Below, piece by piece: positions 1 through 64,000 of a stretch of 64,000 bases of DNA (its first letter is position 1; each line of letters opens with the position of its first letter). This DNA is from Betaproteobacteria bacterium (GTDB taxonomy: Bacteria > Pseudomonadota > Gammaproteobacteria > Burkholderiales > Rhodocyclaceae): the NCBI GenBank assembly GCA_020621405.1, contig JAHRYN010000001.1:821883-885882 (forward strand), written 5' to 3'. The notes below the pieces were generated by a model. It was given only the letters and a program-made list of their open reading frames with translations. It made no database searches and was not told the origin of the DNA. Position numbers and translations under genes: made by a program.

Positions 1-502
1 GCAGCAGCCAGGCATCGGCAGGCCGGCCATCCGCCAGCGCGGCAGCAGCCTGTGCCACGTCGACAAACGGCCCCAGCATCTCCAACGGTCTGCCCAGCTG
101 CCGCAACAGTGCCGGCCGCTGCAGGCGCGCGCCCAGTGTCCTGCCGACCACCACCAGGCGCCAGGCCTGGATATCCCGCGCCGGGGTCTCGGTCGCAGCT
201 CGCCCGGTCTGCGTGGCGATCAGCGTTCGTGCATGTGTCGACGCCACGCGCTGAAGCTGCGCCATGTCCAGCGACGCCAGACTGCCGATGGCGTGGCCGA
301 GATCGACCAGCTGTTTGAGCTGCGCCAGGCGACGTACGTCTTCGGCCGAATACAGGCGCTGGCCGCCGGGCGACAGGGCGGTGTCCGTCAAGGCATAGCG
401 GCGCTCCCAGACACGCAGCGTCGCCACCGGGATGCGCAGCATGCGCGCCACCGCACCGCTGCGGTAAAGCGATGCTTTCGATGAATCCGCAGTTTTGCTC
501 AT
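1..502 (-). CDS. MerR-family transcriptional regulator (3' end outside window)
   Basis: Reading the minus strand from the ATG at 502-500 gives an open frame of about 167 codons that runs off the window. The first ~75 residues form a MerR-type winged helix: 'VARMLRIPVATLRVWERRY' followed by 'GGQRLYSAEDVRRL'. The later part ('DIQAWRLVVVGRTLGARL') looks like the start of the cobalamin-binding-like domain found in LitR/CarH-type regulators. These are commonly encoded beside photolyases and control light-induced genes. The gene diverges from the photolyase operon across a 166-bp gap that contains a TTGACT hexamer at 543-548, though I cannot define a full promoter or operator there. Whether it binds B12 or another chromophore cannot be judged from the part present. 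Confidence 0.8.
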   Translation of the reverse strand, partial: MSKTADSSKASLYRSGAVARMLRIPVATLRVWERRYALTDTALSPGGQRLYSAEDVRRLAQLKQLVDLGHAIGSLASLDMAQLQRVASTHARTLIATQTGRAATETPARDIQAWRLVVVGRTLGARLQRPALLRQLGRPLEMLGPFVDVAQAAAALADGRPADAWLL

Positions 503-668
503 GTCGGGGCTCGAAGCCCGCCGCCTCTCTTTTGAATCCGAATTGACTCGTATTTTATCGAAATTCATGGAGCAAACTCACTAGTTGAAACGATATTGAA
601 ACCGGTCTGGGTAACATGAGTCATCAACCATCCTGCAGCACTACCAACGCAAACCGGATGCATCGCCG

Positions 669-836
669 ATGACACCACCCGCCCACGCATTCCGCGGCAA
701 CAAGGCCGCCCTGCCCTGCAAGCCCTGCGCGGCATGTGGCCGGCCGATGACCTGGCGCCGGCGCTGGGCGCGTACCTGGGACGAAGTGAAGTTCTGCTCC
801 GACGCCTGCCGGCGTGCCAGGGCTGGCCGTGGCTGA
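669..836 (+). CDS. DUF2256 family protein
   Basis: A 55-residue protein with two CxxC-like pairs, 'CKPCAACGRPM' near residue 17 and 'CSDACRRARAG' near residue 43, separated by a basic/aromatic segment (TWRRRWARTWDEVKF). This is the DUF2256 signature, a small putative zinc-binding protein usually found next to photolyase/cryptochrome genes. Its function is unknown. The stop codon lies inside the start region of the next gene: the GTG at 829 overlaps by 8 bases, which implies translational coupling. The ATG at 669 is the only sensible start in this frame. An overlapping 18-codon frame starting at 616 is probably noise. Confidence 0.8.
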   Translation: MTPPAHAFRGNKAALPCKPCAACGRPMTWRRRWARTWDEVKFCSDACRRARAGRG

Positions 837-2418
837 GCTGCACCAGCTGGTGCTCGTGCTGGGCGACCAGCTCGACCTCGACGCCGCCGCCTTCGATGGT
901 TTCGATGCGGCACGGGACGCGGTCTGGATGGCCGAAGTGGCCGATGAATCGACGCACGTATGGTCGAGCAAGCCGCGCACGGTGATGTTCCTGGCCGCGA
1001 TGCGCCACTTCGCGCAAGCGCTGCGCGCGGCCGGCCGCACGCCGCACTACACCCGGCTCGATGATTCCGCCAACCGGGGCAGTCTGCAGGCGCAACTGCA
1101 TGCCGACGTCGAACGCCTGCGCCCCGCACGGCTGGTGATGACCGCCCCGGGCGACTGGCGGGTACTGCAGGCGATCAGGGAGGTGGCTCAGGCGCACGGG
1201 CTGCCGCTGGACATCCGCGACGACCGCCATTTCTACTGCAGCGTGCGCGACTTCGCGGCACACGCGCAAGGCCGCAAGTCGCTGCGCATGGAGTTCTTCT
1301 ATCGCGAGATGCGCAGGCGTCACGGCATCCTGATGCAGGGCGATCAGCCCGAAGGCGGTCAGTGGAACTTCGATGCCGACAACCGCGAAGCGTTTGGCGC
1401 CTCCGGCCCCGGCGCGGTCCCGCCACGCACGGTGTTCGAACCCGACGCGCTCACGCGCGAGGTCATCGCGCTGGTCGAGGCGCGCTTCGCCAGCCACCCC
1501 GGCCGGCTCGACGGCTTCGCCTGGCCGGTGACGCGCGAACAGGCGCTCGTTGCGTTGCAGCGTTTCATCTCCGAACGCCTGCCGCTGTTCGGCCGCTACC
1601 AGGACGCGATGTGGCCGGGCGAGCCCTGGCTGTACCACGCGCAGCTGGCGGCAGCGCTGAATCTGAAGCTGCTGAATCCGCGCGAAGTGGTGGCTGCAGC
1701 CGTGGCGGCATACCGCGCGGGCGCGGCACCGCTGGCCGGCGTCGAAGGCTTCGTGCGGCAGATCCTCGGCTGGCGCGAGTATGTGCGCGGCATCTACTGG
1801 ACCCGCATGCCCGGCTATGCCGCGCTCAACGCACTCGACGCCCACGAAGACCTGCCGGCCTGGTACTGGACCGGCGCCACCGACATGGCCTGCCTGCGCG
1901 ATGCGATCGCACAGACGCTGCAGCACGGCTACGCCCACCACATCCAGCGCCTGATGGTCACCGGCCTGTTCGCGCTGATGTATGGCGTGCAGCCACAGCA
2001 GGTGCATGCCTGGTATCTGGCGGTCTACGTCGATGCGGTCGAATGGGTGGAACTGCCGAACACGCTGGGCATGAGCCAGTACGCCGACGGCGGCCTGATG
2101 GCCAGCAAGCCCTATGTAGCGACCGGCAAATACATCCAGCGCATGAGCCCGCATTGCCGGGGCTGCCGCTACGACCCGGCACAGCGCACCGGCGACGGCG
2201 CGTGCCCGTTCACCACGCTGTACTGGGACTTCCTGATGCGTCACGAGTCCACGCTGGCCGCCAACCCGCGCATGGCGCTGCAGGTGAAGAATGTGGCGCG
2301 CCTGAGTGACGCACAGAAGCAGGCGGTCAGGCAACGTGCCGCAGCCATCCGGCGCGGCGAGGTCGGCACAGCACAAAGCGCGGCGGCGAACACCCGACAG
2401 GCGATGCTCGATGTCTGA
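829..2418 (+). CDS. PhrB-type iron-sulfur photolyase/cryptochrome
   Basis: About 529 residues. The N-terminal alpha/beta part begins 'LHQLVLVLGDQLDLD', typical of the bacterial FeS-BCP (PhrB) group, and the C-terminal helical part binds FAD. Four cysteines (in 'DMACLRD', 'HCRGC' and 'DGACPF') are spaced 88, 3 and 13 residues apart. That matches the spacing of the four [4Fe-4S] ligands in Agrobacterium PhrB, a (6-4) photolyase. The expected role is light-driven repair of UV lesions in DNA. I chose GTG 829 because it overlaps the DUF2256 stop; an in-frame GTG at 814 is the alternative. The gene overlaps the next one by 8 bases, so this is one operon. Confidence 0.88.
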   Translation: MAELHQLVLVLGDQLDLDAAAFDGFDAARDAVWMAEVADESTHVWSSKPRTVMFLAAMRHFAQALRAAGRTPHYTRLDDSANRGSLQAQLHADVERLRPARLVMTAPGDWRVLQAIREVAQAHGLPLDIRDDRHFYCSVRDFAAHAQGRKSLRMEFFYREMRRRHGILMQGDQPEGGQWNFDADNREAFGASGPGAVPPRTVFEPDALTREVIALVEARFASHPGRLDGFAWPVTREQALVALQRFISERLPLFGRYQDAMWPGEPWLYHAQLAAALNLKLLNPREVVAAAVAAYRAGAAPLAGVEGFVRQILGWREYVRGIYWTRMPGYAALNALDAHEDLPAWYWTGATDMACLRDAIAQTLQHGYAHHIQRLMVTGLFALMYGVQPQQVHAWYLAVYVDAVEWVELPNTLGMSQYADGGLMASKPYVATGKYIQRMSPHCRGCRYDPAQRTGDGACPFTTLYWDFLMRHESTLAANPRMALQVKNVARLSDAQKQAVRQRAAAIRRGEVGTAQSAAANTRQAMLDV

Positions 2419-3583
2419 GATCTTCGTTCCGACGATGGCTGCCGCCCGCGCGCGCATCGCCGCGGTGCAGCCGTCGGCCTATGCACGCACGCGCAACGCG
2501 ATCGATGGCGCTGTCAGCGGCCTGTCGCCCTACATCACGCACGGCTTCGTCACGCTGCCCGAGGTACTGGCCGGCGTGGCCGCGCGCCATGCGCTGGACG
2601 TGCAGCACAAGTTCGTGTTCGAACTGGGCTGGCGCGAGTACTTCCGTCACGTCTGGGCAAAGCGCGGCAGCGGCATCCTGCAGTCGCTGCACCCGGGACC
2701 GCTGCCTGACGAAGCCTATGCGCGCGAACTGCCGGCCGACATCCGCCAGGCTTCGACCGGTGTGCCGGTGGTGGACCAGGCGGTGCGCACACTCCATGCC
2801 ACCGGCACGCTGCACAACCACGCCCGCATGTGGCTGGCCAGCTATGTGGTGCACATGCGCAAGGTGCACTGGCGCACCGGCGCCGACTGGCTCTACGGCC
2901 ATCTGCTCGACGGCGACCTGGCCAGCAACCACCTCAGCTGGCAATGGGTGGCCGGCACCGGCAGCCACAAACCCTACCTGTTCAATGCCGACAACGTCGC
3001 GCGCTACGCGCCTGCGGCCTGGCACAGTCCGGGCAGCGTGATCGACACGTCCTACGAAGCGCTCGACGGGCTGGCGCGCAGCCCCGGCCCGGTGCCGCGC
3101 ACCGACGACGCGATCCGCAGCGCCATCCCTCCCCTGCCGGAGCCGGCATTCCACACCTCACCACCTGACGATGCGGGCCTGACCGCACCCGATGCGGCGG
3201 CGGTGGCCGGTCGCGACGTGTGGCTGGTGCACCCGTGGAACCTGTGCGAGTTGCCGTCGGATCTGCCGGCCGATGCAGTGGTGATCGGCCTCTTCGTTGC
3301 AGACTTCCACCGCGTCTGGCCGTGGAGCCGACAGCGCTGGCGCTTCGTCGGTCGGCGCATGGCGGAATTGGCGCCCATACGCTGGTACGGCGACGCATCG
3401 GCCATCGGCAGCGCGCTGCGCAGCGCATGCCGGGTGTGCGCCATCGTCGAGCCTCACCTGGCGCCCTGGCTCGGCCAGTGGGCCGACTGCAGGGCCGCGC
3501 CCGCGCTGTTCCCGCCGGTCGAGCGTCGCTGCGACTCGTTTTCGCAGTGGTGGTCGCGGGTGTCACGGAAGGCCGACGCATGA
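2411..3583 (+). CDS. Photolyase-related FAD-binding domain protein, unusual domain order
   Basis: 390 residues starting at ATG 2411, which overlaps the upstream stop by 8 bases. Residues ~1-205 match the photolyase FAD-binding domain: '[14 protein letters not shown]', '[26 protein letters not shown]' in outline, '[18 protein letters not shown]'. The usual N-terminal alpha/beta (antenna) domain is missing in front. Instead the last ~165 residues ('[14 protein letters not shown]', '[13 protein letters not shown]') form a second domain that could be a degenerate or relocated alpha/beta domain. The Trp residues of the electron-transfer region ([11 protein letters not shown]) are kept. Whether it repairs DNA, senses light or assists its neighbours is unknown. 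Its stop overlaps the next ATG (ATGA). Confidence 0.78.
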
Positions 3584-5058
3584 CTGGCGCGCTCGTCTGG
3601 TTCAAGCGCGACCTGCGCCTGGCCGACCATGCGCCGCTGGCCGAAGCACAGCACTTCGATGGCGCGCTGGCGCTGGTGATCATCGAGCCGGACTGGCTGC
3701 GCAGTCCGGAATGCCACCCGCGCCATGTCGCCTACCTGCTGAAGTGCGTGGCGCCGCTGGCCGAGGCGCTGGCTGCGCGCGGGCTGCCGCTGCTCGTGCG
3801 CGTGGGCGACGCGGTGCAGGTGCTGGCGCAACTGCGCCGCGAATTCGCTTTCACGCACCTGTTCAGCCATGAAGAAACCGGTCCCGGCTGGAGCTACGCA
3901 CGGGACAAGGCGGTGGCGCGCTGGTGCCGCACGCAGGGCGTGACGTGGACCGAATGGCCGCAGACCGGCGTAGTGCGCCGCCTGAAAGACCGCAATGGCT
4001 GGGCCGAGCGCTGGCAGCAGCGCATGGACGCGTCGCCCGTGTCACCGCCCCCGGGCTTCCGCGTGGCACCGGGATTCGCGCTCGCACAGCCGGTGCCGAC
4101 CTTGCGCGATCTGGGCATCGATGAACCTCGTCTCGTGCTGCCGGCGGCCGGCGAAGCTGCCGCGCAAGCCACGCTGACCGACTTTATTGACGGGCGCGCG
4201 CTCGGCTACCGGCAAAACCTGTCCAGCCCGCTCACCGCCGCGACGGGCTGCAGCCGGCTGTCTGAACATCTGGCTTTCGGCACCGTCTCGCTGCGCAGCG
4301 TGCACCAGGCCACCGAGCGCGCCATCCGCGGCACCGCCAGCCGCGAACTCGCCTACGGCCTGCGCGGCTTTGCCGGGCGGCTGCGCTGGCACTGCCACTT
4401 CATGCAGAAGCTGGAGGATGAACCGGCGATCGAGTGGCGCAACTTCGCACGCTCGGCAGACGGGCTGCGACCCGGTGACGGCATCGAGCTGCAGGCCATC
4501 GATCGCGAGCGCCTGCAGGCCTGGAGCGAGGGCCGCACGGGCTTTCCGATGGTGGATGCCTGCATGCGCCAGCTGCGCGCCACCGGCTGGCTGAACTTCC
4601 GCATGCGGGCCATGCTGGTCAGCTTCGCGGCCTATCACCTGTGGCTGCACTGGCGCGAGCCGGGCCTGTTCCTCGCACGGCAATTCCTGGACTTCGAGCC
4701 CGGCATCCACTGGAGCCAGATGCAGATGCAGGCGGGCACCACCGGCATCAACACGCTGCGCATCTATTCGCCGGCCAAGCAGGCGCATGAGCATGACCCG
4801 CACGGCCTGTACATACGGCAATGGGTGCCGGAGATCGGCACCGCCGCCTACCCGGTTCCGATCGTCGACGAGCGCAGCGCGCTAGCCGCCGCCAGACAAC
4901 GGCTCTACGCCCAGCGCAGGACGGACCAGGCCCACGACGAGGCGAACGCGATCCAGAACAAACACGGGTCGCGCAAGAGCGGCCTGCCGGCGTCCGGGAC
5001 CCGGACCCGGACCCGGCACAGCCGCGCCGAGAACGACCGACAGGGCCGGCTGTTCTGA
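3580..5058 (+). CDS. phrB: Deoxyribodipyrimidine photo-lyase / cryptochrome, class I-like
   Basis: 492 residues beginning '[20 protein letters not shown]', the standard photolyase N-terminus. The alpha/beta antenna domain covers ~1-130. The FAD-binding domain follows, with '[16 protein letters not shown]', '[19 protein letters not shown]', '[16 protein letters not shown]' and '[19 protein letters not shown]'. The WN/Q-rich C-terminal signature differs from E. coli PhrB: the end '[19 protein letters not shown]' and 'GIHWSQMQ' resemble the alternative bacterial photolyase/cryptochrome subgroup. The last ~45 residues are a basic, low-complexity tail ([18 protein letters not shown]). It is the last gene of the overlapping light-repair operon. 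It probably repairs cyclobutane pyrimidine dimers, but a cryptochrome role cannot be excluded. Confidence 0.87.
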
Positions 5059-5778
5059 CGGCGCTCGCGAGGCGAAGCCGACCGTGCGGACGGCTTCACG
5101 GGGGGTGCCAACACTTTCGCCGGACGCGAAAGCATCAGTGCGACCGGGCAAGCCCCGCTGCCCCGATGCACCCACGGATCATCATCGCGCACAGGCGTTT
5201 CGGACAGACCGGAACCACTCAAGGCAGATCGGGGCGATGCCGGATCACTCCCACTCAATTATCACCGGCTTCAGTAAGTCGTTGTTTCGCTTGAATGTGC
5301 TCGTCATATAGGCGCGCTTTTACCGTCTGATTTACCGTCATTTTGACAGGCATCCCCTCTCGCGGCTTTCACTATCTATCTACATGTATCGAGAACAATC
5401 GGCGCTTCCACAATAACTCGCGTTCGAGATGTATCGCGATCTATCGGTCGAAACAACGCACACTGCCTGCATCAATGCCCCTCGCATCTTGATCAGCGCA
5501 GTGCCAAAAGTGTAGCAGCATCGAATCACGTAAGCCATTGCCACCACAAATCAATTCGCCAACATTTTTACCGTCAGGCTACACACCGCGAAGAACAAAA
5601 AATCCTTCCGACCCAGTGCAATCGCCTCCATACCACGACAGAACCTTGAGTCCGTGCTTCTCACAAGTTGTTGGCCGTGGATGGGCGCTGGTGACTTGTG
5701 GGGTTGACTCATACCGACTCTCGACGACTCCAATGTGCTCTCGACAACATGCGATCAATGGCTTGATGGGTTTTCACG
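5059..5778. other. Non-coding junction between photolyase operon and metal island
   Basis: 720 bp with no convincing gene on either strand. It holds the guaA-like 3' end described separately at 5245-5307. It also has three direct copies of TTTACCGTC, at 5319-5327, 5331-5339 and 5567-5575; the first two are 12 bp apart. Short spaced repeats beside a candidate attachment site could be recombinase arm sites, but this is only suggestive. GC is visibly lower than in the photolyase genes to the left. No integrase gene is present here. Confidence 0.5.
5245..5307 (-). other. guaA-like 3' end, candidate attachment site
   Basis: On the minus strand a 20-codon frame starting at ATG 5307 ends in 'KPVIIEWE' and TGA. 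The C-terminus of GMP synthase (GuaA) normally ends 'PPGTIEWE', encoded by DNA ending GAGTGGGAGTGA, which is present here. The 3' end of guaA is a known integration target for genomic islands. A short copy left beside the foreign DNA is what site-specific integration produces. The rest of guaA is absent from the window, as expected if it lies beyond the other end of the element. The resemblance is short, so chance is possible. Confidence 0.4.
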
Positions 5779-8466
5779 TCAAGCCCCCGCCTTGAATCGC
5801 TGCAACCCGCGAAAAGCCACTTTTCTTGCTTCCTCCAACACCAGGACCGAGGAGGCCACACTTGCAGCAATGCCCCAGTCCGCCCACGCCATGCCCGTGG
5901 TTCCGAACAGCCGGGATGCTGGCGGCCAATGCGTGGCCACGGCCTGCAGCAGCAGCGCACCGCTCAGAGATATCCACAGCATCTTGTTGCCGAAGAACTG
6001 CGTATTGAATGCCGACCCGACCTCGCTGCGTGCGTTGAACACATTGAAGAACTGAAACAGCACGAAGGTCGTAAAGGCCAGTGTCAAGGCGCGGTCTTGG
6101 CTGCCGGTCTGCAAACCGTAGTACAGCACTGCCAGCGTACCCACCATCATGGTCGCGCCGTAGGCAAAGACCCGCGCCACGCGCTTCAGGGGCAGCACCG
6201 GCTCAGCACGCGGACGCGGCGGCTCGCTCATGATGCCCGGGCGCGCGCCGTCGAGCGCCAGCGAAACGGCGGGCGGCCCATCCATGATGATCGCGACCCA
6301 CAGGATCTGGAGCGCCGTGAAAGGCTCGGGTAGTCCCAATAGTGGCGCCATGAAGACCGTCAGGATTGCGCCAATGGTCGTCGAAAGCTGAAAGCGCACG
6401 AATTTCAGGATGTTGTCGTACAGCGTGCGCCCATGCCGGACCGCGCTGACGATGGTGGCGAAGTTGTCATCGGTTAAGACCATGGTGGCGGCCTCTTTCG
6501 CCACCGCCGTGCCGGCAATCCCCATCGCCACGCCAATATCCGCCTGCTTCAACGCGGGCGCGTCATTGACGCCATCGCCGGTCATTGCCACGACGTGCCC
6601 CCGAGCCTGCAACGCACGCACGATAGCCACCTTGTGGGTGGGTGTCACCCGCGCGAATACGGCAACACCGTCGACGGCTGCCGCGAGCTGCGCCGAATTC
6701 ATGCGATCGAGTTCTGCACCCGATACCGTGCGCCCCTTCAGCCCAAGTTCCGATGCGATCGCCGTGGCCGTTGTCTGGTGGTCGCCAGTAATCATTTTGA
6801 CGGCTATGCCTGCCTGCCCGCATTCGGCAATGGCCTGCTTCGCTTCGGCGCGCGGCGGGTCCATCAGCCCGACAAGTCCAACGAAGCACAACTCCCCTAT
6901 CCAGCCGGACAGGTCTCCGGCAGCATCGAAGGTGCCAGCGGGCAGTGTGCGCGACGCGATGAGAAGCCCACGCAAACCGCGTTCCCCGAGGGCTTGGTAA
7001 TCTGCGTCGATCAGCTTCCTTCGCGAATCGTCGAGGGGTAGCTCTGACCCACCCGATCGCCAACTCGTACAGCGAGCCAGCAGTACATCGGGAGCGCCTT
7101 TGACGAACACTTTCACCCGATCTCCGTCGCGATGGAAAGAAGCCATGAACTTGTGCGCGGAATCGAAAGGAAATTCAGCCACGCGCGGCAGTGCGGTTTC
7201 AACATGGTCGCGCACCACGCCGCCCTTGGCCGCGAGCACGAGCAGCGCAGCCTCCATGGGGTCGCCGATGATCTTGCCGCCATCGATGCGGCTGTCATTG
7301 CACGCCACTATCGGCACCAACAACGCATCGAGGTTGGGCTTGTAGGCCTCGCCAGCCGGGCCGGTGATCGAGCCTTGTGGTTCGTAGCCCTCGCCGGACA
7401 CATCGAAGCGCTTGCCTTCGTAGCTGAAGCTTCGCGCCGTCATCTGGTTGAGCGTCAGAGTTCCGGTCTTGTCCGAGCAGATCACTGTCGTGCAGCCCAG
7501 GGTTTCAACGCTGGCCAGGCGTTTGACGATCGCATGTTGCCGGGCCATCTTGTGCATGCCCAGGGCGAGCGTTACGGTCACGACGACCGGCAATCCCTCG
7601 GGCATTGCCGCTACAGCCAGCGCGATCGCATCGAGCAGGATGTGCGCAATTCGCTCTCCCCGCAGGAATTGCATTAGCGACAGCAACGCCACCAGCGCCA
7701 AAGCAATCGCACCCAGGCGCTTGGCCAGTTGGTCGAGCTGCACCTGCAGCGGGGTCGGCACCTCGACGGTTGCTGCCAGTTGCTGGGACAGGCGGCCCAT
7801 CTCGGTTCGCGCGCCGGTTGCCGTAATCACCAACTCTGCGCGTCCCCGCGTGAGCATGGTGTTCATGTAGGCCATGTTGCTGCGGTCGCCCAGTGGCGCA
7901 TCGACCGCCACCAGCGGTGCCACTTGTTTGCCAGCGGGATGCGATTCACCGGTCAATGCCGACTCGTCGATCTCAAGCCCCGCGGCAACAATGAGCCGGC
8001 CGTCGGCTGCCACACTGTCGCCCGCCTCAAGCAGCATGATGTCGCCGGGTACCACGGCGTCGGCGCCAATCACTTGACTTATACCGTCTCGTCGAACACG
8101 GGCATTAACGGGCAACATCGACTTCAGGGCGTCGAGACTGCGTTCGGCGCGGTATTCCTGGTAGAAACCGACGAGCGCGTTGATCACGACAACCGCCAGG
8201 ATGACCAGCGCATCCTTGTAGCTGCCGATCAGCGCCGCCAGCAGCGCCGCGCCGATCAAAATCACAATCATGATCCCCTTGAACTGCGCCAACAGCACGC
8301 TCCAGGGCGAGCGCGGTGGTGTCACCGGCAACTGGTTCGGACCGAATTTCACCAATCGTTCAGCGGCCTGCGCACAGTCAAGACCGGCATCAGGGCGCAC
8401 ATCCAAGGCAGCCGCAACGGCGTCGGCAGTCGCAACGTGCGGCGCAGAGGACGGCTCGATTGTCAT
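5779..8466 (-). CDS. P2-type cation-transporting ATPase, probable Mn2+/Ca2+ exporter
   Basis: 895 residues. The ATG at 8466 follows a GGAAAGG ribosome site and is preferred over an upstream in-frame start. It has the N-terminal cation-ATPase domain, the TGES loop (~172-175), the phosphorylation site DKTGTLT (Asp ~332) and the hinge '[13 protein letters not shown]'. Ten membrane segments are expected. TM4 carries PEGLP (~289-293), as in calcium pumps. The TM6 region reads 'LWVAIIMDGPPAVSL': the conserved Asp is kept, but an Ala replaces the Asn present in SERCA/PMR1 pumps. There is no N-terminal heavy-metal domain. It lies downstream of a riboswitch-controlled Mn2+ exporter gene, 154 bp away on the same strand. 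YoaB-type P2 ATPases are also under Mn2+ riboswitches, so Mn2+ export is the best guess. Confidence 0.87.
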   Translation of the reverse strand: MTIEPSSAPHVATADAVAAALDVRPDAGLDCAQAAERLVKFGPNQLPVTPPRSPWSVLLAQFKGIMIVILIGAALLAALIGSYKDALVILAVVVINALVGFYQEYRAERSLDALKSMLPVNARVRRDGISQVIGADAVVPGDIMLLEAGDSVAADGRLIVAAGLEIDESALTGESHPAGKQVAPLVAVDAPLGDRSNMAYMNTMLTRGRAELVITATGARTEMGRLSQQLAATVEVPTPLQVQLDQLAKRLGAIALALVALLSLMQFLRGERIAHILLDAIALAVAAMPEGLPVVVTVTLALGMHKMARQHAIVKRLASVETLGCTTVICSDKTGTLTLNQMTARSFSYEGKRFDVSGEGYEPQGSITGPAGEAYKPNLDALLVPIVACNDSRIDGGKIIGDPMEAALLVLAAKGGVVRDHVETALPRVAEFPFDSAHKFMASFHRDGDRVKVFVKGAPDVLLARCTSWRSGGSELPLDDSRRKLIDADYQALGERGLRGLLIASRTLPAGTFDAAGDLSGWIGELCFVGLVGLMDPPRAEAKQAIAECGQAGIAVKMITGDHQTTATAIASELGLKGRTVSGAELDRMNSAQLAAAVDGVAVFARVTPTHKVAIVRALQARGHVVAMTGDGVNDAPALKQADIGVAMGIAGTAVAKEAATMVLTDDNFATIVSAVRHGRTLYDNILKFVRFQLSTTIGAILTVFMAPLLGLPEPFTALQILWVAIIMDGPPAVSLALDGARPGIMSEPPRPRAEPVLPLKRVARVFAYGATMMVGTLAVLYYGLQTGSQDRALTLAFTTFVLFQFFNVFNARSEVGSAFNTQFFGNKMLWISLSGALLLQAVATHWPPASRLFGTTGMAWADWGIAASVASSVLVLEEARKVAFRGLQRFKAGA

Positions 8467-8620
8467 CACCTTTCCGACCTCACACATTGTTCATTGGCGC
8501 TGATACCGCAAAAACTATCAAGCGTAGATGCGAATGATCTGCGGGCCTGTACGGCAGCGCACTGAGGGCGTGGTGTCCGGAATCGCGGGCCAACAGCCTG
8601 TTCCATACCCTCTCGCTGGA

Positions 8621-9199
8621 TCAGAAGCCGAGTCGGGCGCCAGCGCCGAGCAAGGTCGCTGCGCCGAGAATCAAAAAGATCCCAGCAGCGATGGAGTGCA
8701 CAAGTTTCATCGGAATCTTCGAAGCCAGTTTGTCGCCAACGAAAACCGCCGGCACATCGGCCAACAGCATTCCCAGCGTCGTCCCAATGACCACCAAGAC
8801 CGGCGCCGCATAGTGGGCCGCCAACGCCACCGTGGCGATCTGAGTTTTGTCGCCCATCTCCGCAAGAAAAAATGTGATCAGCGTCGCCCCGAAAACCCCG
8901 AACTTCCTCGCAACGTGGGTCTCCTCGTCCTCGATCTTGTCGGGAATCATCGTCCAGACAGCCATGCCGATGAATGAAAGTCCCAACACCCAGCGCAAGA
9001 TCTCCGGGCGTACTGTCGCAGTTATCCATGCGCCCAGCGCGCCCGCCAAGGCATGATTAATGATGGTGGCGCACAGGATGCCCGCGATGATCGGAACGGG
9101 CTTCTTGAATCGCGCCGCGAGAATGAATGCAAGGAGTTGGGTCTTGTCGCCGATTTCGGCGAGCGCCACGACCCCGGTTGAAATGAAGAGAGCTTCCAC
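8621..9199 (-). CDS. GDT1/UPF0016 family Mn2+ exporter
   Basis: 192 residues, all membrane: six predicted helices in two homologous halves. Each half carries the E-x-G-D-K-T signature: 'ALAEIGDKTQLLAF' near residue 15 and 'FLAEMGDKTQIATV' near residue 115. The family (TMEM165/GDT1, MneA, Mnx) exports Mn2+ and sometimes Ca2+ in exchange for protons. The start is a GTG at 9199 with GAGGA six bases upstream. A yybP-ykoY type Mn2+ riboswitch lies in the leader, giving direct evidence for manganese control. The P2 ATPase gene follows on the same strand and may be co-transcribed. Confidence 0.88.
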   Translation of the reverse strand: MEALFISTGVVALAEIGDKTQLLAFILAARFKKPVPIIAGILCATIINHALAGALGAWITATVRPEILRWVLGLSFIGMAVWTMIPDKIEDEETHVARKFGVFGATLITFFLAEMGDKTQIATVALAAHYAAPVLVVIGTTLGMLLADVPAVFVGDKLASKIPMKLVHSIAAGIFLILGAATLLGAGARLGF

Positions 9200-9264
9200 A
9201 GAATGTCCTCAGGCCGGAACAAGACAAATGACCACAAAGCGACCCCGGCCAATGCAGAGGCGAT

Positions 9265-9370
9265 GTGGTCAAAGGTCTCGCCAATCCGAAGGACCACTTA
9301 CGCCATGGCCGAACGGCCAAGTATGTTGACGTAAGCCTCTTCTCTCGAAGAGCGGCTACTCCCCAATGAC
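9265..9370 (-). promoter_or_regulatory. yybP-ykoY (Mn2+) riboswitch
   Basis: On the minus strand the leader of the GDT1 gene contains, in order, the conserved GGGGAGTAGCC (9364-9354), a GC-rich hairpin closed by GAGA (CTCTTC/GAAGAG), the conserved GTCAACATACT, a GGCCG/CGGCC hairpin and the terminal GGCGAGACC (9282-9274). This order and these motifs define the yybP-ykoY aptamer, which binds Mn2+ and turns on export genes. A TAAAAT -10-like hexamer lies just upstream on that strand. Downstream, TGACCACA/TGTGGTCA (9229-9236 and 9264-9271) could form an 8-bp switching stem before the ribosome site. Confidence 0.87.
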
Positions 9371-9550
9371 AACGATATTTTACCACGCCATCACCACGGA
9401 CGCTTAACCGTGATCACCAACGCGCCAAATCCTTCCAGACTGGCCGTGCTAAGGCGCGGCTTCTCGAACGAATCGGTGGGTACGTGAGGGTCAACCCGAA
9501 TGTGATCCACAGCAAGCGCCGATTACGGACGGTGCCAGACGCCGGAGTAC

Positions 9551-12205
9551 TCATGCGGCGGTTGCTCCGGTCACCGCTGTCCCAGTGTGGTCTGAGGCGT
9601 CCGAGGCGCTTTCATCCACAAACGCAAGCAGGCGCAGCCCGTTGATCACAACAAGGAGCGTGGAGCCTTCGTGAAAAATCACGGCCATGCCAATGTTCAA
9701 ACCGGCGATCGTCGCTGGAATTAAAACGGCAACAACACCCAGGCTCACCCAAAGATTCTGTCGAATCACCCGACTCGTACGGCGACTAAGCGCGACCGCG
9801 AACGGCAGCTTCGTGAGGTCATCGCCCATCAACGCCACATCGGCCGTTTCGAGCGCGACATCGGACCCCGCAGCACCCATGGCGATGCCGACCGTCGCGT
9901 TGGCCATCGCGGGTGCGTCGTTGACCCCGTCGCCAACCATGGCAACCTTGCCGGCTTCGCCACGCAGTGTTTTGATGACGCCGACCTTGTCCTCAGGCAT
10001 CAGGTCGCCTCGTGCCTCGGTCAAGCCCACGCTCTTGGCCACTGCTTCAGCCACGCGCTGGTTGTCGCCGGAAATCATGATCAGCCGTTCGATGCCGGTT
10101 GCGCGCAATCGCGCCATGACCCCCGCAGCCTGGGGACGGGGTGTATCCATCACGCCCAGTACTCCAAGGTAGCGCTCACCCTGCCGCACGATCATCGTGG
10201 TACGGCCGTTGGCGATCTGTCGAGCATTAGCCGCAGCCAGCGCAGCGGGAATCTTTACGCCACCGATCTCGTCGAACAAGACGGGCTTGCCGATAAACAC
10301 TTCCATCCCGTCCAAAGTTGCTTTTACGCCACGGCCTGTAATGCTTTCAATCCCGCTGGCGGGCGCCACAGACGCCTCGGAACCCAGTCGCTCGCGTGCC
10401 CCCGTTACGATCGCCGCGGCCAGCGGATGGTCGCTCTGCTGCTCGACGGCAAGCGCTACACGAAGCAGTTCTGATTCGGTGACGCCTTCTGTAACCATCA
10501 CGTCGGTGAGACGTGGCTTGCCTTCAGTCAAGGTTCCCGTTTTATCGAACGCGATTGCGGTCAGCGTTCCCAGATTCTCAAGCGCGGCACCCCCTTTGAT
10601 GAGCACGCCAGACCGAGCCGCGCGCGCGACACCACTCAGAACGGCGCTCGGCACCGAAATGGCAAGTGCGCAAGGGCTAGCAGCAACCAGCACCGCCATG
10701 GCGCGGTAAAATGTGGCCGAAAACGGCTCATCGATCACCACCCCCGCGCACAGCAACAACGCCACGAGTCCCAGAACACATGGGACGAACACCCGCTCGA
10801 AGCGCTCGGTAAACTGCTGCGTAGGGGAGCGCTGTGCCTCCGCCTCGGTGACCATTTTCACCACACGGGCTAGGGTCGTTTGCGAGGCTTTGCGGGCGAC
10901 CTTGACCTCCAATGCCCCCGTCCCGTTTATGGTGCCGGCAAAAACGCGAAACTCCGGCGACGCGCGGTCGAAGCGGGCAAGTTCCGCGCCGGGATCGGCG
11001 GCGGGACGCTTGTCCACCGGGACGCTTTCGCCCGTGATAGGAGCCTGATTCACGCTGCTGGTGCCCGCCACAACGATGCCGTCGGCCGCCAGCCGCTCGT
11101 TGGGGCGCACAACGATCACATCCCCGGCTGCCAGGTTTTCGACCAAGACCTCCTCGGTCCGTTCACCACGCTTGACGGTCGCGCGCTCAGGTGCCAACTT
11201 TGCGAGCGCTTCAATCGCGCGGCGGGCCCGTCCCATCGCCCAATGCTCAAGGGAGTGTCCAAGGCTGAACAGGAACAAAAGCAGCGCCCCTTCGGCCCAC
11301 TCGCCAAGCGTCGCCGCTCCGGCGGCGGCAACCAGCATGAGGGTGTCGATCTCGAAACGGCGCATGCGCAAGTTGTCGATTGCCTCCCGCAGGGTGAACC
11401 ATCCCCCGAAGCCGTAAGCTGCCACATAGAGCGCGGTGGGCAGCCAATCAGCGCCTGCTTGAAAGCGGGCCAGCAGCCACCCGGAGAGCAGGAACGCGCC
11501 GGTAATCAGCGCGAAGACAAGCTCGGTGTTCTCCCCGAAGAGGCCGCCATGCGAGTGCCCTTGCGCACCTTCATGCTTATGCTCGTCGCCGTGCTCGTGT
11601 TGCTCTCCATGCGCATGCTCGTGCGGCTGTCCGATTTTGTCCTGATCGGTATTGCCAGGGTGCGCGTGATCGGCGGCCGAATGCACGTCATCGTGACTTT
11701 CCTGCGACGATGTGCGAGTCGACCGCGTGTCCGCTCCAGCCCGCAATTGATCGGCACTGATGTCAAGACCATGGGTCCGAAGTTCTACGGCCAATGCATC
11801 CATGTCAGCCACGCTTGGATCGAACTCCATTCGCAATGTTCCAGAAGGCGAAACCTCCGCCTCAAGTACCCCGGATCGTCTCCCCAGCTGCGCCGCCAGA
11901 CTCCGCGCGGCGCGCGCGTGCGGCGCGGGAGATAGCTTTCCGGACAGATGGCCGAAGCGTGCAGTCAATTCGGCACCTGCCGCCATTGCCAGCTCGCGAA
12001 CCCTGGCAAGCGAAATGCAGTCGCGGTCGTAATGAATGCAGAGTTGCGCAGGGGCCTCGCCGATGGCTGCGACGATGTGCGCTTCGAGCCCTTCGCGCGC
12101 GCCCAGCATATCCATGAGCGTCCGGATGCAGCGGTCCCGGGCGTCGGACACCTCCGGGAGCAGGAGGGGAAGATCCAGTCTCAATTTTGCGCGGCCATTA
12201 CTCAT
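9551..12205 (-). CDS. czcP: P1B-4-type heavy-metal ATPase with His-rich N-terminus (CzcP-like)
   Basis: 884 residues. The N-terminal ~160 residues look like degenerate metal-binding domains without CxxC. A histidine-rich stretch follows at ~165-220 ('PHEHAHGEQHEHGDEHKH'). The core has APITGES, an SPC motif in the transport helix ('VAASPCALAISVPSAV'), [10 protein letters not shown] and '[10 protein letters not shown]'. The last helices carry 'HEGSTLLVVINGLRLLAF'. SPC plus HEGST is the P1B-4 signature (Co/Zn/Cd). CzcP of Cupriavidus metallidurans is of this kind and speeds up zinc export alongside the Czc pump. It is the last gene of the czcI-czcC-czcB-czcA-PII unit, 90 bp after the PII-like gene. 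The symbol is by similarity and context. Confidence 0.85.
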   Translation of the reverse strand: MSNGRAKLRLDLPLLLPEVSDARDRCIRTLMDMLGAREGLEAHIVAAIGEAPAQLCIHYDRDCISLARVRELAMAAGAELTARFGHLSGKLSPAPHARAARSLAAQLGRRSGVLEAEVSPSGTLRMEFDPSVADMDALAVELRTHGLDISADQLRAGADTRSTRTSSQESHDDVHSAADHAHPGNTDQDKIGQPHEHAHGEQHEHGDEHKHEGAQGHSHGGLFGENTELVFALITGAFLLSGWLLARFQAGADWLPTALYVAAYGFGGWFTLREAIDNLRMRRFEIDTLMLVAAAGAATLGEWAEGALLLFLFSLGHSLEHWAMGRARRAIEALAKLAPERATVKRGERTEEVLVENLAAGDVIVVRPNERLAADGIVVAGTSSVNQAPITGESVPVDKRPAADPGAELARFDRASPEFRVFAGTINGTGALEVKVARKASQTTLARVVKMVTEAEAQRSPTQQFTERFERVFVPCVLGLVALLLCAGVVIDEPFSATFYRAMAVLVAASPCALAISVPSAVLSGVARAARSGVLIKGGAALENLGTLTAIAFDKTGTLTEGKPRLTDVMVTEGVTESELLRVALAVEQQSDHPLAAAIVTGARERLGSEASVAPASGIESITGRGVKATLDGMEVFIGKPVLFDEIGGVKIPAALAAANARQIANGRTTMIVRQGERYLGVLGVMDTPRPQAAGVMARLRATGIERLIMISGDNQRVAEAVAKSVGLTEARGDLMPEDKVGVIKTLRGEAGKVAMVGDGVNDAPAMANATVGIAMGAAGSDVALETADVALMGDDLTKLPFAVALSRRTSRVIRQNLWVSLGVVAVLIPATIAGLNIGMAVIFHEGSTLLVVINGLRLLAFVDESASDASDHTGTAVTGATAA

Positions 12206-12295
12206 GCTCTGTCTCCGGTGCGGCCGTTGTCGTCTGAAAGCCGGCAGTGATTGAACGGCAATGACTGCCGCTCCCTGGGAGGTCCCAACAGGGAT

Positions 12296-12640
12296 TCATC
12301 GTCCGCCGATCTTGGTGGCGGACTCCACGTTGGTCACATAGACCCAACCCGCCTCCGCTTGCCCTGTTTTTCCTGCCGTGGCCACCACCTGCACCAGCCG
12401 GTCTGCATGACTGTCGTCGCACAGGAATTCCAGCTTGTATTCCTCGATAGTGGACTCTGCGAGGTCCATGGAATAGCGTTGCTCCGTGGCATCGACGGCT
12501 TTCAGCAGGCTTTGCACGGTGGCGACGTTGATGTTCTGGGCGTCATCTGAAGCATTCCGAGGCAGGATGTTGGTTGCTTTGAGTGCCTCGATTACGGCTG
12601 CGATGCGGTGCTTGTGGACGAATGCCTTGATCTCTTTCAT
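12296..12640 (-). CDS. PII-like signalling protein linked to HME-RND pump
   Basis: 114 residues beginning 'MKEIKAFVHKHRIAAVIEAL', the ferredoxin-like start of PII (GlnB/GlnK) proteins. The middle has 'EYKLEFLCDDSHADRLVQVV' and the end 'GWVYVTNVESATKIGGR', equivalent to the PII 'GDGKIFV...VRIRTGE' segment. The T-loop is altered and lacks the classical uridylylated Tyr context. A separate PII branch (described as PII-NG) is known to occur beside heavy-metal RND pump genes. The ATG overlaps the czcA stop by four bases, so translation is coupled and a role in sensing or gating the pump is likely. The ligand is unknown. Confidence 0.82.
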   Translation of the reverse strand: MKEIKAFVHKHRIAAVIEALKATNILPRNASDDAQNINVATVQSLLKAVDATEQRYSMDLAESTIEEYKLEFLCDDSHADRLVQVVATAGKTGQAEAGWVYVTNVESATKIGGR

Positions 12641-15600
12641 GATTGCTCCTTTCCCTCCAAGGTCGGGGTAACCGGGCTAACCGGCGCGCTTTCATTCTGG
12701 CGTTCCCTGCGTGCTTCTACCCATTCATAGATAATCGGCAGTAGCAGTAGAGTCAGCGCCGTTGAGGTGAACAACCCTCCAACTACAACGGTCGCCAGCG
12801 GCCGCTGGGTTTCCGCGCCCACGCCGCTGGACAACAGCATCGGAACGAGTCCGAGGATCGCGACCGATGCCGTCATCAGCACTGGCCGCAACCGCAGCGC
12901 CGTTCCCTCGCGCACCGCCTCGCGCACCGAGCGTCCCTGGCGGCGTAAATCGTTCAGGAAGGTAAGCAGCACAATGCCGTTCAGCATCGCCACCCCGAAC
13001 ACGGCGATGAAGCCGATGGCTGAGGGAACAGACACGTACTGCCCGGTCACCGCAAGGCCGAAGACGCCGCCGATCACGGCGAATGGCACATTGGCGATGA
13101 TCATGGCCGCATAGCGCACCGAGTTGAAGGCGGTGTAGAGCAGGATGAAGATGAGTCCGATGGTGAGCGGAACGATCACCGCCAGCCGCGCCAGCGCACG
13201 CTGCTGGTTCTCGAAGGCGCCACCCCATTCGATCCAATAGCCGGTCGGCAGCTTGACCTGCTGTTTGAGCCGCTCGCCTGCTTCCTTGACGAAGCCATCC
13301 ACATCACGTCCCTTGACGTCCATCTGGATTACCGCGTAACGCTGCAGTTGCTCGCGGCGGATAAACGAATAGCCCTCCGCGGTCTCTATCGTCGCGACCC
13401 GGGACAAAGGCACCAAAGCACCGGATTGGGTGCGAATGGGAATGTCACCAATGGCTTGCTGGCTGTCTCGAAAGGCGGCGTCCAGACGGACCTGGATATC
13501 GAAGCGCTTCACGCCGTCGATGACCGTGCTGACGCTTTTTCCACCGATCCCGGCTTGGACCACTTCGAGGATTTCGTCGGCGTTGATGCCATAGCGCGCC
13601 GCCTCGTCCCGATTGACCTTGATCACCATCTGCGGCTTGCCCTTGTTCGCCTCCAGTGCCAGGTCGGCAGCACCGGGAACCTTGTCAAGGACACCCTTCA
13701 TGTCGCCGGCGAGTTTATCGAGTGTCGCGAGGTCTTCGCCGTAGATCTTCAAGGCCAGCGTGGCGCGCACCCCGGAAATGAGTTCCTCGACGCGCATCTG
13801 GATTGGTTGCGTCGCGCCAAAGACGACCGTGGGTATGGCCTTCTCCGCGGTTTCCTGCATTTCCGATGCCAGTTCCGAATAGCTCATTCGCTTTGGCCAT
13901 TCATCCTCTGGCTTCACATCGACCAGCACCTCCATGTAATTCACATCCGCCGTCTCACCTTTCTCGGCCCGACCGATGGTTGCGAGGGTGGATTTCACCT
14001 GAGGGAAGTTCTGCTTCAGCACCGCGTCGAACTTTTTCGCTACGCCGATACTCTCTTCCAGCGATGTGGACGGAATCCCCGTCACCCGGAACATGATCGT
14101 GCCTTCCTGGAGGGTGGGCATGAATTCCTTGCCGAGGAACGGGAACACGGCAAGCGAGGCAACAAGCAGGACCACTGCTCCACCGATAACCTTGCCCTTG
14201 TTGTCGAGCGCCCAATCCAATAGGGGCAGATACAGACGCTTGGCATGGCGCACCACGAAGGTGTCTTTCTCTTCCTTCGCCTTCAGAATCAGTGCGGCGA
14301 GCACCGGCACCAGCGTGAGGGTCAGAATGAGCGACCCCACCATGGCGAATGTGATGGTGAGCGCCATGGGCTTAAAAAGCTTGCCTTCAAGGCCGGTGAG
14401 GGAGAACAGCGGCAGAAACACCACAATGATGATCAGGATCGCAAAGGCGATCGGATTAATCACCTCCTTTGCAGCCGCGAGCATCACGTGCGTCTTGTTC
14501 ACCTCCTTGCCCGCGTGATGGGATAGCAGTCGAAACCCGTTTTCCACCATCACCACCGCGCCGTCCACCATCATCCCGATGCCGATGGCCAGGCCGGCGA
14601 GGGACATCAGATTGGCCGACATGCCGACGTACTGCATCAGGATGAACGCGATCAGCATCGCCAGTGGCAGCGTCACGACTACCACGATGGCCGAACGGAT
14701 TTCCCCGAGGAACAAGAACAGTATGATCGCCACCAGAATCGATCCTTCAAGCAATGCGCTCTCGGCGGTCTTGAGGGCTTTTTCGACCAGTTCGGTACGG
14801 TCGTAGACGGGGTTGATTGAAACGCCCGCGGGCAGTGCCTGCGCAGCCGTCTTCAGCTTCTCCTTCACGGCATCAGCCACGCTCTTGGCGTTTTCGTTAA
14901 TGCGCGCCAGCACGATGCCCAGCGACACTTCTTTGCCGTCCTTCGTCACCGCGCCGAATCGCAGGCTGGGCGCCTCCTTGACTTCGGCGACGTCGCGTAC
15001 ATATACGGGAGCGCCCTCGCGCTGGGTGATCACGACGTTCCCGATATCGCGGGTGTTGCCGATGAGACCCAGGCCGCGCACCAGGTACTGTTCCGATCCC
15101 AGGTTCACGTACTGCCCGCCGACCTGGCGATTGTTGACGGTGAGCGCCTCCATCACCGCCTTGAAGGTGAGGCCGTACTTGATCAGCTTCTGCGGTTGGA
15201 TGAGGACTTGATACTGCTTTTCGTCCCCGCCCCAGGACGTGACATCATCCACCCCGGCCGCGGTGCGTAGCAGCAGGCGCACATTCCAGTCCTGGAGGGT
15301 GCGAAGATCCATCGCGGAGAGCTTCTTGTCGGCCGACTCGACCGTGTACCAGAACACCTGGCCCAGTCCAGAACTGTTCGGGCCCAGAGACGGTTCGCCG
15401 TAGCCCTCGGGAATCCGCGCCTTGGCCTCCAGAAGCTTCTCACCGGCCAGGCGACGGGCAAAGTAGATGTCCACATTGTCTTTGAAATAGACACTCACGT
15501 AGGACAGCCCGAATAGCGATACGGATCGGATTTCTTCCACTCCGGGCAAGCCGGCCATGGAGGTTTCGATGGGGAAGGTAAGCAGCTTCTCCACGTCTTC

Positions 15601-15774
15601 GGCGGCAAGGCCCGGCGATTCCGTGTACACGTTGACCTGGACCGGCGTTACGTCAGGAAATGCATCGACCGGTACCGCGCGAAACGCCTGGACGCCGAAC
15701 ACCACGATCAGCAGGAATCCGACCAGCACCAGCACCTTGTAGCGCAGCGATATATCGACAATTGAGTTAAGCAT
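12637..15774 (-). CDS. czcA: HME-RND efflux pump inner-membrane protein (CzcA family)
   Basis: 1045 residues beginning 'MLNSIVDISLRYKVLVLVGF', with two repeated six-helix halves and large periplasmic loops, the normal size for the HME-RND family. It pumps divalent metal ions out using the proton gradient, together with CzcB and CzcC. The TM4 proton-relay motif reads GIGMMVDGAVVMVEN. The classical Zn/Co/Cd pumps have DFGxxxDGAxxxxEN, so one acidic residue is missing and the substrate class is uncertain, closer to HME5. Genes for the adaptor and outer-membrane partner precede it, and the PII-like gene overlaps its end. Clustering with czcI and czcP suggests Zn, Cd or Co. Confidence 0.87.
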   Translation of the reverse strand: MLNSIVDISLRYKVLVLVGFLLIVVFGVQAFRAVPVDAFPDVTPVQVNVYTESPGLAAEDVEKLLTFPIETSMAGLPGVEEIRSVSLFGLSYVSVYFKDNVDIYFARRLAGEKLLEAKARIPEGYGEPSLGPNSSGLGQVFWYTVESADKKLSAMDLRTLQDWNVRLLLRTAAGVDDVTSWGGDEKQYQVLIQPQKLIKYGLTFKAVMEALTVNNRQVGGQYVNLGSEQYLVRGLGLIGNTRDIGNVVITQREGAPVYVRDVAEVKEAPSLRFGAVTKDGKEVSLGIVLARINENAKSVADAVKEKLKTAAQALPAGVSINPVYDRTELVEKALKTAESALLEGSILVAIILFLFLGEIRSAIVVVVTLPLAMLIAFILMQYVGMSANLMSLAGLAIGIGMMVDGAVVMVENGFRLLSHHAGKEVNKTHVMLAAAKEVINPIAFAILIIIVVFLPLFSLTGLEGKLFKPMALTITFAMVGSLILTLTLVPVLAALILKAKEEKDTFVVRHAKRLYLPLLDWALDNKGKVIGGAVVLLVASLAVFPFLGKEFMPTLQEGTIMFRVTGIPSTSLEESIGVAKKFDAVLKQNFPQVKSTLATIGRAEKGETADVNYMEVLVDVKPEDEWPKRMSYSELASEMQETAEKAIPTVVFGATQPIQMRVEELISGVRATLALKIYGEDLATLDKLAGDMKGVLDKVPGAADLALEANKGKPQMVIKVNRDEAARYGINADEILEVVQAGIGGKSVSTVIDGVKRFDIQVRLDAAFRDSQQAIGDIPIRTQSGALVPLSRVATIETAEGYSFIRREQLQRYAVIQMDVKGRDVDGFVKEAGERLKQQVKLPTGYWIEWGGAFENQQRALARLAVIVPLTIGLIFILLYTAFNSVRYAAMIIANVPFAVIGGVFGLAVTGQYVSVPSAIGFIAVFGVAMLNGIVLLTFLNDLRRQGRSVREAVREGTALRLRPVLMTASVAILGLVPMLLSSGVGAETQRPLATVVVGGLFTSTALTLLLLPIIYEWVEARRERQNESAPVSPVTPTLEGKEQS

Positions 15775-15785
15775 GGCAGGGCCCC

Positions 15786-17027
15786 TTAGTGCGAATCGCC
15801 AATTTGCGACTTGAGCATGCGGGCCTTCAGTGCGTAGGCTCCCCCGACAACGGCTTGCTCGCCTGCCTTGATGCCGTTGCGCACGACGACGCGGCCACCT
15901 ACCTTGTCCCCGAGCTCCACCGCGCGCGCTTCGAACCCGCCCCCTTCCTGCACGAACGCCATCTGCTGGCCATTCACAAGCAATACCGCCTCAATGGGAA
16001 GGGTGAGCGCCGTGCTCGTGGCGGCCGTGTCGATGGAGGCGGTGGCAAACATTTCTGGCTTTAAGCGCCCGCCCGGATTCGGCACTTCTACGCGCGCCTG
16101 CACGGCGCGGCTTTCCTTGTCGACGGTGCTACTGATGTAGGTAAGACGGCCCTTGAAAACTTCGCCCGGATAGGCAGTGACCGTTACCGTCGCTGCGGCC
16201 CCGATCCGCACCTTGCCGAGATCCTTTTCGAAGAGATTGGCCTCGATCCACAACGTAGAAAGGTCTGCGACAGTAAAGATGCTCTTGTCTGGTTGCGCCA
16301 GCTCGCCGAGTACGGCGTTCTTCTCGATCACGGTTCCAGCGAATGGCGCCTTGACTGGGAATTGCGATGTGGGACCGGATTCCGATTCCTGATGCGAGGA
16401 ATCCAGCAACGTCAGCTTGTCTTCGGCGGCACGCAGGCTGGACCTGGCCTTCTCGAACTCCGAGCGCGCGCGCAGAAAATCCTTTTCCGCGATGATGTCG
16501 TCGGCCTTGAGCTTCTGTGCGCGCTCAAAATCAGACTTTGCCAGTGATAGCTGGCTTTGCGCCTGACGATAAGTCGAATGCGCGTCACCCAACTCGATGC
16601 TGTCCAGTTGCGCGAGCGACTGTCCGGGCTTCACCTTGTCACCCAGATTCGCATTCACTCTGACGATTCTTGCCGATACGCGCGGCGCCACATGCGCGAT
16701 GCGGTCCTGATTTGCGCGGATAGTGGCCGTGAGCACTACTTGATCAACCAGTGACTGAGGCTTTAACTCCTCCACTTTGATTCCGGCGGTCTTTGCCTCT
16801 TCGGCTGACAGTTTCAACAAGCCCTCGGCACCGTGCTCGTCCTTCTTCTCCGCCTTTCCCTTCACTTCGTTCGGAGATTTTTCGTTGTCTGCACGTGCAT
16901 CCCGCGTCGTGGCTTTGTCGGCAGTAGCCGCTGTTTTCCCGGCATCGGGCTTGCCGCAGGCGGCAAGTGCTAGAACGCTGGCCAGAATGGGAAGCAACAG
17001 GACTTTCCGAAGGCATGGGTGCTGCAT
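15786..17027 (-). CDS. czcB: Periplasmic adaptor (membrane fusion protein) of RND pump
   Basis: 413 residues from the ATG at 17027, which has GGAG eight bases upstream. It begins with a lipoprotein signal ending 'ALAACGKPD' (lipobox Cys). An in-frame ATG at 17081 overlaps the czcC stop (ATGA), but it would put 18 extra residues before the signal peptide. A charged linker with His/Glu ('KAEKKDEHGAEGLL') precedes the barrel-sandwich and alpha-hairpin domains ('RVNANLGDKVKPGQSLAQLD', 'FAGTVIEKNAVLGELAQ'). The C-terminus ends in a beta-barrel and membrane-proximal domain. It links CzcA to CzcC in the envelope. Confidence 0.86.
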   Translation of the reverse strand: MQHPCLRKVLLLPILASVLALAACGKPDAGKTAATADKATTRDARADNEKSPNEVKGKAEKKDEHGAEGLLKLSAEEAKTAGIKVEELKPQSLVDQVVLTATIRANQDRIAHVAPRVSARIVRVNANLGDKVKPGQSLAQLDSIELGDAHSTYRQAQSQLSLAKSDFERAQKLKADDIIAEKDFLRARSEFEKARSSLRAAEDKLTLLDSSHQESESGPTSQFPVKAPFAGTVIEKNAVLGELAQPDKSIFTVADLSTLWIEANLFEKDLGKVRIGAAATVTVTAYPGEVFKGRLTYISSTVDKESRAVQARVEVPNPGGRLKPEMFATASIDTAATSTALTLPIEAVLLVNGQQMAFVQEGGGFEARAVELGDKVGGRVVVRNGIKAGEQAVVGGAYALKARMLKSQIGDSH

Positions 17028-17077
17028 GGGCGCTTCTCCAGAGGAATTTTTATTGGTGGGAGATAAGTGGATGTTGT

Positions 17078-18388
17078 TCATTTCGCACCTGCGTTATTTG
17101 GTTCACCCGCCGCCTGTTCAAGTGCGATTCGGGTCTGCACGAATTCGGCTAGCGCATCGAGGTAATCGCGGCGCGCGTCCACCAATTGACGGTTCACGAC
17201 GAGAAGCTGCAACAATCCGATCTCACCAGCGCGATAGGAGGTGGTCGATAGGCGCTGGTTTTCATTGAGGCTGGGAAGGACGGAGTCCGACAGGCGTTGA
17301 ACCCGGCCACGCAAACTGTCCAATCGCAGCCAGAGCGTCCGAACCTGCGCCTGAATATCGCGCGTGGCGGCTTCTTTCTCGATCTGGGATTGCGCCAGTT
17401 CCGATGTCGCCCGGCCGATACCGGCCGCATTGCGCTTGAACAAGGGCAATGGAATGGACAGGGACAGCATATTGAAGCGTTCCCTTGCGTCTCCGGGTCC
17501 ATCCCGACCGGTCGTCAGACCGACGGTGATGTCCGGGTAGGCCGACGCGCGCTCCAAATTGAGCCTGTTTCTCGCCGCCTGCTCACGAAGATCCAGCGCG
17601 CGTAGCTGCGCACGATTTGCCGCATTCATAAGCAGTGAATCGAGGCTGGAGTTTGCCGGCGTGACTGCGATCACCCCCGTTGCTTCCGGCATACTGGTTG
17701 GCGGCAACTGCAGCAGGGCGGCAAGTTCTGACCGTGCATCGATCAATTGCTCCTGCAGCACCGTGAGCTGATTTCGCCCACGCTCGGCTTCCACCGAAGC
17801 CAGGTTGCCGTCGAGACGGCTGTCCTCGCCGGCAGCGACGCGCTTCCTGATCGCCGCCGCGGCGTCTTCGACCAGTTTCAGCGCCTCGCGCTCGATTTCG
17901 AGGCGATTCTGCAGAATCAGTATGCGTGCAAAGCGCAGTTCGACTTCGGCCCTGACCTGGCGACGGACCTCCGCAATGCTTTCCCGCGTGGCGGCCAGCT
18001 CAAGCTCGGCAGCACGATGCCGATAGCCCTGCTGGCCGGCGATTTCGAACGTCTGAGAAAGGCCCAGAGTCCATTCCGGAAAGGTCTGTCCGATACCACT
18101 GGGCTGGGGCGCGCGGCGCCGGGCCTGATCGGTCGATACCTGCGGATTGTTCCAGAGCGGGCCTTGGGTATCCTTTAGTTGCCCTTCAAAGGCTTGGAGG
18201 CTGGCCTCCGCCGCACGCATCTTGGGATTGGCCTGCTCGGCCATACGCCAAGCCTGCTCCAGCGTAAGACGCTCGGAGCCCGAGGCCGGAAACATAACGG
18301 AGCCTGCAGGCCGGGGGGGAACTACCAGCGGCTGGGCAGCAGCCGGCACAACAATAGTCAACGCGAACAACAAAAAACACTTTCTCAT
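17078..18388 (-). CDS. czcC: Outer-membrane efflux protein (TolC/CzcC family)
   Basis: 436 residues with a Sec signal peptide ('MRKCFLLFALTIVVPAAAQ'). Two OEP repeats follow, rich in Leu/Ala heptads: 'LTLEQAWRMAEQANPKMRAAEA' in outline near residue 40, and 'RAGEIGLLQLLVVNRQLVDARRDYL' in outline near the C-terminus. It has the expected length for CzcC. It forms the outer-membrane channel of the CzcCBA pump. It is preceded by czcI, and its stop overlaps the upstream alternative start of czcB. A gap of 92 bp separates it from czcI. Confidence 0.86.
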   Translation of the reverse strand: MRKCFLLFALTIVVPAAAQPLVVPPRPAGSVMFPASGSERLTLEQAWRMAEQANPKMRAAEASLQAFEGQLKDTQGPLWNNPQVSTDQARRRAPQPSGIGQTFPEWTLGLSQTFEIAGQQGYRHRAAELELAATRESIAEVRRQVRAEVELRFARILILQNRLEIEREALKLVEDAAAAIRKRVAAGEDSRLDGNLASVEAERGRNQLTVLQEQLIDARSELAALLQLPPTSMPEATGVIAVTPANSSLDSLLMNAANRAQLRALDLREQAARNRLNLERASAYPDITVGLTTGRDGPGDARERFNMLSLSIPLPLFKRNAAGIGRATSELAQSQIEKEAATRDIQAQVRTLWLRLDSLRGRVQRLSDSVLPSLNENQRLSTTSYRAGEIGLLQLLVVNRQLVDARRDYLDALAEFVQTRIALEQAAGEPNNAGAK

Positions 18389-18480
18389 CGAATTCTCCTA
18401 GTTGAACAGGACGAATTCGGCGAGACGCAGCTATCGCGATGCTATAAGACCGTGAAGTGTGTGAGGGGCGCCCCGCCGAA

Positions 18481-18834
18481 TCAGGCGAAGCTGGCCCAGT
18501 TGGGGCGTTCTGGTCCCCGGGAAACAAACGATGAATACCCGTCTTGTCGGGGAACCCCGTCCGCTTGCGGACAAATTTCAAGCGACGGCATGGATGCCGT
18601 TGACGGGATCAAGTTGATACTGATGTGGCACATGCCACAGTCCTTGTCGGTCCCGGCAATTCCACGAGATGAATCGCCGGATGAATCACCTGCAGACGCA
18701 TGATGCTTGTGGAAATGATGCCCAAAGTGTTGCGTAGCGGCCCCGGTCTCGTGCATGCAGTATTCAGTCACCGCCGCCCAAGAGGCTTGCAGTGGCAGCA
18801 ACAACATCACGAAAATGAGAATCAGGCGATTCAT
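18481..18834 (-). CDS. czcI: CzcI-like metal-binding periplasmic protein
   Basis: 117 residues from the ATG at 18834 (AGGAACC ribosome site). It starts with a signal peptide 'MNRLILIFVMLLLPLQASWA', then a His/Cys cluster 'YCMHETGAATQHFGHHFHKHH' in outline, a 'CGMCH' motif and a short C-terminal region. This matches CzcI of Cupriavidus, a small periplasmic protein encoded first in czc operons and implicated in controlling their expression. The frame is open upstream to 18891, but that extension would precede the signal peptide and is unlikely to be translated. Confidence 0.8.
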   Translation of the reverse strand: MNRLILIFVMLLLPLQASWAAVTEYCMHETGAATQHFGHHFHKHHASAGDSSGDSSRGIAGTDKDCGMCHISINLIPSTASMPSLEICPQADGVPRQDGYSSFVSRGPERPNWASFA

Positions 18835-18847
18835 GGTTCCTATTGTA

Positions 18848-19072
18848 TTACAGGATTTCCTTCGAGCCATCACCATTGCGCGTAGCCGCATCGCGCCTTG
18901 ACGACAGCCAGCGTCTCAAAGCGATCAGCGACCACACTGCTTCGACGACGCCGAACGGCCAGGCGCCCTGCAGAAAGCCGTATATCGATCCCAGCACGCA
19001 GGCCACCGCGAAACCCAGAATGAACCAGGGGCTTCTGGACTCCATCGCGTAACAGACCATCATGGCCGTCAC
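18848..19072 (-). CDS. Small membrane protein of unknown function
   Basis: 74 residues with two predicted helices. The conserved-looking core is 'SPWFILGFAVACVLGSIYGF' then 'GAWPFGVVEAVWSLIALRRW', resembling the DUF6552-type two-helix proteins found widely in proteobacteria. The start is uncertain: GTG 19072 is the best standard codon, but the frame stays open for about 33 bases upstream (DALTLFGLFA...), starting after an ATC at 19105. The gene ends 13 bp before czcI on the same strand and lies 108 bp after the cadA stop. It may be a leader gene of the czc operon. No function can be assigned. Confidence 0.6.
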   Translation of the reverse strand: MTAMMVCYAMESRSPWFILGFAVACVLGSIYGFLQGAWPFGVVEAVWSLIALRRWLSSRRDAATRNGDGSKEIL

Positions 19073-19180
19073 AGCAAACAGTCCGAATAGCGTTAGAGCG
19101 TCGATGGTCCGATTTCCCTATTTTTGTCTGGTCCGGGATTGTATCTTCTCCAATTGCCCGCGCTGAATTGGCCTCAAACA

Positions 19181-21355
19181 TTACTTGCGCAACAGTCTCA
19201 GTCCGTTAAAAACCACAATCAGGCTGGCGCCCATGTCTGCAAACACCGCCATCCAGAGGCTCGCCAGTCCCGCCATTGCCAACACGAAGAAAACCGCCTT
19301 GATGCTCAACGCGACAACGATGTTCTGTTTCAGGATTGTCGCCGCGCGGGTGCTCAGTCGTATGAATTGCGGAATCTTGCGCAGGTCGTCATTCATCAGC
19401 GCAACATCGGCGGTTTCGAGTGCGGTATCGGAGCCGGCCGCGCCCATCGCAAAACCTATGCTTGCCTTCGCCAGAGCCGGTGCATCATTGATGCCGTCAC
19501 CGACCATGCCCACGGTGCCATACTTGACAGTCTCTTCGTTGATGACCGCGAGTTTGTCTTCCGGGAGAAGCCCGCCTCGCGCGTCGTCAATACCCACGCT
19601 TTTGGCAATGACATCCGCCGTATGTTGATTGTCACCGGTGAGCATCATCGTTCGCACGCCGAGTGTGTGAAGGTCGGCGATGGCCTCACGGCTGGTCTCA
19701 CGCACGGTATCGGCAACGCCGATGACCGCCAGTGGTGCGGCCTCGTCGCAAATGACCACCGTTGTTTTGCCCTCTGCTTCCAGCTTGTTCAGTACGGCTT
19801 CCGTCTCCGGGTTACAGATCCCGAGTTCTTCCACCAGACGATGGTTGCCCAGATACATCCAGCGACCGTCGATTCGGCCTTTGACACCGCGCCCGGTGAT
19901 GGCCGAGAAATCGGTAATTTCCTTGGGCGTTGCGCCATTCAATTTTTCCCCGCCGTAGGTCATAACGGCTGACGACACCGGATGGTCGGAGCGTCCGGCA
20001 AGCGCGGCGGCGAAACTCAGGGCCTCGTTTTCGCCTCCTTTCAACGCAACCAGATCGGTAACTTCAGGTTTGCCCTGGGTCAGGGTCCCAGTCTTGTCGA
20101 GTGCCAACAGCCTGAGCTTTCGGCCTTCTTCGAGATAGACGCCGCCTTTGATCAGAATGCCGGCTTTTGCGGCAGACGCCAGGCCGCTGACTATCGTCAC
20201 CGGCGTGGAAATCACCAGCGCGCATGGACAGGCGATGACGAGCAATACCAGCGCCTTGTAAATCCAGACCATCCAGGGCAGGCCCAATGCCAGCGGTGGC
20301 GCCACGGCGACGGTCAACGCAAAGAGAAAGACTATCGGGGTATAGATTTTGGCGAACTGATCGACAAAGCGTTGCGTCGGGGCGCGACTGCCCTGGGCCT
20401 CCTCCACCGCCTTGATGATGCGAGACAGCGTCGAATTGGTTTGCGCAGCTGTCACGCGATATTCGAACGAACCGGTTTCATTGATCGTTCCGGCAAAAAC
20501 CGTATCGCCGACCCCCTTGGGTACCGGAATGCTCTCACCTGTGATGGGCGCCTGATTGACGGCCGACTGGCCATCCGTGAGCATGCCATCCAGCGGTATG
20601 CGCTCGCCCGGCTTGACCCGCACCACGGCACCGACTTCGATACGCGCCGCCTCCTGTTCCAGCCACGTGCCATCCGCCTGCCGTACTGTGGCCTTCTCCG
20701 GCGTCATCGCCATGAGTCCCCGAATGGCGTTGCGGGCACGGTCAAGCGAGAGTGCTTCGATCAGCTCCGCCAGGGAGAAAAGAACCATGACCATCGCCGC
20801 CTCCGGCCATTGACCGATTAGCATCGCGCCGGTGACTGCAATAGCCATCAACGCATTGATGTTGAGGTTCAGATTCTTGAGAGCGATCCAGCCCTTCTTG
20901 TAGGTCGGCAGGCCACTGACCAGGATTGCAACCAGGGACAGGGCGATTTCCACCGTGTGATTGCCACCATCGAACCAGTGCACGGTCTCGGCGGCCACAG
21001 CAGCGACGCCTGAAATCACCAGCGGCCACCAGCGGGTCTTTGCCGGGCTGCTTTCCGCGGTGGACGGGGATTGGCTGTTTTCCTGCCTGGCATCCATACC
21101 CAGTGACCGGATAGCCGCTATTGCCGGTGAAAGTGCTTCCGGCGTATGGGTCAGATGCAAGGTGCGCTGCATCAGATTGAACTCCAGCGCCGCGATGCCG
21201 GGCATGAGGCCCAGCTTGTTGCGGATCAGTTGTTCCTCCGTTGGGCAGTCCATCTGCTCGATACGCAGGGCTGTCTGCCGGGTTCCCGGCAGGGTCGGGG
21301 CTGCAACAGGTGGATTAGGAGCAGCCGGTGGACCGCCGCAGCAGGCGTCGCTCAT
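19181..21355 (-). CDS. cadA: Cd2+/Zn2+/Pb2+ P1B-2-type ATPase
   Basis: 724 residues. The N-terminus has 'DACCGG' and a heavy-metal domain whose motif reads 'EQMDCPTEEQLIRNKL', the variant typical of ZntA/CadA. The core contains APITGES, the CPC transport motif ('LLVIACPCALVISTPV'), DKTGTLTQGK and '[13 protein letters not shown]'. The end 'DMGASLIVVFNGLRLLR' carries the Asp of the P1B-2 class. It exports Cd2+, Zn2+ and Pb2+ from the cytoplasm. It is transcribed divergently from cadR, with a MerR-type promoter between them. This is distinct from the P1B-4 pump at 9551-12205. Confidence 0.9.
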   Translation of the reverse strand: MSDACCGGPPAAPNPPVAAPTLPGTRQTALRIEQMDCPTEEQLIRNKLGLMPGIAALEFNLMQRTLHLTHTPEALSPAIAAIRSLGMDARQENSQSPSTAESSPAKTRWWPLVISGVAAVAAETVHWFDGGNHTVEIALSLVAILVSGLPTYKKGWIALKNLNLNINALMAIAVTGAMLIGQWPEAAMVMVLFSLAELIEALSLDRARNAIRGLMAMTPEKATVRQADGTWLEQEAARIEVGAVVRVKPGERIPLDGMLTDGQSAVNQAPITGESIPVPKGVGDTVFAGTINETGSFEYRVTAAQTNSTLSRIIKAVEEAQGSRAPTQRFVDQFAKIYTPIVFLFALTVAVAPPLALGLPWMVWIYKALVLLVIACPCALVISTPVTIVSGLASAAKAGILIKGGVYLEEGRKLRLLALDKTGTLTQGKPEVTDLVALKGGENEALSFAAALAGRSDHPVSSAVMTYGGEKLNGATPKEITDFSAITGRGVKGRIDGRWMYLGNHRLVEELGICNPETEAVLNKLEAEGKTTVVICDEAAPLAVIGVADTVRETSREAIADLHTLGVRTMMLTGDNQHTADVIAKSVGIDDARGGLLPEDKLAVINEETVKYGTVGMVGDGINDAPALAKASIGFAMGAAGSDTALETADVALMNDDLRKIPQFIRLSTRAATILKQNIVVALSIKAVFFVLAMAGLASLWMAVFADMGASLIVVFNGLRLLRK

Positions 21356-21390
21356 GGCTAAAAACCGATCAGATGTCGAATCATTTGCGC

Positions 21391-21421
21391 ATTGGACACC
21401 CTATAGCTACTATAGAGTCAA
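21391..21421 (-). promoter_or_regulatory. CadR-regulated cadA promoter with MerR-type operator
   Basis: On the minus strand the -35 TTGACT (21421-21416) and the -10-like TCCAAT (21396-21391) are separated by 19 bp. This long spacer is diagnostic of MerR-family activators. The spacer holds the dyad CTATAG-TAG-CTATAG within ACTCTATAG...CTATAGGGT, nearly the same as the known PbrR/CadR/ZntR operators. Metal-bound CadR would twist the DNA to activate cadA, and likely represses its own gene on the other side. Confidence 0.85.
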
Positions 21422-21434
21422 GATATAAGGAACA

Positions 21435-21917
21435 ATGATGACCTCCCGCTTGAAGATCGGCGAACTCGCCGAGAAAACCGATTGTCCGGTGCAGACCATT
21501 CGCTACTACGAGCGCGAAGGCCTGTTGCCGGAACCCGCCCGAACCGAGGGCAACTTCCGGCTGTACGGCGATGCACAACTTGAGCGGCTATCTATCATTC
21601 GGCGTTGCCGCTCGCTTGACATGACACTGGACGAGATTCGCACCCTGCTCAGATTTCGCGATGCCCCCGAAGAGAATTGTGCCGGGGTGAATACCCTGTT
21701 GGATACGCATATCGGTCACGTCGCAGCGCGCATCGCTGAACTGAAGGCGCTTGAGAGGGAATTGAAGCAGTTGCGCCAGACGTGCGATCCAGTTCACGCA
21801 AGCAGTGAATGCGGGATTTTGAACAATCTGGCCGCGGAATCCGCGACGGCTGGGAAGCCGAAGAAAGCTAATGCCGTTCACGTGCATGGTTCGCATGCAC
21901 GGAGCAGTAGCAGATGA
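21435..21917 (+). CDS. cadR: Cd(II)/Pb(II)-responsive MerR-family regulator
   Basis: 160 residues. The N-terminal HTH ('LKIGELAEKTDCPVQTIRYY' then 'EREGLLPEPARTEGNFRLYG') is classic MerR. A dimerisation helix follows, with the metal-site cysteines expected for CadR/PbrR: Cys in 'EENCAGVNTL', then 'QTCDP' and 'ECGILNNL'. A His-containing C-terminal tail (HVHGSHARSSS) is typical of CadR. Tandem ATGs at 21435 and 21438 follow AAGGAACA. It activates the divergent cadA in response to Cd2+ (also Pb2+ or Zn2+). Confidence 0.88.
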   Translation: MMTSRLKIGELAEKTDCPVQTIRYYEREGLLPEPARTEGNFRLYGDAQLERLSIIRRCRSLDMTLDEIRTLLRFRDAPEENCAGVNTLLDTHIGHVAARIAELKALERELKQLRQTCDPVHASSECGILNNLAAESATAGKPKKANAVHVHGSHARSSSR

Positions 21918-22043
21918 GTAACGAATCATTCACTTTCGCAATGCTTCCTCAACACGTATTGGCAGGCCGGTGCTCAAGGAAATCGTCGCTGAATTTTCGC
22001 GTGATCCTGGACAACAAGTTCAGGCACTGTAAATCCGGCAGCG
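21918..22043. other. Short spacer with possible gene remnant
   Basis: 126 bp at the border between the metal module and the defence island. On the plus strand a short frame, 'RPVLKEIVAEFSRDPGQQ' then 'VQAL' and TAA at about 22030, reads like the C-terminal end of a lost protein, but I do not recognise it. It has no upstream start. It may mark an insertion point of the defence island. Confidence 0.25.
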
Positions 22044-22838
22044 CTAAAGACGCGTCCTCTCTCCAAGAGACTTCGTCAGGAACTCTTCGTAAGTCGAGAA
22101 CACTCCATGGCCCTTGCTGGTGTTTACCTTGCCAAGGATTGTCTTGCTAATCCTCTGCTGCAGATATTCACTTACCTCGTCGAACTTGGCTGACGACAGC
22201 AATTTCCAGGGTGCCTTGTAGCGACTTTCGACGTTCGTTGAGATGACTCCGTAGTTGAACTTGGTTGCGCGCGTCTTGTCCACGCTTGCGAACTCGTTGT
22301 ACCGCTTGATCAAATACTGCACATAGCGGCTCTGCTGCTGATCCGCGCCAATGGTCCCTGGTGGCGGATTTACGGCGACGCGGCGCCGAGCCGTCCTGAC
22401 GTTAACCGTGTGCGCTTGGATCGCGCCGGGGCTGTTGATCGCAATATTTCCGGCGTTGTCGGTGATCTCTATGTGTTGCAGATCGTTCAGTAGCATCTTC
22501 GCGATAACGCCGTCGGTCGCCCGCTCCGGACGCCCTGCCGCACTCTCGTGCACCGATTTCATCTCCTGCAGAACGTCGACCGAGTAGATATCAATTTGCG
22601 AATCGATGACCTTGTGGTGCGCTCGGCACAGCAAGACGAGATTATCGAAGCCATTTCGCTCAGTATCGGACTGAGCTGAGTCGTAGCGCGGGCCGCCGGT
22701 GCTACGGGCGCGAATGTGGCAGATCTCGCCAGTTACAGTACCGGCACTCTCGATGATCGGAAGCTGACATCCGGGAAACCCACAAAGGTTTCCGGATAGC
22801 GCGAACAGCCGCTTGATCGTCCTCTCTGTCGGTTGCAC
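22044..22838 (-). CDS. HNH endonuclease domain protein next to Wadjet
   Basis: 264 residues from GTG 22838 (GGAG eight bases upstream). Residues ~17-80 form an HNH nuclease: Cys19, Cys24, 'GEICHIRARSTGGPRYD' with His41, Asn66, and 'LLCRAHHKVID' with Cys71 and His75. A beta-rich linker follows ('ITDNAGNIAINSPGAI'). The C-terminal ~90 residues ('SRYKAPWKLLSSAKFDEVSE') resemble the ORF6C/KilA-C-like helical modules of phage and defence proteins. The gene lies only 33 bp after jetD on the same strand, so it is likely co-transcribed with Wadjet. It may add a second nuclease activity, or may be an independent defence gene. The exact target is unknown. Confidence 0.75.
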   Translation of the reverse strand: MQPTERTIKRLFALSGNLCGFPGCQLPIIESAGTVTGEICHIRARSTGGPRYDSAQSDTERNGFDNLVLLCRAHHKVIDSQIDIYSVDVLQEMKSVHESAAGRPERATDGVIAKMLLNDLQHIEITDNAGNIAINSPGAIQAHTVNVRTARRRVAVNPPPGTIGADQQQSRYVQYLIKRYNEFASVDKTRATKFNYGVISTNVESRYKAPWKLLSSAKFDEVSEYLQQRISKTILGKVNTSKGHGVFSTYEEFLTKSLGERTRL

Positions 22839-22871
22839 CGTCGTTTCTCCGCATTCCCTTGAGGAACTCGC

Positions 22872-24080
22872 CTAGCGCCCCGGCCATGCTGCCTGCAACG
22901 ATTCCTGCTCAACGGCCACCTTGTTTTCAGTGACCCAGTGGCAAGCGCCCTCCCACACGCGACGTACACATATTCTTTCGATCACGGATAGCTCCACATC
23001 CGTGAGGGGGCGCCGTGCTGTGACAGTATCGGTTCCAAGTGTTTCCGGGGACATCCCGTGCAGTTCGAGGCGCCGCCCTGTGTCATCGACGCAACCCGCC
23101 AAATGATCTGCGATACGAAACCCACCCGCATCGATGTCTCCCCAATGAAATACCCGGGCGTCGCGCGGAAGAGACAAGAGCAGGAGGCGGTACACACGCT
23201 TCCATGAAGGACTCGGCATGCCGCCGGTGTAGAGCAGAATTGTGCCGGGAGCTTCGTGACGTCTCGCGACCATTTCATGAAATGTCGTGAGGTTCTCGAC
23301 GGTCAGAAGTGCGACGACCGCAGGCGCGCAAGAAAATCCAGCTATTGCCGAAGGCGGAAAGCCCAGGTATGCAGAATCCACCGCAATGTTGCGGCCATCA
23401 ATGGCCACCTGAATCGCTCCAGCGATGAGTAAGGTCGGCGGAAACTTCACGAGCCCGATCTCGTTAAAGACGTCTTCCGGATCGCGTGCCGGAGCAGCGA
23501 CATCGCCTTGTACCAAAACATCGATGATCGCGGCCAAATGTTCAATTCGCTTACTGTCGCCGGTTAACCGAGCGCTCAATCGTCGGACGGGCACATCAGC
23601 AGCGACCTGCAGCCGGCAGTGTGCGACAACCTTTACCGCGTCATCCCAAGCGCCGACATCTTCAGGGCCGGTGCCACGCACTTTTGCGCCGCTGCCCCAA
23701 TGCTCGATTACCTTTGCCAACACCGGATATTCTGCGTTCCAGCGTGCGAACCGTTCTGCCGCACGAGAAACAGCCTCCCACCTCGGGACAACGCCCAACA
23801 AGCGGGCAAGCGCCCCCCTGTCCGCCAACCCGATTCTGTGGATCTGACTCTTCTCTCCCGCGCGACGATCCCACTCAATGGTGATCGCCCCTTCACGTTC
23901 GGCAAGCAATAGCTCCCCGTGACAAGATTCCTTCTCCGCGTGCGTCTCAATGCTCGCATAGGCAGGCATCGATTCCCGCGAGAACCGCAAAGCAAGCTTG
24001 CGCTCTCCCTCCTCCCGTCCATAGGCGTTCTCTGCCCTACGCAAGAGCTTTTGCAATGCCTCGTTCGCCACTGAACTCAT
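22872..24080 (-). CDS. jetD: Wadjet subunit JetD (Toprim nuclease)
   Basis: 402 residues. The C-terminal half carries a Toprim (topoisomerase VI-like) domain. The acidic residue sits in 'LLTVENLTTFHEM' (Glu262) and the DxD pair in 'FHWGDIDAGGFRI' (Asp315 and Asp317). The N-terminal ~200 residues fit the DUF3322-type region that contacts the SMC core. JetD is the nuclease that cuts closed circular DNA, mainly plasmids, after loop extrusion by JetABC. Its ATG overlaps the jetC stop by four bases. All expected catalytic residues are present, so the subunit looks functional. Confidence 0.9.
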   Translation of the reverse strand: MSSVANEALQKLLRRAENAYGREEGERKLALRFSRESMPAYASIETHAEKESCHGELLLAEREGAITIEWDRRAGEKSQIHRIGLADRGALARLLGVVPRWEAVSRAAERFARWNAEYPVLAKVIEHWGSGAKVRGTGPEDVGAWDDAVKVVAHCRLQVAADVPVRRLSARLTGDSKRIEHLAAIIDVLVQGDVAAPARDPEDVFNEIGLVKFPPTLLIAGAIQVAIDGRNIAVDSAYLGFPPSAIAGFSCAPAVVALLTVENLTTFHEMVARRHEAPGTILLYTGGMPSPSWKRVYRLLLLSLPRDARVFHWGDIDAGGFRIADHLAGCVDDTGRRLELHGMSPETLGTDTVTARRPLTDVELSVIERICVRRVWEGACHWVTENKVAVEQESLQAAWPGR

Positions 24081-27000
24081 GCGGCACTGCCAAACTTCTC
24101 GGCCATTTTCGCGACCAGCTGCGGGTTGCGACTGGGCATGTCGGTTTCCAGGAGCCGTCTGGCGTCCTCTTTGACGATCACCTCGGTGGTAAATACATCC
24201 GAGCCAAACCGATCGAGGTCGTAGTAGGAATCGAGAACAGGGATTAGCTTTCCGACGTCTGCATCGGGCGCAGCCATCACCAGCTGAAGTCCCAGTGAAC
24301 GCAGGAACTGCGCGGTAACGTAGGCATTCTGTGCATCGAACCCGTGAAATGCCTCGTCAATGATCATGACAGCGGCACCTTCATGCGTATCCCCTGACTT
24401 CAAGCGATACGCATTTGCGAGGGATGCACCGGCGATGACGTAAAACGGCACCAGATGCTCACCGTTTGACCCGACCCCTAGCCGTTTGCTCAGTGAATCC
24501 ACCTTCTTGTCGCCGACCCGGATCTCCAAGTCAAAATTGAACAAGAGCCGATAGTCCTCAAGCGGATTGTTCGCTTTATCCAATCCGGTTTCGCAGGCTT
24601 CGAGGAACGCAACCAGCTTTTTCTGTACATCATCCGCTGCCTCAAACAGGGGGGAAGATCCCGTCTCAAGAAACGCACTGCTCTGGATCAGGTCATAGAG
24701 AGGTTTGTGAGCAAGTGCGGGAGTTGCGACAAACCGGTATTTTTCGCCGCCCGTAAACTCCGGGCAGGAACGGAGAATTCTGTTTAGATCATCAATGTCG
24801 TGCTCTACCCGCTTGATCGCTTCGCGCATGCGGTACGCCACGTCAGCCCGGAAGGATTGATTGGCGGCTTCACGCGCCTGCGACGCCTCCTGCTCGTACT
24901 GGACAAGTGTGGAAGCCGTAAGCTTTCCAATGTGCGACTTGACCCAGGCAGCAGCCTTCCGCCAGTCGCTGCGCTCCTCCACCAGGCTGATCGACATTTC
25001 ATTGATGAACGCGCTGAAATCGGCCTTCGCCGCTGCCTCCGCATTCACGATGCGAACATTGGCGTTCTTGACTTCGCTATCGAGGTAAATCACGGCAGCT
25101 GCGGGTCCTTCGCCTTCGTTAATGCGCAGGGCCTTGTCGTAGGTTGCGGCTGCAGTCTCCACGTCATAGTCGACGTCGGTGATTGACGCATCGTAGTCCG
25201 CCTGCAGCTTCGACAACATACTCTGGGCGGCCTGAAGACTGGTTCTGGTCCCATTGAGGACACCCGTTTTCGTGCCTCGCGCCTCGCTGAGTTCGCGCAG
25301 CGCCTGTTCTGCTGCTTTGGCAGCACGATCGGCCTCATCCACGCGCCGCTGAAGATCGCGAAGATGCGCCGGCAGATCCAGTTGCGCTGGATCGACCGTT
25401 CCATCCAGCGACCGTTGAGCCACGTGTAGTTCGGAGAACGCCAACTGAATTTGATCCGGCGTAACCTCCCGCAGGACCCTGGTCACACGATCAAGTGCGT
25501 CCGTGGTGATCTGAAGTCGTTCCCGAGCCTCCTTGTCCGTGCGCGTAGCATCTAGAACCTCCGCTCGAAGTGCCTGACGCTCCTCGTTGGAGACCTCAGC
25601 ACCGAGTACCCAATCGGCAGACTGGATGAGCCTGAGTCTTCTCGTACCCCCATTCGCACTGAGCATTCCGTCCCGGGTCAGTGCGCGCTCGTGACGTTCA
25701 AGTTCCTCTTCGGTATCCACTTGTCGCATTTGCCCCAACAGGCGACGAAGATACGTGAGCGCAATACCGTTCGAGCTGTCCAGCAACGATGCCACTGCTG
25801 TTTTGTCGTAGCTGCGGCCCATGTCGTTCCGGATGTGCGCGGGCTGGACGACGGTCACCTCATACAAAGGACGCTGAGCTTTGCGCAGAATTCTGACGGC
25901 ATCCCTTTCACGTCCATACCCAACCACGAGGGCATGGCGATTCCGCCCGAGAAACGATTCGATGGCACCTTGCCACGCCATATCCTTTACTTTGACCAGG
26001 CTTCCGACGGTCCGACTCTCGATCCCTTCCGCCCTGAACATTGCCATTGCCGCGGCAACGTCGCCGGAGTCCTGCAACCGTATGCCTTTGTCGGCCGCCC
26101 TGACACGTTCCGTGGCACTGGTGAGCCGCGTCGCTGCCGCTGTAGCCGCTTCTTCGTGCTGAATCCGCAGAGTCTGAAGTGCTCCTGCAACACGCTTTAG
26201 CGCCGATAAAGCTTCCGGAAACGCGTCCAGGTCAGGGCAATCTCCCGACTTCGCACGCGCTTCCCACTTCGCCGCCAGACGTTCCAGTTCCTGGGATGTG
26301 CCGTCGTCCGGCTCTCGATTCGCCGCATGCACAATTCCGAGTGCCTCCCGAACATCCATAGCCATACGGTCGACTGCGCGCCGTGCATTGCCAACGTTTG
26401 TCTGCCATGCCGCACGCAATTGGCGCGCATACTCAGGATTTTGCGATGCGGGATCGGAATTGTAGGCGGCGAGCAGATTTTGATGATTGGCGCGAAGACC
26501 TTCCTGCTCTTGAGTACGGGCTTCTATGGCAGCGTTGAGGTCGTTGATCTGACCCGAGAGTTCCTGTTCTTTGGACGACAGATTGTCGACTTCCAAGTCT
26601 GCGGACTCGACTTGAAGTAGCAACCTGACTGCCGTCGAAACGGCTCGCGTACGGTATTGCGTTGCCACGCTGTTGAAGCGCCGGTCGATGTCAGTCAGGC
26701 GTGCAATCTGCTGCTTGACTTCCTCAATTTGGCGCACGAGCGCGCGAACGGTCTTGATGTGTTTCAGGGTGCCTTGTTTGTCGATGGGTTGGGCATCGAC
26801 AAGATATCCGCGAAGATAGTCGTTAACGCTCTGGATTCCCTTGAGGCGCAGGCTCTGTGCCAACGCACGCAGGAACTTGTCCCTGTCGATGGTGCGCCCC
26901 TTGTGCTGGAGCACATGAAGAAGTTCGTTTAGATAGGTCTCCGGCTTGGCAGTAAGAGTCGGTGTACGACCAGCCTGCTTCGCGAGCCTGCGCGCCAATG

Positions 27001-27490
27001 CATCAAATGTGGGCCAATCCAGAGGTGCTTTCCCGCCTTCATCGAGGGCACCGAGATGATCCTCCAACGTCAGCCGAACGCCGGGAAGAATGTACAAACC
27101 GAGCGTACGATGATTCTTTTCCGTGGCGATCGAGTGCAGGCACACGCCTGCGCTCACCACATCCCCCTGCGATTCGCCCTCGAATACGAGACTGATGTAG
27201 GAAATTGCCTCTTCGCGTTTACGAGCGAGAACGCCCTGATCGCCTTCGCCGGAACGCATGGTCCCGAGCGCATAGTCCCTGACGGAACGATGGTCCTTGT
27301 GGACCGACTGCGCGTTGAAATGCATGTGGTTGCCATGGGCACCGACGAGTGCGATTTGCACAGCGTCCGCCAGACTGGTCTTGCCAGCCCCGTTGGGACC
27401 AAGGAAAGCAGTTCCCCCTTGTCGCAAGTTGAAGGTTTCGTAGTCCCAGAACGAGAACTGAACCAGGTGCATTGCACTAAGCGTCTTCAC
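24077..27490 (-). CDS. jetC: Wadjet subunit JetC (SMC/MukB-like ATPase)
   Basis: 1137 residues from GTG 27490. I chose it because AGGAGG lies six bases upstream and the protein then begins 'MKTLSAMHLVQFSFWD', a typical SMC N-terminus. A longer frame reaches 27523. Walker A is 'GPNGAGKTS' at ~31-39 and Walker B is 'AAVMIIDEAFHGFDAQN' near residue 1060. Long coiled coils lie between the heads, with a hinge near the middle ('DMAWQGAIESFLGRNRHALV'). It is the motor that extrudes DNA loops with JetA and JetB. The start overlaps jetB by 14 bases and the stop overlaps jetD by four, so all four subunits are translationally coupled. Confidence 0.92.
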   Translation of the reverse strand: MKTLSAMHLVQFSFWDYETFNLRQGGTAFLGPNGAGKTSLADAVQIALVGAHGNHMHFNAQSVHKDHRSVRDYALGTMRSGEGDQGVLARKREEAISYISLVFEGESQGDVVSAGVCLHSIATEKNHRTLGLYILPGVRLTLEDHLGALDEGGKAPLDWPTFDALARRLAKQAGRTPTLTAKPETYLNELLHVLQHKGRTIDRDKFLRALAQSLRLKGIQSVNDYLRGYLVDAQPIDKQGTLKHIKTVRALVRQIEEVKQQIARLTDIDRRFNSVATQYRTRAVSTAVRLLLQVESADLEVDNLSSKEQELSGQINDLNAAIEARTQEQEGLRANHQNLLAAYNSDPASQNPEYARQLRAAWQTNVGNARRAVDRMAMDVREALGIVHAANREPDDGTSQELERLAAKWEARAKSGDCPDLDAFPEALSALKRVAGALQTLRIQHEEAATAAATRLTSATERVRAADKGIRLQDSGDVAAAMAMFRAEGIESRTVGSLVKVKDMAWQGAIESFLGRNRHALVVGYGRERDAVRILRKAQRPLYEVTVVQPAHIRNDMGRSYDKTAVASLLDSSNGIALTYLRRLLGQMRQVDTEEELERHERALTRDGMLSANGGTRRLRLIQSADWVLGAEVSNEERQALRAEVLDATRTDKEARERLQITTDALDRVTRVLREVTPDQIQLAFSELHVAQRSLDGTVDPAQLDLPAHLRDLQRRVDEADRAAKAAEQALRELSEARGTKTGVLNGTRTSLQAAQSMLSKLQADYDASITDVDYDVETAAATYDKALRINEGEGPAAAVIYLDSEVKNANVRIVNAEAAAKADFSAFINEMSISLVEERSDWRKAAAWVKSHIGKLTASTLVQYEQEASQAREAANQSFRADVAYRMREAIKRVEHDIDDLNRILRSCPEFTGGEKYRFVATPALAHKPLYDLIQSSAFLETGSSPLFEAADDVQKKLVAFLEACETGLDKANNPLEDYRLLFNFDLEIRVGDKKVDSLSKRLGVGSNGEHLVPFYVIAGASLANAYRLKSGDTHEGAAVMIIDEAFHGFDAQNAYVTAQFLRSLGLQLVMAAPDADVGKLIPVLDSYYDLDRFGSDVFTTEVIVKEDARRLLETDMPSRNPQLVAKMAEKFGSAA

Positions 27491-28127
27491 GAGCGCCCTC
27501 CTTTTCACTCGCGTTGACGTCACCGGTGGTGACCAATGACGATTTCAGATGGGCACCGAAACGATTGACGGCGTGTTCACTGAGTACCTCGGCGATCGCG
27601 GGAAGAATGGCGATTGCAAACGGTTGCGGGTCATCTTCCGGGGCATCGATCAACCTGGCCAGTCCGCAGCGAGACGCGACCTTCACGAGCCCCTTCAGCA
27701 GACTCTGATTCTTCGTTTCCAGCGTCCGGCCTGTCATTGATCGATATGTGGCGACAAGTTCCTCTATTCCGACGACCGCATCCCCCTCGTCGGAGAGTTC
27801 CCCGGCACTACCGCGCAAGTGAAACAGCTGCCTTAGAACGAGCAGAAAAAGCGTGTCCTGTGTATCGAGCGGCGTGTGCTTTACCACCTCCGGCACGACG
27901 TAGCAAAACTCAAGACGCTCGTTGAATCCGAGGCGCAGCCCCATCAACTCAACTGCCTCTTCGAAATCGCGACGATGGGCCGAGATGATCCGGAAAGCCG
28001 TGCTCTGCTGATTGAAGCGCGAATAGAGACATTGGTGGACGATCAACTGATACAGCGCTTGCTTAAAGTCGTCTACCTCGTAGATGCCATTGGAAGCATC
28101 GGCAAGTGATCTCCAGTTACGCGGCAT
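27477..28127 (-). CDS. jetB: Wadjet subunit JetB (DUF4194, MukE/kite-like)
   Basis: 216 residues. It has winged-helix-like content ('DDFKQALYQLIVHQCLYSRF', 'DFEEAVELMGLRLGFNERLE', 'LDTQDTLFLLVLRQLFHLRG') and a central Glu-rich loop, as in DUF4194 proteins. It corresponds to the kite subunit that bridges JetA and the JetC heads. The ATG at 28127 overlaps the end of jetA by 11 bases and the gene overlaps jetC by 14 bases. The expected size for JetB is about 200 residues, so it looks complete. Confidence 0.88.
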   Translation of the reverse strand: MPRNWRSLADASNGIYEVDDFKQALYQLIVHQCLYSRFNQQSTAFRIISAHRRDFEEAVELMGLRLGFNERLEFCYVVPEVVKHTPLDTQDTLFLLVLRQLFHLRGSAGELSDEGDAVVGIEELVATYRSMTGRTLETKNQSLLKGLVKVASRCGLARLIDAPEDDPQPFAIAILPAIAEVLSEHAVNRFGAHLKSSLVTTGDVNASEKEGAREDA

Positions 28128-29553
28128 CTGACTCCCTCCAACTCACTTCAAAATTGGGAATATTGAAGTACTGTGTATCGACGCGACCTCCCGAAATCAG
28201 GGACACTTCGAATCCAAGCCTGCGCAGTAGTGGATTGCGACGAACTGCCGCCTGATTGCGGCTGCTCATTCCGGCTAATCGCATGAGAACCAGAAACGAA
28301 ACAGCATCCGAGACTGTTCGGATCGGCAGATCCAGCGCGGTGGCCTTGTCACCCTGCGACAGGAATTCACCGATGTAACGCCGCACTGCTGCCGGTGTGG
28401 TGTCTCTGTGCTCGATCATCGCTTTTCTGAGGAAATGAACAGCCTTCTCGTGCGGCGTCATTTCGCGCTTGCGCAATGGCGTACGCTTGGGTGCGGGGGG
28501 CGCCTCGACTGGAAGTCTCAATCGGTTGTCTCCGATCAAGGGGGTGGGCGCGAGCAGTCGCCCTTCCAGGGGAAGTCCCCGAGTGTCAGCCTCAATGACG
28601 GCGCGAACACTGTCGGCAAGCACTTCTTCGATCCGTTCGGACGCCTTTAGCCGATAGCCAAGGTAGGCGACAGCACGCTGTGTCGCGGCGTCCATCACCC
28701 GATCCATTCTTTCGAGAAACTTTTCGACATCGAGGAGGCGCCGGAAACGCTGTACGTCCCGCTCCAGCAATTCTTCTTCTTCTCCCGGCCTGTTGCCAGG
28801 AAGCTCTGCGTAACCTTGCAAAAGTGCGACTCGACCGGGTCCCTCCAATGCTACCGAGTTGACGATTTCGATAATCTCATAGCGCAATCGGAGCGGATGA
28901 TTCTCGGTTCGAAGCTGCTTGAAATCACGGACGTACAACTCGCTGATGTGTTCACTGAAAAATCGTTTTACGAAAACCGGCGTTTCGGTTTCCTGAGTCA
29001 GTTCCTTCATCAGGTCACGGACTCGCAGAGTCGTTGAATTCAATGAGTTGATGAGTCGCACGCAAAGCTGTGCCGCACTGACAAACCCGCCAGCCTGTCC
29101 CTTGGGATCTTGCGCCACGCTCTTCAATTGGTTGTAAACGAGAAGAACGTTTCCCCCAAAGAGCTGCGGCCCCTCCGTGACGAACTGCTGAACGGTGTCA
29201 AAGAATCTGGCGACCGAAGGTCGCATGCTGACGAATCGGCGCAGCCCCACCTTCTCTTCAGTGAGCCATCCGGTTTCCACCAGCCGTGCGAGTAGCTGAT
29301 TCGCCTGAATCGATATCGGCGTAGCCACCGCCGGCACGTCGCCGTCCCCCTCGTCCTCCCATCCCGCGTCAAGAAGAAAGCGTTCGATTTCCTTCACGAC
29401 CTGGTCATGAAGGTAGCCGTCGGGGTACGGCGGCACCGAATCCGGACCAAAGTAGCGATCAAAGAGCCGCACGAGCAAATCCCACGCGCGGCGGTTGTTT
29501 CGCCCGGTCAGCGCACCGAAGAGCCCTTGAGGTATCCGATCGAAGAGATTCAT
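28117..29553 (-). CDS. jetA: Wadjet subunit JetA (MukF/kleisin-like)
   Basis: 478 residues beginning 'MNLFDRIPQGLFGALTGRNN'. It is a helical protein with a kleisin-like layout: an N-terminal winged-helix region ('YLHDQVVKEIERFLLDAG', then 'LLARLVETGWLTEEKVGLRR'), a long middle helix set, and a C-terminal winged helix ('AVRRNPLLRRLGFEVSLISG'). First gene of jetABCD. Promoter and operators lie in 29571-29628. The start ATG at 29553 has a weak ribosome site. The Wadjet subtype cannot be fixed by eye. Confidence 0.86.
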   Translation of the reverse strand: MNLFDRIPQGLFGALTGRNNRRAWDLLVRLFDRYFGPDSVPPYPDGYLHDQVVKEIERFLLDAGWEDEGDGDVPAVATPISIQANQLLARLVETGWLTEEKVGLRRFVSMRPSVARFFDTVQQFVTEGPQLFGGNVLLVYNQLKSVAQDPKGQAGGFVSAAQLCVRLINSLNSTTLRVRDLMKELTQETETPVFVKRFFSEHISELYVRDFKQLRTENHPLRLRYEIIEIVNSVALEGPGRVALLQGYAELPGNRPGEEEELLERDVQRFRRLLDVEKFLERMDRVMDAATQRAVAYLGYRLKASERIEEVLADSVRAVIEADTRGLPLEGRLLAPTPLIGDNRLRLPVEAPPAPKRTPLRKREMTPHEKAVHFLRKAMIEHRDTTPAAVRRYIGEFLSQGDKATALDLPIRTVSDAVSFLVLMRLAGMSSRNQAAVRRNPLLRRLGFEVSLISGGRVDTQYFNIPNFEVSWRESDAA

Positions 29554-29570
29554 TTCATTGTTAGCCTTTC

Positions 29571-29628
29571 GGATAATTTATACTCTACACTAATTTATAT
29601 TGCAAGCTAAATTATCCTGTAGGATAAT
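29571..29628. promoter_or_regulatory. Divergent jetA/WYL promoters sharing one -35, with dyad operators
   Basis: The hexamer TTGCAA at 29600-29605 is its own reverse complement. On the plus strand it lies 17 bp before GATAAT (29623-29628). On the minus strand it lies 17 bp before TATAAA (29582-29577). Two near-consensus promoters therefore point away from one shared -35. Each -10 is embedded in an operator-like element: ATTATCCtgtaGGATAAT, a perfect 7-bp dyad at 29611-29628, and GGATAATTTA (29571-29580), which mirrors TAAATTATCC (29608-29617). The WYL regulator encoded at 29635 is the obvious ligand. Confidence 0.72.
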
Positions 29629-29634
29629 GCCCCA

Positions 29635-30456
29635 ATGGATTCCGCCACAGAAAGACTGTCTGACCTTGAAACCGTCCTCCTTTGGGAGGGCGAGATCGAC
29701 AACTTCCGTATACGGGAACTGTTGGGAGTGCAGGCCGTCTGGGCCAGCCGCCTGATGGGCGCCCTGCGGACACACATGGGCGTGCGCGCAGCTCGTTCAA
29801 CGGCTCATGCGCCCCTGCGCCTCGCGCCTGGGCAGCCGGAACGCGAACGTAGGCAGTCGCCGGACGACTATCTGCGCATTGCTTCCCGAGCACCCGCCAC
29901 AGCGGATCGTGAGCCGATGCTGGAAGATGCGCGGCGCGATCTTTCAGTAGTGGCGCCCGAGACATTCGCCGCCGTAGTGCAGGCCATGCGCAAGGGAATC
30001 GGACTGCAGCTCACCTACCGGTCGATGAATCACCCAGCCGGCACCGAACGCATTGTGTTTCCGCACGCCTTGGTTCGTGTCCCACGGCGTTGGCACATGC
30101 GCGCCTGGTGTACGGAGAGGCATGATTTCCGCGATTTCACCTTGGGTCGTGTCGGAAAAGTCGCGCTTGTCGAATCGACCGCGCCCCACCGGCGATCAGA
30201 CGACAAGGATTGGAACGAGGTTGTTACTCTCACCGTGGTTGCTCACCCGGACCTCACGGCCGATCAGCAGTCCATGATCGCTGCAGAGTACTTTCCGGGC
30301 GCTAGCGCCCGGCAGTTGAAAGTGCGTCGATGTCTTGCGAGCTACATCATCCAGGATTTGCGACTGGCAACCAACGCTGACAAACACAAGCCACCAGAGT
30401 ATCAATTGCTCGTCAGTAACGCCGACAAACTCGGCAGGGCCATCTGGGCTGAATAG
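29635..30456 (+). CDS. WYL-domain transcriptional regulator (BrxR/CapW-like)
   Basis: 273 residues. An N-terminal winged helix (~1-50, 'LETVLLWEGEIDNFRIRELL') is followed by a WYL domain ('GIGLQLTYRSMNHP', 'RRWHMRAWCTERHDFRDFTL') and a C-terminal WCX-like extension. The RWHxRAxCxxRxxFRDF pattern is that of BrxR/CapW, repressors that control defence islands and are thought to sense nucleic-acid signals of infection or damage. The gene diverges from jetA. The predicted -10 (29623-29628) puts the transcription start at about the ATG, so the mRNA may be leaderless. Most likely a repressor of Wadjet and of itself. Confidence 0.82.
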   Translation: MDSATERLSDLETVLLWEGEIDNFRIRELLGVQAVWASRLMGALRTHMGVRAARSTAHAPLRLAPGQPERERRQSPDDYLRIASRAPATADREPMLEDARRDLSVVAPETFAAVVQAMRKGIGLQLTYRSMNHPAGTERIVFPHALVRVPRRWHMRAWCTERHDFRDFTLGRVGKVALVESTAPHRRSDDKDWNEVVTLTVVAHPDLTADQQSMIAAEYFPGASARQLKVRRCLASYIIQDLRLATNADKHKPPEYQLLVSNADKLGRAIWAE

Positions 30457-30485
30457 CAGCACCCACCCTCCGCCGTACGTCACCA

Positions 30486-31892
30486 ATGCTTTCTTTTGTC
30501 ACCCCTGCCCCGCGGCTTCCCGAAATTGCTGATGTCGTGGAGGAAGGGTTTGTGGAGGAGATCAGGGACGACACCACCGGTGACGTCCACAAGTCGGCGG
30601 ATTTTCTTCGGCGGGAGCTTAGAGAACTCAACCGCTTTCGCGGAGAGCAGGAAGATTTGCTGGCTGCCGGCAAGCCGCGGTTCCGATGCGCTCATTGCGA
30701 AGTCGGGGTAGCTCTCCGCTTGTCTGCTCTCCGGCGATGGTATTTTCGGCATGATGAGGAAGATGGTTCGTGCAGATACCAGAGCAAAGGATTCCTGTCA
30801 CAAGACGATTTTGATGCAAGGCGCTACAACGGCCAGAAGGAAGGACCGCAACACATTCGAATGAAACGTCTCATCCGAGAGAGCCTGACGCGAGACGGCA
30901 CTTTCGATAAGCAGTCGATCCTCGAGGAGGTTCGTTGGCGCGGCAAGGTCACGCCAGGTAGCTGGAAAATTCCTGATGTACAGGCGATGCGTAACGGACT
31001 GCGGATTGCATTCGAGATCCAATTGTCATCGACCTACGTCAATGTCATGCGGCAGCGCCGGTCGTTCTATCTCGCGGAGGGTGGTCTGCTCTTCTGGGTG
31101 TTGACGCGGGTGCGCGAAGAAGATAGGCGACAGTTTCAGGACGACGTTCTTTACCCGAACAATTGCAACGTATTCGCGATAGACGAGGAAACCGTTGCGT
31201 TGTCAGCGGAGAATGCAGAACTCACGTTTCGATGTGGTTATCTCGAACCGGTGCGGGATGGATGGACTCTCAAGGAACGCTGGTGCGAACGGATCGTCAG
31301 ATTCTCTGAGCTCACGCTTGATCCGGTCAATCAACGTGTCTATTACTTCGACTATGACAATGCGCGGTCCGAGATCGAACGAGCGCTGCGGACAATTGAT
31401 GGTAGATGCATCCTCGATGAATTCGAGTCCCTGTTGCGATGTAGAGCCAACCAAGACGGAAATGTGCTGGACAAATGGCGAACATTGAAGCGCTCTCTTC
31501 CGGACGCGTTCACCTGGCCGCTCGATCTGTATGGCGGAGGCTTTTTCACTGCAGTGGACATATACCTCTCCGCGCGCTCGGGGCGCCCGGTCGGATGGAA
31601 TTATCAAAGCCTGATCCAGACCGCACATCGCTGCATGGATATCCGCCCAGATTTTCTGCCTCTACTCGAAGCCTGCTTCAGCACCTTCGGGCGCAGCAGC
31701 ATCTTTACCGACGAACGCTATGCCGCAAAGTGGCGCGCAAAACGTGCGAAAGCGGTAGTTGATGCAACTGCTAAATCTGATACCAGGACCCACCTGCTTC
31801 GGCTTCGCCAATATCGGCCGGCCATGGAATGGCTAATGCCCGAGGTCAAGCACGCAATTGCAGCTACTCTGGCGCAACTTGATCCGCGCTAG
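30486..31892 (+). CDS. CoiA/DUF6035-like putative nuclease
   Basis: 468 residues. A zinc-ribbon-like part 'RFRCAHCEVGVALR' with 'RRWYFRHDEEDGSCRYQSKG' at ~65-100 precedes a restriction-endonuclease-like core: 'GPQHIRMKRLIRES' (~120), then 'WKIPDVQAMRNGLRIAFEIQ' (~160). The latter supplies the D...ExQ active-site pattern of the CoiA/DUF6035 PD-(D/E)XK relatives. The C-terminal half is unassigned. It begins 29 bp after the WYL gene on the same strand, so it is probably co-transcribed from the WYL promoter. Related proteins occur in competence and in defence islands; the role here is likely defence but unproven. Confidence 0.6.
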   Translation: MLSFVTPAPRLPEIADVVEEGFVEEIRDDTTGDVHKSADFLRRELRELNRFRGEQEDLLAAGKPRFRCAHCEVGVALRLSALRRWYFRHDEEDGSCRYQSKGFLSQDDFDARRYNGQKEGPQHIRMKRLIRESLTRDGTFDKQSILEEVRWRGKVTPGSWKIPDVQAMRNGLRIAFEIQLSSTYVNVMRQRRSFYLAEGGLLFWVLTRVREEDRRQFQDDVLYPNNCNVFAIDEETVALSAENAELTFRCGYLEPVRDGWTLKERWCERIVRFSELTLDPVNQRVYYFDYDNARSEIERALRTIDGRCILDEFESLLRCRANQDGNVLDKWRTLKRSLPDAFTWPLDLYGGGFFTAVDIYLSARSGRPVGWNYQSLIQTAHRCMDIRPDFLPLLEACFSTFGRSSIFTDERYAAKWRAKRAKAVVDATAKSDTRTHLLRLRQYRPAMEWLMPEVKHAIAATLAQLDPR

Positions 31893-32128
31893 CCCAGCGA
31901 CTCTCGCAGACTACTGCCGATCACGCCTGACGCAGTTCGCTCAGACGCTCCGTTCTCGTGGACTTCAGAATTGCGACCGCGCACGCTCGCTGGCTAAAGG
32001 GGCTTGAGAGCCTTGAGATACATATCCTCGGTGAATGACCAATTGTTTCCGATGTCTTGTATCGTTTATCCGCATCAGGACAAGGAGCGCTTATGTTGGC
32101 GCTCAATTCTGTAAATGAATTCCGCTAT
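31893..32128. other. Intergenic spacer
   Basis: 236 bp between two convergent genes. I see no gene, clear terminator or repeat in it. The frame rising from 32057 on the plus strand is antisense to the neighbouring gene. Confidence 0.5.
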
Positions 32129-33472
32129 TTAGCCATCCATTTCTGGAAACTTCGCCAGGAATTTTTCTGTAAATACTGGCGCGAAACCTCCTCCGGGCGT
32201 ACGGAAGTTCGTGGTCTGCCCCTGATAAAGGCGCGCCGCGACAAGCTTCACTACGCCTGCGTAGGCAAAATTGCGAACATCGGCTTTCAGTGTCGTAGCC
32301 GATTCTATGCCCGCGACGTGCCGCTCACTGGGTACAACCAGTGCTTGGGCCACGTAGGTGCTCTTGGTTATTTCCTCCCATACCCGCTTCGTGAGTTTTT
32401 CGCCACGATAAGCGGCCTTGCTTCCGTAGCCGGTTGCGGGCTTGAAGAAGAGCTCGCGCCGCTTTGTCCACAATGCGTCCCTATTGCTGATCGTCATGAT
32501 CTCCGTACGCGGGATTGCGGCCAGCAGTGTGGCAACCGTTTCATCGGAGACCCCCGTCTCGCGCAAGAACGTCTCATCGCAGAGCAAAGTAAGGTTCCGC
32601 TTGTCTGCGTATAGCATGTGCGCGCGCGGATGCGGACTCACAACAACATCGCCAGCGTGGTAAGCGAGCTTAAGCTCTATGTGCGCAGGTTGCTCTAACG
32701 CGAAATCTGTCAGACGGTTGTAGACAAAGTCGATGGGGCGGCTTCCATGCCATAACTGCGTGTCTTTGCGAATAAGCTCACGGGGATCACAGATTGACAC
32801 CTCAATGCCATGACGGCTGAAGAGGTGTCGGTACAACAGAAACTCGGGGTAAAGATACTGCTGCTCCGGCGCCTCGTCGACGATCGCCACCGACCTCAGC
32901 GGGGCGTCCTTGCGCTGCAGACGCCACTCCGTCATGAACACCGTAAACAGCGCTTCCTCAATTGCATCTGCTTCCATGGGCGCCATCGCGAGCCCCGCCA
33001 CGCCTGCGCAACAGGACCGGTGCGCACGCCCCACAACTGTGTTGAGGAGCGCGCCACCCGGATTGGTATTGATCTCTATCAATTGCGGCCCAGTAAAGCC
33101 CAGGTGAAAGTCGTATCCTAGGAGACCGCCGGGCGAACCCGGATCGTAGCGCGCTGTTTCGGGGGACCAAGCGAGCACCGCACGGCGGAAATGCGACGTT
33201 GCGACGACCGCTTCCACCGCGCCAATAACCTGCGCCATGCGTTCGACGTGCTGTCGTGATACGAACATAGGCACAGAAGCAAAAAGATGCGGATGCGTCT
33301 CTACCATGGCACGGGACATGCCACGCGCGCCCAAATCCGCTTCCAGACCGCGACGCAAAGCCTCGTCGTCAAGGCTGAGGCAGTGACAGGTGCGGTTCAG
33401 CGTCTCGATCGAGGTTGCCGCTTGGCAACTTACGGTGCAGCTCTCCGGGATGGGCCCAGCAACTTCTGTCAT
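32129..33472 (-). CDS. ATP-grasp-like protein of unknown function
   Basis: 447 residues. The sequence has ATP-grasp features in an unusual order: 'GPQLIEINTNPGGALLNTVV' (~135), 'PIDFVYNRLTDFALEQPAH' (~245), 'FFKPATGYGSKAAYRGEKLT' (~335), and a C-terminal 'KADVRNFAYAGVVKLVAARL' with 'TTNFRTPGGGFAPV'. This resembles circularly permuted ATP-grasp or glutathionylspermidine-synthase-like ligases, which join a carboxylate to an amine or thiol using ATP. I cannot name a family. It is transcribed toward the CoiA-like gene and lies between that gene and a WYL pseudogene fragment. Its role in the island is unknown. Confidence 0.6.
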   Translation of the reverse strand: MTEVAGPIPESCTVSCQAATSIETLNRTCHCLSLDDEALRRGLEADLGARGMSRAMVETHPHLFASVPMFVSRQHVERMAQVIGAVEAVVATSHFRRAVLAWSPETARYDPGSPGGLLGYDFHLGFTGPQLIEINTNPGGALLNTVVGRAHRSCCAGVAGLAMAPMEADAIEEALFTVFMTEWRLQRKDAPLRSVAIVDEAPEQQYLYPEFLLYRHLFSRHGIEVSICDPRELIRKDTQLWHGSRPIDFVYNRLTDFALEQPAHIELKLAYHAGDVVVSPHPRAHMLYADKRNLTLLCDETFLRETGVSDETVATLLAAIPRTEIMTISNRDALWTKRRELFFKPATGYGSKAAYRGEKLTKRVWEEITKSTYVAQALVVPSERHVAGIESATTLKADVRNFAYAGVVKLVAARLYQGQTTNFRTPGGGFAPVFTEKFLAKFPEMDG

Positions 33473-33515
33473 TTCAGGAAACTCCTCGTGATGGCCTCAT
33501 GGTAGCGACATTGCC

Positions 33516-33761
33516 GAGTACTGTCCGGGCGCCAGCGCGCGACAGTTGAAGGTGCGTCGATGTCTTGCGAACTACATCATCCAGGATATACGGCTGGCAA
33601 CCAACGCTGAGAAGCACAAGCCGCCAGAGCAACAATTGCTCGTAAGCAATGCAGAGACGCTTCAGAAATGCCACCCGTGCGGATTAATTGCCACCGGCAA
33701 CCCTTTCAAGTTTGCCCTCTACCGCCTACCTACCCGAACCGTTGGAAACGGCTTGGAATGA
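33516..33761 (+). pseudogene. 3' fragment of a second WYL regulator gene
   Basis: The frame encodes 'GASARQLKVRRCLANYIIQD' and 'HKPPEQQLLVSNAETLQK', nearly identical to the last ~50 residues of the WYL regulator at 29635-30456 ('GASARQLKVRRCLASYIIQD'). At the DNA level about 140 bp match (30286-30425 against 33516-33655) with roughly one difference per eight bases. No start or upstream HTH/WYL coding sequence exists here. After residue ~50 the frame diverges ('CHPCGLIATGNPFKFALY') and stops at 33761. It is a truncated relic, not a working gene. Confidence 0.8.
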
Positions 33762-33876
33762 CAACGTAAATCGTGTCACCCCATCGTTCGAACGAACAGA
33801 CATCGTGCCCTGATGTTCATCAACTATTGCCATTGTCTTTGTAATAGCTAATCCCAATCCGGCCCCATCCGTCTCC
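33706..33876 (-). pseudogene. 3' fragment of a second metal-sensor histidine kinase
   Basis: The minus strand encodes 'ETDGAGLGLAITKTMAIVDE' and 'HQGTMSVRSNDGVTRFTLSF', the end of the kinase ATP-binding domain. It matches the 3' end of the kinase gene at 41145-42533, and the similarity continues into the non-coding sequence after that gene (33706-33745 against 41114-41150). The stop codon of the intact gene is changed here, and homology ends abruptly at 33876. No other part of the gene is present. A relic of a deletion or recombination event. Confidence 0.82.
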
Positions 33877-34061
33877 CCAGGCTGGCGAAGTGAGGTTGCT
33901 GAGCCAGCACGATAGACATTAGCCAATTCGAGTACTTGATCGTCACCAGCCCGCTTGTGCTCGGTTCACCGCCGCTGAGCTGCTTCATCTTGTCGACGAA
34001 TGCGGGATTCTTCAACGTGACGGCAAGCGACTCCAGGCCTTTGATGCTACGTTCATGTCGT
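33877..34061 (-). pseudogene. Unrecognised coding remnant
   Basis: One minus-strand frame keeps protein-like sequence: 'HERSIKGLESLAVTLKNPAF', 'VDKMKQLSGGEPSTSGLVTI', 'KYSNWLMSIVLAQQPHF'. It fuses directly onto the kinase fragment without a stop. It has no start of its own, since upstream in this frame it runs into the coding sequence of the P-type ATPase in another frame. I do not recognise the family. Probably part of a gene truncated by the same rearrangement. Confidence 0.35.
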
Positions 34062-36272
34062 TTAGATCCCTGCCTTCTTAGGCTGCGGGCTTGCCGGCGC
34101 CGCAGGCGCCTTTGCTGGCTCCGGTGTAGCTGCCACATCGGGAGTCCCGGCCGTCGCTGTCTTGCCAGGCCGACGAATGCCGGCGAGCTTGGTGCGCTTT
34201 AGCATCAGCGCATTGATCGCCACGATAAGGGTACTGCCGGACATTGATAGCGCCGCGACCTCAGGGCTCAGCACGAATGGGTACAGAACGCCCGCAGCGA
34301 GCGGGAACGCGATCACGTTGTACCCCACCGCCCACCAAAGATTCTGGTGCATCTTGCGCACCGTTGCGCGCGACAGCTCAATCGCCCCGACGATGTCATA
34401 CGGGTCGCTCTTCATCAGCACAACATCGGCGCTTTCCATCGCAACGTCGGTGCCGGCACCAATGGCAAACCCCACGTTGGACTGGGTCAGCGCTGGCGCA
34501 TCGTTGACACCATCTCCCACCATCCCGACCTTCTTCCCGGTGGCCTGTAACTCCTTCACCTTCTCCGCTTTCTTGGCCGGCAACACATCGGCCAACACAT
34601 TGTCGATGCCGAGATCCGCAGCGATGCGCTTGGCCGTGGCCGCGTTGTCGCCGGTCAGCATCACCACTTCGATGCCCCGTTCGCGCAGCTTTGCCACCGC
34701 CGCCTTGGAAGTGGGCCTGATCGCATCGGCAATGGCAATGAGGCCGATCACGCGACCTGCCTGAGACACATGGACCACGGTGCGGCCATCCCCCTGCAGG
34801 CGGGTGGCTTCGGCTTCCAGACTGCCGAGCGGGAGCCTCTGCGTGTCCATCAGTAGCCGGTTGCCGAGAAACACCGTCCCGCCCGCGGTCTCGGCGCGCG
34901 CGCCCATGCCATCCAGACTCTCGAACCCTGTCGGTGCCGCCACGGTAAGCTTCGCCGCCCGGCGCACAATCGCCTGGGCCAGCGGATGCGCGGAGCCCTG
35001 CTCGACGGCCGCGGCTGCGGTCAGCACCGCGTCCTCGGTGATTCCTTCCGCCATCACGATTTCCACGACCTCCGGCTGGCCGACAGTGAGCGTGCCGGTC
35101 TTGTCGAAGACGATGACCTTGAGCTTGGTGGCGTCTTCGAGCGCCGAGGCGTTCTTGAACAATATGCCGTTCGCGGCGCCCAGGCCGGTACTGACCATGA
35201 CCGCCATTGGCGTCGCCAGTCCCAACGCATCCGGGCAGGCAATCACGAAGACTGTGATGGTCAGCGTCACCGCAAACAGCAATGGCTGGCCGACCACAAA
35301 GAACCACACTGCAAAGGTCGCAAGGCCAATGACGATCGCGGCAATCACCAGCCATTGCGCGGCCCTGTCCGCCAGCAGTTGCGCCGGCGCCTTGGAGCTC
35401 TGCGCCTCCTGCACCAGTTTTACGATCTGCGCCAGCGCCGAGTCGGCCCCGACTTTGGTCGCCTTGTAGCGAAAGCTGCCGCTCTTGTTGATGGTCGCAC
35501 CGATCACCGTGGCGCCCGGCCCCTTCTGGACCGGCATCGACTCGCCGGTGAGCATGGACTCATCGACCAGCGATTCACCGGTCTCTATGGTGCCATCGAC
35601 TGGAATCTTGTTGCCGGGCCGGATCACGACAATCTCACCTGCCAACACCTCTGCTGTCGGCACTTCAACTTCGGCGCCATTGCGGATGACGGAGGCCTTT
35701 GCCGGCGTGAGGTCCATCAGCGCCTTGATGGCGGACGATGCACCTGCCCGGGCACGCATCTCCAGCCAGTGCCCGAGCAGAATGAAAACCAGCAGGACGG
35801 ATGCGGCTTCGAAGAACTGCCCGCCCTCCTTGAAGAAGAACGTGCTGCCAACGCTGAACAGATACCCGGTGCCGACGCTCAGCACGATCAGCGCCGCCAT
35901 GCCCAGGGTGCCCTTTCTGAGCGCGCGCCAGGCGGAAACGAAGAACGGCCAGCTCGGATAGACGATGGCGAGGGACGCGAAGCCAAACAACCACAGGCCG
36001 AGGTCCAGCCCAAATGGCGGTGCAGGCGGCTCGAACATGCCTCCCATCGGTGCGTAGACAAAAATCGGAACGGTAAAGATCAGGCAGATCCAGAAGCGAT
36101 TGCGCATGTCGCGCACCATGGCCGGCAGGTCCATGCCGTCATGGCCCATCTCATGCGCCATGTCCGCCGACATGGCGGGCTGCGCGCCCGGTGCTGCGTG
36201 GCCCGCATGACCCTCGTGGCCCTTGTGGTCGCCGGCTGCGTGAGCGGCCGGCACAGGATTCGGTTTAGTCAT
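34062..36272 (-). CDS. P1B-type copper/silver ATPase with CPD motif
   Basis: 736 residues. The N-terminus is His/Met-rich (~10-50: '[16 protein letters not shown]', '[13 protein letters not shown]') as in CopB-type pumps, without CxxC domains. The core has TGES (~242), [10 protein letters not shown] (Asp390) and '[12 protein letters not shown]'. The transport motif in the sixth helix reads [11 protein letters not shown] (346-348 CPD), where Cu+ pumps have CPC and CopB pumps have CPH. The C-terminus is a Pro/Ala-rich tail. The closest description is a CopB-like (P1B-3 related) exporter of Cu or Ag from the cytoplasm, but CPD leaves the ion uncertain. The neighbouring TPM/LemA genes are on the same strand upstream. 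Confidence 0.83.
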
Positions 36273-36298
36273 GGTGAGCGTGATTCGCTCGATTCACT

Positions 36299-36799
36299 CT
36301 AAAGCACCACGGGTTTATCGGGCAATTCATTGCGGCCAGAACAGGATGCTGGAAAATGTTTCACCAGGTGCTGCGTCACTGCCTGAACGCCGCAAACAAC
36401 GCCCCATTCATATTTCGCCTGTTTAAAGGCAGTTTCCATCGTGAGGCATACCTTCTGCCATTCCTGAGAACCCACTTTTGCGTGTATCCCGCGATCGGCA
36501 ACGATTTCCACGTGCCGGTCGGCGAGCAACAAATAAATCAGCAAGCCGTTATTGTGTTCGGTGTCCCACACTCGCAGTTCTGAAAAGACCTCAAGCGCAC
36601 GCTCCCTCGCAGATTGCCCTTTGAAGAGGGGTGTGCTGTGCAACGCCCCTTCCACCGCGAATCGGATTTCTCCAACGTGTGCGGTTTCACTTGCTTTGAT
36701 CGCATTCTCGATCGCGTTCAAAGTTTTTGGCGGGAAAGTCCGGTTGACCTGCCAGTGAGTCAGCAGGAGATGCTTCGCTATGCGTTGTATGTTCATCAT
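36299..36799 (-). CDS. TPM-domain protein
   Basis: 166 residues. The start ATG overlaps the upstream stop (TAATG); a GTG six bases earlier is less likely. It has a TPM fold core: 'AIENAIKASETAHVGEIRFA', 'ARERALEVFSELRVWDTEHN', 'NGLLIYLLLADRHVEIVADR', 'GSQEWQKVCLTMETAFKQAK'. There is no signal peptide or glycine-rich tail, so it appears to be the cytoplasmic-type partner commonly encoded with LemA and a larger TPM protein. TPM proteins have been linked to photosystem repair in plants and to envelope functions in bacteria; the bacterial role is unclear. Third gene of the lemA-TPM-TPM operon. Confidence 0.82.
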   Translation of the reverse strand: MMNIQRIAKHLLLTHWQVNRTFPPKTLNAIENAIKASETAHVGEIRFAVEGALHSTPLFKGQSARERALEVFSELRVWDTEHNNGLLIYLLLADRHVEIVADRGIHAKVGSQEWQKVCLTMETAFKQAKYEWGVVCGVQAVTQHLVKHFPASCSGRNELPDKPVVL

Positions 36800-37659
36800 T
36801 ACCACCGGCCCGACGCGCCGCCGCCGCCAAAGCCACCACCCCCGCCACCGAAGCCGCCACCGCCAAAACCCCCTCCGCCGAATCTTCCACGATGTCCCCC
36901 GACACCATGACTGCCCATACCACCCATGCCGCCGCTGAGCAACGTGAACAAGAGCGCGAGGACGCCCGCGCCCAAAGCGATAGCTACCGCTCCCGCAAAA
37001 AACCAGGCGACAGCAGCCACAGCCCCGCCGGTTACGAGCGCCCCGGGAAATCTGCCCAGCGTGGAGCGCAGCAACCCGCCTAATGCCAGCGCCAGAATGA
37101 AAATGACCGGAACGTACTGCCGAATATCCGCAATGCCGCCAGCGGGGTTTCCGTTGGGGTTCGGCAACTGCTCGCCGTCAATGACGCGGATGATCTGGTC
37201 AATCCCGGCAGTAATGCCGCCTGAGAAATCTCCTTGTTTGAAGCGTGGTGTAATAATCTCGCTGATGATGCGCTTGCTGGTAGCGTCATTGAGCGCTCCC
37301 TCCAGGCCGTAACCCACCTCGATACGCAGCGCGCGGTCGGTTTTGGCGACGACGAGGATAGCGCCGTCATCTACTTTCTTGCGGCCCAGCTTCCATTGCT
37401 CGGCAACACGCAAGGCATATTGCTCGATCGTTTCCGGTGCGGTGGTGGGAACGAGAAGAACTGCGAGCTGACTGCCTTTCCTGGCCTCAAACGCTTGCAG
37501 CGTCTGCTCCAGGGTGGCCTTTTGCTCTGCACTGAGCGTGGCGGTCTGGTCGGTGACGCGTCCGGACAAGGGCGGGACCGCGACTTGCGCTCCAGCGATG
37601 AATGACCAGCACAGCGACAGCGCCAGCAATATCGCTCTGGCACTGTTTATCGTAATCAC
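36799..37659 (-). CDS. TPM-domain secreted/membrane protein (YgcG family)
   Basis: 286 residues from a GTG overlapping the lemA stop (GTGA). A signal peptide 'MITINSARAILLALSLCWSF' in part is followed by the TPM domain (~35-155; 'GRVTDQTATLSAEQKATLEQ', 'GSQLAVLLVPTTAPETIEQY', 'DDGAILVVAKTDRALRIEVG'). Two or three membrane segments (~180-245) and a strongly glycine-rich tail ('GGGFGGGGFGGGGGGFGG') come last. This layout is that of YgcG-like proteins, which are almost always encoded with LemA. Function unknown; an envelope-anchored role is likely. Confidence 0.85.
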   Translation of the reverse strand: MITINSARAILLALSLCWSFIAGAQVAVPPLSGRVTDQTATLSAEQKATLEQTLQAFEARKGSQLAVLLVPTTAPETIEQYALRVAEQWKLGRKKVDDGAILVVAKTDRALRIEVGYGLEGALNDATSKRIISEIITPRFKQGDFSGGITAGIDQIIRVIDGEQLPNPNGNPAGGIADIRQYVPVIFILALALGGLLRSTLGRFPGALVTGGAVAAVAWFFAGAVAIALGAGVLALLFTLLSGGMGGMGSHGVGGHRGRFGGGGFGGGGFGGGGGGFGGGGASGRW

Positions 37660-38291
37660 TTGGCGGTCCTCTGCGCCTCGCCTTGGGCTTTGATTGGCGC
37701 CGCGCCAAACTCCACTTTCGGCGGCTTGGCAATCTCCTTTTCATTTTCTACTGCGAAATTGGGCTTTTCTTTGTATCCAAAAACCATCGCGGTCAGATTG
37801 GAGGGGAAGGAGCGCACGGTGACGTTGTATTCCTTCACCGATGTGATGTAGCGGTTACGCGCAACCGTAATGCGGTTTTCGGTGCCTTCCAGTTGTGCCT
37901 GTAAATCGCGGAAGTTGGCGTCGGACTTTAACTGCGGATAGTTCTCCGACACCACCAACAGCCTGGAGAGAGCTCCCGACAACTGCCCTTGGGCGGCTTG
38001 GAACTTGGCAAACGCTTCGGGATTGTTGAGAAGTTCCGGGGTGGCCTGGATGCCACCGACATTGGCGCGCGCGTTGGTGACACCCAGCAATACTTCCTTT
38101 TCCTGAGCGGCAAAGCCCTTAACGGTATTCACCAGGTTGGGTATTAGGTCGGCACGGCGCTGGTACTGGTTCACCACCTCAGACCAGCTCGCCTTGATTT
38201 GTTCGTCGGTGCTCTGGAATGTGTTGTAGCCGCAGCCTCCGAGACCCAGCGTCAGCAACAGTGCAGCGATGCCGATCCATGATTTACGCAT
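37656..38291 (-). CDS. lemA: LemA family protein
   Basis: 211 residues. It begins with a lipoprotein-like signal 'MRKSWIGIAALLLTLGLGGC' (lipobox Cys20). The long helical LemA core follows ('IKASWSEVVNQYQRRADLIP', 'NLVNTVKGFAAQEKEVLLGV', 'QLSGALSRLLVVSENYPQLK', 'NRYITSVKEYNVTVRSFPSN'), and the end is 'FGYKEKPNFAVENEKEIAKP'. It is an envelope protein of unknown biochemical function and the first gene of the three-gene lemA-TPM-TPM unit. It has no direct metal link in sequence, so its place between copper genes may reflect insertion or a role in membrane stress. Confidence 0.88.
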   Translation of the reverse strand: MRKSWIGIAALLLTLGLGGCGYNTFQSTDEQIKASWSEVVNQYQRRADLIPNLVNTVKGFAAQEKEVLLGVTNARANVGGIQATPELLNNPEAFAKFQAAQGQLSGALSRLLVVSENYPQLKSDANFRDLQAQLEGTENRITVARNRYITSVKEYNVTVRSFPSNLTAMVFGYKEKPNFAVENEKEIAKPPKVEFGAAPIKAQGEAQRTAK

Positions 38292-38325
38292 TTTATTTCT
38301 CTAGTGTTGTGATGACGTCGAGTCG

Positions 38326-38715
38326 CTATTTCGCCGGGGATTTCATCGAAGGGTCGCCCTTCATTTCATTCATTTGCTTCCGCATTTGATCCATCTCCTT
38401 TTGCATCTCGGGCTCCTTCATTGCCGGTCTGGCTTCGAGACCGGACATGCGATGCATCATCTTGGACATGCTCTCCATGCGTTGGCCCATCTGCTTTCTT
38501 TGCTCCGGTGTGCGCGCAGCACCGGACATCTGTTCTGTCATCTTGTTCATCTCCTGCGACATTTCCTTCATCATGTCGCCCATCATCTGGTGGTGCGTGC
38601 TCATGCCGGGATGCCCCGCCATGCCTGCAGTGGGCTGTGCGCTCGCTGACGAGGCAGTTAGCATGCCAAAGCACAGAATAAGCGCCGTGATCGAAACTGC
38701 TGATTGCTTGCTCAT
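38326..38715 (-). CDS. Met/His-rich periplasmic protein
   Basis: 129 residues from ATG 38715. The signal peptide is 'MSKQSAVSITALILCFGMLT' followed by 'ASSASAQ'. The mature part is very rich in Met, Gln, Lys and His ('MAGHPGMSTHHQMMGDMMKE', 'MSQEMNKMTEQMSG', 'MGQRMESMSKMMHRM'). Such Met-rich periplasmic proteins bind Cu+ or Ag+ and occur in copper-resistance clusters. A similar but separate protein is encoded at 48033-48500. A longer frame reaches 38775, but it would place 20 residues before the signal peptide. Transcribed toward lemA. Confidence 0.78.
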   Translation of the reverse strand: MSKQSAVSITALILCFGMLTASSASAQPTAGMAGHPGMSTHHQMMGDMMKEMSQEMNKMTEQMSGAARTPEQRKQMGQRMESMSKMMHRMSGLEARPAMKEPEMQKEMDQMRKQMNEMKGDPSMKSPAK

Positions 38716-38758
38716 GTTGATAGTCCTTTTGTTAATTTCTCTGCGAGACTTCTGTTTA

Positions 38759-38920
38759 TCAGGTGTAACGCGCACTGCGGGTAAACAAAGTCACTGCGCT
38801 CGCCGAACGATTATGCGAAATACCATCGGATTGGTCATCAAACGCAGCCGCAAGCGCTTCACAACATGGGAAAAATGCTGTGTTAATCCAGAAGACCGCC
38901 CAAGCCATCACCAGGGCCAT
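38759..38920 (-). pseudogene. Truncated small copper-cluster protein fragment
   Basis: From the internal ATG at 38920 the frame encodes 'MALVMAWAVFWINTAFFPCC' then 'EALAAAFDDQSDGISHNRSA', a signal-like segment with a CC pair. It resembles the N-terminus of a longer secreted protein often found in copper and mercury clusters. After ~40 residues it turns into unrelated sequence (VTLFTRSARYT) and stops, so I read it as a truncated 5' fragment. The recognition is from memory of similar proteins and needs a database check. Confidence 0.4.
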
Positions 38921-39060
38921 GCGCGAAAAGCGCCCCCTTTCTGGGGACGGCCTGCCTTCAGGCATCCGGGTGGTGCTACGCGTTGATGAAGGGGTTTTGA
39001 TCAAATTACATCATCGTTAAAGCTTACTGATCCGTCCTGCCAGGGGCCACTTATACGTGG

Positions 39061-39076
39061 GACCCCGTCTGGGGTC
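39061..39076. terminator. Short GC hairpin
   Basis: GACCCCgtctGGGGTC forms a perfect 6-bp stem with a 4-base loop in the 295-bp space between the MFS gene stop and the 38759-38920 fragment. No strong U-tract follows on either strand, so termination is only possible. The rest of 38921-39215 holds nothing I recognise. Confidence 0.3.
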
Positions 39077-39215
39077 TGTTCGTTGCCGAACATTCAGAAT
39101 GAAATCAGTTGAAAAACTGGACGGAAAAATATTCGGCGGCAAAGGACGGGTGATGGCGTGCTTTCCAGGACCCTGTGGCTTGACGGGAAACCCGCTCCAT
39201 TACTGACTTGCACCG

Positions 39216-40502
39216 TCATACTGACAGCGGGCGTGAGTGCGTGTGCTCGCCAGGAATCACGAGCCAACGGGGCAATCCGAGGCTTAGCAAGAACCCCACT
39301 ACAGTTAGGCCTGCGGTCAGGACAAAGGAGACGCCCGGCAAGGCGGTCGCATTGAAGAGGAGTCCGCCCGCCGCCGAGCCCAGGGTGACCCCGAGGCTGG
39401 CCACTGCCGTCTGTTTGCCGAGTTCCCAACCCTGCGCGCTCCCGGCCCTGGCAGAGATCCAGTAGGTCAGTATCGGCGAGAGGATCCCGGCACTGGCCGC
39501 AACCGCACCGATCACGACCAGCATCAACGTAAAATTCGACGCCCGCGGTACAAAGAACAATCCCGCCGCCAGCACCGCAAGCGCGGGCGCGATGAGCCAG
39601 CGGGTGGCGTCCGGTTTGAACCAGGGCGAGAATACGATTGCCTGCATCACAAACATGACCAGGCTGCATTCGCTGAACATCAGTGCGATCTGGTACGGGG
39701 TCAAGGCGAGTTCCTGCTTGCCACGCAGTGCGAGTCCGACCTCGAAGACGCCGATGCCGGCGGAAACGATGAAGGTCAGAATGAGCAGCTTCGGCACGAG
39801 CCAGCTCGTTTTGGCGCCCGAGGTGCCCGCAGGCTCTTGTGATCGTGCCTGGCCCTCTCCGCTCGGTACGGCAATCGCGGCAGCGAAGGCCGCCAAAAAG
39901 GCGAGCAACGCTGCCGCCACGAGCGGAAGCGCGACCGAACCGGCCGGCATGACAAGGTTGAAGAAATCCGCAGCAGAGCGCGTAACGAACACACCCAGCA
40001 ATGGTCCGAGCAGGAAGCCGGCAATTCCGGCCATGCTGACGAACGAAAGTCGCCGAGCCCTGCTCTGTTCAGTCGTAGTGAAGTGACCGATCGCCGCCGC
40101 CGCTACCGGCGTCACCGCGGCGGAGAACATGCCGCTCAGAAATCGCTCGACGTATACCGCGATGAGACTCTCGACGAACGAGAAGATCAACGTCGTTATG
40201 CCGAAGCCGAGGAGCCCAATAAGCAGAATGCCACGCGCCCCGAATCGATCGGATAGTCGACCCCACAAGGGGGCAAACAGAAAAAGCGACAGGGTGTAGA
40301 CAGCGGTCAGCAGCCCCGTGTGCCGTGAAACCTGCGCCGCCTCTGCTCCCGCTCCCAAAAGCCGCTCTATCAGGTAGGGCAGCAGCGGAAGCACGACGCC
40401 AAAGCCGACCGACACCGTAAACACGGCGAGCATGAGCGCGGCCATGGTGAATGCAGGCACACCCGCGGACACTCCAGTTGCGCGCTCGGTGTTGATCCTC
40501 AT
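39216..40502 (-). CDS. MFS transporter
   Basis: 428 residues from ATG 40502, which has AAAGG upstream. The ATG overlaps the upstream stop (ATGA); a longer frame to 40904 is antisense-like noise. Twelve membrane helices are predicted. The motif-A-like loop 'GRLSDRFGARGILLIG' lies between TM2 and TM3, and the central cytoplasmic loop 'SGEGQARSQEPAGTSGAKTS' separates the halves. The layout fits drug or metabolite efflux proteins of the DHA type. The substrate cannot be told; no metal-binding motif is seen. Co-transcribed with the small membrane protein at 40499-40975. Confidence 0.82.
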   Translation of the reverse strand: MRINTERATGVSAGVPAFTMAALMLAVFTVSVGFGVVLPLLPYLIERLLGAGAEAAQVSRHTGLLTAVYTLSLFLFAPLWGRLSDRFGARGILLIGLLGFGITTLIFSFVESLIAVYVERFLSGMFSAAVTPVAAAAIGHFTTTEQSRARRLSFVSMAGIAGFLLGPLLGVFVTRSAADFFNLVMPAGSVALPLVAAALLAFLAAFAAAIAVPSGEGQARSQEPAGTSGAKTSWLVPKLLILTFIVSAGIGVFEVGLALRGKQELALTPYQIALMFSECSLVMFVMQAIVFSPWFKPDATRWLIAPALAVLAAGLFFVPRASNFTLMLVVIGAVAASAGILSPILTYWISARAGSAQGWELGKQTAVASLGVTLGSAAGGLLFNATALPGVSFVLTAGLTVVGFLLSLGLPRWLVIPGEHTHSRPLSV

Positions 40503-40975
40503 CCGACTGCCTTTTCGTTTGTTGGTGAAACAGTGCTCTCCCGCGCGTAGCACAGCAGGCCGAAAAGCCACAGGAGCGCAGGCATCAACAGCAGCCAACG
40601 GAAGTCCGAGGACAAGAAGAAGTTGGTCGCGCTCATAAGCGCCACGCTGGCTGCCCCCGCGACCAACATGGCCGTCAACGTTCCGGGCTCCCGCCTTGCG
40701 AGAAGGCGACAGGCCACGAGTATCGTTATCGTTCCGGTAGAGACCATGAAGCCGCCCATCACATTGAACACATGGCCGAGCCATCGCTCCAGGTCCGGCA
40801 CGGCGGACCGTATCGTATCGAGCGATCTGCCGATGTAATGCGCATCTTCGGGCAGCAAGGCGGGGCGCAGGAACAGAAAATATATGCCCAGCGCAATAAG
40901 CCATACGCCGCAGGCGACAAACACCTTTCCAGACGGCTGCAACCGAGAATTCGTGGGCGCCATGGTGTCGCTCAT
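40499..40975 (-). CDS. Four-helix membrane protein of unknown function
   Basis: 158 residues with four predicted membrane helices ('GKVFVACGVWLIALGIYFLF', 'GHVFNVMGGFMVSTGTITIL', 'TLTAMLVAGAASVALMSATN', 'FRWLLLMPALLWLFGLLCYA'). No motif was recognised. The stop overlaps the MFS gene start, so the two are likely made together. Upstream, 40976-41144 contains the sequence copied beside the kinase fragment (see 33706-33876) but no gene. Confidence 0.65.
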   Translation of the reverse strand: MSDTMAPTNSRLQPSGKVFVACGVWLIALGIYFLFLRPALLPEDAHYIGRSLDTIRSAVPDLERWLGHVFNVMGGFMVSTGTITILVACRLLARREPGTLTAMLVAGAASVALMSATNFFLSSDFRWLLLMPALLWLFGLLCYARESTVSPTNEKAVG

Positions 40976-41144
40976 TTTACGTTCACCGTATGTGCGTCTG
41001 GAGAGGTGTGTTCGTGCTAGAGAAACTCACAACTCAGTTAAGAGCACACTCGTCGGTTATCCTCATCGCGGACGCATATTCCGGCCTACCGCACGATGAC
41101 CAAAAACATAATTTTTCAAGATTGCCCGCTACCGCCTACCTACC

Positions 41145-42533
41145 CTAGCCGTTGGAAACAGCCGGGAATGACAACGTAAATCGCGTCACCCCATCGTTCG
41201 AACGAACAGATATCGTGCCCTGATGTGCCTCCACTATTGCCTTTGTGATAGCTAATCCCAATCCGGCCCCATCCGTCTCCGGTCGCACTCTCGCAGGGTC
41301 CGCGCGATAAAAGCGGTCAAAAAGGTATGGGATTGCACTCTCGTCGATATCAGGCCCCGTGTTGTGCACAGATACTTCGACTGCGTCAGGCCGTTCGGAT
41401 AACTCCACACCCAATTCGCCACGTTCAGGAACGTAGCGTAGGGCATTGGAAAGCAGATTGCCCACTGCCCGGCGGAACATCAGTCGATCACCATGAATGC
41501 GACCTTCTCCATGTGAGGTGATCCGGATGTGCTTTTCTTCCGCGACGGGCTCATAGAATTCCAGCAAAGCCTGCACTTCGCGTGAAGCCATAAAACTTTC
41601 TCTGCTTGGAAGATCGACGCCACGCTCGGTCTTGGCGAGAAACAGCATATCGGACACCATCCGCGCAAGGATCTGCAACTCTTCGGCGTTAGAGGCCAGG
41701 ATATCCCGATATGTTTTGGCATCTCGGTTCGAGGACAACGCGACCTGAGTTTGTGTCAACAAATTTGTGAGTGGCGTTCGAAGTTCATGTGCCAGATCTG
41801 CGGAAAAATCTGACAAACGACGAAAATCCTGCTGCAGCCTGTCTAGCATCCGGTTGAGTTCCTTCGCCAGATCCGCCATCTCTACTGGAACAGATTCGAC
41901 TGGCATACGTTCGTTCAGCTTCTGCCCGGAAACAATCGACGCACGATCTCTCATTGAATGCAGCGGTGCGAGTCCAAGGCGAGCAGCAAGCCATGCCAAG
42001 CCTGCACTGCTCAGGGTTGCGACCAAAGCAAATATTGCAAGACTGCGCTTCAAGCTGTCGAGGAACAGACGGTGGTGCTCCGCATTCACAGCCACCATGA
42101 TTCGCATTGATTCTGACGCAGCGTATTTCGGAATCACATCAAAATACAAAATTCTCAAGGATACGGAGTCGCTTGGCCCGGTGTGCCTCATTTCATCTCC
42201 CCTTTCTTTGGATGCCACCGCAATATCCTCGTTAGTGCCGGGAGTGATGTTACGAAATATGGTCTCCCCTCCGGAGTTCCTGATCTGAACATAAAGCCCG
42301 TGATGATGATCCAATGCCTCGTTCAGTCTCCATCGTAAATCGTCCTGCGAATTGGACTTCGAAACAATATCCTGGATGAGGCTACGCTTGTCTTCCATCG
42401 CCAGCTGATCGAGGTCAACAAAGTGACGCTCCGTTGCTACCGTGAACAGCCATCCCAATCCCATAATAAGAATGGCCACCACCAACGTGAAGAAGACAGT
42501 CAGACGCGTTGTAAGAGACTGGCGCAATAGCAT
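41145..42533 (-). CDS. cusS: Heavy-metal sensor histidine kinase (CusS/IrlS type)
   Basis: 462 residues. Two membrane helices (~12-34 and ~165-187) flank a periplasmic sensor domain with several His/Asp/Met residues. A HAMP domain follows, then the H-box 'DFSADLAHELRTPLTNL' (His249), the N-box 'GNLLSNALRYVP' and the G-box 'ETDGAGLGLAITKAIVEAHQ'. This is the CusS/IrlS/CopS family that senses periplasmic Cu+ or Ag+. It follows the response regulator gene with a 3-bp gap. A broken copy of its 3' end lies at 33706-33876. Symbol by similarity to CusS; CopS would serve equally. Confidence 0.88.
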   Translation of the reverse strand: MLLRQSLTTRLTVFFTLVVAILIMGLGWLFTVATERHFVDLDQLAMEDKRSLIQDIVSKSNSQDDLRWRLNEALDHHHGLYVQIRNSGGETIFRNITPGTNEDIAVASKERGDEMRHTGPSDSVSLRILYFDVIPKYAASESMRIMVAVNAEHHRLFLDSLKRSLAIFALVATLSSAGLAWLAARLGLAPLHSMRDRASIVSGQKLNERMPVESVPVEMADLAKELNRMLDRLQQDFRRLSDFSADLAHELRTPLTNLLTQTQVALSSNRDAKTYRDILASNAEELQILARMVSDMLFLAKTERGVDLPSRESFMASREVQALLEFYEPVAEEKHIRITSHGEGRIHGDRLMFRRAVGNLLSNALRYVPERGELGVELSERPDAVEVSVHNTGPDIDESAIPYLFDRFYRADPARVRPETDGAGLGLAITKAIVEAHQGTISVRSNDGVTRFTLSFPAVSNG

Positions 42534-42536
42534 TGT

Positions 42537-43217
42537 TCAGGGCTCCGGAACTTCTAGCACGTATCCCATACCCCGCACCGTCTGGATGAGTTTCACTTTC
42601 TGCCCCTCATCGATCTTGACCCGCAGGCGACGCATCGCCACTTCAATCACATTGGTGTCGCTGTCGAAATTGATGTCCCAAACCTGGGAGGCAATGAGAG
42701 AACGCGGCAGCACTTCGCCCTGACGCCGCATCAATAACTCAAGAAGGCCAAACTCCTTGGCCGTAAGATCAATCCGCTTTCCGGCGCGCGATACTCTTCG
42801 CCGCAGAAGATCGAGTTCCAGATCGGCCACGCGAATACTGGTGACCTCCGTTCCACTCCGGCCCCTTCGAAGAACCGTACGAACGCGAGCCAATACCTCG
42901 GCAAAGGAAAACGGTTTGACAATGTAGTCATCCGCCCCAAGTTCCAGACCTTTTATCCGGTCCTCGACCTGATCGCGAGCCGTTAGGAAAATGGCCGGCA
43001 TCTGCATGCCCTGTTGCCGTACGGTACGCAGGATCTCCCAGCCATTCATTTCAGGCAGCATCACGTCCAGGATGGCGAGGTCGTAATCGCCCTGCTCGGC
43101 CAGATGCAGCCCGTCGGTGCCGTTTTTCGCCAGATCGACGACGAATCCTGCCTCAGATAATCCCTGACGCAGATATTCACCGGTCTTGGACTCATCCTCG
43201 ACGATCAGAATCTTCAC
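42537..43217 (-). CDS. cusR: Heavy-metal response regulator (CusR/CopR type)
   Basis: 226 residues of the OmpR/PhoB family. The receiver domain has the acidic pair in 'VEDESKTG', phosphoacceptor Asp51 in '[14 protein letters not shown]', and '[12 protein letters not shown]'. The DNA-binding winged helix covers ~130-222 ('[20 protein letters not shown]', '[16 protein letters not shown]', '[12 protein letters not shown]'). The heavy-metal response regulator subfamily is clear. It is divergent from the copper operon at 43384. Candidate binding sites with pattern ATAACA-N4-TGTAAY occur at 43290-43305 and 57871-57886, both upstream of copper genes. Confidence 0.9.
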
Positions 43218-43289
43218 CGCAGCACTCCATGCGTTTTGTTTTTGTACATGGCGTGTAGTTTGACGGCTTTTCGGGTGCCTGACACGGAG

Positions 43290-43305
43290 ATAACAAATAT
43301 GTAAT
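43290..43305. promoter_or_regulatory. Candidate CusR/CopR box upstream of the copper operon
   Basis: ATAACAaataTGTAAT is an imperfect dyad (arms ATTACA/TGTAAT with one mismatch), like the known CopR/CusR boxes. It lies in the 166-bp gap between cusR (minus) and the copper operon (plus). A very similar element, ATAACAgtttTGTAAC, precedes the gene at 57968. Two occurrences at the two copper promoters make chance less likely. Confidence 0.6.
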
Positions 43306-43383
43306 CTGGGAGACAGGTCGCCAACAGGTGGCGAACCTCAGAATCCGCCTTGTGAATAGCCCCCTCCGCAAGGAGAATTGCCC

Positions 43384-43701
43384 ATGTGGATTTCTGAATT
43401 GATGACTCGCCTGGCCCTGACGCTTGCGGCATTGGCAGCCACGTCCGTGGTGGTAGCCGAGCCTGTCGCTCCGATCCCTGCCTCAACCGCTTTGCCCACC
43501 AAGCTTCAATACAAGTCGGCAATCAGCACCTACCATCCATACACCGACCAGCAAGTTCAATCCTGGCGCGAGGCCAATGATCTGGTCGGTCGCATTGGCG
43601 GGTGGCGTGCTTACGCCAAAGAGAAGCTAGAAACCGAACAGGCGAAACCTGCTCCCGAGGCCTCGCCCCACCCTGAAAGGCATGGAGGACCCAAGCAGTG
43701 A
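43384..43701 (+). CDS. Small periplasmic protein at head of the copper operon
   Basis: 105 residues from ATG 43384, with AAGGAG eight bases upstream. The signal peptide is 'MWISELMTRLALTLAALAAT' in part, cut near 'VVAEPV'. The middle contains 'YKSAISTYHPYTDQQVQSWR' and 'EANDLVGRIGGWRAYAKE', a pattern repeatedly seen in small proteins encoded just before TolC-like copper genes. The tail is rich in Pro, Glu and His. Function unknown. The stop overlaps the GTG start of the next gene. Confidence 0.7.
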   Translation: MWISELMTRLALTLAALAATSVVVAEPVAPIPASTALPTKLQYKSAISTYHPYTDQQVQSWREANDLVGRIGGWRAYAKEKLETEQAKPAPEASPHPERHGGPKQ

Positions 43702-45131
43702 TCAGCGGTTTTGACCTAAGACACACCAGGCTCGCGCTTTGCTTGGCCGCCCTCGCCACTCTGTCGGGATGTGCGAGTGTCACCTATGAGCAGAACTTGG
43801 ACCGCGTCAACGAGGAGACAAACCACTTTGCCGGTGGGAAGGTGTCCTTGGCCCGCAACGCGGATGAGCGCAACCAGCGCGCCAGCAGCGCAGAAAAGCT
43901 CTTGTCGGCACCGTTGGGTCAGAAGGAAGCCGTGCAATTGGCGATGGCCAATAGCTATTCACTGCAGGCCCTGCTGGCGCAAGGCTGGGCCGAGTCTGCG
44001 GACGCGGCCCAAAGCGGCCGGATTTCCAATCCGGTATTCAGCTTCGAACGATTGGTGGCAACTGATGAGCTTGAACTGGGGCGCGCATTGTCATTCGGCC
44101 TGCTTGATGTGCTGACCTTACCCGCCAGGCAAGGTATTGCCCAGCGTCGCATCGGGCAGGCGCAACTGCGTCTGGCGAGTGAAGTGGTCGATCACGTGAC
44201 GAGAGTGCGCCAAGCTTGGGTGCGGGCTGTAGCGGCAGAGCAGACGCTGGAGTACGCAAAGCAGGTTTTTGAAAGCGCAGAAGCAGGCGCGGAGTTGGCG
44301 CGACGCATGCAATCCGCAGGAAACTTCAACCGCATCGCGCGGGCAAGGGAGCAGGCGTTTTATGCAGACTCGGCAACACGCCTCGCGGCAGCCAGTCATG
44401 ATGTCACGGCCAGACGCGAAGATCTCGTGCGCTTGCTGGGTCTGGACGAATCTCAAGCCCAGTCTCTCAAGATGCCCACTCGCCTGCCTGATCTGCCCAG
44501 CGAGGCCCTCAATCCAGACGCTGTTGGAAGAATTGCCACCACGGCTCGCCTGGACATCCGGCTGGCACGGTTTGCCTTGGAGGTTTCAAGCAAGGCCCAG
44601 GGCTTGAACCTCGTAACCAGCTTTACCGACATCGAATTGACCGCACGCCGAAACACCAAGTTCGACAATGCGGCGGGCACCCGTTCCGATCCAAGAGGAT
44701 ATGAAATCGGAATAAGGCTTCCCGTGTTTGACTGGGGCGGCATGCAGCGCGATGCCTGGAGCGCGCGGACCCTGGCTGCCGCAAATCAGCTGGAATCGAC
44801 CGTTCGGTCTGCGGGCTCAAGCCTGCGCGAGAGTTACTCCGCGTACAGGACCACCTACGACATCGCCAAGCACTATCGAAACGAAATCGTGCCGGTGCGA
44901 AAGGTCATTTCCGACGAAAACCAGCTTCGTTACAACGGGATGATCATCGGCATTTTTGAGCTTTTGGCGGACGCTCGCGATCAGGTCAATGCAGTGATGG
45001 GAGCCATCAATGCAGAACAACAATTCTGGCTCGCTGACGCCGCGCTTCAGGCTTCATTGATCGGTCGACCCACCACTACATCTTTGTCAGTGATAACCAG
45101 CCTCCCGGGCGCCGCCGGCGCTGGCCATTGA
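43698..45131 (+). CDS. Outer-membrane efflux lipoprotein (TolC family)
   Basis: 477 residues starting at a GTG that overlaps the previous stop. A lipoprotein signal ends in 'LAALATLSGCASV' (lipobox). The two OEP halves are recognisable ('LSAPLGQKEAVQLAMANSYS', 'QLRYNGMIIGIFELLADARD'). It differs clearly from the CusC at 51842 and is not next to an RND gene. It may be a separate outer-membrane export channel for copper. In related clusters such a gene precedes a multicopper oxidase and a cupredoxin, as here. The stop touches the next gene's alternative start (TTGA). Confidence 0.83.
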   Translation: MISGFDLRHTRLALCLAALATLSGCASVTYEQNLDRVNEETNHFAGGKVSLARNADERNQRASSAEKLLSAPLGQKEAVQLAMANSYSLQALLAQGWAESADAAQSGRISNPVFSFERLVATDELELGRALSFGLLDVLTLPARQGIAQRRIGQAQLRLASEVVDHVTRVRQAWVRAVAAEQTLEYAKQVFESAEAGAELARRMQSAGNFNRIARAREQAFYADSATRLAAASHDVTARREDLVRLLGLDESQAQSLKMPTRLPDLPSEALNPDAVGRIATTARLDIRLARFALEVSSKAQGLNLVTSFTDIELTARRNTKFDNAAGTRSDPRGYEIGIRLPVFDWGGMQRDAWSARTLAAANQLESTVRSAGSSLRESYSAYRTTYDIAKHYRNEIVPVRKVISDENQLRYNGMIIGIFELLADARDQVNAVMGAINAEQQFWLADAALQASLIGRPTTTSLSVITSLPGAAGAGH

Positions 45132-45148
45132 ACACGCGGAACACATTC

Positions 45149-46561
45149 ATGACATCCCGACGACAATTCTTCCAGTATGCAGGGCTTGCCGGTGGAGCGG
45201 TGGCAGCCGGTCCCGTCAGTCGCGTCGCACTGGCGGCACTGCCTGAGCCTGTCATTCAGACCTCGGCGCAAACGATGGCGCCCTTGGTGCCGGGTAATGG
45301 CCGTCCCTACAACCCGGTCGTGACCCTGAACGGATGGACTCTGCCCTGGCGAATGAATCAAGGGGTCAAGGAATTCCATCTCGTGGCAGAACCGGTTGTT
45401 CGCGAAATGGCCCCTGGCTTCAAAGCCCATCTATGGGGATATAACGGCCAAAGTCCGGGACCGACCATCGAGGTTGTCGAAGGAGACCGGATCCGCGTAT
45501 TCGTTACGAACAAGCTTCCGGAGCATCATGCCGTCCACTGGCACGGACAACGGTTGCCCAACGGCATGGATGGCGTGGCCGGACTGACTCAGCCTGCAAT
45601 TCCCTCCGGCAAGACATTCGTCTATGAATTTGTCGCGCGCCGTCCGGGCACATTCATGTATCACCCGCACGCGGACGAAATGACCCAGATGGCCATGGGC
45701 ATGATGGGATTCTGGATAACGCATCCAAAGTCCAGGCATCCGTTGATTGATGACGTGCAGCGTGACTTCTGTTTCCTGCTCAACGCATTTGACATCGACC
45801 CCGGGAGCTATACCCCGAAGACCATGACGATGCTCGACTTCAATTTGTGGGCCTGGAACAGCCGGATATTCCCCGGCATTGATTCGCTCAATGTTCGTCT
45901 GAATGACAAGGTGCGAATCCGGATCGGGAACCTGACCATGACCAACCATCCGATTCACCTGCATGGTCACGAGTTCCTCGTAACCGGGACCGATGGCGGG
46001 CCGACGCCCAAGGGGACACGCTGGTACGAAGTCACCACCGATATTGGTGTCGGCCAGATGCGGCAGGTCGAGTTCATGGCAGATGAAGAAGGTGATTGGG
46101 CCTTCCACTGCCACAAGAGCCATCACACGATGAATGCCATGGGCCATAACGTTCCCACATTGATTGGGGTTGATCACCGGGGGCTTTCGCCGAAGATCAA
46201 CAAGCTGATCCCGGACTACATGGTCATGGGTGAGCGCGGAATGGCTGATATGACCGAAATGGAAATGCCGATTCCTGACAACACCGCTCCCATGATGACT
46301 GGTGAAGGGCCGTTCGGTTCTGTGGAAATGGGGGGAATGTTCAGTGTCCTCAAAGTACGCAAGGACCAGAAGCCTGGAGATTACAAGGATCCCGGCTGGT
46401 TCAAGCATCCTGAGGGTACGGTGGCCCACGAATACACGGGGCCGTTGGCCGAACCCGCCCGATTCAAATCGGAGGGAGGCCAGTCCATGCCCCGAGCACA
46501 GAAAGCGGCAGTAACCACTGAAGTGCAGGTGCGCAAACCCACCTCGCACGGCGGTCATTGA
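45149..46561 (+). CDS. Multicopper oxidase (Tat-exported)
   Basis: 470 residues from ATG 45149; a TTG at 45128 overlapping the upstream stop is possible. The Tat signal is 'MTSRRQFFQYAGLAGGAVAA'. The copper sites are present: 'AVHWHGQRLP', 'TFMYHPHADEMTQMAMGMMG', 'NHPIHLHGHEF', and 'DWAFHCHKSHHTMNAMGHN', giving the type 1 and trinuclear ligands including the Cys of HCH. Met-rich parts (MTEMEMPIPDN, MMTGEG) suggest cuprous oxidase activity. It would oxidise Cu+ to the less toxic Cu2+ in the periplasm. The C-terminal ~90 residues carry no copper site. Confidence 0.88.
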   Translation: MTSRRQFFQYAGLAGGAVAAGPVSRVALAALPEPVIQTSAQTMAPLVPGNGRPYNPVVTLNGWTLPWRMNQGVKEFHLVAEPVVREMAPGFKAHLWGYNGQSPGPTIEVVEGDRIRVFVTNKLPEHHAVHWHGQRLPNGMDGVAGLTQPAIPSGKTFVYEFVARRPGTFMYHPHADEMTQMAMGMMGFWITHPKSRHPLIDDVQRDFCFLLNAFDIDPGSYTPKTMTMLDFNLWAWNSRIFPGIDSLNVRLNDKVRIRIGNLTMTNHPIHLHGHEFLVTGTDGGPTPKGTRWYEVTTDIGVGQMRQVEFMADEEGDWAFHCHKSHHTMNAMGHNVPTLIGVDHRGLSPKINKLIPDYMVMGERGMADMTEMEMPIPDNTAPMMTGEGPFGSVEMGGMFSVLKVRKDQKPGDYKDPGWFKHPEGTVAHEYTGPLAEPARFKSEGGQSMPRAQKAAVTTEVQVRKPTSHGGH

Positions 46562-46587
46562 GAAAACCCCTTTAGGAGGAAAAATTT

Positions 46588-47082
46588 ATGAATCAGACCC
46601 ACCGCTCCCTTTGTCAGTTCTGTGTGATCACCGCCCTTGCGTTGTCAGGGGCCGCTCTGGCCGCTGGTAATCACGCCGGCGGACACAGCCATGGCGACGA
46701 TGAAACCGCAATCGGCAAACCTGGCGTCGTGGCAAAAGCAGCCCGCACCATTACGGTGACAATGTCGGACAACATGCACTACACGCCCTCCAACATTCAG
46801 GTCAAACAAGGTGAGACTGTTCGATTCATCGTGAAGAATGCGGGACAAATCAAGCACGAACTGAGTCTTGGCACTCAGAAAGAATTGCTGGAACACCTGG
46901 AGCAGATGAAGAAATTCCCGGACATGGAACATGACGAGCCCAGCAAGATCACGCTTGCGCCGGGAAAGCAGGGCGAAATCATCTGGCAATTCACGAAATC
47001 CGGAACCGTCAATTTTGCCTGCCTGATGCCTGGCCACTACGAGGCGGGCATGAAGGGAACGATCAAGGTGGGCAGGAAATAG
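46588..47082 (+). CDS. Periplasmic cupredoxin
   Basis: 164 residues, strong AGGAGG ribosome site. After the signal peptide a His-rich stretch ('GNHAGGHSHGDDE') precedes a plastocyanin-like domain: 'VTMSDNMHYTPSNIQVKQGE', 'GQIKHELSLGT', and 'VNFACLMPGHYEAGMKGTIK'. The type 1 copper ligands His (in KHE), Cys, His and Met are all there. It probably takes or delivers electrons or copper for the multicopper oxidase encoded 26 bp upstream. Similar proteins occur in Cu- and Cr-resistance clusters. Confidence 0.88.
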   Translation: MNQTHRSLCQFCVITALALSGAALAAGNHAGGHSHGDDETAIGKPGVVAKAARTITVTMSDNMHYTPSNIQVKQGETVRFIVKNAGQIKHELSLGTQKELLEHLEQMKKFPDMEHDEPSKITLAPGKQGEIIWQFTKSGTVNFACLMPGHYEAGMKGTIKVGRK

Positions 47083-47109
47083 ATCCACATGAGATTACGG
47101 AGTGATGTC

Positions 47110-47592
47110 ATGACCAGTACGAAGACCTCCTGTTCGATTAGAAGACGGGCGCTGGTGCTCGGGTTGGCCGCGCTGTCGGTCTCTCGTTTCGCAGCGGCTG
47201 CTTCGCCGCCCCTCCTTCATGCTCAGGTATGGAAGGATGCGAATTGCGGATGTTGCAAGGACTGGGTTGCTCATCTGGAGAAGCACGGGTTCACCGCCAG
47301 CATTGCTGACGCGGGTAACAGTACGGCACGAGCGAGGCTGGGCATGCCGCAGCAGTTCGCTGCTTGCCACACGGCGGTAATTCAGGGGTTCGTGATCGAA
47401 GGCCATGTGCCGGCAGTCGACATACTGCGTCTGATCAAAGAGCGTCCACAAGCCATTGGACTGGCCGTGCCGGGCATGCCCATCGGATCGCCGGGAATGG
47501 ATGGCGCCACCTACGGCGGACGACGCGATGCATACCAAGTCCTGTTGATCCGTAAGGACGGATCGGCGGTCACCTTCAACTCCTACTCATGA
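47110..47592 (+). CDS. DUF411 metal-binding protein
   Basis: 160 residues from ATG 47110 (GGAG seven bases upstream); ATG 47089 is possible. A basic/twin-Arg-like signal ('IRRRALVLGLAALSVSRFAA') precedes the DUF411 domain: 'VWKDANCGCCKDWVAHLEKH', 'GMPQQFAACHTAVIQGFVIE', 'GHVPAVDILRLIKERP', 'GLAVPGMPIGSPGMD'. The CxCC site plus Cys in AACH forms the expected metal site of the family (cupric or zinc binding, periplasmic). Commonly found in copper operons. Confidence 0.87.
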   Translation: MTSTKTSCSIRRRALVLGLAALSVSRFAAAASPPLLHAQVWKDANCGCCKDWVAHLEKHGFTASIADAGNSTARARLGMPQQFAACHTAVIQGFVIEGHVPAVDILRLIKERPQAIGLAVPGMPIGSPGMDGATYGGRRDAYQVLLIRKDGSAVTFNSYS

Positions 47593-47599
47593 GGACACC

Positions 47600-47947
47600 A
47601 TGAACACATTCAATAAGCTCGCTATCGCCGCTGCCATCGCATTTGGCATTGCGCTTCCTTTCAATAGTCTGGCGCAGACAAACATGGACCATGGCAAGAC
47701 CGGCATGGCGACCACATCAGCCGCCATGACCGACGGCGAAGTCCGGAAGGTCGACCTGGATGCTGGGAAGATCACGATCAAGCACGGGGATATCAAGCAC
47801 CTTGATATGCCAGGGATGACCATGGTATTCACCGCTCAGGACAAGAGCTTGCTGTCGAACGTCAAGCCGGGCGACAAGATCAGGTTCATGGTGGTCAACG
47901 AGGGCGGAAAAATGCTCGTGACGGCGATTCAGCCCGTCAAACAATGA
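47600..47947 (+). CDS. cusF: CusF-like periplasmic copper-binding protein
   Basis: 115 residues with a signal peptide ending 'PFNSLAQ', then 'MDHGKTGMATT' and a CusF OB fold: 'DGEVRKVDLDAGKITIKHGD', 'IKHLDMPGMTMVFTAQDKSL', 'VKPGDKIRFMVVNEGGKM'. In CusF, Cu+ and Ag+ are held by His, two Met and a Trp. Here the HLDMPGMTMVF pattern has the His and Mets, while the Trp position is a His/Lys-rich site. It acts as a metallochaperone to the CusBA pump. A second CusF-like domain is fused to the CusB encoded at 53098-54702. Confidence 0.85.
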   Translation: MNTFNKLAIAAAIAFGIALPFNSLAQTNMDHGKTGMATTSAAMTDGEVRKVDLDAGKITIKHGDIKHLDMPGMTMVFTAQDKSLLSNVKPGDKIRFMVVNEGGKMLVTAIQPVKQ

Positions 47948-48032
47948 GAACCATTGCGCGATACGGCGCTTCTTTGCCGCCACTCGACGTAAATAGCCAT
48001 CGCTCGTCATCTCCAAAATGAAGGATTCAGTC

Positions 48033-48500
48033 ATGACCAAGATTCGTACTTCTCTGATGGGACTCTGCGTTGCAATCGCCTCGCTTTCTGCATTGGCTCA
48101 GGGCGCGGATGAACACAAGGATCACCATCCCGCCGATTCCACTCCGCCCGCGGCGGCCGTTCGCAAGCCCGCACCCAGTGCGAAGGCGGATACGAACAGC
48201 ATGGCAATGATGGAAAAGCACATGAAATCCATGCATGCGATGCACGAAAAGATGGCGTCCGCCAAGACACCGGAGGAGCGACAGGCACTGATGGCCGAAC
48301 ACATGAAGATGATGCAGGACGGCATGGCGATGATGAAGCAGATGGGCGGCTCGTCCGGCATGGGAAGCATGGCCGCCGGAAAAGCCAAAGGCGCCGCCGC
48401 ACCGGCCGACCGTCAGCAAATGATGGAGATGCGAATGGACATGATGGAGTCCATGATGCAGATGATGATGGACCGGATGCAGCCCGCCTCGACCAAGTAA
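48033..48500 (+). CDS. Met/His-rich periplasmic protein
   Basis: 155 residues from ATG 48033 (AAGGA seven bases upstream). The signal peptide is cut near 'SALAQG'. The mature part has 'DEHKDHHPADS' and long Met-rich helical repeats ('MAMMEKHMKSMHAMHEKMAS', 'MMEMRMDMMESMMQMMMDRM'). It likely binds Cu+ or Ag+ in the periplasm. It resembles the protein at 38326-38715 in style, although the two are not obvious copies. Confidence 0.78.
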   Translation: MTKIRTSLMGLCVAIASLSALAQGADEHKDHHPADSTPPAAAVRKPAPSAKADTNSMAMMEKHMKSMHAMHEKMASAKTPEERQALMAEHMKMMQDGMAMMKQMGGSSGMGSMAAGKAKGAAAPADRQQMMEMRMDMMESMMQMMMDRMQPASTK

Positions 48501-48527
48501 CCATTCCTTCACGTCTGGAGAATCGCC

Positions 48528-48794
48528 ATGAGCCAACCACATGAGGCCCCACCGAGTTTTTGGTCTTCGCGTTACGCCATCGGAATGGTGGTAATTGGCG
48601 GGGTCGCCGCCTATTTTCTGTTGACCGAGCATCTGGCTCATGTGGTTGGAGCGCTGCCCTTTCTCCTTCTACTGGCCTGCCCTCTGATGCATGTCTTCAT
48701 GCACGGGGGGCATGGCGCGCACGGCCATCAACAACACCACGAGTCCGATCAGTCCGAAACCACCACATCGCGCAAGCAGGGAGAGCCGTCATGA
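48528..48794 (+). CDS. DUF2933 small membrane protein
   Basis: 88 residues. Two membrane helices ('YAIGMVVIGGVAAYFLLTEH' and 'GALPFLLLLACPLMHVFMHG') and a His-rich tail ('GGHGAHGHQQHHESDQSE') match DUF2933, a small copper-cluster membrane protein. Cys and Met in the second helix and the His tail suggest metal binding. The stop overlaps the next ATG (ATGA). Function unknown beyond association with copper and silver resistance. Confidence 0.83.
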   Translation: MSQPHEAPPSFWSSRYAIGMVVIGGVAAYFLLTEHLAHVVGALPFLLLLACPLMHVFMHGGHGAHGHQQHHESDQSETTTSRKQGEPS

Positions 48795-49441
48795 ATCACG
48801 CTGAATCTGCATACGGTCTGTGGTCGCTTGTCGTCCTCAATTCGGCAATATTCATCATGTTCGCCTTCAGCTTCTTCAAGCCGGCCACTGCGCGGGACTG
48901 GCGGACGTTCAGCGCCTTTGCGGCGTTCGTCGTCGCGCTGTTCGTCGAGATGTACGGTTTTCCGTTGACGATCTATCTGATGTCGGGCTGGCTGCAGACG
49001 CGGTTTCCCAGTCTCGACATTCTCTCTCATAACGCCGGGCACCTTTGGTCCACGTTCCTGGGTGAAAAGGGTGATCCACATTTCGGTGTCCTGCATATCG
49101 CCAGCTACATCTTTCTCGGATACGGCTTTTATCTGCTCTCGACGGCCTGGAATGTTCTGTATCACGCGCAGCGACGGCATTCCCTGGCGACAGCAGGACC
49201 CTACGCACGTGTTCGCCATCCCCAATATGTCGCGTTCGTAATGATTCTTCTGGGATTTCTGCTGCAATGGCCCACCCTCCTGACCCTGTTGATGTTTCCA
49301 ATTCTTCTGTTCATGTATGGGCGATTGGCGATCACCGAGGAAAACGAGATGCGCAAGGAATTCGGATCTGCCTATGAGACATACGCGCAACAGACTCCCA
49401 GATTTTTCCCGACATTCTCTCAGGCGCGCCGGGCATCGTAG
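48791..49441 (+). CDS. Isoprenylcysteine methyltransferase-like membrane protein
   Basis: 216 residues with five or six membrane helices. The C-terminal part contains '[20 protein letters not shown]' and '[20 protein letters not shown]', the signature of the ICMT/PEMT-like methyltransferase family, in which this region binds S-adenosylmethionine. It is often encoded between DUF2933 and a Cu+ ATPase in copper clusters. The methyl acceptor is unknown; a lipid or a small envelope thiol is possible. It starts at ATG 48791, overlapping the upstream stop. Confidence 0.8.
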
Positions 49442-49452
49442 GAGTAACGACC

Positions 49453-51798
49453 ATGGCACATCAACATCATGCTCACGGCGAGCACAATCAGGATGGTTCT
49501 CTCAAGGATCCCGTCTGTGGCATGACCGTGAGCGACGGCTCCAGCCATCGGGAGAGTTTTGACGGTCGCGTCTATTATTTCTGCAGCAACCGCTGCCAAT
49601 CGAAGTTTGTCGCCGATCCTGCGCGGTACACGCACCAGACCTCGGCCGGGAATCCCGCACCGAAAGCAGTTCCGCAAGCCGGAACCAACGAGGTCAGCTC
49701 AAGTGACACCATCTATACCTGTCCGATGCATCCGGAAGTGCGTCAGGACCATCCAGGCAACTGCCCCAAATGTGGCATGACGCTGGAACCACTGCTCCCG
49801 GAGCTGGAGCAAGACGACAATCCGGAATTGCGGGATTTTCAGCGGCGGTTCTGGTGGACGCTGCCGTTGACCGTGATCGTGACCGTATTGGCCATGGGAG
49901 GGCATCGCCTCAAATGGTTCGACATGGCGACGCAAAGCTGGATTGAACTTGGGTTGTCTTTGCCGATCGTGCTGTGGGCCGGCTGGCCATTCTTTACGCG
50001 CGGTTGGCAGTCAGTGGTCAAACGAAGCCCCAATATGTGGACGCTGATCGGCCTGGGAACTAGCGCGGCGTTTCTCTACAGCTTTGTTGCCACGATTGCC
50101 CCGAACGTCTTCCCCGATTCCTTTATTTCAATGGGACGCGTGGCGGTCTATTTCGAAGCCACTGCGGTCATCATCTCTCTCACGCTTCTCGGCCAGGTAC
50201 TGGAATTGAAAGCGCGGTCGCAGACTTCTGCGGCCATAAAATCTTTGCTTGGCCTCGCGCCCAAGACTGCGCGTCGCATACGAGCCGACGGTAGAGAAGA
50301 AGACGTGCCGCTGAATCAAGTTCACGTCGGAGATCTGCTGCGTATTCGCCCCGGCGAGAAAATACCGGTAGACGGAGTCGTCACTGAAGGCGGCAGTGCT
50401 GTGGACGAATCGATGCTGACCGGCGAACCGGTACCTGTCACCAAACGCGCCGGTGACAAGGTCATTGGTGCAACCCTCAACACCAGTGGGGCCATGGTAA
50501 TGCGATCCGAACGTGTCGGCTCTGCCACCATGCTCGCCCAGATCGTTCAAATGGTGGCTACCGCGCAGCGCTCCAAGGCGCCAATGCAGCGCATGGCTGA
50601 CCAGGTCGCGGGCTATTTCGTGCTTGCCGTTGTTGCCGTCGCCCTGCTCACCTTCATCGGCTGGGGACTGTTCGGACCTGAGCCAAGCTGGGTCTACGGA
50701 CTGATTAACGCGGTAGCGGTACTGATCATTGCCTGCCCTTGCGCGTTGGGTTTGGCCACACCGATGTCGGTCATGGTTGCGACCGGACGAGGTGCCACTA
50801 ACGGGGTGTTGTTTCGAGATGCGGCAGCCATAGAGAATCTGCGCAAGATCGACACGGTAATCATCGACAAGACAGGTACCTTGACGGAAGGTCACCCCGT
50901 ATTCGATCGGGTGGTGCCCGCACTGGGCCAAGAGGCCAATGAAGTGCTGCGGCTGGCCGCGAGCCTTGATCAAGGCAGCGAACATCCTCTTGCGGATGCG
51001 ATCGTGCGGGCAGCACGCGAGCGGGGCTTGTCTTTGGAAAAGCCGGAGCACTTTGAATCAGCCTCTGGGATAGGCGTCCGCGGTCGGGTTGGCGGTCGCG
51101 CGCTCGCGCTCGGCAATACCACACTCATGGACCAGATAGGCGTTGCCGTCGAACCTTTGGTCTCGCAGGCCGAGTCCCTGCGCTCCGAAGGCGCGAGCGT
51201 CATGTATTTGGCGTCCGATGGCGTGCTCGTGGGACTCCTGGCCGTATCTGACCCGGTAAAGGCAAGCACGCCCGAGGCGCTGGCTACGCTTCAGTCTGCC
51301 GGACTGAGAATCGTCATGGCGACAGGCGACGGCTTGACCACAGCCCATGCCGTGGGTGCAAGGCTCGGAATCAAGGAGGTCCACGGTGAGGTCAAGCCTG
51401 CCGACAAGCTTGAACTGGTTCGGCGGCTGCAGAGTGAGGGCCGCATTGTCGCGATGGCAGGCGATGGCATCAACGACGCCCCCGCATTGGCTAAGGCAGA
51501 TGTTGGAATCGCCATGGGCACCGGTACCGATGTGGCCATGAATAGCGCTCAGGTCACGCTGGTCAAGGGGGATTTGCGAGGCATTGCTGTCGCACGCAGC
51601 TTATCCGTCGGCACAGTACGCAACATGAAACAGAACCTGATGTTTGCCTTCCTCTATAACGCTCTGGGCATTCCGATCGCGGCAGGTGTCTTGTATCCGT
51701 TAACGGGATGGCTGCTGTCGCCGTTGGTTGCCGCTCTGGCGATGAGCTTTAGTTCGGCGTCGGTCATCGCAAACGCACTCCGCCTGAGAAAAGCCTGA
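49453..51798 (+). CDS. copA: Cu+/Ag+ P1B-1-type ATPase with YHS and HMBD domains
   Basis: 781 residues. The N-terminus has a His-rich start, a YHS domain ('[11 protein letters not shown]', '[19 protein letters not shown]') and a heavy-metal-binding domain ('[20 protein letters not shown]'). The core carries TGEP, CPC ('[18 protein letters not shown]'), [10 protein letters not shown] and '[13 protein letters not shown]'. The final helices end '[18 protein letters not shown]', the MxSS motif of Cu+ pumps. This is the SilP/CopA form that takes metal from periplasmic or cytosolic chaperones and exports Cu+ or Ag+. AGGAG lies upstream of the start. The adjacent cusCBA completes export across the outer membrane. 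Confidence 0.9.
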
Positions 51799-51841
51799 GG
51801 ATATCTGCCCGATGTATAGCGTCACTTCCAGGATCATGTCC

Positions 51842-53101
51842 ATGAAATACTGTCATGCTACCATCATAACCATGCTCACACTGAGCGCTGCGTCCTACGC
51901 TCAGGAGACCCCACTCGGGAGCAATGTCCAGGGTCTGCTGCGTTACGCGATGAACAGCAGTCCGGAGTACGCGGGCATGCGCTCCGAAGCCGACGCGGCC
52001 ATGGAACGTATCGTTTCCGCCGGTGCACTGCCTGATCCTCGGCTACGCACTGAATGGCGTGATATCACCCGGGGGGGTGAGCAGAATCCCACGCTTTTGC
52101 CGGGGCGCGTGGGAAGCACGCGTTATCTTCTCATGCAGGATCTCCCGTGGTCCGGCAAACGCGATCTCAAGCGTGAGGCCGCCGAGTCGCAGGCCGATGC
52201 GGCGCGTGGGCGCGCTGCGAGCACGTGGAGCGATCTGGTTGCCAGGATCAAGACGGCGTATGCCCAACTCTACTACCTGGAGCAGAACAAGCGGCTGAAT
52301 CAGGAAATCCTCGACCTGATGGTTCAACTGGAGAAGGTCGCACAGGTACGCTACGCTGGCGGCCTGACCGCCCAGCAGGATGTTATTCGAGCGCAGTTGG
52401 AACAAACTGCAATGCGCAATGAACTGATCGCGCTCGATACTGAACGCCAGCAACTTCGCAGCAGATTGAATGCACTTCTTGGGCGGTCTTCCCCTGAGCC
52501 GTTGGCGACGCCCGCACACATTCCCGCACTGCCTCCCCCGGAGCGATTGAGCGTTTCCCACCTTGAGCAGCGCGCTCGTGACAAGAATCCTCTGCTGAGA
52601 ACCGAAACCTCGCAGATCAAGGCTGCCGAGAAAGGCCGCGATTTGGCCTACAGGAATCGATACCCGGACTTCACGCTGGGCGTCTCGCCCATCCAGTACA
52701 GCGGGGCAATTCGCGAATGGGAATTGATGCTAGAAATCAATATACCGCTCCAGCAGGATTCGCGGCGCGCCCAGGAGCGCGAGTCCGAGGCCATGCTCTC
52801 CGCCGCGCGATCCCGGCGTGAAGCGGTAGCCAATCAGATCCTTGCCGATCTGTCCGAGAACGTGGCTGGGCTGGATGCTGCAAAGCGCTCTCTGACATTG
52901 ATTGCCGACAGCTTGCTGCCACAGTCGGAACTCACGTTTCGCTCGGCTCTGGCTGGGTATGAATCGGGAAAGGTGGATTTCGCGACCTTGCTGGATGCCC
53001 AAAAGCAAATCCGCCAGGCCAAATTAAGTCAGGTCAAGACTGGACTCAGCGCCCAAATGCGGTTGGCAGACATTGAGCGCATTCTCGGAGAAGACCTATG
53101 A
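51842..53101 (+). CDS. cusC: Outer-membrane channel of the Cus pump (TolC family)
   Basis: 419 residues from ATG 51842, with AGGA eight bases upstream, giving the signal peptide 'MKYCHATIITMLTLSAASYA'. In-frame ATGs at 51812 and 51836 are alternatives. OEP repeats are visible ('RYAMNSSPEYAGMRSEADAA', 'RYAGGLTAQQDVIRAQLEQT', 'ALAGYESGKVDFATLLDAQK'). No lipobox Cys is seen, unlike E. coli CusC. It forms the outer-membrane exit for the CusCBA pump. The stop overlaps the cusB start (ATGA). Confidence 0.87.
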   Translation: MKYCHATIITMLTLSAASYAQETPLGSNVQGLLRYAMNSSPEYAGMRSEADAAMERIVSAGALPDPRLRTEWRDITRGGEQNPTLLPGRVGSTRYLLMQDLPWSGKRDLKREAAESQADAARGRAASTWSDLVARIKTAYAQLYYLEQNKRLNQEILDLMVQLEKVAQVRYAGGLTAQQDVIRAQLEQTAMRNELIALDTERQQLRSRLNALLGRSSPEPLATPAHIPALPPPERLSVSHLEQRARDKNPLLRTETSQIKAAEKGRDLAYRNRYPDFTLGVSPIQYSGAIREWELMLEINIPLQQDSRRAQERESEAMLSAARSRREAVANQILADLSENVAGLDAAKRSLTLIADSLLPQSELTFRSALAGYESGKVDFATLLDAQKQIRQAKLSQVKTGLSAQMRLADIERILGEDL

Positions 53102-54702
53102 GTCAGTCATTGCGAATTGGAGTATTGGTGGTTGTTGTCGGTGCATTGACGGCGAGTGCCGGTTTCTGGATGGGCAAACAAGGCACGGACCATGGAGGCG
53201 CGAATTCCGCGCCTACGCCGGCGGCCAGCGAAACCAAGAAGGAGCGCAAGATCCTCTACTACCGCAATCCGATGGGCCTGCCAGATACCTCCCCCGCCCC
53301 AAAAAAGGACCCTATGGGGATGGATTACGTGCCGGTGTACGAAGACGAACAGGAGGCGCAGGGGCAAGAGCTATCTAATCAAATACGCATCAGTACAGAA
53401 AAGGTGCAGAAACTCGGGGTCCGCCTTGAAGCTGTCAAACGGCAGACGCTGGGCAAGGTTGTTCGTGCGTCGGGACGGATTGAGCCAGACGAACGTCAGA
53501 CATTCACCATCACCCCGAAATTTGAAGGCTACGTCGAGCGTCTGCACGTGAACGTGACCGGTCAATTCGTGACTAAAGGCCAGCCGCTGTTTGAAGCGTA
53601 CAGCCCGGAACTGCTCTCGGCTCAGCGCGAGTATGCAATCGCGAGACAAGGAGTCGACACGCTGAAAAGCGCCAGTGACGAAGCACAGCGAGGCATGCGC
53701 GAGTTGGCCGAATCCAGCCTGATCCGCCTGCGCAACTGGGATATTTCCGAGGAGCAACTGACAACATTGTCGCAGTCAGGAGCGGCCCGGCGGACACTGA
53801 CCTTCCGCTCGCCGGTTTCCGGTATCGTCACCGAGAAAAAGGCTGTGCAAGGCATGCGTTTCATGCCGGGCGAAATGCTCTATCAAGTCACCAATTTGAC
53901 TTCGATCTGGGTAATCGCCGATGTCTTCGAGCAGGACATTGGCCTAGTGAAGCAAGGTGCCAAAGCAAATGTGAAGGTGGATGCCTATCCGGACAAGACA
54001 TTTCCGGGCGTCATCACCTACGTCTATCCGACTCTGAAGACTGAAACTCGTACGATTCCGGTGCGAGTCGAATTGACTAATCCGGCAGGACAGTTGAAAC
54101 CCGGGATGTATGCCCAGGTTGAATTGTCCTCATTATCTCGCACGCCAGTACTCACGGTACCCTTGTCGGCGGTGATCGACAGCGGAACACGCCAAATCGT
54201 GCTCGTTCAAAAAAGCGAAGGACGATTCGAGCCGCGAGAAATCAAGGTTGGTGCACGCAACGATGACCGTATCGAAGTCGTTCAGGGCGTGCAGGACGGC
54301 GAGATGGTGGTCGTAGCCGCCAATTTCCTGATTGATGCCGAAAGCAATCTGAAGGCGGCGATTGGCGGCCTCGGCCATGCCGGACACGGAGCGCAGCCTG
54401 CACAGGCTAGGCCGTCCAGCGCCAAGACATCGCCAACGGTCAGCCACAGATCTGACGGGAAAGTGGAAGCGCTCGACGGCAAGTCGGGGGCTGTGACGAT
54501 CGCCCATGGCGCCGTAGCGAGCCTCAAGTGGCCGGCAATGTCAATGGAGTTCAAACTGGCCAACAGCAGTATGTTCAATGGACTGAAACCGGGTGTAGCC
54601 GTGACGTTCGAATTCGTGGAACGGGCGCAAGGCGAATGGGTCATCACATCGATCAATCCGCAAGGACGACCGACGCCCGACGCGCATGCCGGTCACAACT
54701 GA
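53098..54702 (+). CDS. cusB: Periplasmic adaptor CusB with fused CusF-like domain
   Basis: 534 residues. One N-terminal membrane anchor ('LRIGVLVVVVGALTASAGFW') is followed by a heavy-metal-binding domain ('YYRNPMGLPDTS', 'KKDPMGMDYVPVYEDE'), the barrel-sandwich and hairpin domains, and a beta-barrel. From ~455 to the end a CusF-like OB fold is attached ('GKVEALDGKSGAVTIAHGAV', 'ASLKWPAMSMEFKLANSS', 'GLKPGVAVTFEF'), with Trp, His and Met positions as in CusF. Fusion of the chaperone to the adaptor would hand metal directly to CusA. A free CusF is also encoded at 47600. Confidence 0.89.
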   Translation: MSQSLRIGVLVVVVGALTASAGFWMGKQGTDHGGANSAPTPAASETKKERKILYYRNPMGLPDTSPAPKKDPMGMDYVPVYEDEQEAQGQELSNQIRISTEKVQKLGVRLEAVKRQTLGKVVRASGRIEPDERQTFTITPKFEGYVERLHVNVTGQFVTKGQPLFEAYSPELLSAQREYAIARQGVDTLKSASDEAQRGMRELAESSLIRLRNWDISEEQLTTLSQSGAARRTLTFRSPVSGIVTEKKAVQGMRFMPGEMLYQVTNLTSIWVIADVFEQDIGLVKQGAKANVKVDAYPDKTFPGVITYVYPTLKTETRTIPVRVELTNPAGQLKPGMYAQVELSSLSRTPVLTVPLSAVIDSGTRQIVLVQKSEGRFEPREIKVGARNDDRIEVVQGVQDGEMVVVAANFLIDAESNLKAAIGGLGHAGHGAQPAQARPSSAKTSPTVSHRSDGKVEALDGKSGAVTIAHGAVASLKWPAMSMEFKLANSSMFNGLKPGVAVTFEFVERAQGEWVITSINPQGRPTPDAHAGHN

Positions 54703-54717
54703 TCTTCAGGGGAAACT

Positions 54718-57700
54718 ATGCTTGCGAAGATCATTGACTGGTCGGGACGTAACCGATTCCTGGTATTGCTGGCTACGCTGTTCGTGGTCGTCGGCGGGGT
54801 GTATGCGGTGTACCGCACACCGCTCGATGCCTTGCCGGATTTGTCGGACGTACAGGTCATCGTCTACACCGAGTACCCGGGGCAAGCGCCACAGGTAGTC
54901 GAGGATCAGGTCACCTACCCGCTGACCTCCGCCATGCTGTCCGTGCCGAAATCCAGGGTGGTGCGTGGCTTCTCCTTCTTTGGCGCTTCCTTCGTTTACG
55001 TCATCTTTGATGACGGGACGGATATCTACTGGGCACGCTCGCGCGTTCTTGAGTATCTGAATTTCGCAGCCGGACGCATGCCCAAAGGCGTGACGCCCCA
55101 AATCGGCCCCGACGCCACGGGTGTGGGCTGGGTTTATCAGTACGTGGTTCTTGGCAAGAACAAGACCCTGGCGGAACTGCGAACGTTGCAGGACTGGTAT
55201 CTGCGCTACCAGCTGGCGAAGGCGCATGGTGTCGCGGAAGTGGCTTCCCTTGGGGGATTCGTACAGACCTATCAGGTCACCGTTGACCCGGTAAAACTAC
55301 GGGCTTACGGAATTCCGCTTACCAAGGTTTCCCAGGTCGTGCGCGACTCGAACCGCGATGTCGGCGGCCGGGTGGTGGAGATGGCCGAGACCGAGTACAT
55401 GGTGCGCGGCAAAGGTTATCTGCGCGGCACCGCCGACATCGAAAATCTGGTGGTCAAATCGGACAAGGGGACCCCCGTTCTGGTGCGGGATATCGCCCGC
55501 GTGGAAATGGTACCGGACGAACGTCGCGGTCTGTCCGAGCTGAATGGCGAAGGCGAGGTGGTCTCGGGAATCGCCATGTCCCGCTACGGCCAGAATGCAC
55601 TGGAGGTCATCCATAACCTCAAGCAAAAGATATCAGAAGTGTCGTCCGGATTGCCTCCGGGCGTCAGCATCGAGGCGGTATATGACCGCTCTGAACTGAT
55701 TCACCGCGCCATCGACACGCTAAAGCGCACCTTGCTTGAGGAAAGCTTCATCGTGGCACTCGTGTGCGTGGTATTTCTGATGCACGTGAGATCAGCACTG
55801 GTGGCGATACTGATGCTGCCAGTAGGTGTACTGATCGCCTTCATTGCCATGCGCCTGCTTGGAATGAATTCCAACCTCATGAGCTTGGGCGGCATTGCCA
55901 TCGCCATTGGCGCCATGGTCGATGCCGCGATTGTCATGATCGAGAATGCTCACAAGCACCTGGAGAGACTGCCAGACCACCACGACAATGCCCAGCGCAT
56001 CGAGGCCATGATCGCAGCATGCAAGGAGGTAGGGCCGCCGCTTTTCTTCTCGTTACTCATCATCACAGTCTCCTTCCTTCCGGTATTCACGCTCGAATCA
56101 CAGGAAGGCCGACTGTTCTCGCCGCTTGCCTACACCAAGACCTTCGCCATGGCCGGGGCCGCACTCCTGTCGGTAACATTGGTTCCGGTTCTGATGATGC
56201 TTTTCATCCGCGGACGGATACTTCCGGAGGCCCGCAATCCGGTCAACCGGTTCCTGATCTGGCTCTACCGTCCCATCATCGCGGGCGTGATGCAGTGGAA
56301 GAAGGCGACTATCGGCGTCGCATTTCTGGTGCTGATCGTGTCCCTCTATCCCGCAAGCAAACTCGGGTCGGAGTTCATGCCTACCCTTAACGAGGGAACG
56401 CTGCTGTACATGCCCGCGTCCTTGCCAGGCATGTCGATAACCAAGGCTGCTGAACTCTTGCAGACCCAGAACAAGATAATCAAAAGTTTTCCCGAAGTCG
56501 TCTCGGTTTATGGCAAGGCGGGACGTGCCAATACGGCAACGGATCCGGCACCCACCGAGATGTTCGAGACAGTGATCAACCTGAAACCAGAGTCCGAATG
56601 GCGCGCAGGCATGACCACCGACAAGCTGATTGCAGAGATGGACAAAGCACTGCAGTTTCCGGGGGTGTCGAATGCGTGGACCATGCCGATCAAAGCAAGA
56701 ATCGACATGTTGTCCACCGGTATCCGAACGCCGATCGGCATCAAGGTATTCGGCAAAGACCTCAAAGAAATGGAACTCCTGGCGAGGCAAATAGAAACCG
56801 TCGTCAAGGAAGTCCCCGGCACCACTTCGGCATTCGCTGAACGGCTCACCGGTGGGTATTACCTAAATATCGAACCCGACCGGACGCAACTGGCACGCTA
56901 CGGTCTGGCAGTCGGGGATTTGCAGGACATCATCGGCACGGCACTGGGTGGGGAAATGGTGACGACCACGGTCGAAGGTCGCGAGCGATTTGGCGTCACA
57001 GTTCGATATCCTCGCGAACTCCGCGCCGACCCTCAGCAGATCGCCCGCGAGGTTCTTGTCCCCACCATGGATGGCGCAATGATTCCATTGGGCCAGGTCG
57101 CGCGTGTTGAAGTGGCCAGAGGCGCGCCCGGCATCCGGACCGAGAACGCATTGTTGTCCGCCTACATTTTTGTCGATATACGCGGACGTGATATCGGAGG
57201 CTACGTTGCTGATGCCCGCAAAGCTGTCAGCGAAAAGGTCCAATTTCCTCCGGGTTACTATGCGACCTGGAGTGGCCAGTTCGAGTCCATGGAACGCGCG
57301 GTTGAAAAAATGCGGATAGTCGTACCAGTAACGTTGCTCATCATTTTCCTTCTGCTATACCTGAATTTCCGACGTTTGACTGAGACTTTGATCGTCATGC
57401 TCTCGGTGCCATTCGCACTGGTGGGCGGCATATGGCTGATGTGGTGGTTGGGATACAACCTGTCGGTCGCGGTTGCCGTGGGCTTTATCGCCCTCGCTGG
57501 GGTCGCCGCCGAGACCGGCGTAGTAATGCTGATTTACCTGGATCACGCATGGGAGCAGATCAAGGCCGAACGCCGATCTGAGGGAGAAGTCCCCGGGGTC
57601 GCCGATCTTTATGAAGCCATCATGAATGGCGCGGTCGAACGTGTACGCCCGAAAATGATGACGGTGGTTGCCATCATGGCCGGCTTGCTTCCCATCATGT

Positions 57701-57852
57701 GGGGTACAGGAACCGGCTCAGAGGTCATGAGCCGGATCGCGGCACCGATGGTCGGTGGCATGATTTCGTCCACCATTCTGACCCTGGCCGTCATTCCCGC
57801 GCTTTACGCCCTGGTAAAACAGTTCGAACTTCGTCGCAACGCAGCCCAATGA
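54718..57852 (+). CDS. cusA: Cu+/Ag+ HME-RND efflux pump CusA
   Basis: 1044 residues beginning 'MLAKIIDWSGRNRFLVLLAT'. It has the full RND layout. The TM4 motif is 'AIAIGAMVDAAIVMIENAHK', which is the HME4 (AIGxxxDAAxxxxEN) form of monovalent Cu/Ag pumps. Met-lined periplasmic positions ('MPASLPGMSITKAAELLQTQ') and 'MPIKARIDMLSTGIRTPIGI' also match CusA. It extrudes Cu+ and Ag+ from the periplasm or cytoplasm through CusBC. The ribosome site AGGGGAAACT precedes the ATG. It differs clearly from the pump at 12637-15774. Confidence 0.92.
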   Translation: MLAKIIDWSGRNRFLVLLATLFVVVGGVYAVYRTPLDALPDLSDVQVIVYTEYPGQAPQVVEDQVTYPLTSAMLSVPKSRVVRGFSFFGASFVYVIFDDGTDIYWARSRVLEYLNFAAGRMPKGVTPQIGPDATGVGWVYQYVVLGKNKTLAELRTLQDWYLRYQLAKAHGVAEVASLGGFVQTYQVTVDPVKLRAYGIPLTKVSQVVRDSNRDVGGRVVEMAETEYMVRGKGYLRGTADIENLVVKSDKGTPVLVRDIARVEMVPDERRGLSELNGEGEVVSGIAMSRYGQNALEVIHNLKQKISEVSSGLPPGVSIEAVYDRSELIHRAIDTLKRTLLEESFIVALVCVVFLMHVRSALVAILMLPVGVLIAFIAMRLLGMNSNLMSLGGIAIAIGAMVDAAIVMIENAHKHLERLPDHHDNAQRIEAMIAACKEVGPPLFFSLLIITVSFLPVFTLESQEGRLFSPLAYTKTFAMAGAALLSVTLVPVLMMLFIRGRILPEARNPVNRFLIWLYRPIIAGVMQWKKATIGVAFLVLIVSLYPASKLGSEFMPTLNEGTLLYMPASLPGMSITKAAELLQTQNKIIKSFPEVVSVYGKAGRANTATDPAPTEMFETVINLKPESEWRAGMTTDKLIAEMDKALQFPGVSNAWTMPIKARIDMLSTGIRTPIGIKVFGKDLKEMELLARQIETVVKEVPGTTSAFAERLTGGYYLNIEPDRTQLARYGLAVGDLQDIIGTALGGEMVTTTVEGRERFGVTVRYPRELRADPQQIAREVLVPTMDGAMIPLGQVARVEVARGAPGIRTENALLSAYIFVDIRGRDIGGYVADARKAVSEKVQFPPGYYATWSGQFESMERAVEKMRIVVPVTLLIIFLLLYLNFRRLTETLIVMLSVPFALVGGIWLMWWLGYNLSVAVAVGFIALAGVAAETGVVMLIYLDHAWEQIKAERRSEGEVPGVADLYEAIMNGAVERVRPKMMTVVAIMAGLLPIMWGTGTGSEVMSRIAAPMVGGMISSTILTLAVIPALYALVKQFELRRNAAQ

Positions 57853-57870
57853 CAACGACTGAAGTTCGAG

Positions 57871-57886
57871 ATAACAGTTTTGTAAC
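57871..57886. promoter_or_regulatory. Second candidate CusR/CopR box
   Basis: ATAACAgtttTGTAAC, differing from the box at 43290-43305 only in the spacer and one end base, lies 82 bp before the ATG of the gene at 57968. It suggests a second copper-inducible promoter at the end of the cus cluster, separate from read-through of cusA. Confidence 0.55.
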
Positions 57887-57967
57887 TTCTCGGTCATGGT
57901 ACCAACAGGCGTGAAGCGCGATCATGAAGCTGCTCAATTGGAGCATCCATTCATGAGGAACCCGAAA

Positions 57968-58219
57968 ATGAAAACGAAACTGCTTCCCGCAACTCTCCTC
58001 CTCGCCGGCGCTGTCGCTTTGTCGTTCAACGCGTTTGCGGCCGACACTAAGGACGGTGCGCCGACAGCGCAGGCCTCGAAGGCGCCGCCCCCTCATTCCC
58101 ATGTTCAGGAGAAAACTGGTGTCGCCCCCAAGGCCAGCACGACTGACAAGGCCGGCAAGGTCGCTGACAAAGAAGCCGCCACTGACAAGTCCAAGCATTT
58201 TCACCCCCGCGACCGGTAA
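57968..58219 (+). CDS. Small secreted protein, possible copper regulon member
   Basis: 83 residues from ATG 57968, after GAGGAACCC. Signal peptide 'MKTKLLPATLLLAGAVALSF' is cut near 'NAFAAD'. The mature part is Ala/Lys/Asp-rich and low in complexity, with 'APPPHSHVQEKTGVAPK' and a basic His end 'KSKHFHPRDR'. No known domain. Its own candidate CusR/CopR box at 57871-57886 points to copper control. The longer frame from 57896 adds 24 residues before the signal peptide. Confidence 0.65.
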   Translation: MKTKLLPATLLLAGAVALSFNAFAADTKDGAPTAQASKAPPPHSHVQEKTGVAPKASTTDKAGKVADKEAATDKSKHFHPRDR

Positions 58220-58519
58220 CCCACGTTACCCGGGCGTAAGCGAAGCCACGGTCGCCGCCGACGTCGGGCCTGCTTGGAGCGCTGCTGCCATCGTAGTCAG
58301 ATGTGGCGGCCGTTCCCCCAGCAGGCCTGAATGTACCGTCTCCACGAATGGGGAAATGAATCTGCGCACCTAGGCTGTGGCTGAGTCAGCAAGCAAGATA
58401 TTGTGAGCCCGCTTTAAAAAAGACATTCAGCAGCCTGAATCAGTATCTGCCAGCGTCAACTCAGGGCTGCCGCGGACCGCGCGCCGCCCAACCTGATCCC
58501 TGATCATTGCGACCTGCAA
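58220..58519. other. Intergenic region after copper module
   Basis: 300 bp without a recognisable gene. GGTAACccacGTTACC at about 58211-58226 can form a hairpin right after the stop of the preceding gene, without a U-tract. Nothing else is seen. Confidence 0.5.
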
Positions 58520-59185
58520 ATGCTACGCATCAATCTAGAGTCCCGCCTGCTGCAGACGTTGACACGTCATGCAGATACGCATGGGTTTCCCCTCATGGTC
58601 GGTGGCATCGCCTTTGCCGCCACCATATCGATGACGATACCATTCGCCAGTGTATTGGTGGCTTCCGTGCTGCTGGCGCCGCGGCGCTGGCACTCCATTG
58701 CGTCATGGTCAAGTGTGGGGGCTGCAGCTGGTGCCATTGTTCTTTACCTTGTCTTCCATCACCTGGGGTGGACTCGTGTCTTCGACGCTTATCCAGACCT
58801 CATACGATCACCGGCATGGGCTGATGCGACGCGTTGGTTGACGCAATATGGGGTCGGCTCCCTGTTCGTGATTTCAGCACTGCCGGTTCCCCTGACTCCG
58901 GCACTGGCGTTTGCAGCAATCTCTCGACTTCCGGTGGTCGAAGTTGTCGCCGCACTGTGGGCAGGAAAGTGGCTTAAATACATGGCTTATGCTTGGCTTG
59001 CTTCCCGTTCCCCGGAGCGTTTGTTGCACCGTGGCCAGCAGCACGTCGACGTGTTGCGAACGTTGCTCACGACGGCGGGAGACAACTCCCAAAGCGCGGC
59101 ACTCATCGAGAAAAGTGCGCCACGCACTAATGGCAACAATTCCGATAAAAAAGGAACGCCACATCGGGATGGTCCGCGTTTCTAG
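58520..59185 (+). CDS. VTT-domain (DedA/YqaA-like) membrane protein
   Basis: 221 residues. Several membrane helices include 'GFPLMVGGIAFAATISMTIP', 'WSSVGAAAGAIVLYLVFHHL' and the VTT/DedA signature region 'SALPVPLTPALAFAAISRLP' with 'VEVVAALWAGKWLKYMAYAW'. These proteins are lipid scramblases or undecaprenyl-phosphate flippases. The last ~50 residues are hydrophilic and basic. The ribosome site is poor. It stands alone between the metal cargo and the transfer genes, and convergent with TIGR03747. Confidence 0.75.
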   Translation: MLRINLESRLLQTLTRHADTHGFPLMVGGIAFAATISMTIPFASVLVASVLLAPRRWHSIASWSSVGAAAGAIVLYLVFHHLGWTRVFDAYPDLIRSPAWADATRWLTQYGVGSLFVISALPVPLTPALAFAAISRLPVVEVVAALWAGKWLKYMAYAWLASRSPERLLHRGQQHVDVLRTLLTTAGDNSQSAALIEKSAPRTNGNNSDKKGTPHRDGPRF

Positions 59186-59204
59186 CCGCATCAGCGAAAG
59201 AATG

Positions 59205-59918
59205 CTACAGGTGCTTTTTGTAATACGCCCATTGCAGCCGGAAAAGAACGCCTAGGGCTACGAGCGTTGGTAGTCCGATCCACCGGATCTCTGCCACTAC
59301 TGGCCACAGTAGGCCCGTCAGAACGGCAATCGCCGTCAGCACAACCTGTAGGTGTTTGGCGCGATGGTAGAGACTCCCTGATTCCCGGCCACCACAAGCC
59401 CGCCGTATCGCGCGCTGTGTCAGCCCATCCGTGGCACCGACGATGTACACAAGCAAAAGAAGCGGCACAGTCATGGCCAGCGTCGCCAGCCGAACCCCAA
59501 GGAGCTGTGTACCAATCATCGCCACTTCGATGGCTTCGCGATTGGCGATATAGAAGTTGCGTACGATCGTGTCCGGTATGGAGAGTGCCACGCCTTCTGC
59601 AAAGCGGATTCCCATGTCGTGAATCCCGGTGAATCGAAACACCAGTCCGTACAGAAAGTTTGCCGTGCCGGTGACCGCTCCCGGCACCCCGCCCTGCCAG
59701 GCCGCGAGTTCAATTCCACGACCGAGGTCCGCAGCAAGAATGCTCCTCAGCTGTGCCACACCATCCGGCCAGACCTTGAACACAAAAACCCAGTCGACGA
59801 TCCACGCCGCGAGCAGGATGCCGACGAAGGCTAGAGACAGAGCAAACAGGAATTTGAGCGGCGCAAGCAGAGCGCCGGCTACTACACCATCGTGAAACGA
59901 GGCATTCCTAGACCCCAT
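59205..59918 (-). CDS. ICE membrane protein, TIGR03747/DUF4400 family
   Basis: 237 residues with four or five membrane helices ('APLKFLFALSLAFVGILLAA', 'LATLAMTVPLLLLVYIVGAT', 'LQVVLTAIAVLTGLLWPVVA'). The segment 'DGLTQRAIRRACGGRESGSL' is characteristic of the integrating-conjugative-element protein TIGR03747. Its start overlaps the traD stop by 11 bases, the usual arrangement in ICEs. The role in transfer is unknown, probably in the mating channel or TraD function. Confidence 0.85.
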   Translation of the reverse strand: MGSRNASFHDGVVAGALLAPLKFLFALSLAFVGILLAAWIVDWVFVFKVWPDGVAQLRSILAADLGRGIELAAWQGGVPGAVTGTANFLYGLVFRFTGIHDMGIRFAEGVALSIPDTIVRNFYIANREAIEVAMIGTQLLGVRLATLAMTVPLLLLVYIVGATDGLTQRAIRRACGGRESGSLYHRAKHLQVVLTAIAVLTGLLWPVVAEIRWIGLPTLVALGVLFRLQWAYYKKHL

Positions 59919-61908
59919 GCGCGTCCTCCCTTACCAGCACGTCGTGCGGCCGATTCCAGTGCCCGTCCGATCGCGCCCGGATCTCGGCGCCGATTGCTTC
60001 GAGGTTTACCGGCATCATCGGATCGTGGCTCGCATCCGGCAGCGGCATCCTGATCTTGTGGAGCTGACCGCCATGAATCAGCGCAAAGGCCTGCCCCTTC
60101 GGCAACTGGACCAGATCGCTGGGCGAGAGCATCTGCGCACTCTCGGTGGTGATCCGGTCTTCGTTGCGACTGGCGAAGTCGGCGAAATCGCCTGGGTCAT
60201 TGGTGTCGGAAACCGACGACGAGACGATGGTCGATACCACGCGCACTTCCGGGAGCTGGCTGGTCATCAGCTCGGCCGTCGCGACCTCCTTTACGCGCAG
60301 CATGATCAGCGTGTTGAAGTTGCCGGCAATCTGCCCGGCCTTCGCCTGCGACCCGATGCGCGCCTCCACGTCCGACCAGGTCTGTGTGTACGCCGTTACC
60401 TGGAACCCCGCACCACCGGCCTTGTTCAGCAGAGGGATGAATTCATCACCGATCAGCTCGTTGAACTCGTCGGCATGAATCGCGATTCGGCGAGGCGCCG
60501 TCGCGCCCGGCAACCCGCGACCGACGCCAAACTTGTAGAGGCTCCCAGCTACGCTGGTGAGATCGGCGAACATCGAATTGCCCACCGCCGAAGCCACCTC
60601 GTAGTCGGACAGGGAATCCAGTCCGATATAGACGATCCCGCCCAGGTTAATCACCGACGCCCAATCGAACACCGGACGCCAGTCCGCCGGATCGTCGAGG
60701 TCCGGCGAAAGCAATGATGCCGTCCGTCCCGTGGTGAGCTTCTCCATGAGGGGCAGGAGGGACGCGACCAGCTTGTCGAAGTAGCTCTTTTCGTAGTTGA
60801 GCGTCGAGGCAAGCGCATGCGCGATCGGGTCGTAGAGCTTCTTGCGCCGTGCGTATTCGACGAGCGTCACCGCGCGAAAGCCGCGCGTCTGCAGCCCCTT
60901 GTCGAGGCTTTTCTTGTCGATGGCCATCGATTCGACATCTTCCCGCCAGCCGCTTGCCGACTGCTCCCGATCCAGCCAGTGCTCGAAGTAGTCGATCAGG
61001 AGCGGCTCGACATTCGAGGCGTAGCGGTTGATCTGCTCGTAGTCGGGTTTGCGGCCAAGCGCCACCAGCGCGCGGGCCATGACGTTCACGAAACGCCACA
61101 CAAACTCCTTGAACGCGGCCGACTGCCCCTCGGAGGGAAGCTGGCCGGCGATGCGCGTCGCCACCTCGGTGATGCGCGAGAAGCTGCCCACCGGGTTGTA
61201 GCGCGCTGACAACTCGGGATGCCCCAAGTGGAACATGAAGAACTCACTCTGCCGCCCTGCCCGCTTCGCCTCGGCATACACGCGGCGCAGCAGGTCGATG
61301 TCGCCCTTGGGGTCGAACACGATCACCACTTCGCCGCGGCGTATGTCCTGCGTCAGCAGTACCTCGGCAAGCCGGGTCTTGCCGACACGGGTCGTGCCCA
61401 GCACGAGTGTATGACCGACACGGTCGCCGATATCCATCCAGATGTCGGATTCGGCGGGTTCGACACCGTGGATGGCCGGATCACCACCAACCGCCAGGAC
61501 ACCTTCCGACCGGGGACTCAGGAATTCGGCGATCCGCTCGAACCATCCGGGTTCGAGCATGTCCCGCTTCTCCGGAAGCCTGACCTCATGCAGCCGCTGC
61601 GTGTGGCGCTGATCCCAATGGAACCCCCTGCCCAGAAACAGACGCTTCTCCGACCATGGAATCTCCTCGGAGCCGACCACATCGCGGCGCTGCCGGCGCA
61701 GGTTCGCGCGGTAACGAACGATTTTCAAACCGGAGAGGCCGCGCCAGAAAGCGTGGCATGCAAACGCCCCGGCCAGTCCCCACGCCAGTTCCTGCGTCAA
61801 CAGGAAAGTCGAAGGTGTCCAGACCACCACGGCGCCAGCCAACCCCGACACCGCGGATGCGCGCAATTCGTACGCCGGCCGCAGCAGCGCTTCAAGGGGA
61901 TAGGCCAT
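59908..61908 (-). CDS. traD: Type IV coupling ATPase TraD (SXT/TOL subfamily)
   Basis: 666 residues. Two N-terminal membrane helices (~15-60). Walker A 'LGTTRVGKTRLAEVL' (~170), Walker B 'EVVIVFDPKGDIDLL' (~195), and the later motif 'RRIAIHADEFNELIGDEF' with 'GAGFQVTAYTQTWSDVEARI' identify the VirD4/TraD coupling protein of ICEs. It brings the relaxase-DNA complex to the mating channel. It overlaps the TraI-like gene by 17 bases. Nothing suggests it is broken. Confidence 0.9.
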   Translation of the reverse strand: MAYPLEALLRPAYELRASAVSGLAGAVVVWTPSTFLLTQELAWGLAGAFACHAFWRGLSGLKIVRYRANLRRQRRDVVGSEEIPWSEKRLFLGRGFHWDQRHTQRLHEVRLPEKRDMLEPGWFERIAEFLSPRSEGVLAVGGDPAIHGVEPAESDIWMDIGDRVGHTLVLGTTRVGKTRLAEVLLTQDIRRGEVVIVFDPKGDIDLLRRVYAEAKRAGRQSEFFMFHLGHPELSARYNPVGSFSRITEVATRIAGQLPSEGQSAAFKEFVWRFVNVMARALVALGRKPDYEQINRYASNVEPLLIDYFEHWLDREQSASGWREDVESMAIDKKSLDKGLQTRGFRAVTLVEYARRKKLYDPIAHALASTLNYEKSYFDKLVASLLPLMEKLTTGRTASLLSPDLDDPADWRPVFDWASVINLGGIVYIGLDSLSDYEVASAVGNSMFADLTSVAGSLYKFGVGRGLPGATAPRRIAIHADEFNELIGDEFIPLLNKAGGAGFQVTAYTQTWSDVEARIGSQAKAGQIAGNFNTLIMLRVKEVATAELMTSQLPEVRVVSTIVSSSVSDTNDPGDFADFASRNEDRITTESAQMLSPSDLVQLPKGQAFALIHGGQLHKIRMPLPDASHDPMMPVNLEAIGAEIRARSDGHWNRPHDVLVREDAHGV

Positions 61909-63139
61909 GCGGCGATGCCCCTTCGCGCGCCTCGATTGAGCGCACCAGCAGTGGATTGATTGGGAGAACCGTGTCGATGAAGCGCCCCGGATCGGAAATC
62001 ACGATTCCAGACAGCCGCGACACAACGCGATCACCGCGCATCACCTGGTAGGTCAGGATGTTGACACCCTTGTCGGCGCGCACGTGCCAGCCAGCGCGCA
62101 GAAGCTGGCGCTGGATCGGCTTGCCAATATCGGTGTCGCCGGACACGTCAGTCTGATCACCATCGGATGCCCCGGGGAACTGACGGGCGAACTCCCGGAA
62201 GATGCGCGGGGACACGAGCAGCATCCCTTCAGCGACGAAATGTATAAATGCACCCGACTGGTTGGCTCGGATGCTGCGGTCGGCTAACCCCTGTCGCAGC
62301 CACTTCATGAATCGGCCAGCCAATCCCTGCGTTGGTGCCACACCTGATTCCGCTTCTAGAGACTGCTCGCTCAATTGGTCAGGCGCGTCCTCGACAGACT
62401 CAAGAAACTCCGCTTCCGCGGTCGGTACCGCCGGATGGACCGGAATCGCCGGCTCCGGTGGCTGCCCCTCGTCCGAGTGTTTCGCCGCTGGCGGTTGAGC
62501 GCTCCCCCCATGCGAAAGCGGCTCGAAGGTTGGCGATTGCCCGGCCGCCCGCCGCACCAGTTCGCCAATCGCTCCGGACGGTGCCGATTCGTCCCCCGAC
62601 AGGAATGCCACAAGCTCGCGCATGAGCGCGGGGTCCTCACCCAGCCATTCCCGGACCGGCGCCGGGACAGCGCGCCCAAATATGTGCATGGCATTCACGG
62701 CAAGAACTTCTGATGCGTTGCCGCGAATGCCGTTCAGCACCGCAGCGACCAGCACCGCGTAGCTCCACCGGTGTGCGTGTGCTCCGATCACTTCAGGCGC
62801 CGCGCCGCGCGGCAGGATCTGACCCCGCCGGTAGTCGAGTGCGCGACTGCCCAGCTCAAGGCCGCGTATGAAAAGACCACCCGGTCGCGAATGGAGGTCC
62901 GAATCCAGCGCGGGCCGCAATTGCACGACATCCGCATAGCCTTCGATGACCGGGCTTACGGCGCGCTCGAACACTTCCTTGGGGAAACCCAGCTTGATGC
63001 GCAGCAGATCGACAAGCGCCCTTGTGCCCGTTCGCTCGATCAGTACGGGAAAACCAATGCCCTGAACGTTGGTTCCGGATGGAGGCGCGCATCCGGGTTC
63101 GGCGCCGACACGGTGCTCGATCATCGCTGCAATCTTCAT
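61892..63139 (-). CDS. TraI/MobH-like protein lacking the expected relaxase core
   Basis: 415 residues. The N-terminal ~125 residues contain 'SRPGGLFIRGLELGSRALDY', typical of TraI_2. The C-terminal ~120 residues ('FIHFVAEGMLLVSPRIFREF', 'IQRQLLRAGWHVRADKGVNI', 'PINPLLVRSIEA') match the TraI_2 C-terminal domain. MobH relaxases carry an HD-type site after the first part (e.g. AALLHDIGK). Here the sequence goes 'AVLVAAVLNGIRGNASEVLA' straight into 'VPAPVREWLGEDPALMRELV', so roughly 80 residues with the metal site appear absent or replaced. The frame is intact. It could be an inactive derivative, or a protein with a new role. Start ATG 63139. Confidence 0.72.
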   Translation of the reverse strand: MKIAAMIEHRVGAEPGCAPPSGTNVQGIGFPVLIERTGTRALVDLLRIKLGFPKEVFERAVSPVIEGYADVVQLRPALDSDLHSRPGGLFIRGLELGSRALDYRRGQILPRGAAPEVIGAHAHRWSYAVLVAAVLNGIRGNASEVLAVNAMHIFGRAVPAPVREWLGEDPALMRELVAFLSGDESAPSGAIGELVRRAAGQSPTFEPLSHGGSAQPPAAKHSDEGQPPEPAIPVHPAVPTAEAEFLESVEDAPDQLSEQSLEAESGVAPTQGLAGRFMKWLRQGLADRSIRANQSGAFIHFVAEGMLLVSPRIFREFARQFPGASDGDQTDVSGDTDIGKPIQRQLLRAGWHVRADKGVNILTYQVMRGDRVVSRLSGIVISDPGRFIDTVLPINPLLVRSIEAREGASPHGLSP

Positions 63140-63180
63140 CCGCCGAATATTGCCGCCCTCAAACAGGCGCTTCGGTGGAA

Positions 63181-63327
63181 TCGTGGCCTCAACGAAGCTC
63201 CGATTCGGCCTTGACGTTCATCGCGTTCGTGCTCTCGCGGGTGAAGACCATTGCGTGCACCCTGCGTTTCGCACGAAGTTCTGATCGATTGCGTGCCGAT
63301 TCGTGGCCTCATCAAGGCTCCGATTCG
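63181..63327. repeat. 27-bp direct repeats 120 bp apart (possible oriT region)
   Basis: Copies at 63181-63207 and 63301-63327 both read TCGTGGCCTCA...GCTCCGATTCG, with three mismatches in 27 bases and exactly 120 bp between them. They lie in and beside the 280-bp gene-free gap upstream of the TraI-like gene and before the transglycosylase gene. Repeats in this place are typical of transfer origins or of operators controlling transfer genes. No nick site can be identified. Confidence 0.6.
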
Positions 63328-63419
63328 AGCGAACGCAGGGCTTCTCCCTGATTACGATCCATCTCGAACAATGCGCGTGATCGCATTAATGCGCGCCGAG
63401 ATGAAATCGGGAGAACTGC

Positions 63420-63878
63420 ATGCCAGGACAGCGGAACAAAACGGCGTCGATGCGATTGGGCTTCGCCCTCGCACTGTGCGCGGCGCTTCCTGCACAGGCC
63501 TGCTGGGAAGATGCGGCAAGCCGCTATCAGCTCAGCAGCGCCCTGCTTTACGCAATCGCTCGTACCGAATCCGGCCTGAATCCGCAAGCCATCGGCCGCA
63601 ACACCAATGGCTCGCGCGACATCGGTCTCATGCAGATCAATTCCGCATGGCTACCGACACTGGCCTCCCATGGCATCGGCGAACGCGACCTCTACGAGCC
63701 CTGTACCAACATACATGTCGGCGCGTGGATTCTGGCGGGCAACGTCTCGCGCCTCGGCTACACCTGGGAAGCCGTCGGTGCGTACAACGCCGCGAGCCCC
63801 GCCCTGCGCCGCAACTACGTCGAAAAGGTGCGTCGCTACCTCACCGTCGCCCCTCCCGCCGGGCCACTGGCCCGTTAG
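63420..63878 (+). CDS. Conjugal-transfer lytic transglycosylase
   Basis: 152 residues. The signal peptide (from ~11, 'MRLGFALALCAALPAQA') is followed by an SLT/lysozyme-like domain: 'YQLSSALLYAIARTESGLNP' (catalytic Glu in RTESGL), 'GSRDIGLMQINSAWLPTLAS', 'IHVGAWILAGNVSRLGYTW' and 'AVGAYNAASP'. The enzyme cleaves peptidoglycan locally so that the conjugation channel can cross the wall. GGGAG lies seven bases before ATG 63420. Confidence 0.88.
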   Translation: MPGQRNKTASMRLGFALALCAALPAQACWEDAASRYQLSSALLYAIARTESGLNPQAIGRNTNGSRDIGLMQINSAWLPTLASHGIGERDLYEPCTNIHVGAWILAGNVSRLGYTWEAVGAYNAASPALRRNYVEKVRRYLTVAPPAGPLAR

Positions 63879-63879
63879 A

Positions 63880-63912
63880 GCGGGACGCCGATGCCCCCAA
63901 CTCCTGTCCCGC
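63880..63912. terminator. Hairpin after transglycosylase gene
   Basis: GCGGGAC (63880-63886) and GTCCCGC (63906-63912) can pair as a perfect 7-bp stem with a 19-base loop, immediately after the stop at 63878. No U-tract follows, so it may be an mRNA stabiliser or a weak terminator. Confidence 0.3.
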
Positions 63913-63958
63913 GCAGTCCCATCGCATCTCTTCCTCTCAATCACTGGAGATCCACGCC

Positions 63959-64000
63959 ATGAGCAAGTCCCGCAGTCACGCAGTCCTTGGCACCACCCTC
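63959..64000 (+). CDS. Start of an unidentified gene (cut by window edge)
   Basis: An ATG at 63959 with GGAG about eight bases upstream opens a frame 'MSKSRSHAVLGTTL' that runs off the window. From its position after the transglycosylase it is likely another ICE transfer gene, but 14 residues are too few to identify it. Confidence 0.5.
   Translation, partial: MSKSRSHAVLGTTL

Follow-up and report, generated by a model that had tools for sequence, protein, structure and literature searches.

Background

CapW, a homodimeric WYL-family regulator encoded divergently from CBASS operons in Stenotrophomonas, E. coli and Pseudomonas, is described as binding palindromes over the CBASS -10 box and repressing transcription in both directions (PMC9122588). 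BrxR of the Acinetobacter BREX system is described as binding a 25-bp palindrome over a -35 box (PMC9122589); the centre of this site lies at about -39 (-51 to -27), and the brxR gene heads the operon that it regulates in one direction. Proteins of the CapW/BrxR type are reported to repress until they bind single-stranded DNA (ssDNA) (PMC13373217). Picton et al. name Wadjet among the systems that co-localize with BrxR homologues, and the text found describes no promoter or operator for these loci (PMC9122601).

Another WYL protein, DriD of Caulobacter, is described as an activator whose site, ATACGAC-N7-GTCGTAT, has a -35 box at its centre and belongs to a bidirectional promoter (PMC12340889). 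Loading of RNA polymerase in two orientations, with a regulator gene on one side, is likewise described for Pc/Pr of pLS20 and for bidirectional promoters of E. coli. In the favoured reading of the former, the two promoters overlap crosswise in their -10 and -35 boxes, and the latter share a -10 box. Five bidirectional promoters tested in E. coli fire too rarely at the basal level for polymerases to compete, and competition was reported for strong activation only (PMC12825309). Finally, the mRNAs of lambda cI, Tn1721 tetR and acuR are described as leaderless (PMC3017554).

The locus described here recalls each of these systems in part. As with CapW, a gene of the WYL homodimer family lies divergent from a defence operon with a palindromic site in between, but the operon is a Wadjet system and the site, where binding is predicted, is centred on a hexamer at the -35 position instead of overlapping a -10 box. 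As with BrxR, the palindrome covers a putative -35, but its centre falls on the hexamer itself and the regulator gene is divergent. The position of the -35 at the centre of the site is a likeness to DriD, which differs in being an activator of distant fold. In contrast to the pLS20 and E. coli promoters, it would be the -35 that is shared, and, as for cI, tetR and acuR, the regulator would be translated without a leader, which is here predicted from spacing alone.

Results

The window, that is, the whole stretch of 64,000 nucleotides analysed, carries a type I Wadjet system on the minus strand, with jetA (28117..29553), jetB (27477..28127), jetC (24077..27523) and jetD (22872..24080) all present and adjoining one another (best PADLOC models JetA1, JetB1, JetC1 and JetD1, respectively). 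Divergent from jetA, on the plus strand, lies a gene for a WYL regulator of the BrxR/CapW family (29635..30456, 273 aa). The gap between the two genes measures 81 bp and has a GC content of 32%, compared to 60% for the window, so AT-rich motifs come cheaply in it.

Several further features of the neighbourhood may be mentioned. An HNH-like gene (22044-22838) adjoins jetD and matches PADLOC models of endonuclease effectors. The gene next after the WYL gene (30486-31892) encodes a protein with DUF6035 and DUF7830 and is also kept in the related locus L034. At 33512-33657 lies what is left of another WYL 3' end (87% DNA identity to 30282-30425), and a direct repeat with 89% identity connects 33704-33876 and 41114-41280. 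At the start of jetA, a 5-bp duplication (29550-29559) is present in the window, L034 and L035 and absent from L036-L044. It creates a two-codon frame, ATG AAA TGA (minus strand, 29558-29550), which overlaps the jetA ATG and has an AAAGG 6 nt ahead of it.

By sequence, BrxR and CapW are the best matches of the WYL protein among solved structures, with a profile that extends over nearly the full length, and five BrxR/CapW sequences match over the wHTH, WYL and C-terminal regions (E-values from 1.5e-57 to 3.4e-41). An AlphaFold2 model (45-row alignment, pLDDT 90.2) agrees with this, since in the fold comparison the top 15 chains are all BrxR or CapW (TM to query 0.61-0.82). The best match by TM is BrxR of Acinetobacter (7t8k, 0.82), and the CapW structure 7tb6 is also among the fold matches. 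Full-length PafBC and DriD reach only 0.28-0.37 (DriD ≤ 0.37), and DriD is not the closest relative by either sequence or fold. On sequence and predicted fold, the regulator belongs with the BrxR/CapW repressors.

An earlier note on this DNA had proposed that back-to-back promoters share one palindromic -35, TTGCAA, exactly 17 bp from a -10 box on either strand, with operator-like dyads over both -10 boxes. All these elements are found where it placed them: the hexamer TTGCAA, putative common -35 and operator centre, at 29600..29605; the putative -10 of jetABCD, TATAAA (TTTATA on the plus strand), at 29577..29582; and, on the plus strand, GATAAT as the putative WYL -10 at 29623..29628, 6 nt before the ATG at 29635. 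However, the window sequence alone proves nothing, because a sigma70 scan of 28000-31000 is at chance level, with one site against 0.9 expected in shuffled sequences. This site is the WYL-side promoter on the plus strand; the jetA-side promoter does not pass the scan criteria in this region. TTGCAA agrees with the consensus TTGACA at four of six positions and is thus a weak -35. Allowing up to three mismatches in its 18 defined bases, the back-to-back composite matches the genome of 3,797,508 bases at a single place, and the reversed control pattern nowhere. With a single sequence at chance level and an AT-rich gap, evidence from conservation was therefore needed.

Relatives of the locus were collected by scanning genome contigs with a 7-row alignment, and 80 of 100 confirmed loci were kept. 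A tblastn search with the JetA protein of the window located jetA beside the WYL gene in 64 of the 80, namely 17 divergent loci and 47 co-directional ones, in which the WYL gene comes first and jetA after it; the remaining 16 gave no match. One of these 16 is L040, whose jetA was missed by tblastn and found by PADLOC. With it, the number of retrieved regulator relatives that adjoin a jetA rises to at least 65 out of 80, a count that rests on tblastn for all loci but L040. A family-level genome search added further loci, including one new close divergent locus, L142. The close divergent set (WYL identity of at least 51%) then comprises 14 loci, i.e. the window, L034-L045 and L142, with three near-identical copies (window, L034 and L035) among them and about nine independent lineages.

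Within this set, TTGCAA-like hexamers with exact 17-bp spacers are kept on both sides. The jetA-side pattern NTTATA-N17-[TC]TG[CA]AA, and with it the putative -10 box of jetABCD, is present in 13 of the 14 loci, and the WYL-side pattern [TC]TG[CA]AA-N17-NATART-N6-ATG, with the putative -10 box of the WYL gene, in 11; TTGCAA itself is exact in 11. The spacing of 17, 17 and 6 stays exact across loci while the letters in between drift. In 28,000 shuffled regions, the jetA-side pattern arose nine times, the WYL-side pattern once, and both together never. The comparison of homologous loci called for by the earlier note has thus been made, and at the level of sequence it confirms the observation: one conserved hexamer lies about 17 bp from -10 boxes on both strands, as in divergent promoters that share a -35, and the architecture is conserved in its own clade.

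L045 (51% WYL identity) lacks the pattern, and L043 and L044 lack its WYL side. Neither pattern occurs in the 70 more distant loci (8 divergent, 47 co-directional and 15 further ones), so the arrangement is old within one clade and not general. In L040 there are two hexamers, CTGCAA and TTGAAA; they lie 17 bp from one another, and both retain a 17-bp spacer of their own.

Some of the relatives deserve a remark in their own right. In L040 (2459-4743), a WYL regulator with 60% identity and a similar promoter region stands next to jetA and jetB genes from another Wadjet subfamily (PADLOC), and an ATG left over near the promoter resembles the usual jetA start. The jetA leader data of this locus are unreliable, as the conserved ATG was used and its frame soon stops, while the PADLOC match starts further in. 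The near-identical loci L034 and L035 lie on contigs of 5-7 kb from metagenome-assembled genomes labelled Hyphomicrobium and Xanthobacteraceae, and the window's family has loci identical to those of Rhodocyclus and Azonexus; the labels may reflect either mis-binning or transfer. On a Synechocystis plasmid (L115, CP101710.1), WYL and jetA genes form a divergent pair that lacks the TTGCAA pattern; jetB is present, and further along come a gene of TniB type and an integrase. A DNA search for the region in plasmids gave no match, and of 45 stretches of viral contigs that fit a pattern none was confirmed as a relative.

The dyads proposed in the earlier note are present, namely ATTATCCtgtaGGATAAT (29611..29628) over the WYL -10 box and GGATAATTTA (29571-29580) with TAAATTATCC (29608-29617), but they are not the chief conserved palindrome. 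The best conserved of 164 dyad centres is TTGCAA, which had been overlooked as such: the palindrome TAATTTATATTGCAAGCTAAATTA (29591..29614), whose halves complement each other at 10 of 12 positions in the window, is centred on it. In 10 ungapped rows it has a mean of 9.83 of 12 pairs, which none of 5,000 column shuffles reach; since the rows were anchored on the hexamer, the hexamer's own conservation lies outside this test and the outer arms lie inside it. Without the six central bases, the outer arms still have 6.96 of 9 pairs, whereas 2.66 would be expected, and here too none of the 5,000 column shuffles does as well. Left out of the 10 aligned rows were L034 and L035 as near-copies of the window, L040 because of its 17-bp length change, L045, which has no such hexamer, and L141 and L143, which are identical to L036 and L038 over 3,598 compared bases; L036, L037 and L142 were down-weighted.

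By comparison, the dyad ATTATCCtgtaGGATAAT has 6.33 of 12 pairs (p=0.30, 10 rows) and may be a second, lineage-specific site; ATTATCC-N2-8-GGATAAT has its sole copy in the genome at this locus. The jetA-side dyad, a weaker dyad or direct repeat of TAATTTATA over the jetA -10 box (29574..29597) with copies 17 bp apart, has 7.33 of 12 pairs (p=0.019). Conservation rules out the -10 dyads as the main operator, and what had been called a palindromic -35 is, judged by the alignment, the centre of the operator. The consensus operator arm is TAAWTTA, which recurs about every 17 bp. All ten loci in this comparison whose regulator has W as the fourth residue of its recognition-helix motif (VWAS), L040 included, have a palindrome of the TAAWTTA type, and VQAS relatives have other palindromes, a correlation with the recognition helix that was judged by eye. 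As with BrxR and CapW, and read from the sequence only, the promoter of the neighbouring defence operon contains a palindromic site.

For the WYL gene, the transcript had been predicted to start at its ATG, giving a leaderless mRNA. In favour of this, all 11 loci that show the pattern have exactly 6 nt, with differing letters, between -10 box and ATG, whereas the corresponding distance on the jetA side ranges from 7 to 23 nt; this difference supports transcription from the WYL ATG and suggests a start at or next to position 29635. On the other hand, 9 of the 11 loci have an AGGA-like run, 9-10 nt ahead of the ATG, that overlaps the WYL -10 box, with duplex energies of -4.0 to -6.5 kcal/mol. 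The two loci without such a run, L038 (-1.5 kcal/mol) and L040 (none found), have nevertheless kept NATART-N6-ATG. In L043 and L044, where the WYL-side pattern is lost, the jetA -10 box lies 7 nt from the jetA ATG, so the leaderless side may have changed.

Discussion

Starting from the observed genes, regulator family, conserved hexamer, spacings, palindrome and 6-nt gap, we consider it probable that a type I Wadjet operon and its BrxR/CapW-type regulator are controlled divergently from a compact region, the 81-bp gap between them. The operator would be two-fold symmetric, with TAAWTTA arms around TTGCAA, and its centre would fall exactly where both -35 boxes would be. The mirror-image site is thus probably both the landing place of the regulator and a shared piece of two opposite promoters, with TTGCAA as the putative -35 of each. 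A regulator dimer straddling the hexamer would deny sigma access in both directions, and for this reason one dimer at one site would repress jetABCD and the regulator's own gene together. On the pattern of CapW and BrxR, ssDNA bound to the WYL domain would release the regulator. An mRNA that starts at the ATG would be leaderless and poorly translated, which would keep the autoregulated repressor scarce.

Against this model it must be said that the weak TTGCAA would be kept by a palindromic operator regardless of any role as a -35, and that L045 and all the more distant loci lack the pattern. It is unlikely, but conceivable, that TTGCAA is only an operator centre and that each promoter relies on its -10 box, its -35 contacts being weak or different. 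The palindrome by itself accounts for the symmetry of TTGCAA, and the spacing might be fixed since a bound regulator must cover both -10 boxes. However, 17 bp is the usual sigma70 spacer, it occurs on both sides, and the separated hexamers of L040 each keep it. The AGGA that overlaps the WYL -10 box in most close loci (29621-29624 in the window) could likewise be a ribosome site of an mRNA that starts further upstream. This is a minority possibility in our view, as L038 and L040 do without the run and the scan of 28000-31000 gives no other plus-strand promoter.

With regard to mechanism, activation is the main rival to repression. The site that DriD binds at poor promoters is centred on the -35 (PMC12340889); a similar protein could flank the -35 with its two DNA-binding domains, sandwich sigma domain 4 and recruit polymerase, possibly in either direction. 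The geometry is alike and TTGCAA is weak, but both -10 boxes are good, and by sequence and fold the regulator is of the BrxR/CapW type, whose members are reported repressors, and not a DriD; we regard such activation as quite unlikely. Still less likely is the version in the earlier note, in which repressor dimers occupy the -10 dyads and the switch works mainly by competition of polymerases for the shared -35. The dyads exist, overlapping footprints follow from the geometry, which bars two polymerases at once, and there are known cases of divergent promoters that overlap and have a regulator (PMC4207663), but the WYL-side dyad is unconserved and the E. coli precedent speaks against competition at the basal level (PMC12825309). 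As a working switch, polymerase competition is possible but unsupported. A mere accident of the AT-rich gap would agree with the single-sequence scan; it is hardly credible given the column shuffles and the shuffled regions, and conservation rules it out unless the loci share a much more recent ancestry than their protein sequences indicate.

Repression by a single site that is also a shared -35 remains our preferred reading. Plasmids enter by conjugation as ssDNA. Since CapW and BrxR are reported to answer to ssDNA, the switch would turn on Wadjet at plasmid entry. The complete reading, in which a symmetric element with its operator centre as two -35 boxes, one dimer acting both ways and a leaderless regulator add up to a Wadjet system triggered by ssDNA at plasmid entry, is unlikely to hold in all parts. 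In its boldest form, the dimer would sandwich sigma domain 4 as DriD does and would both repress and activate.

Conclusions

Each part of the arrangement has a precedent. The combination, on a Wadjet system and with the operator centre as a shared -35, was not found in the literature searched; for a shared -35, the open-access papers yielded nothing, which depends on the search terms and is no proof of absence. The control of Wadjet expression is little described, and in the text found by the literature search Wadjet is only named beside BrxR homologues. The frequent neighbourhood of this regulator and jetA (at least 65 of 80 loci) indicates that a dedicated Wadjet regulator may be widespread. 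Should the centre of the operator indeed be the -35 of both promoters, it would be a very economical site for bidirectional repression, and a repressor released by ssDNA would tie an anti-plasmid system to plasmid entry.
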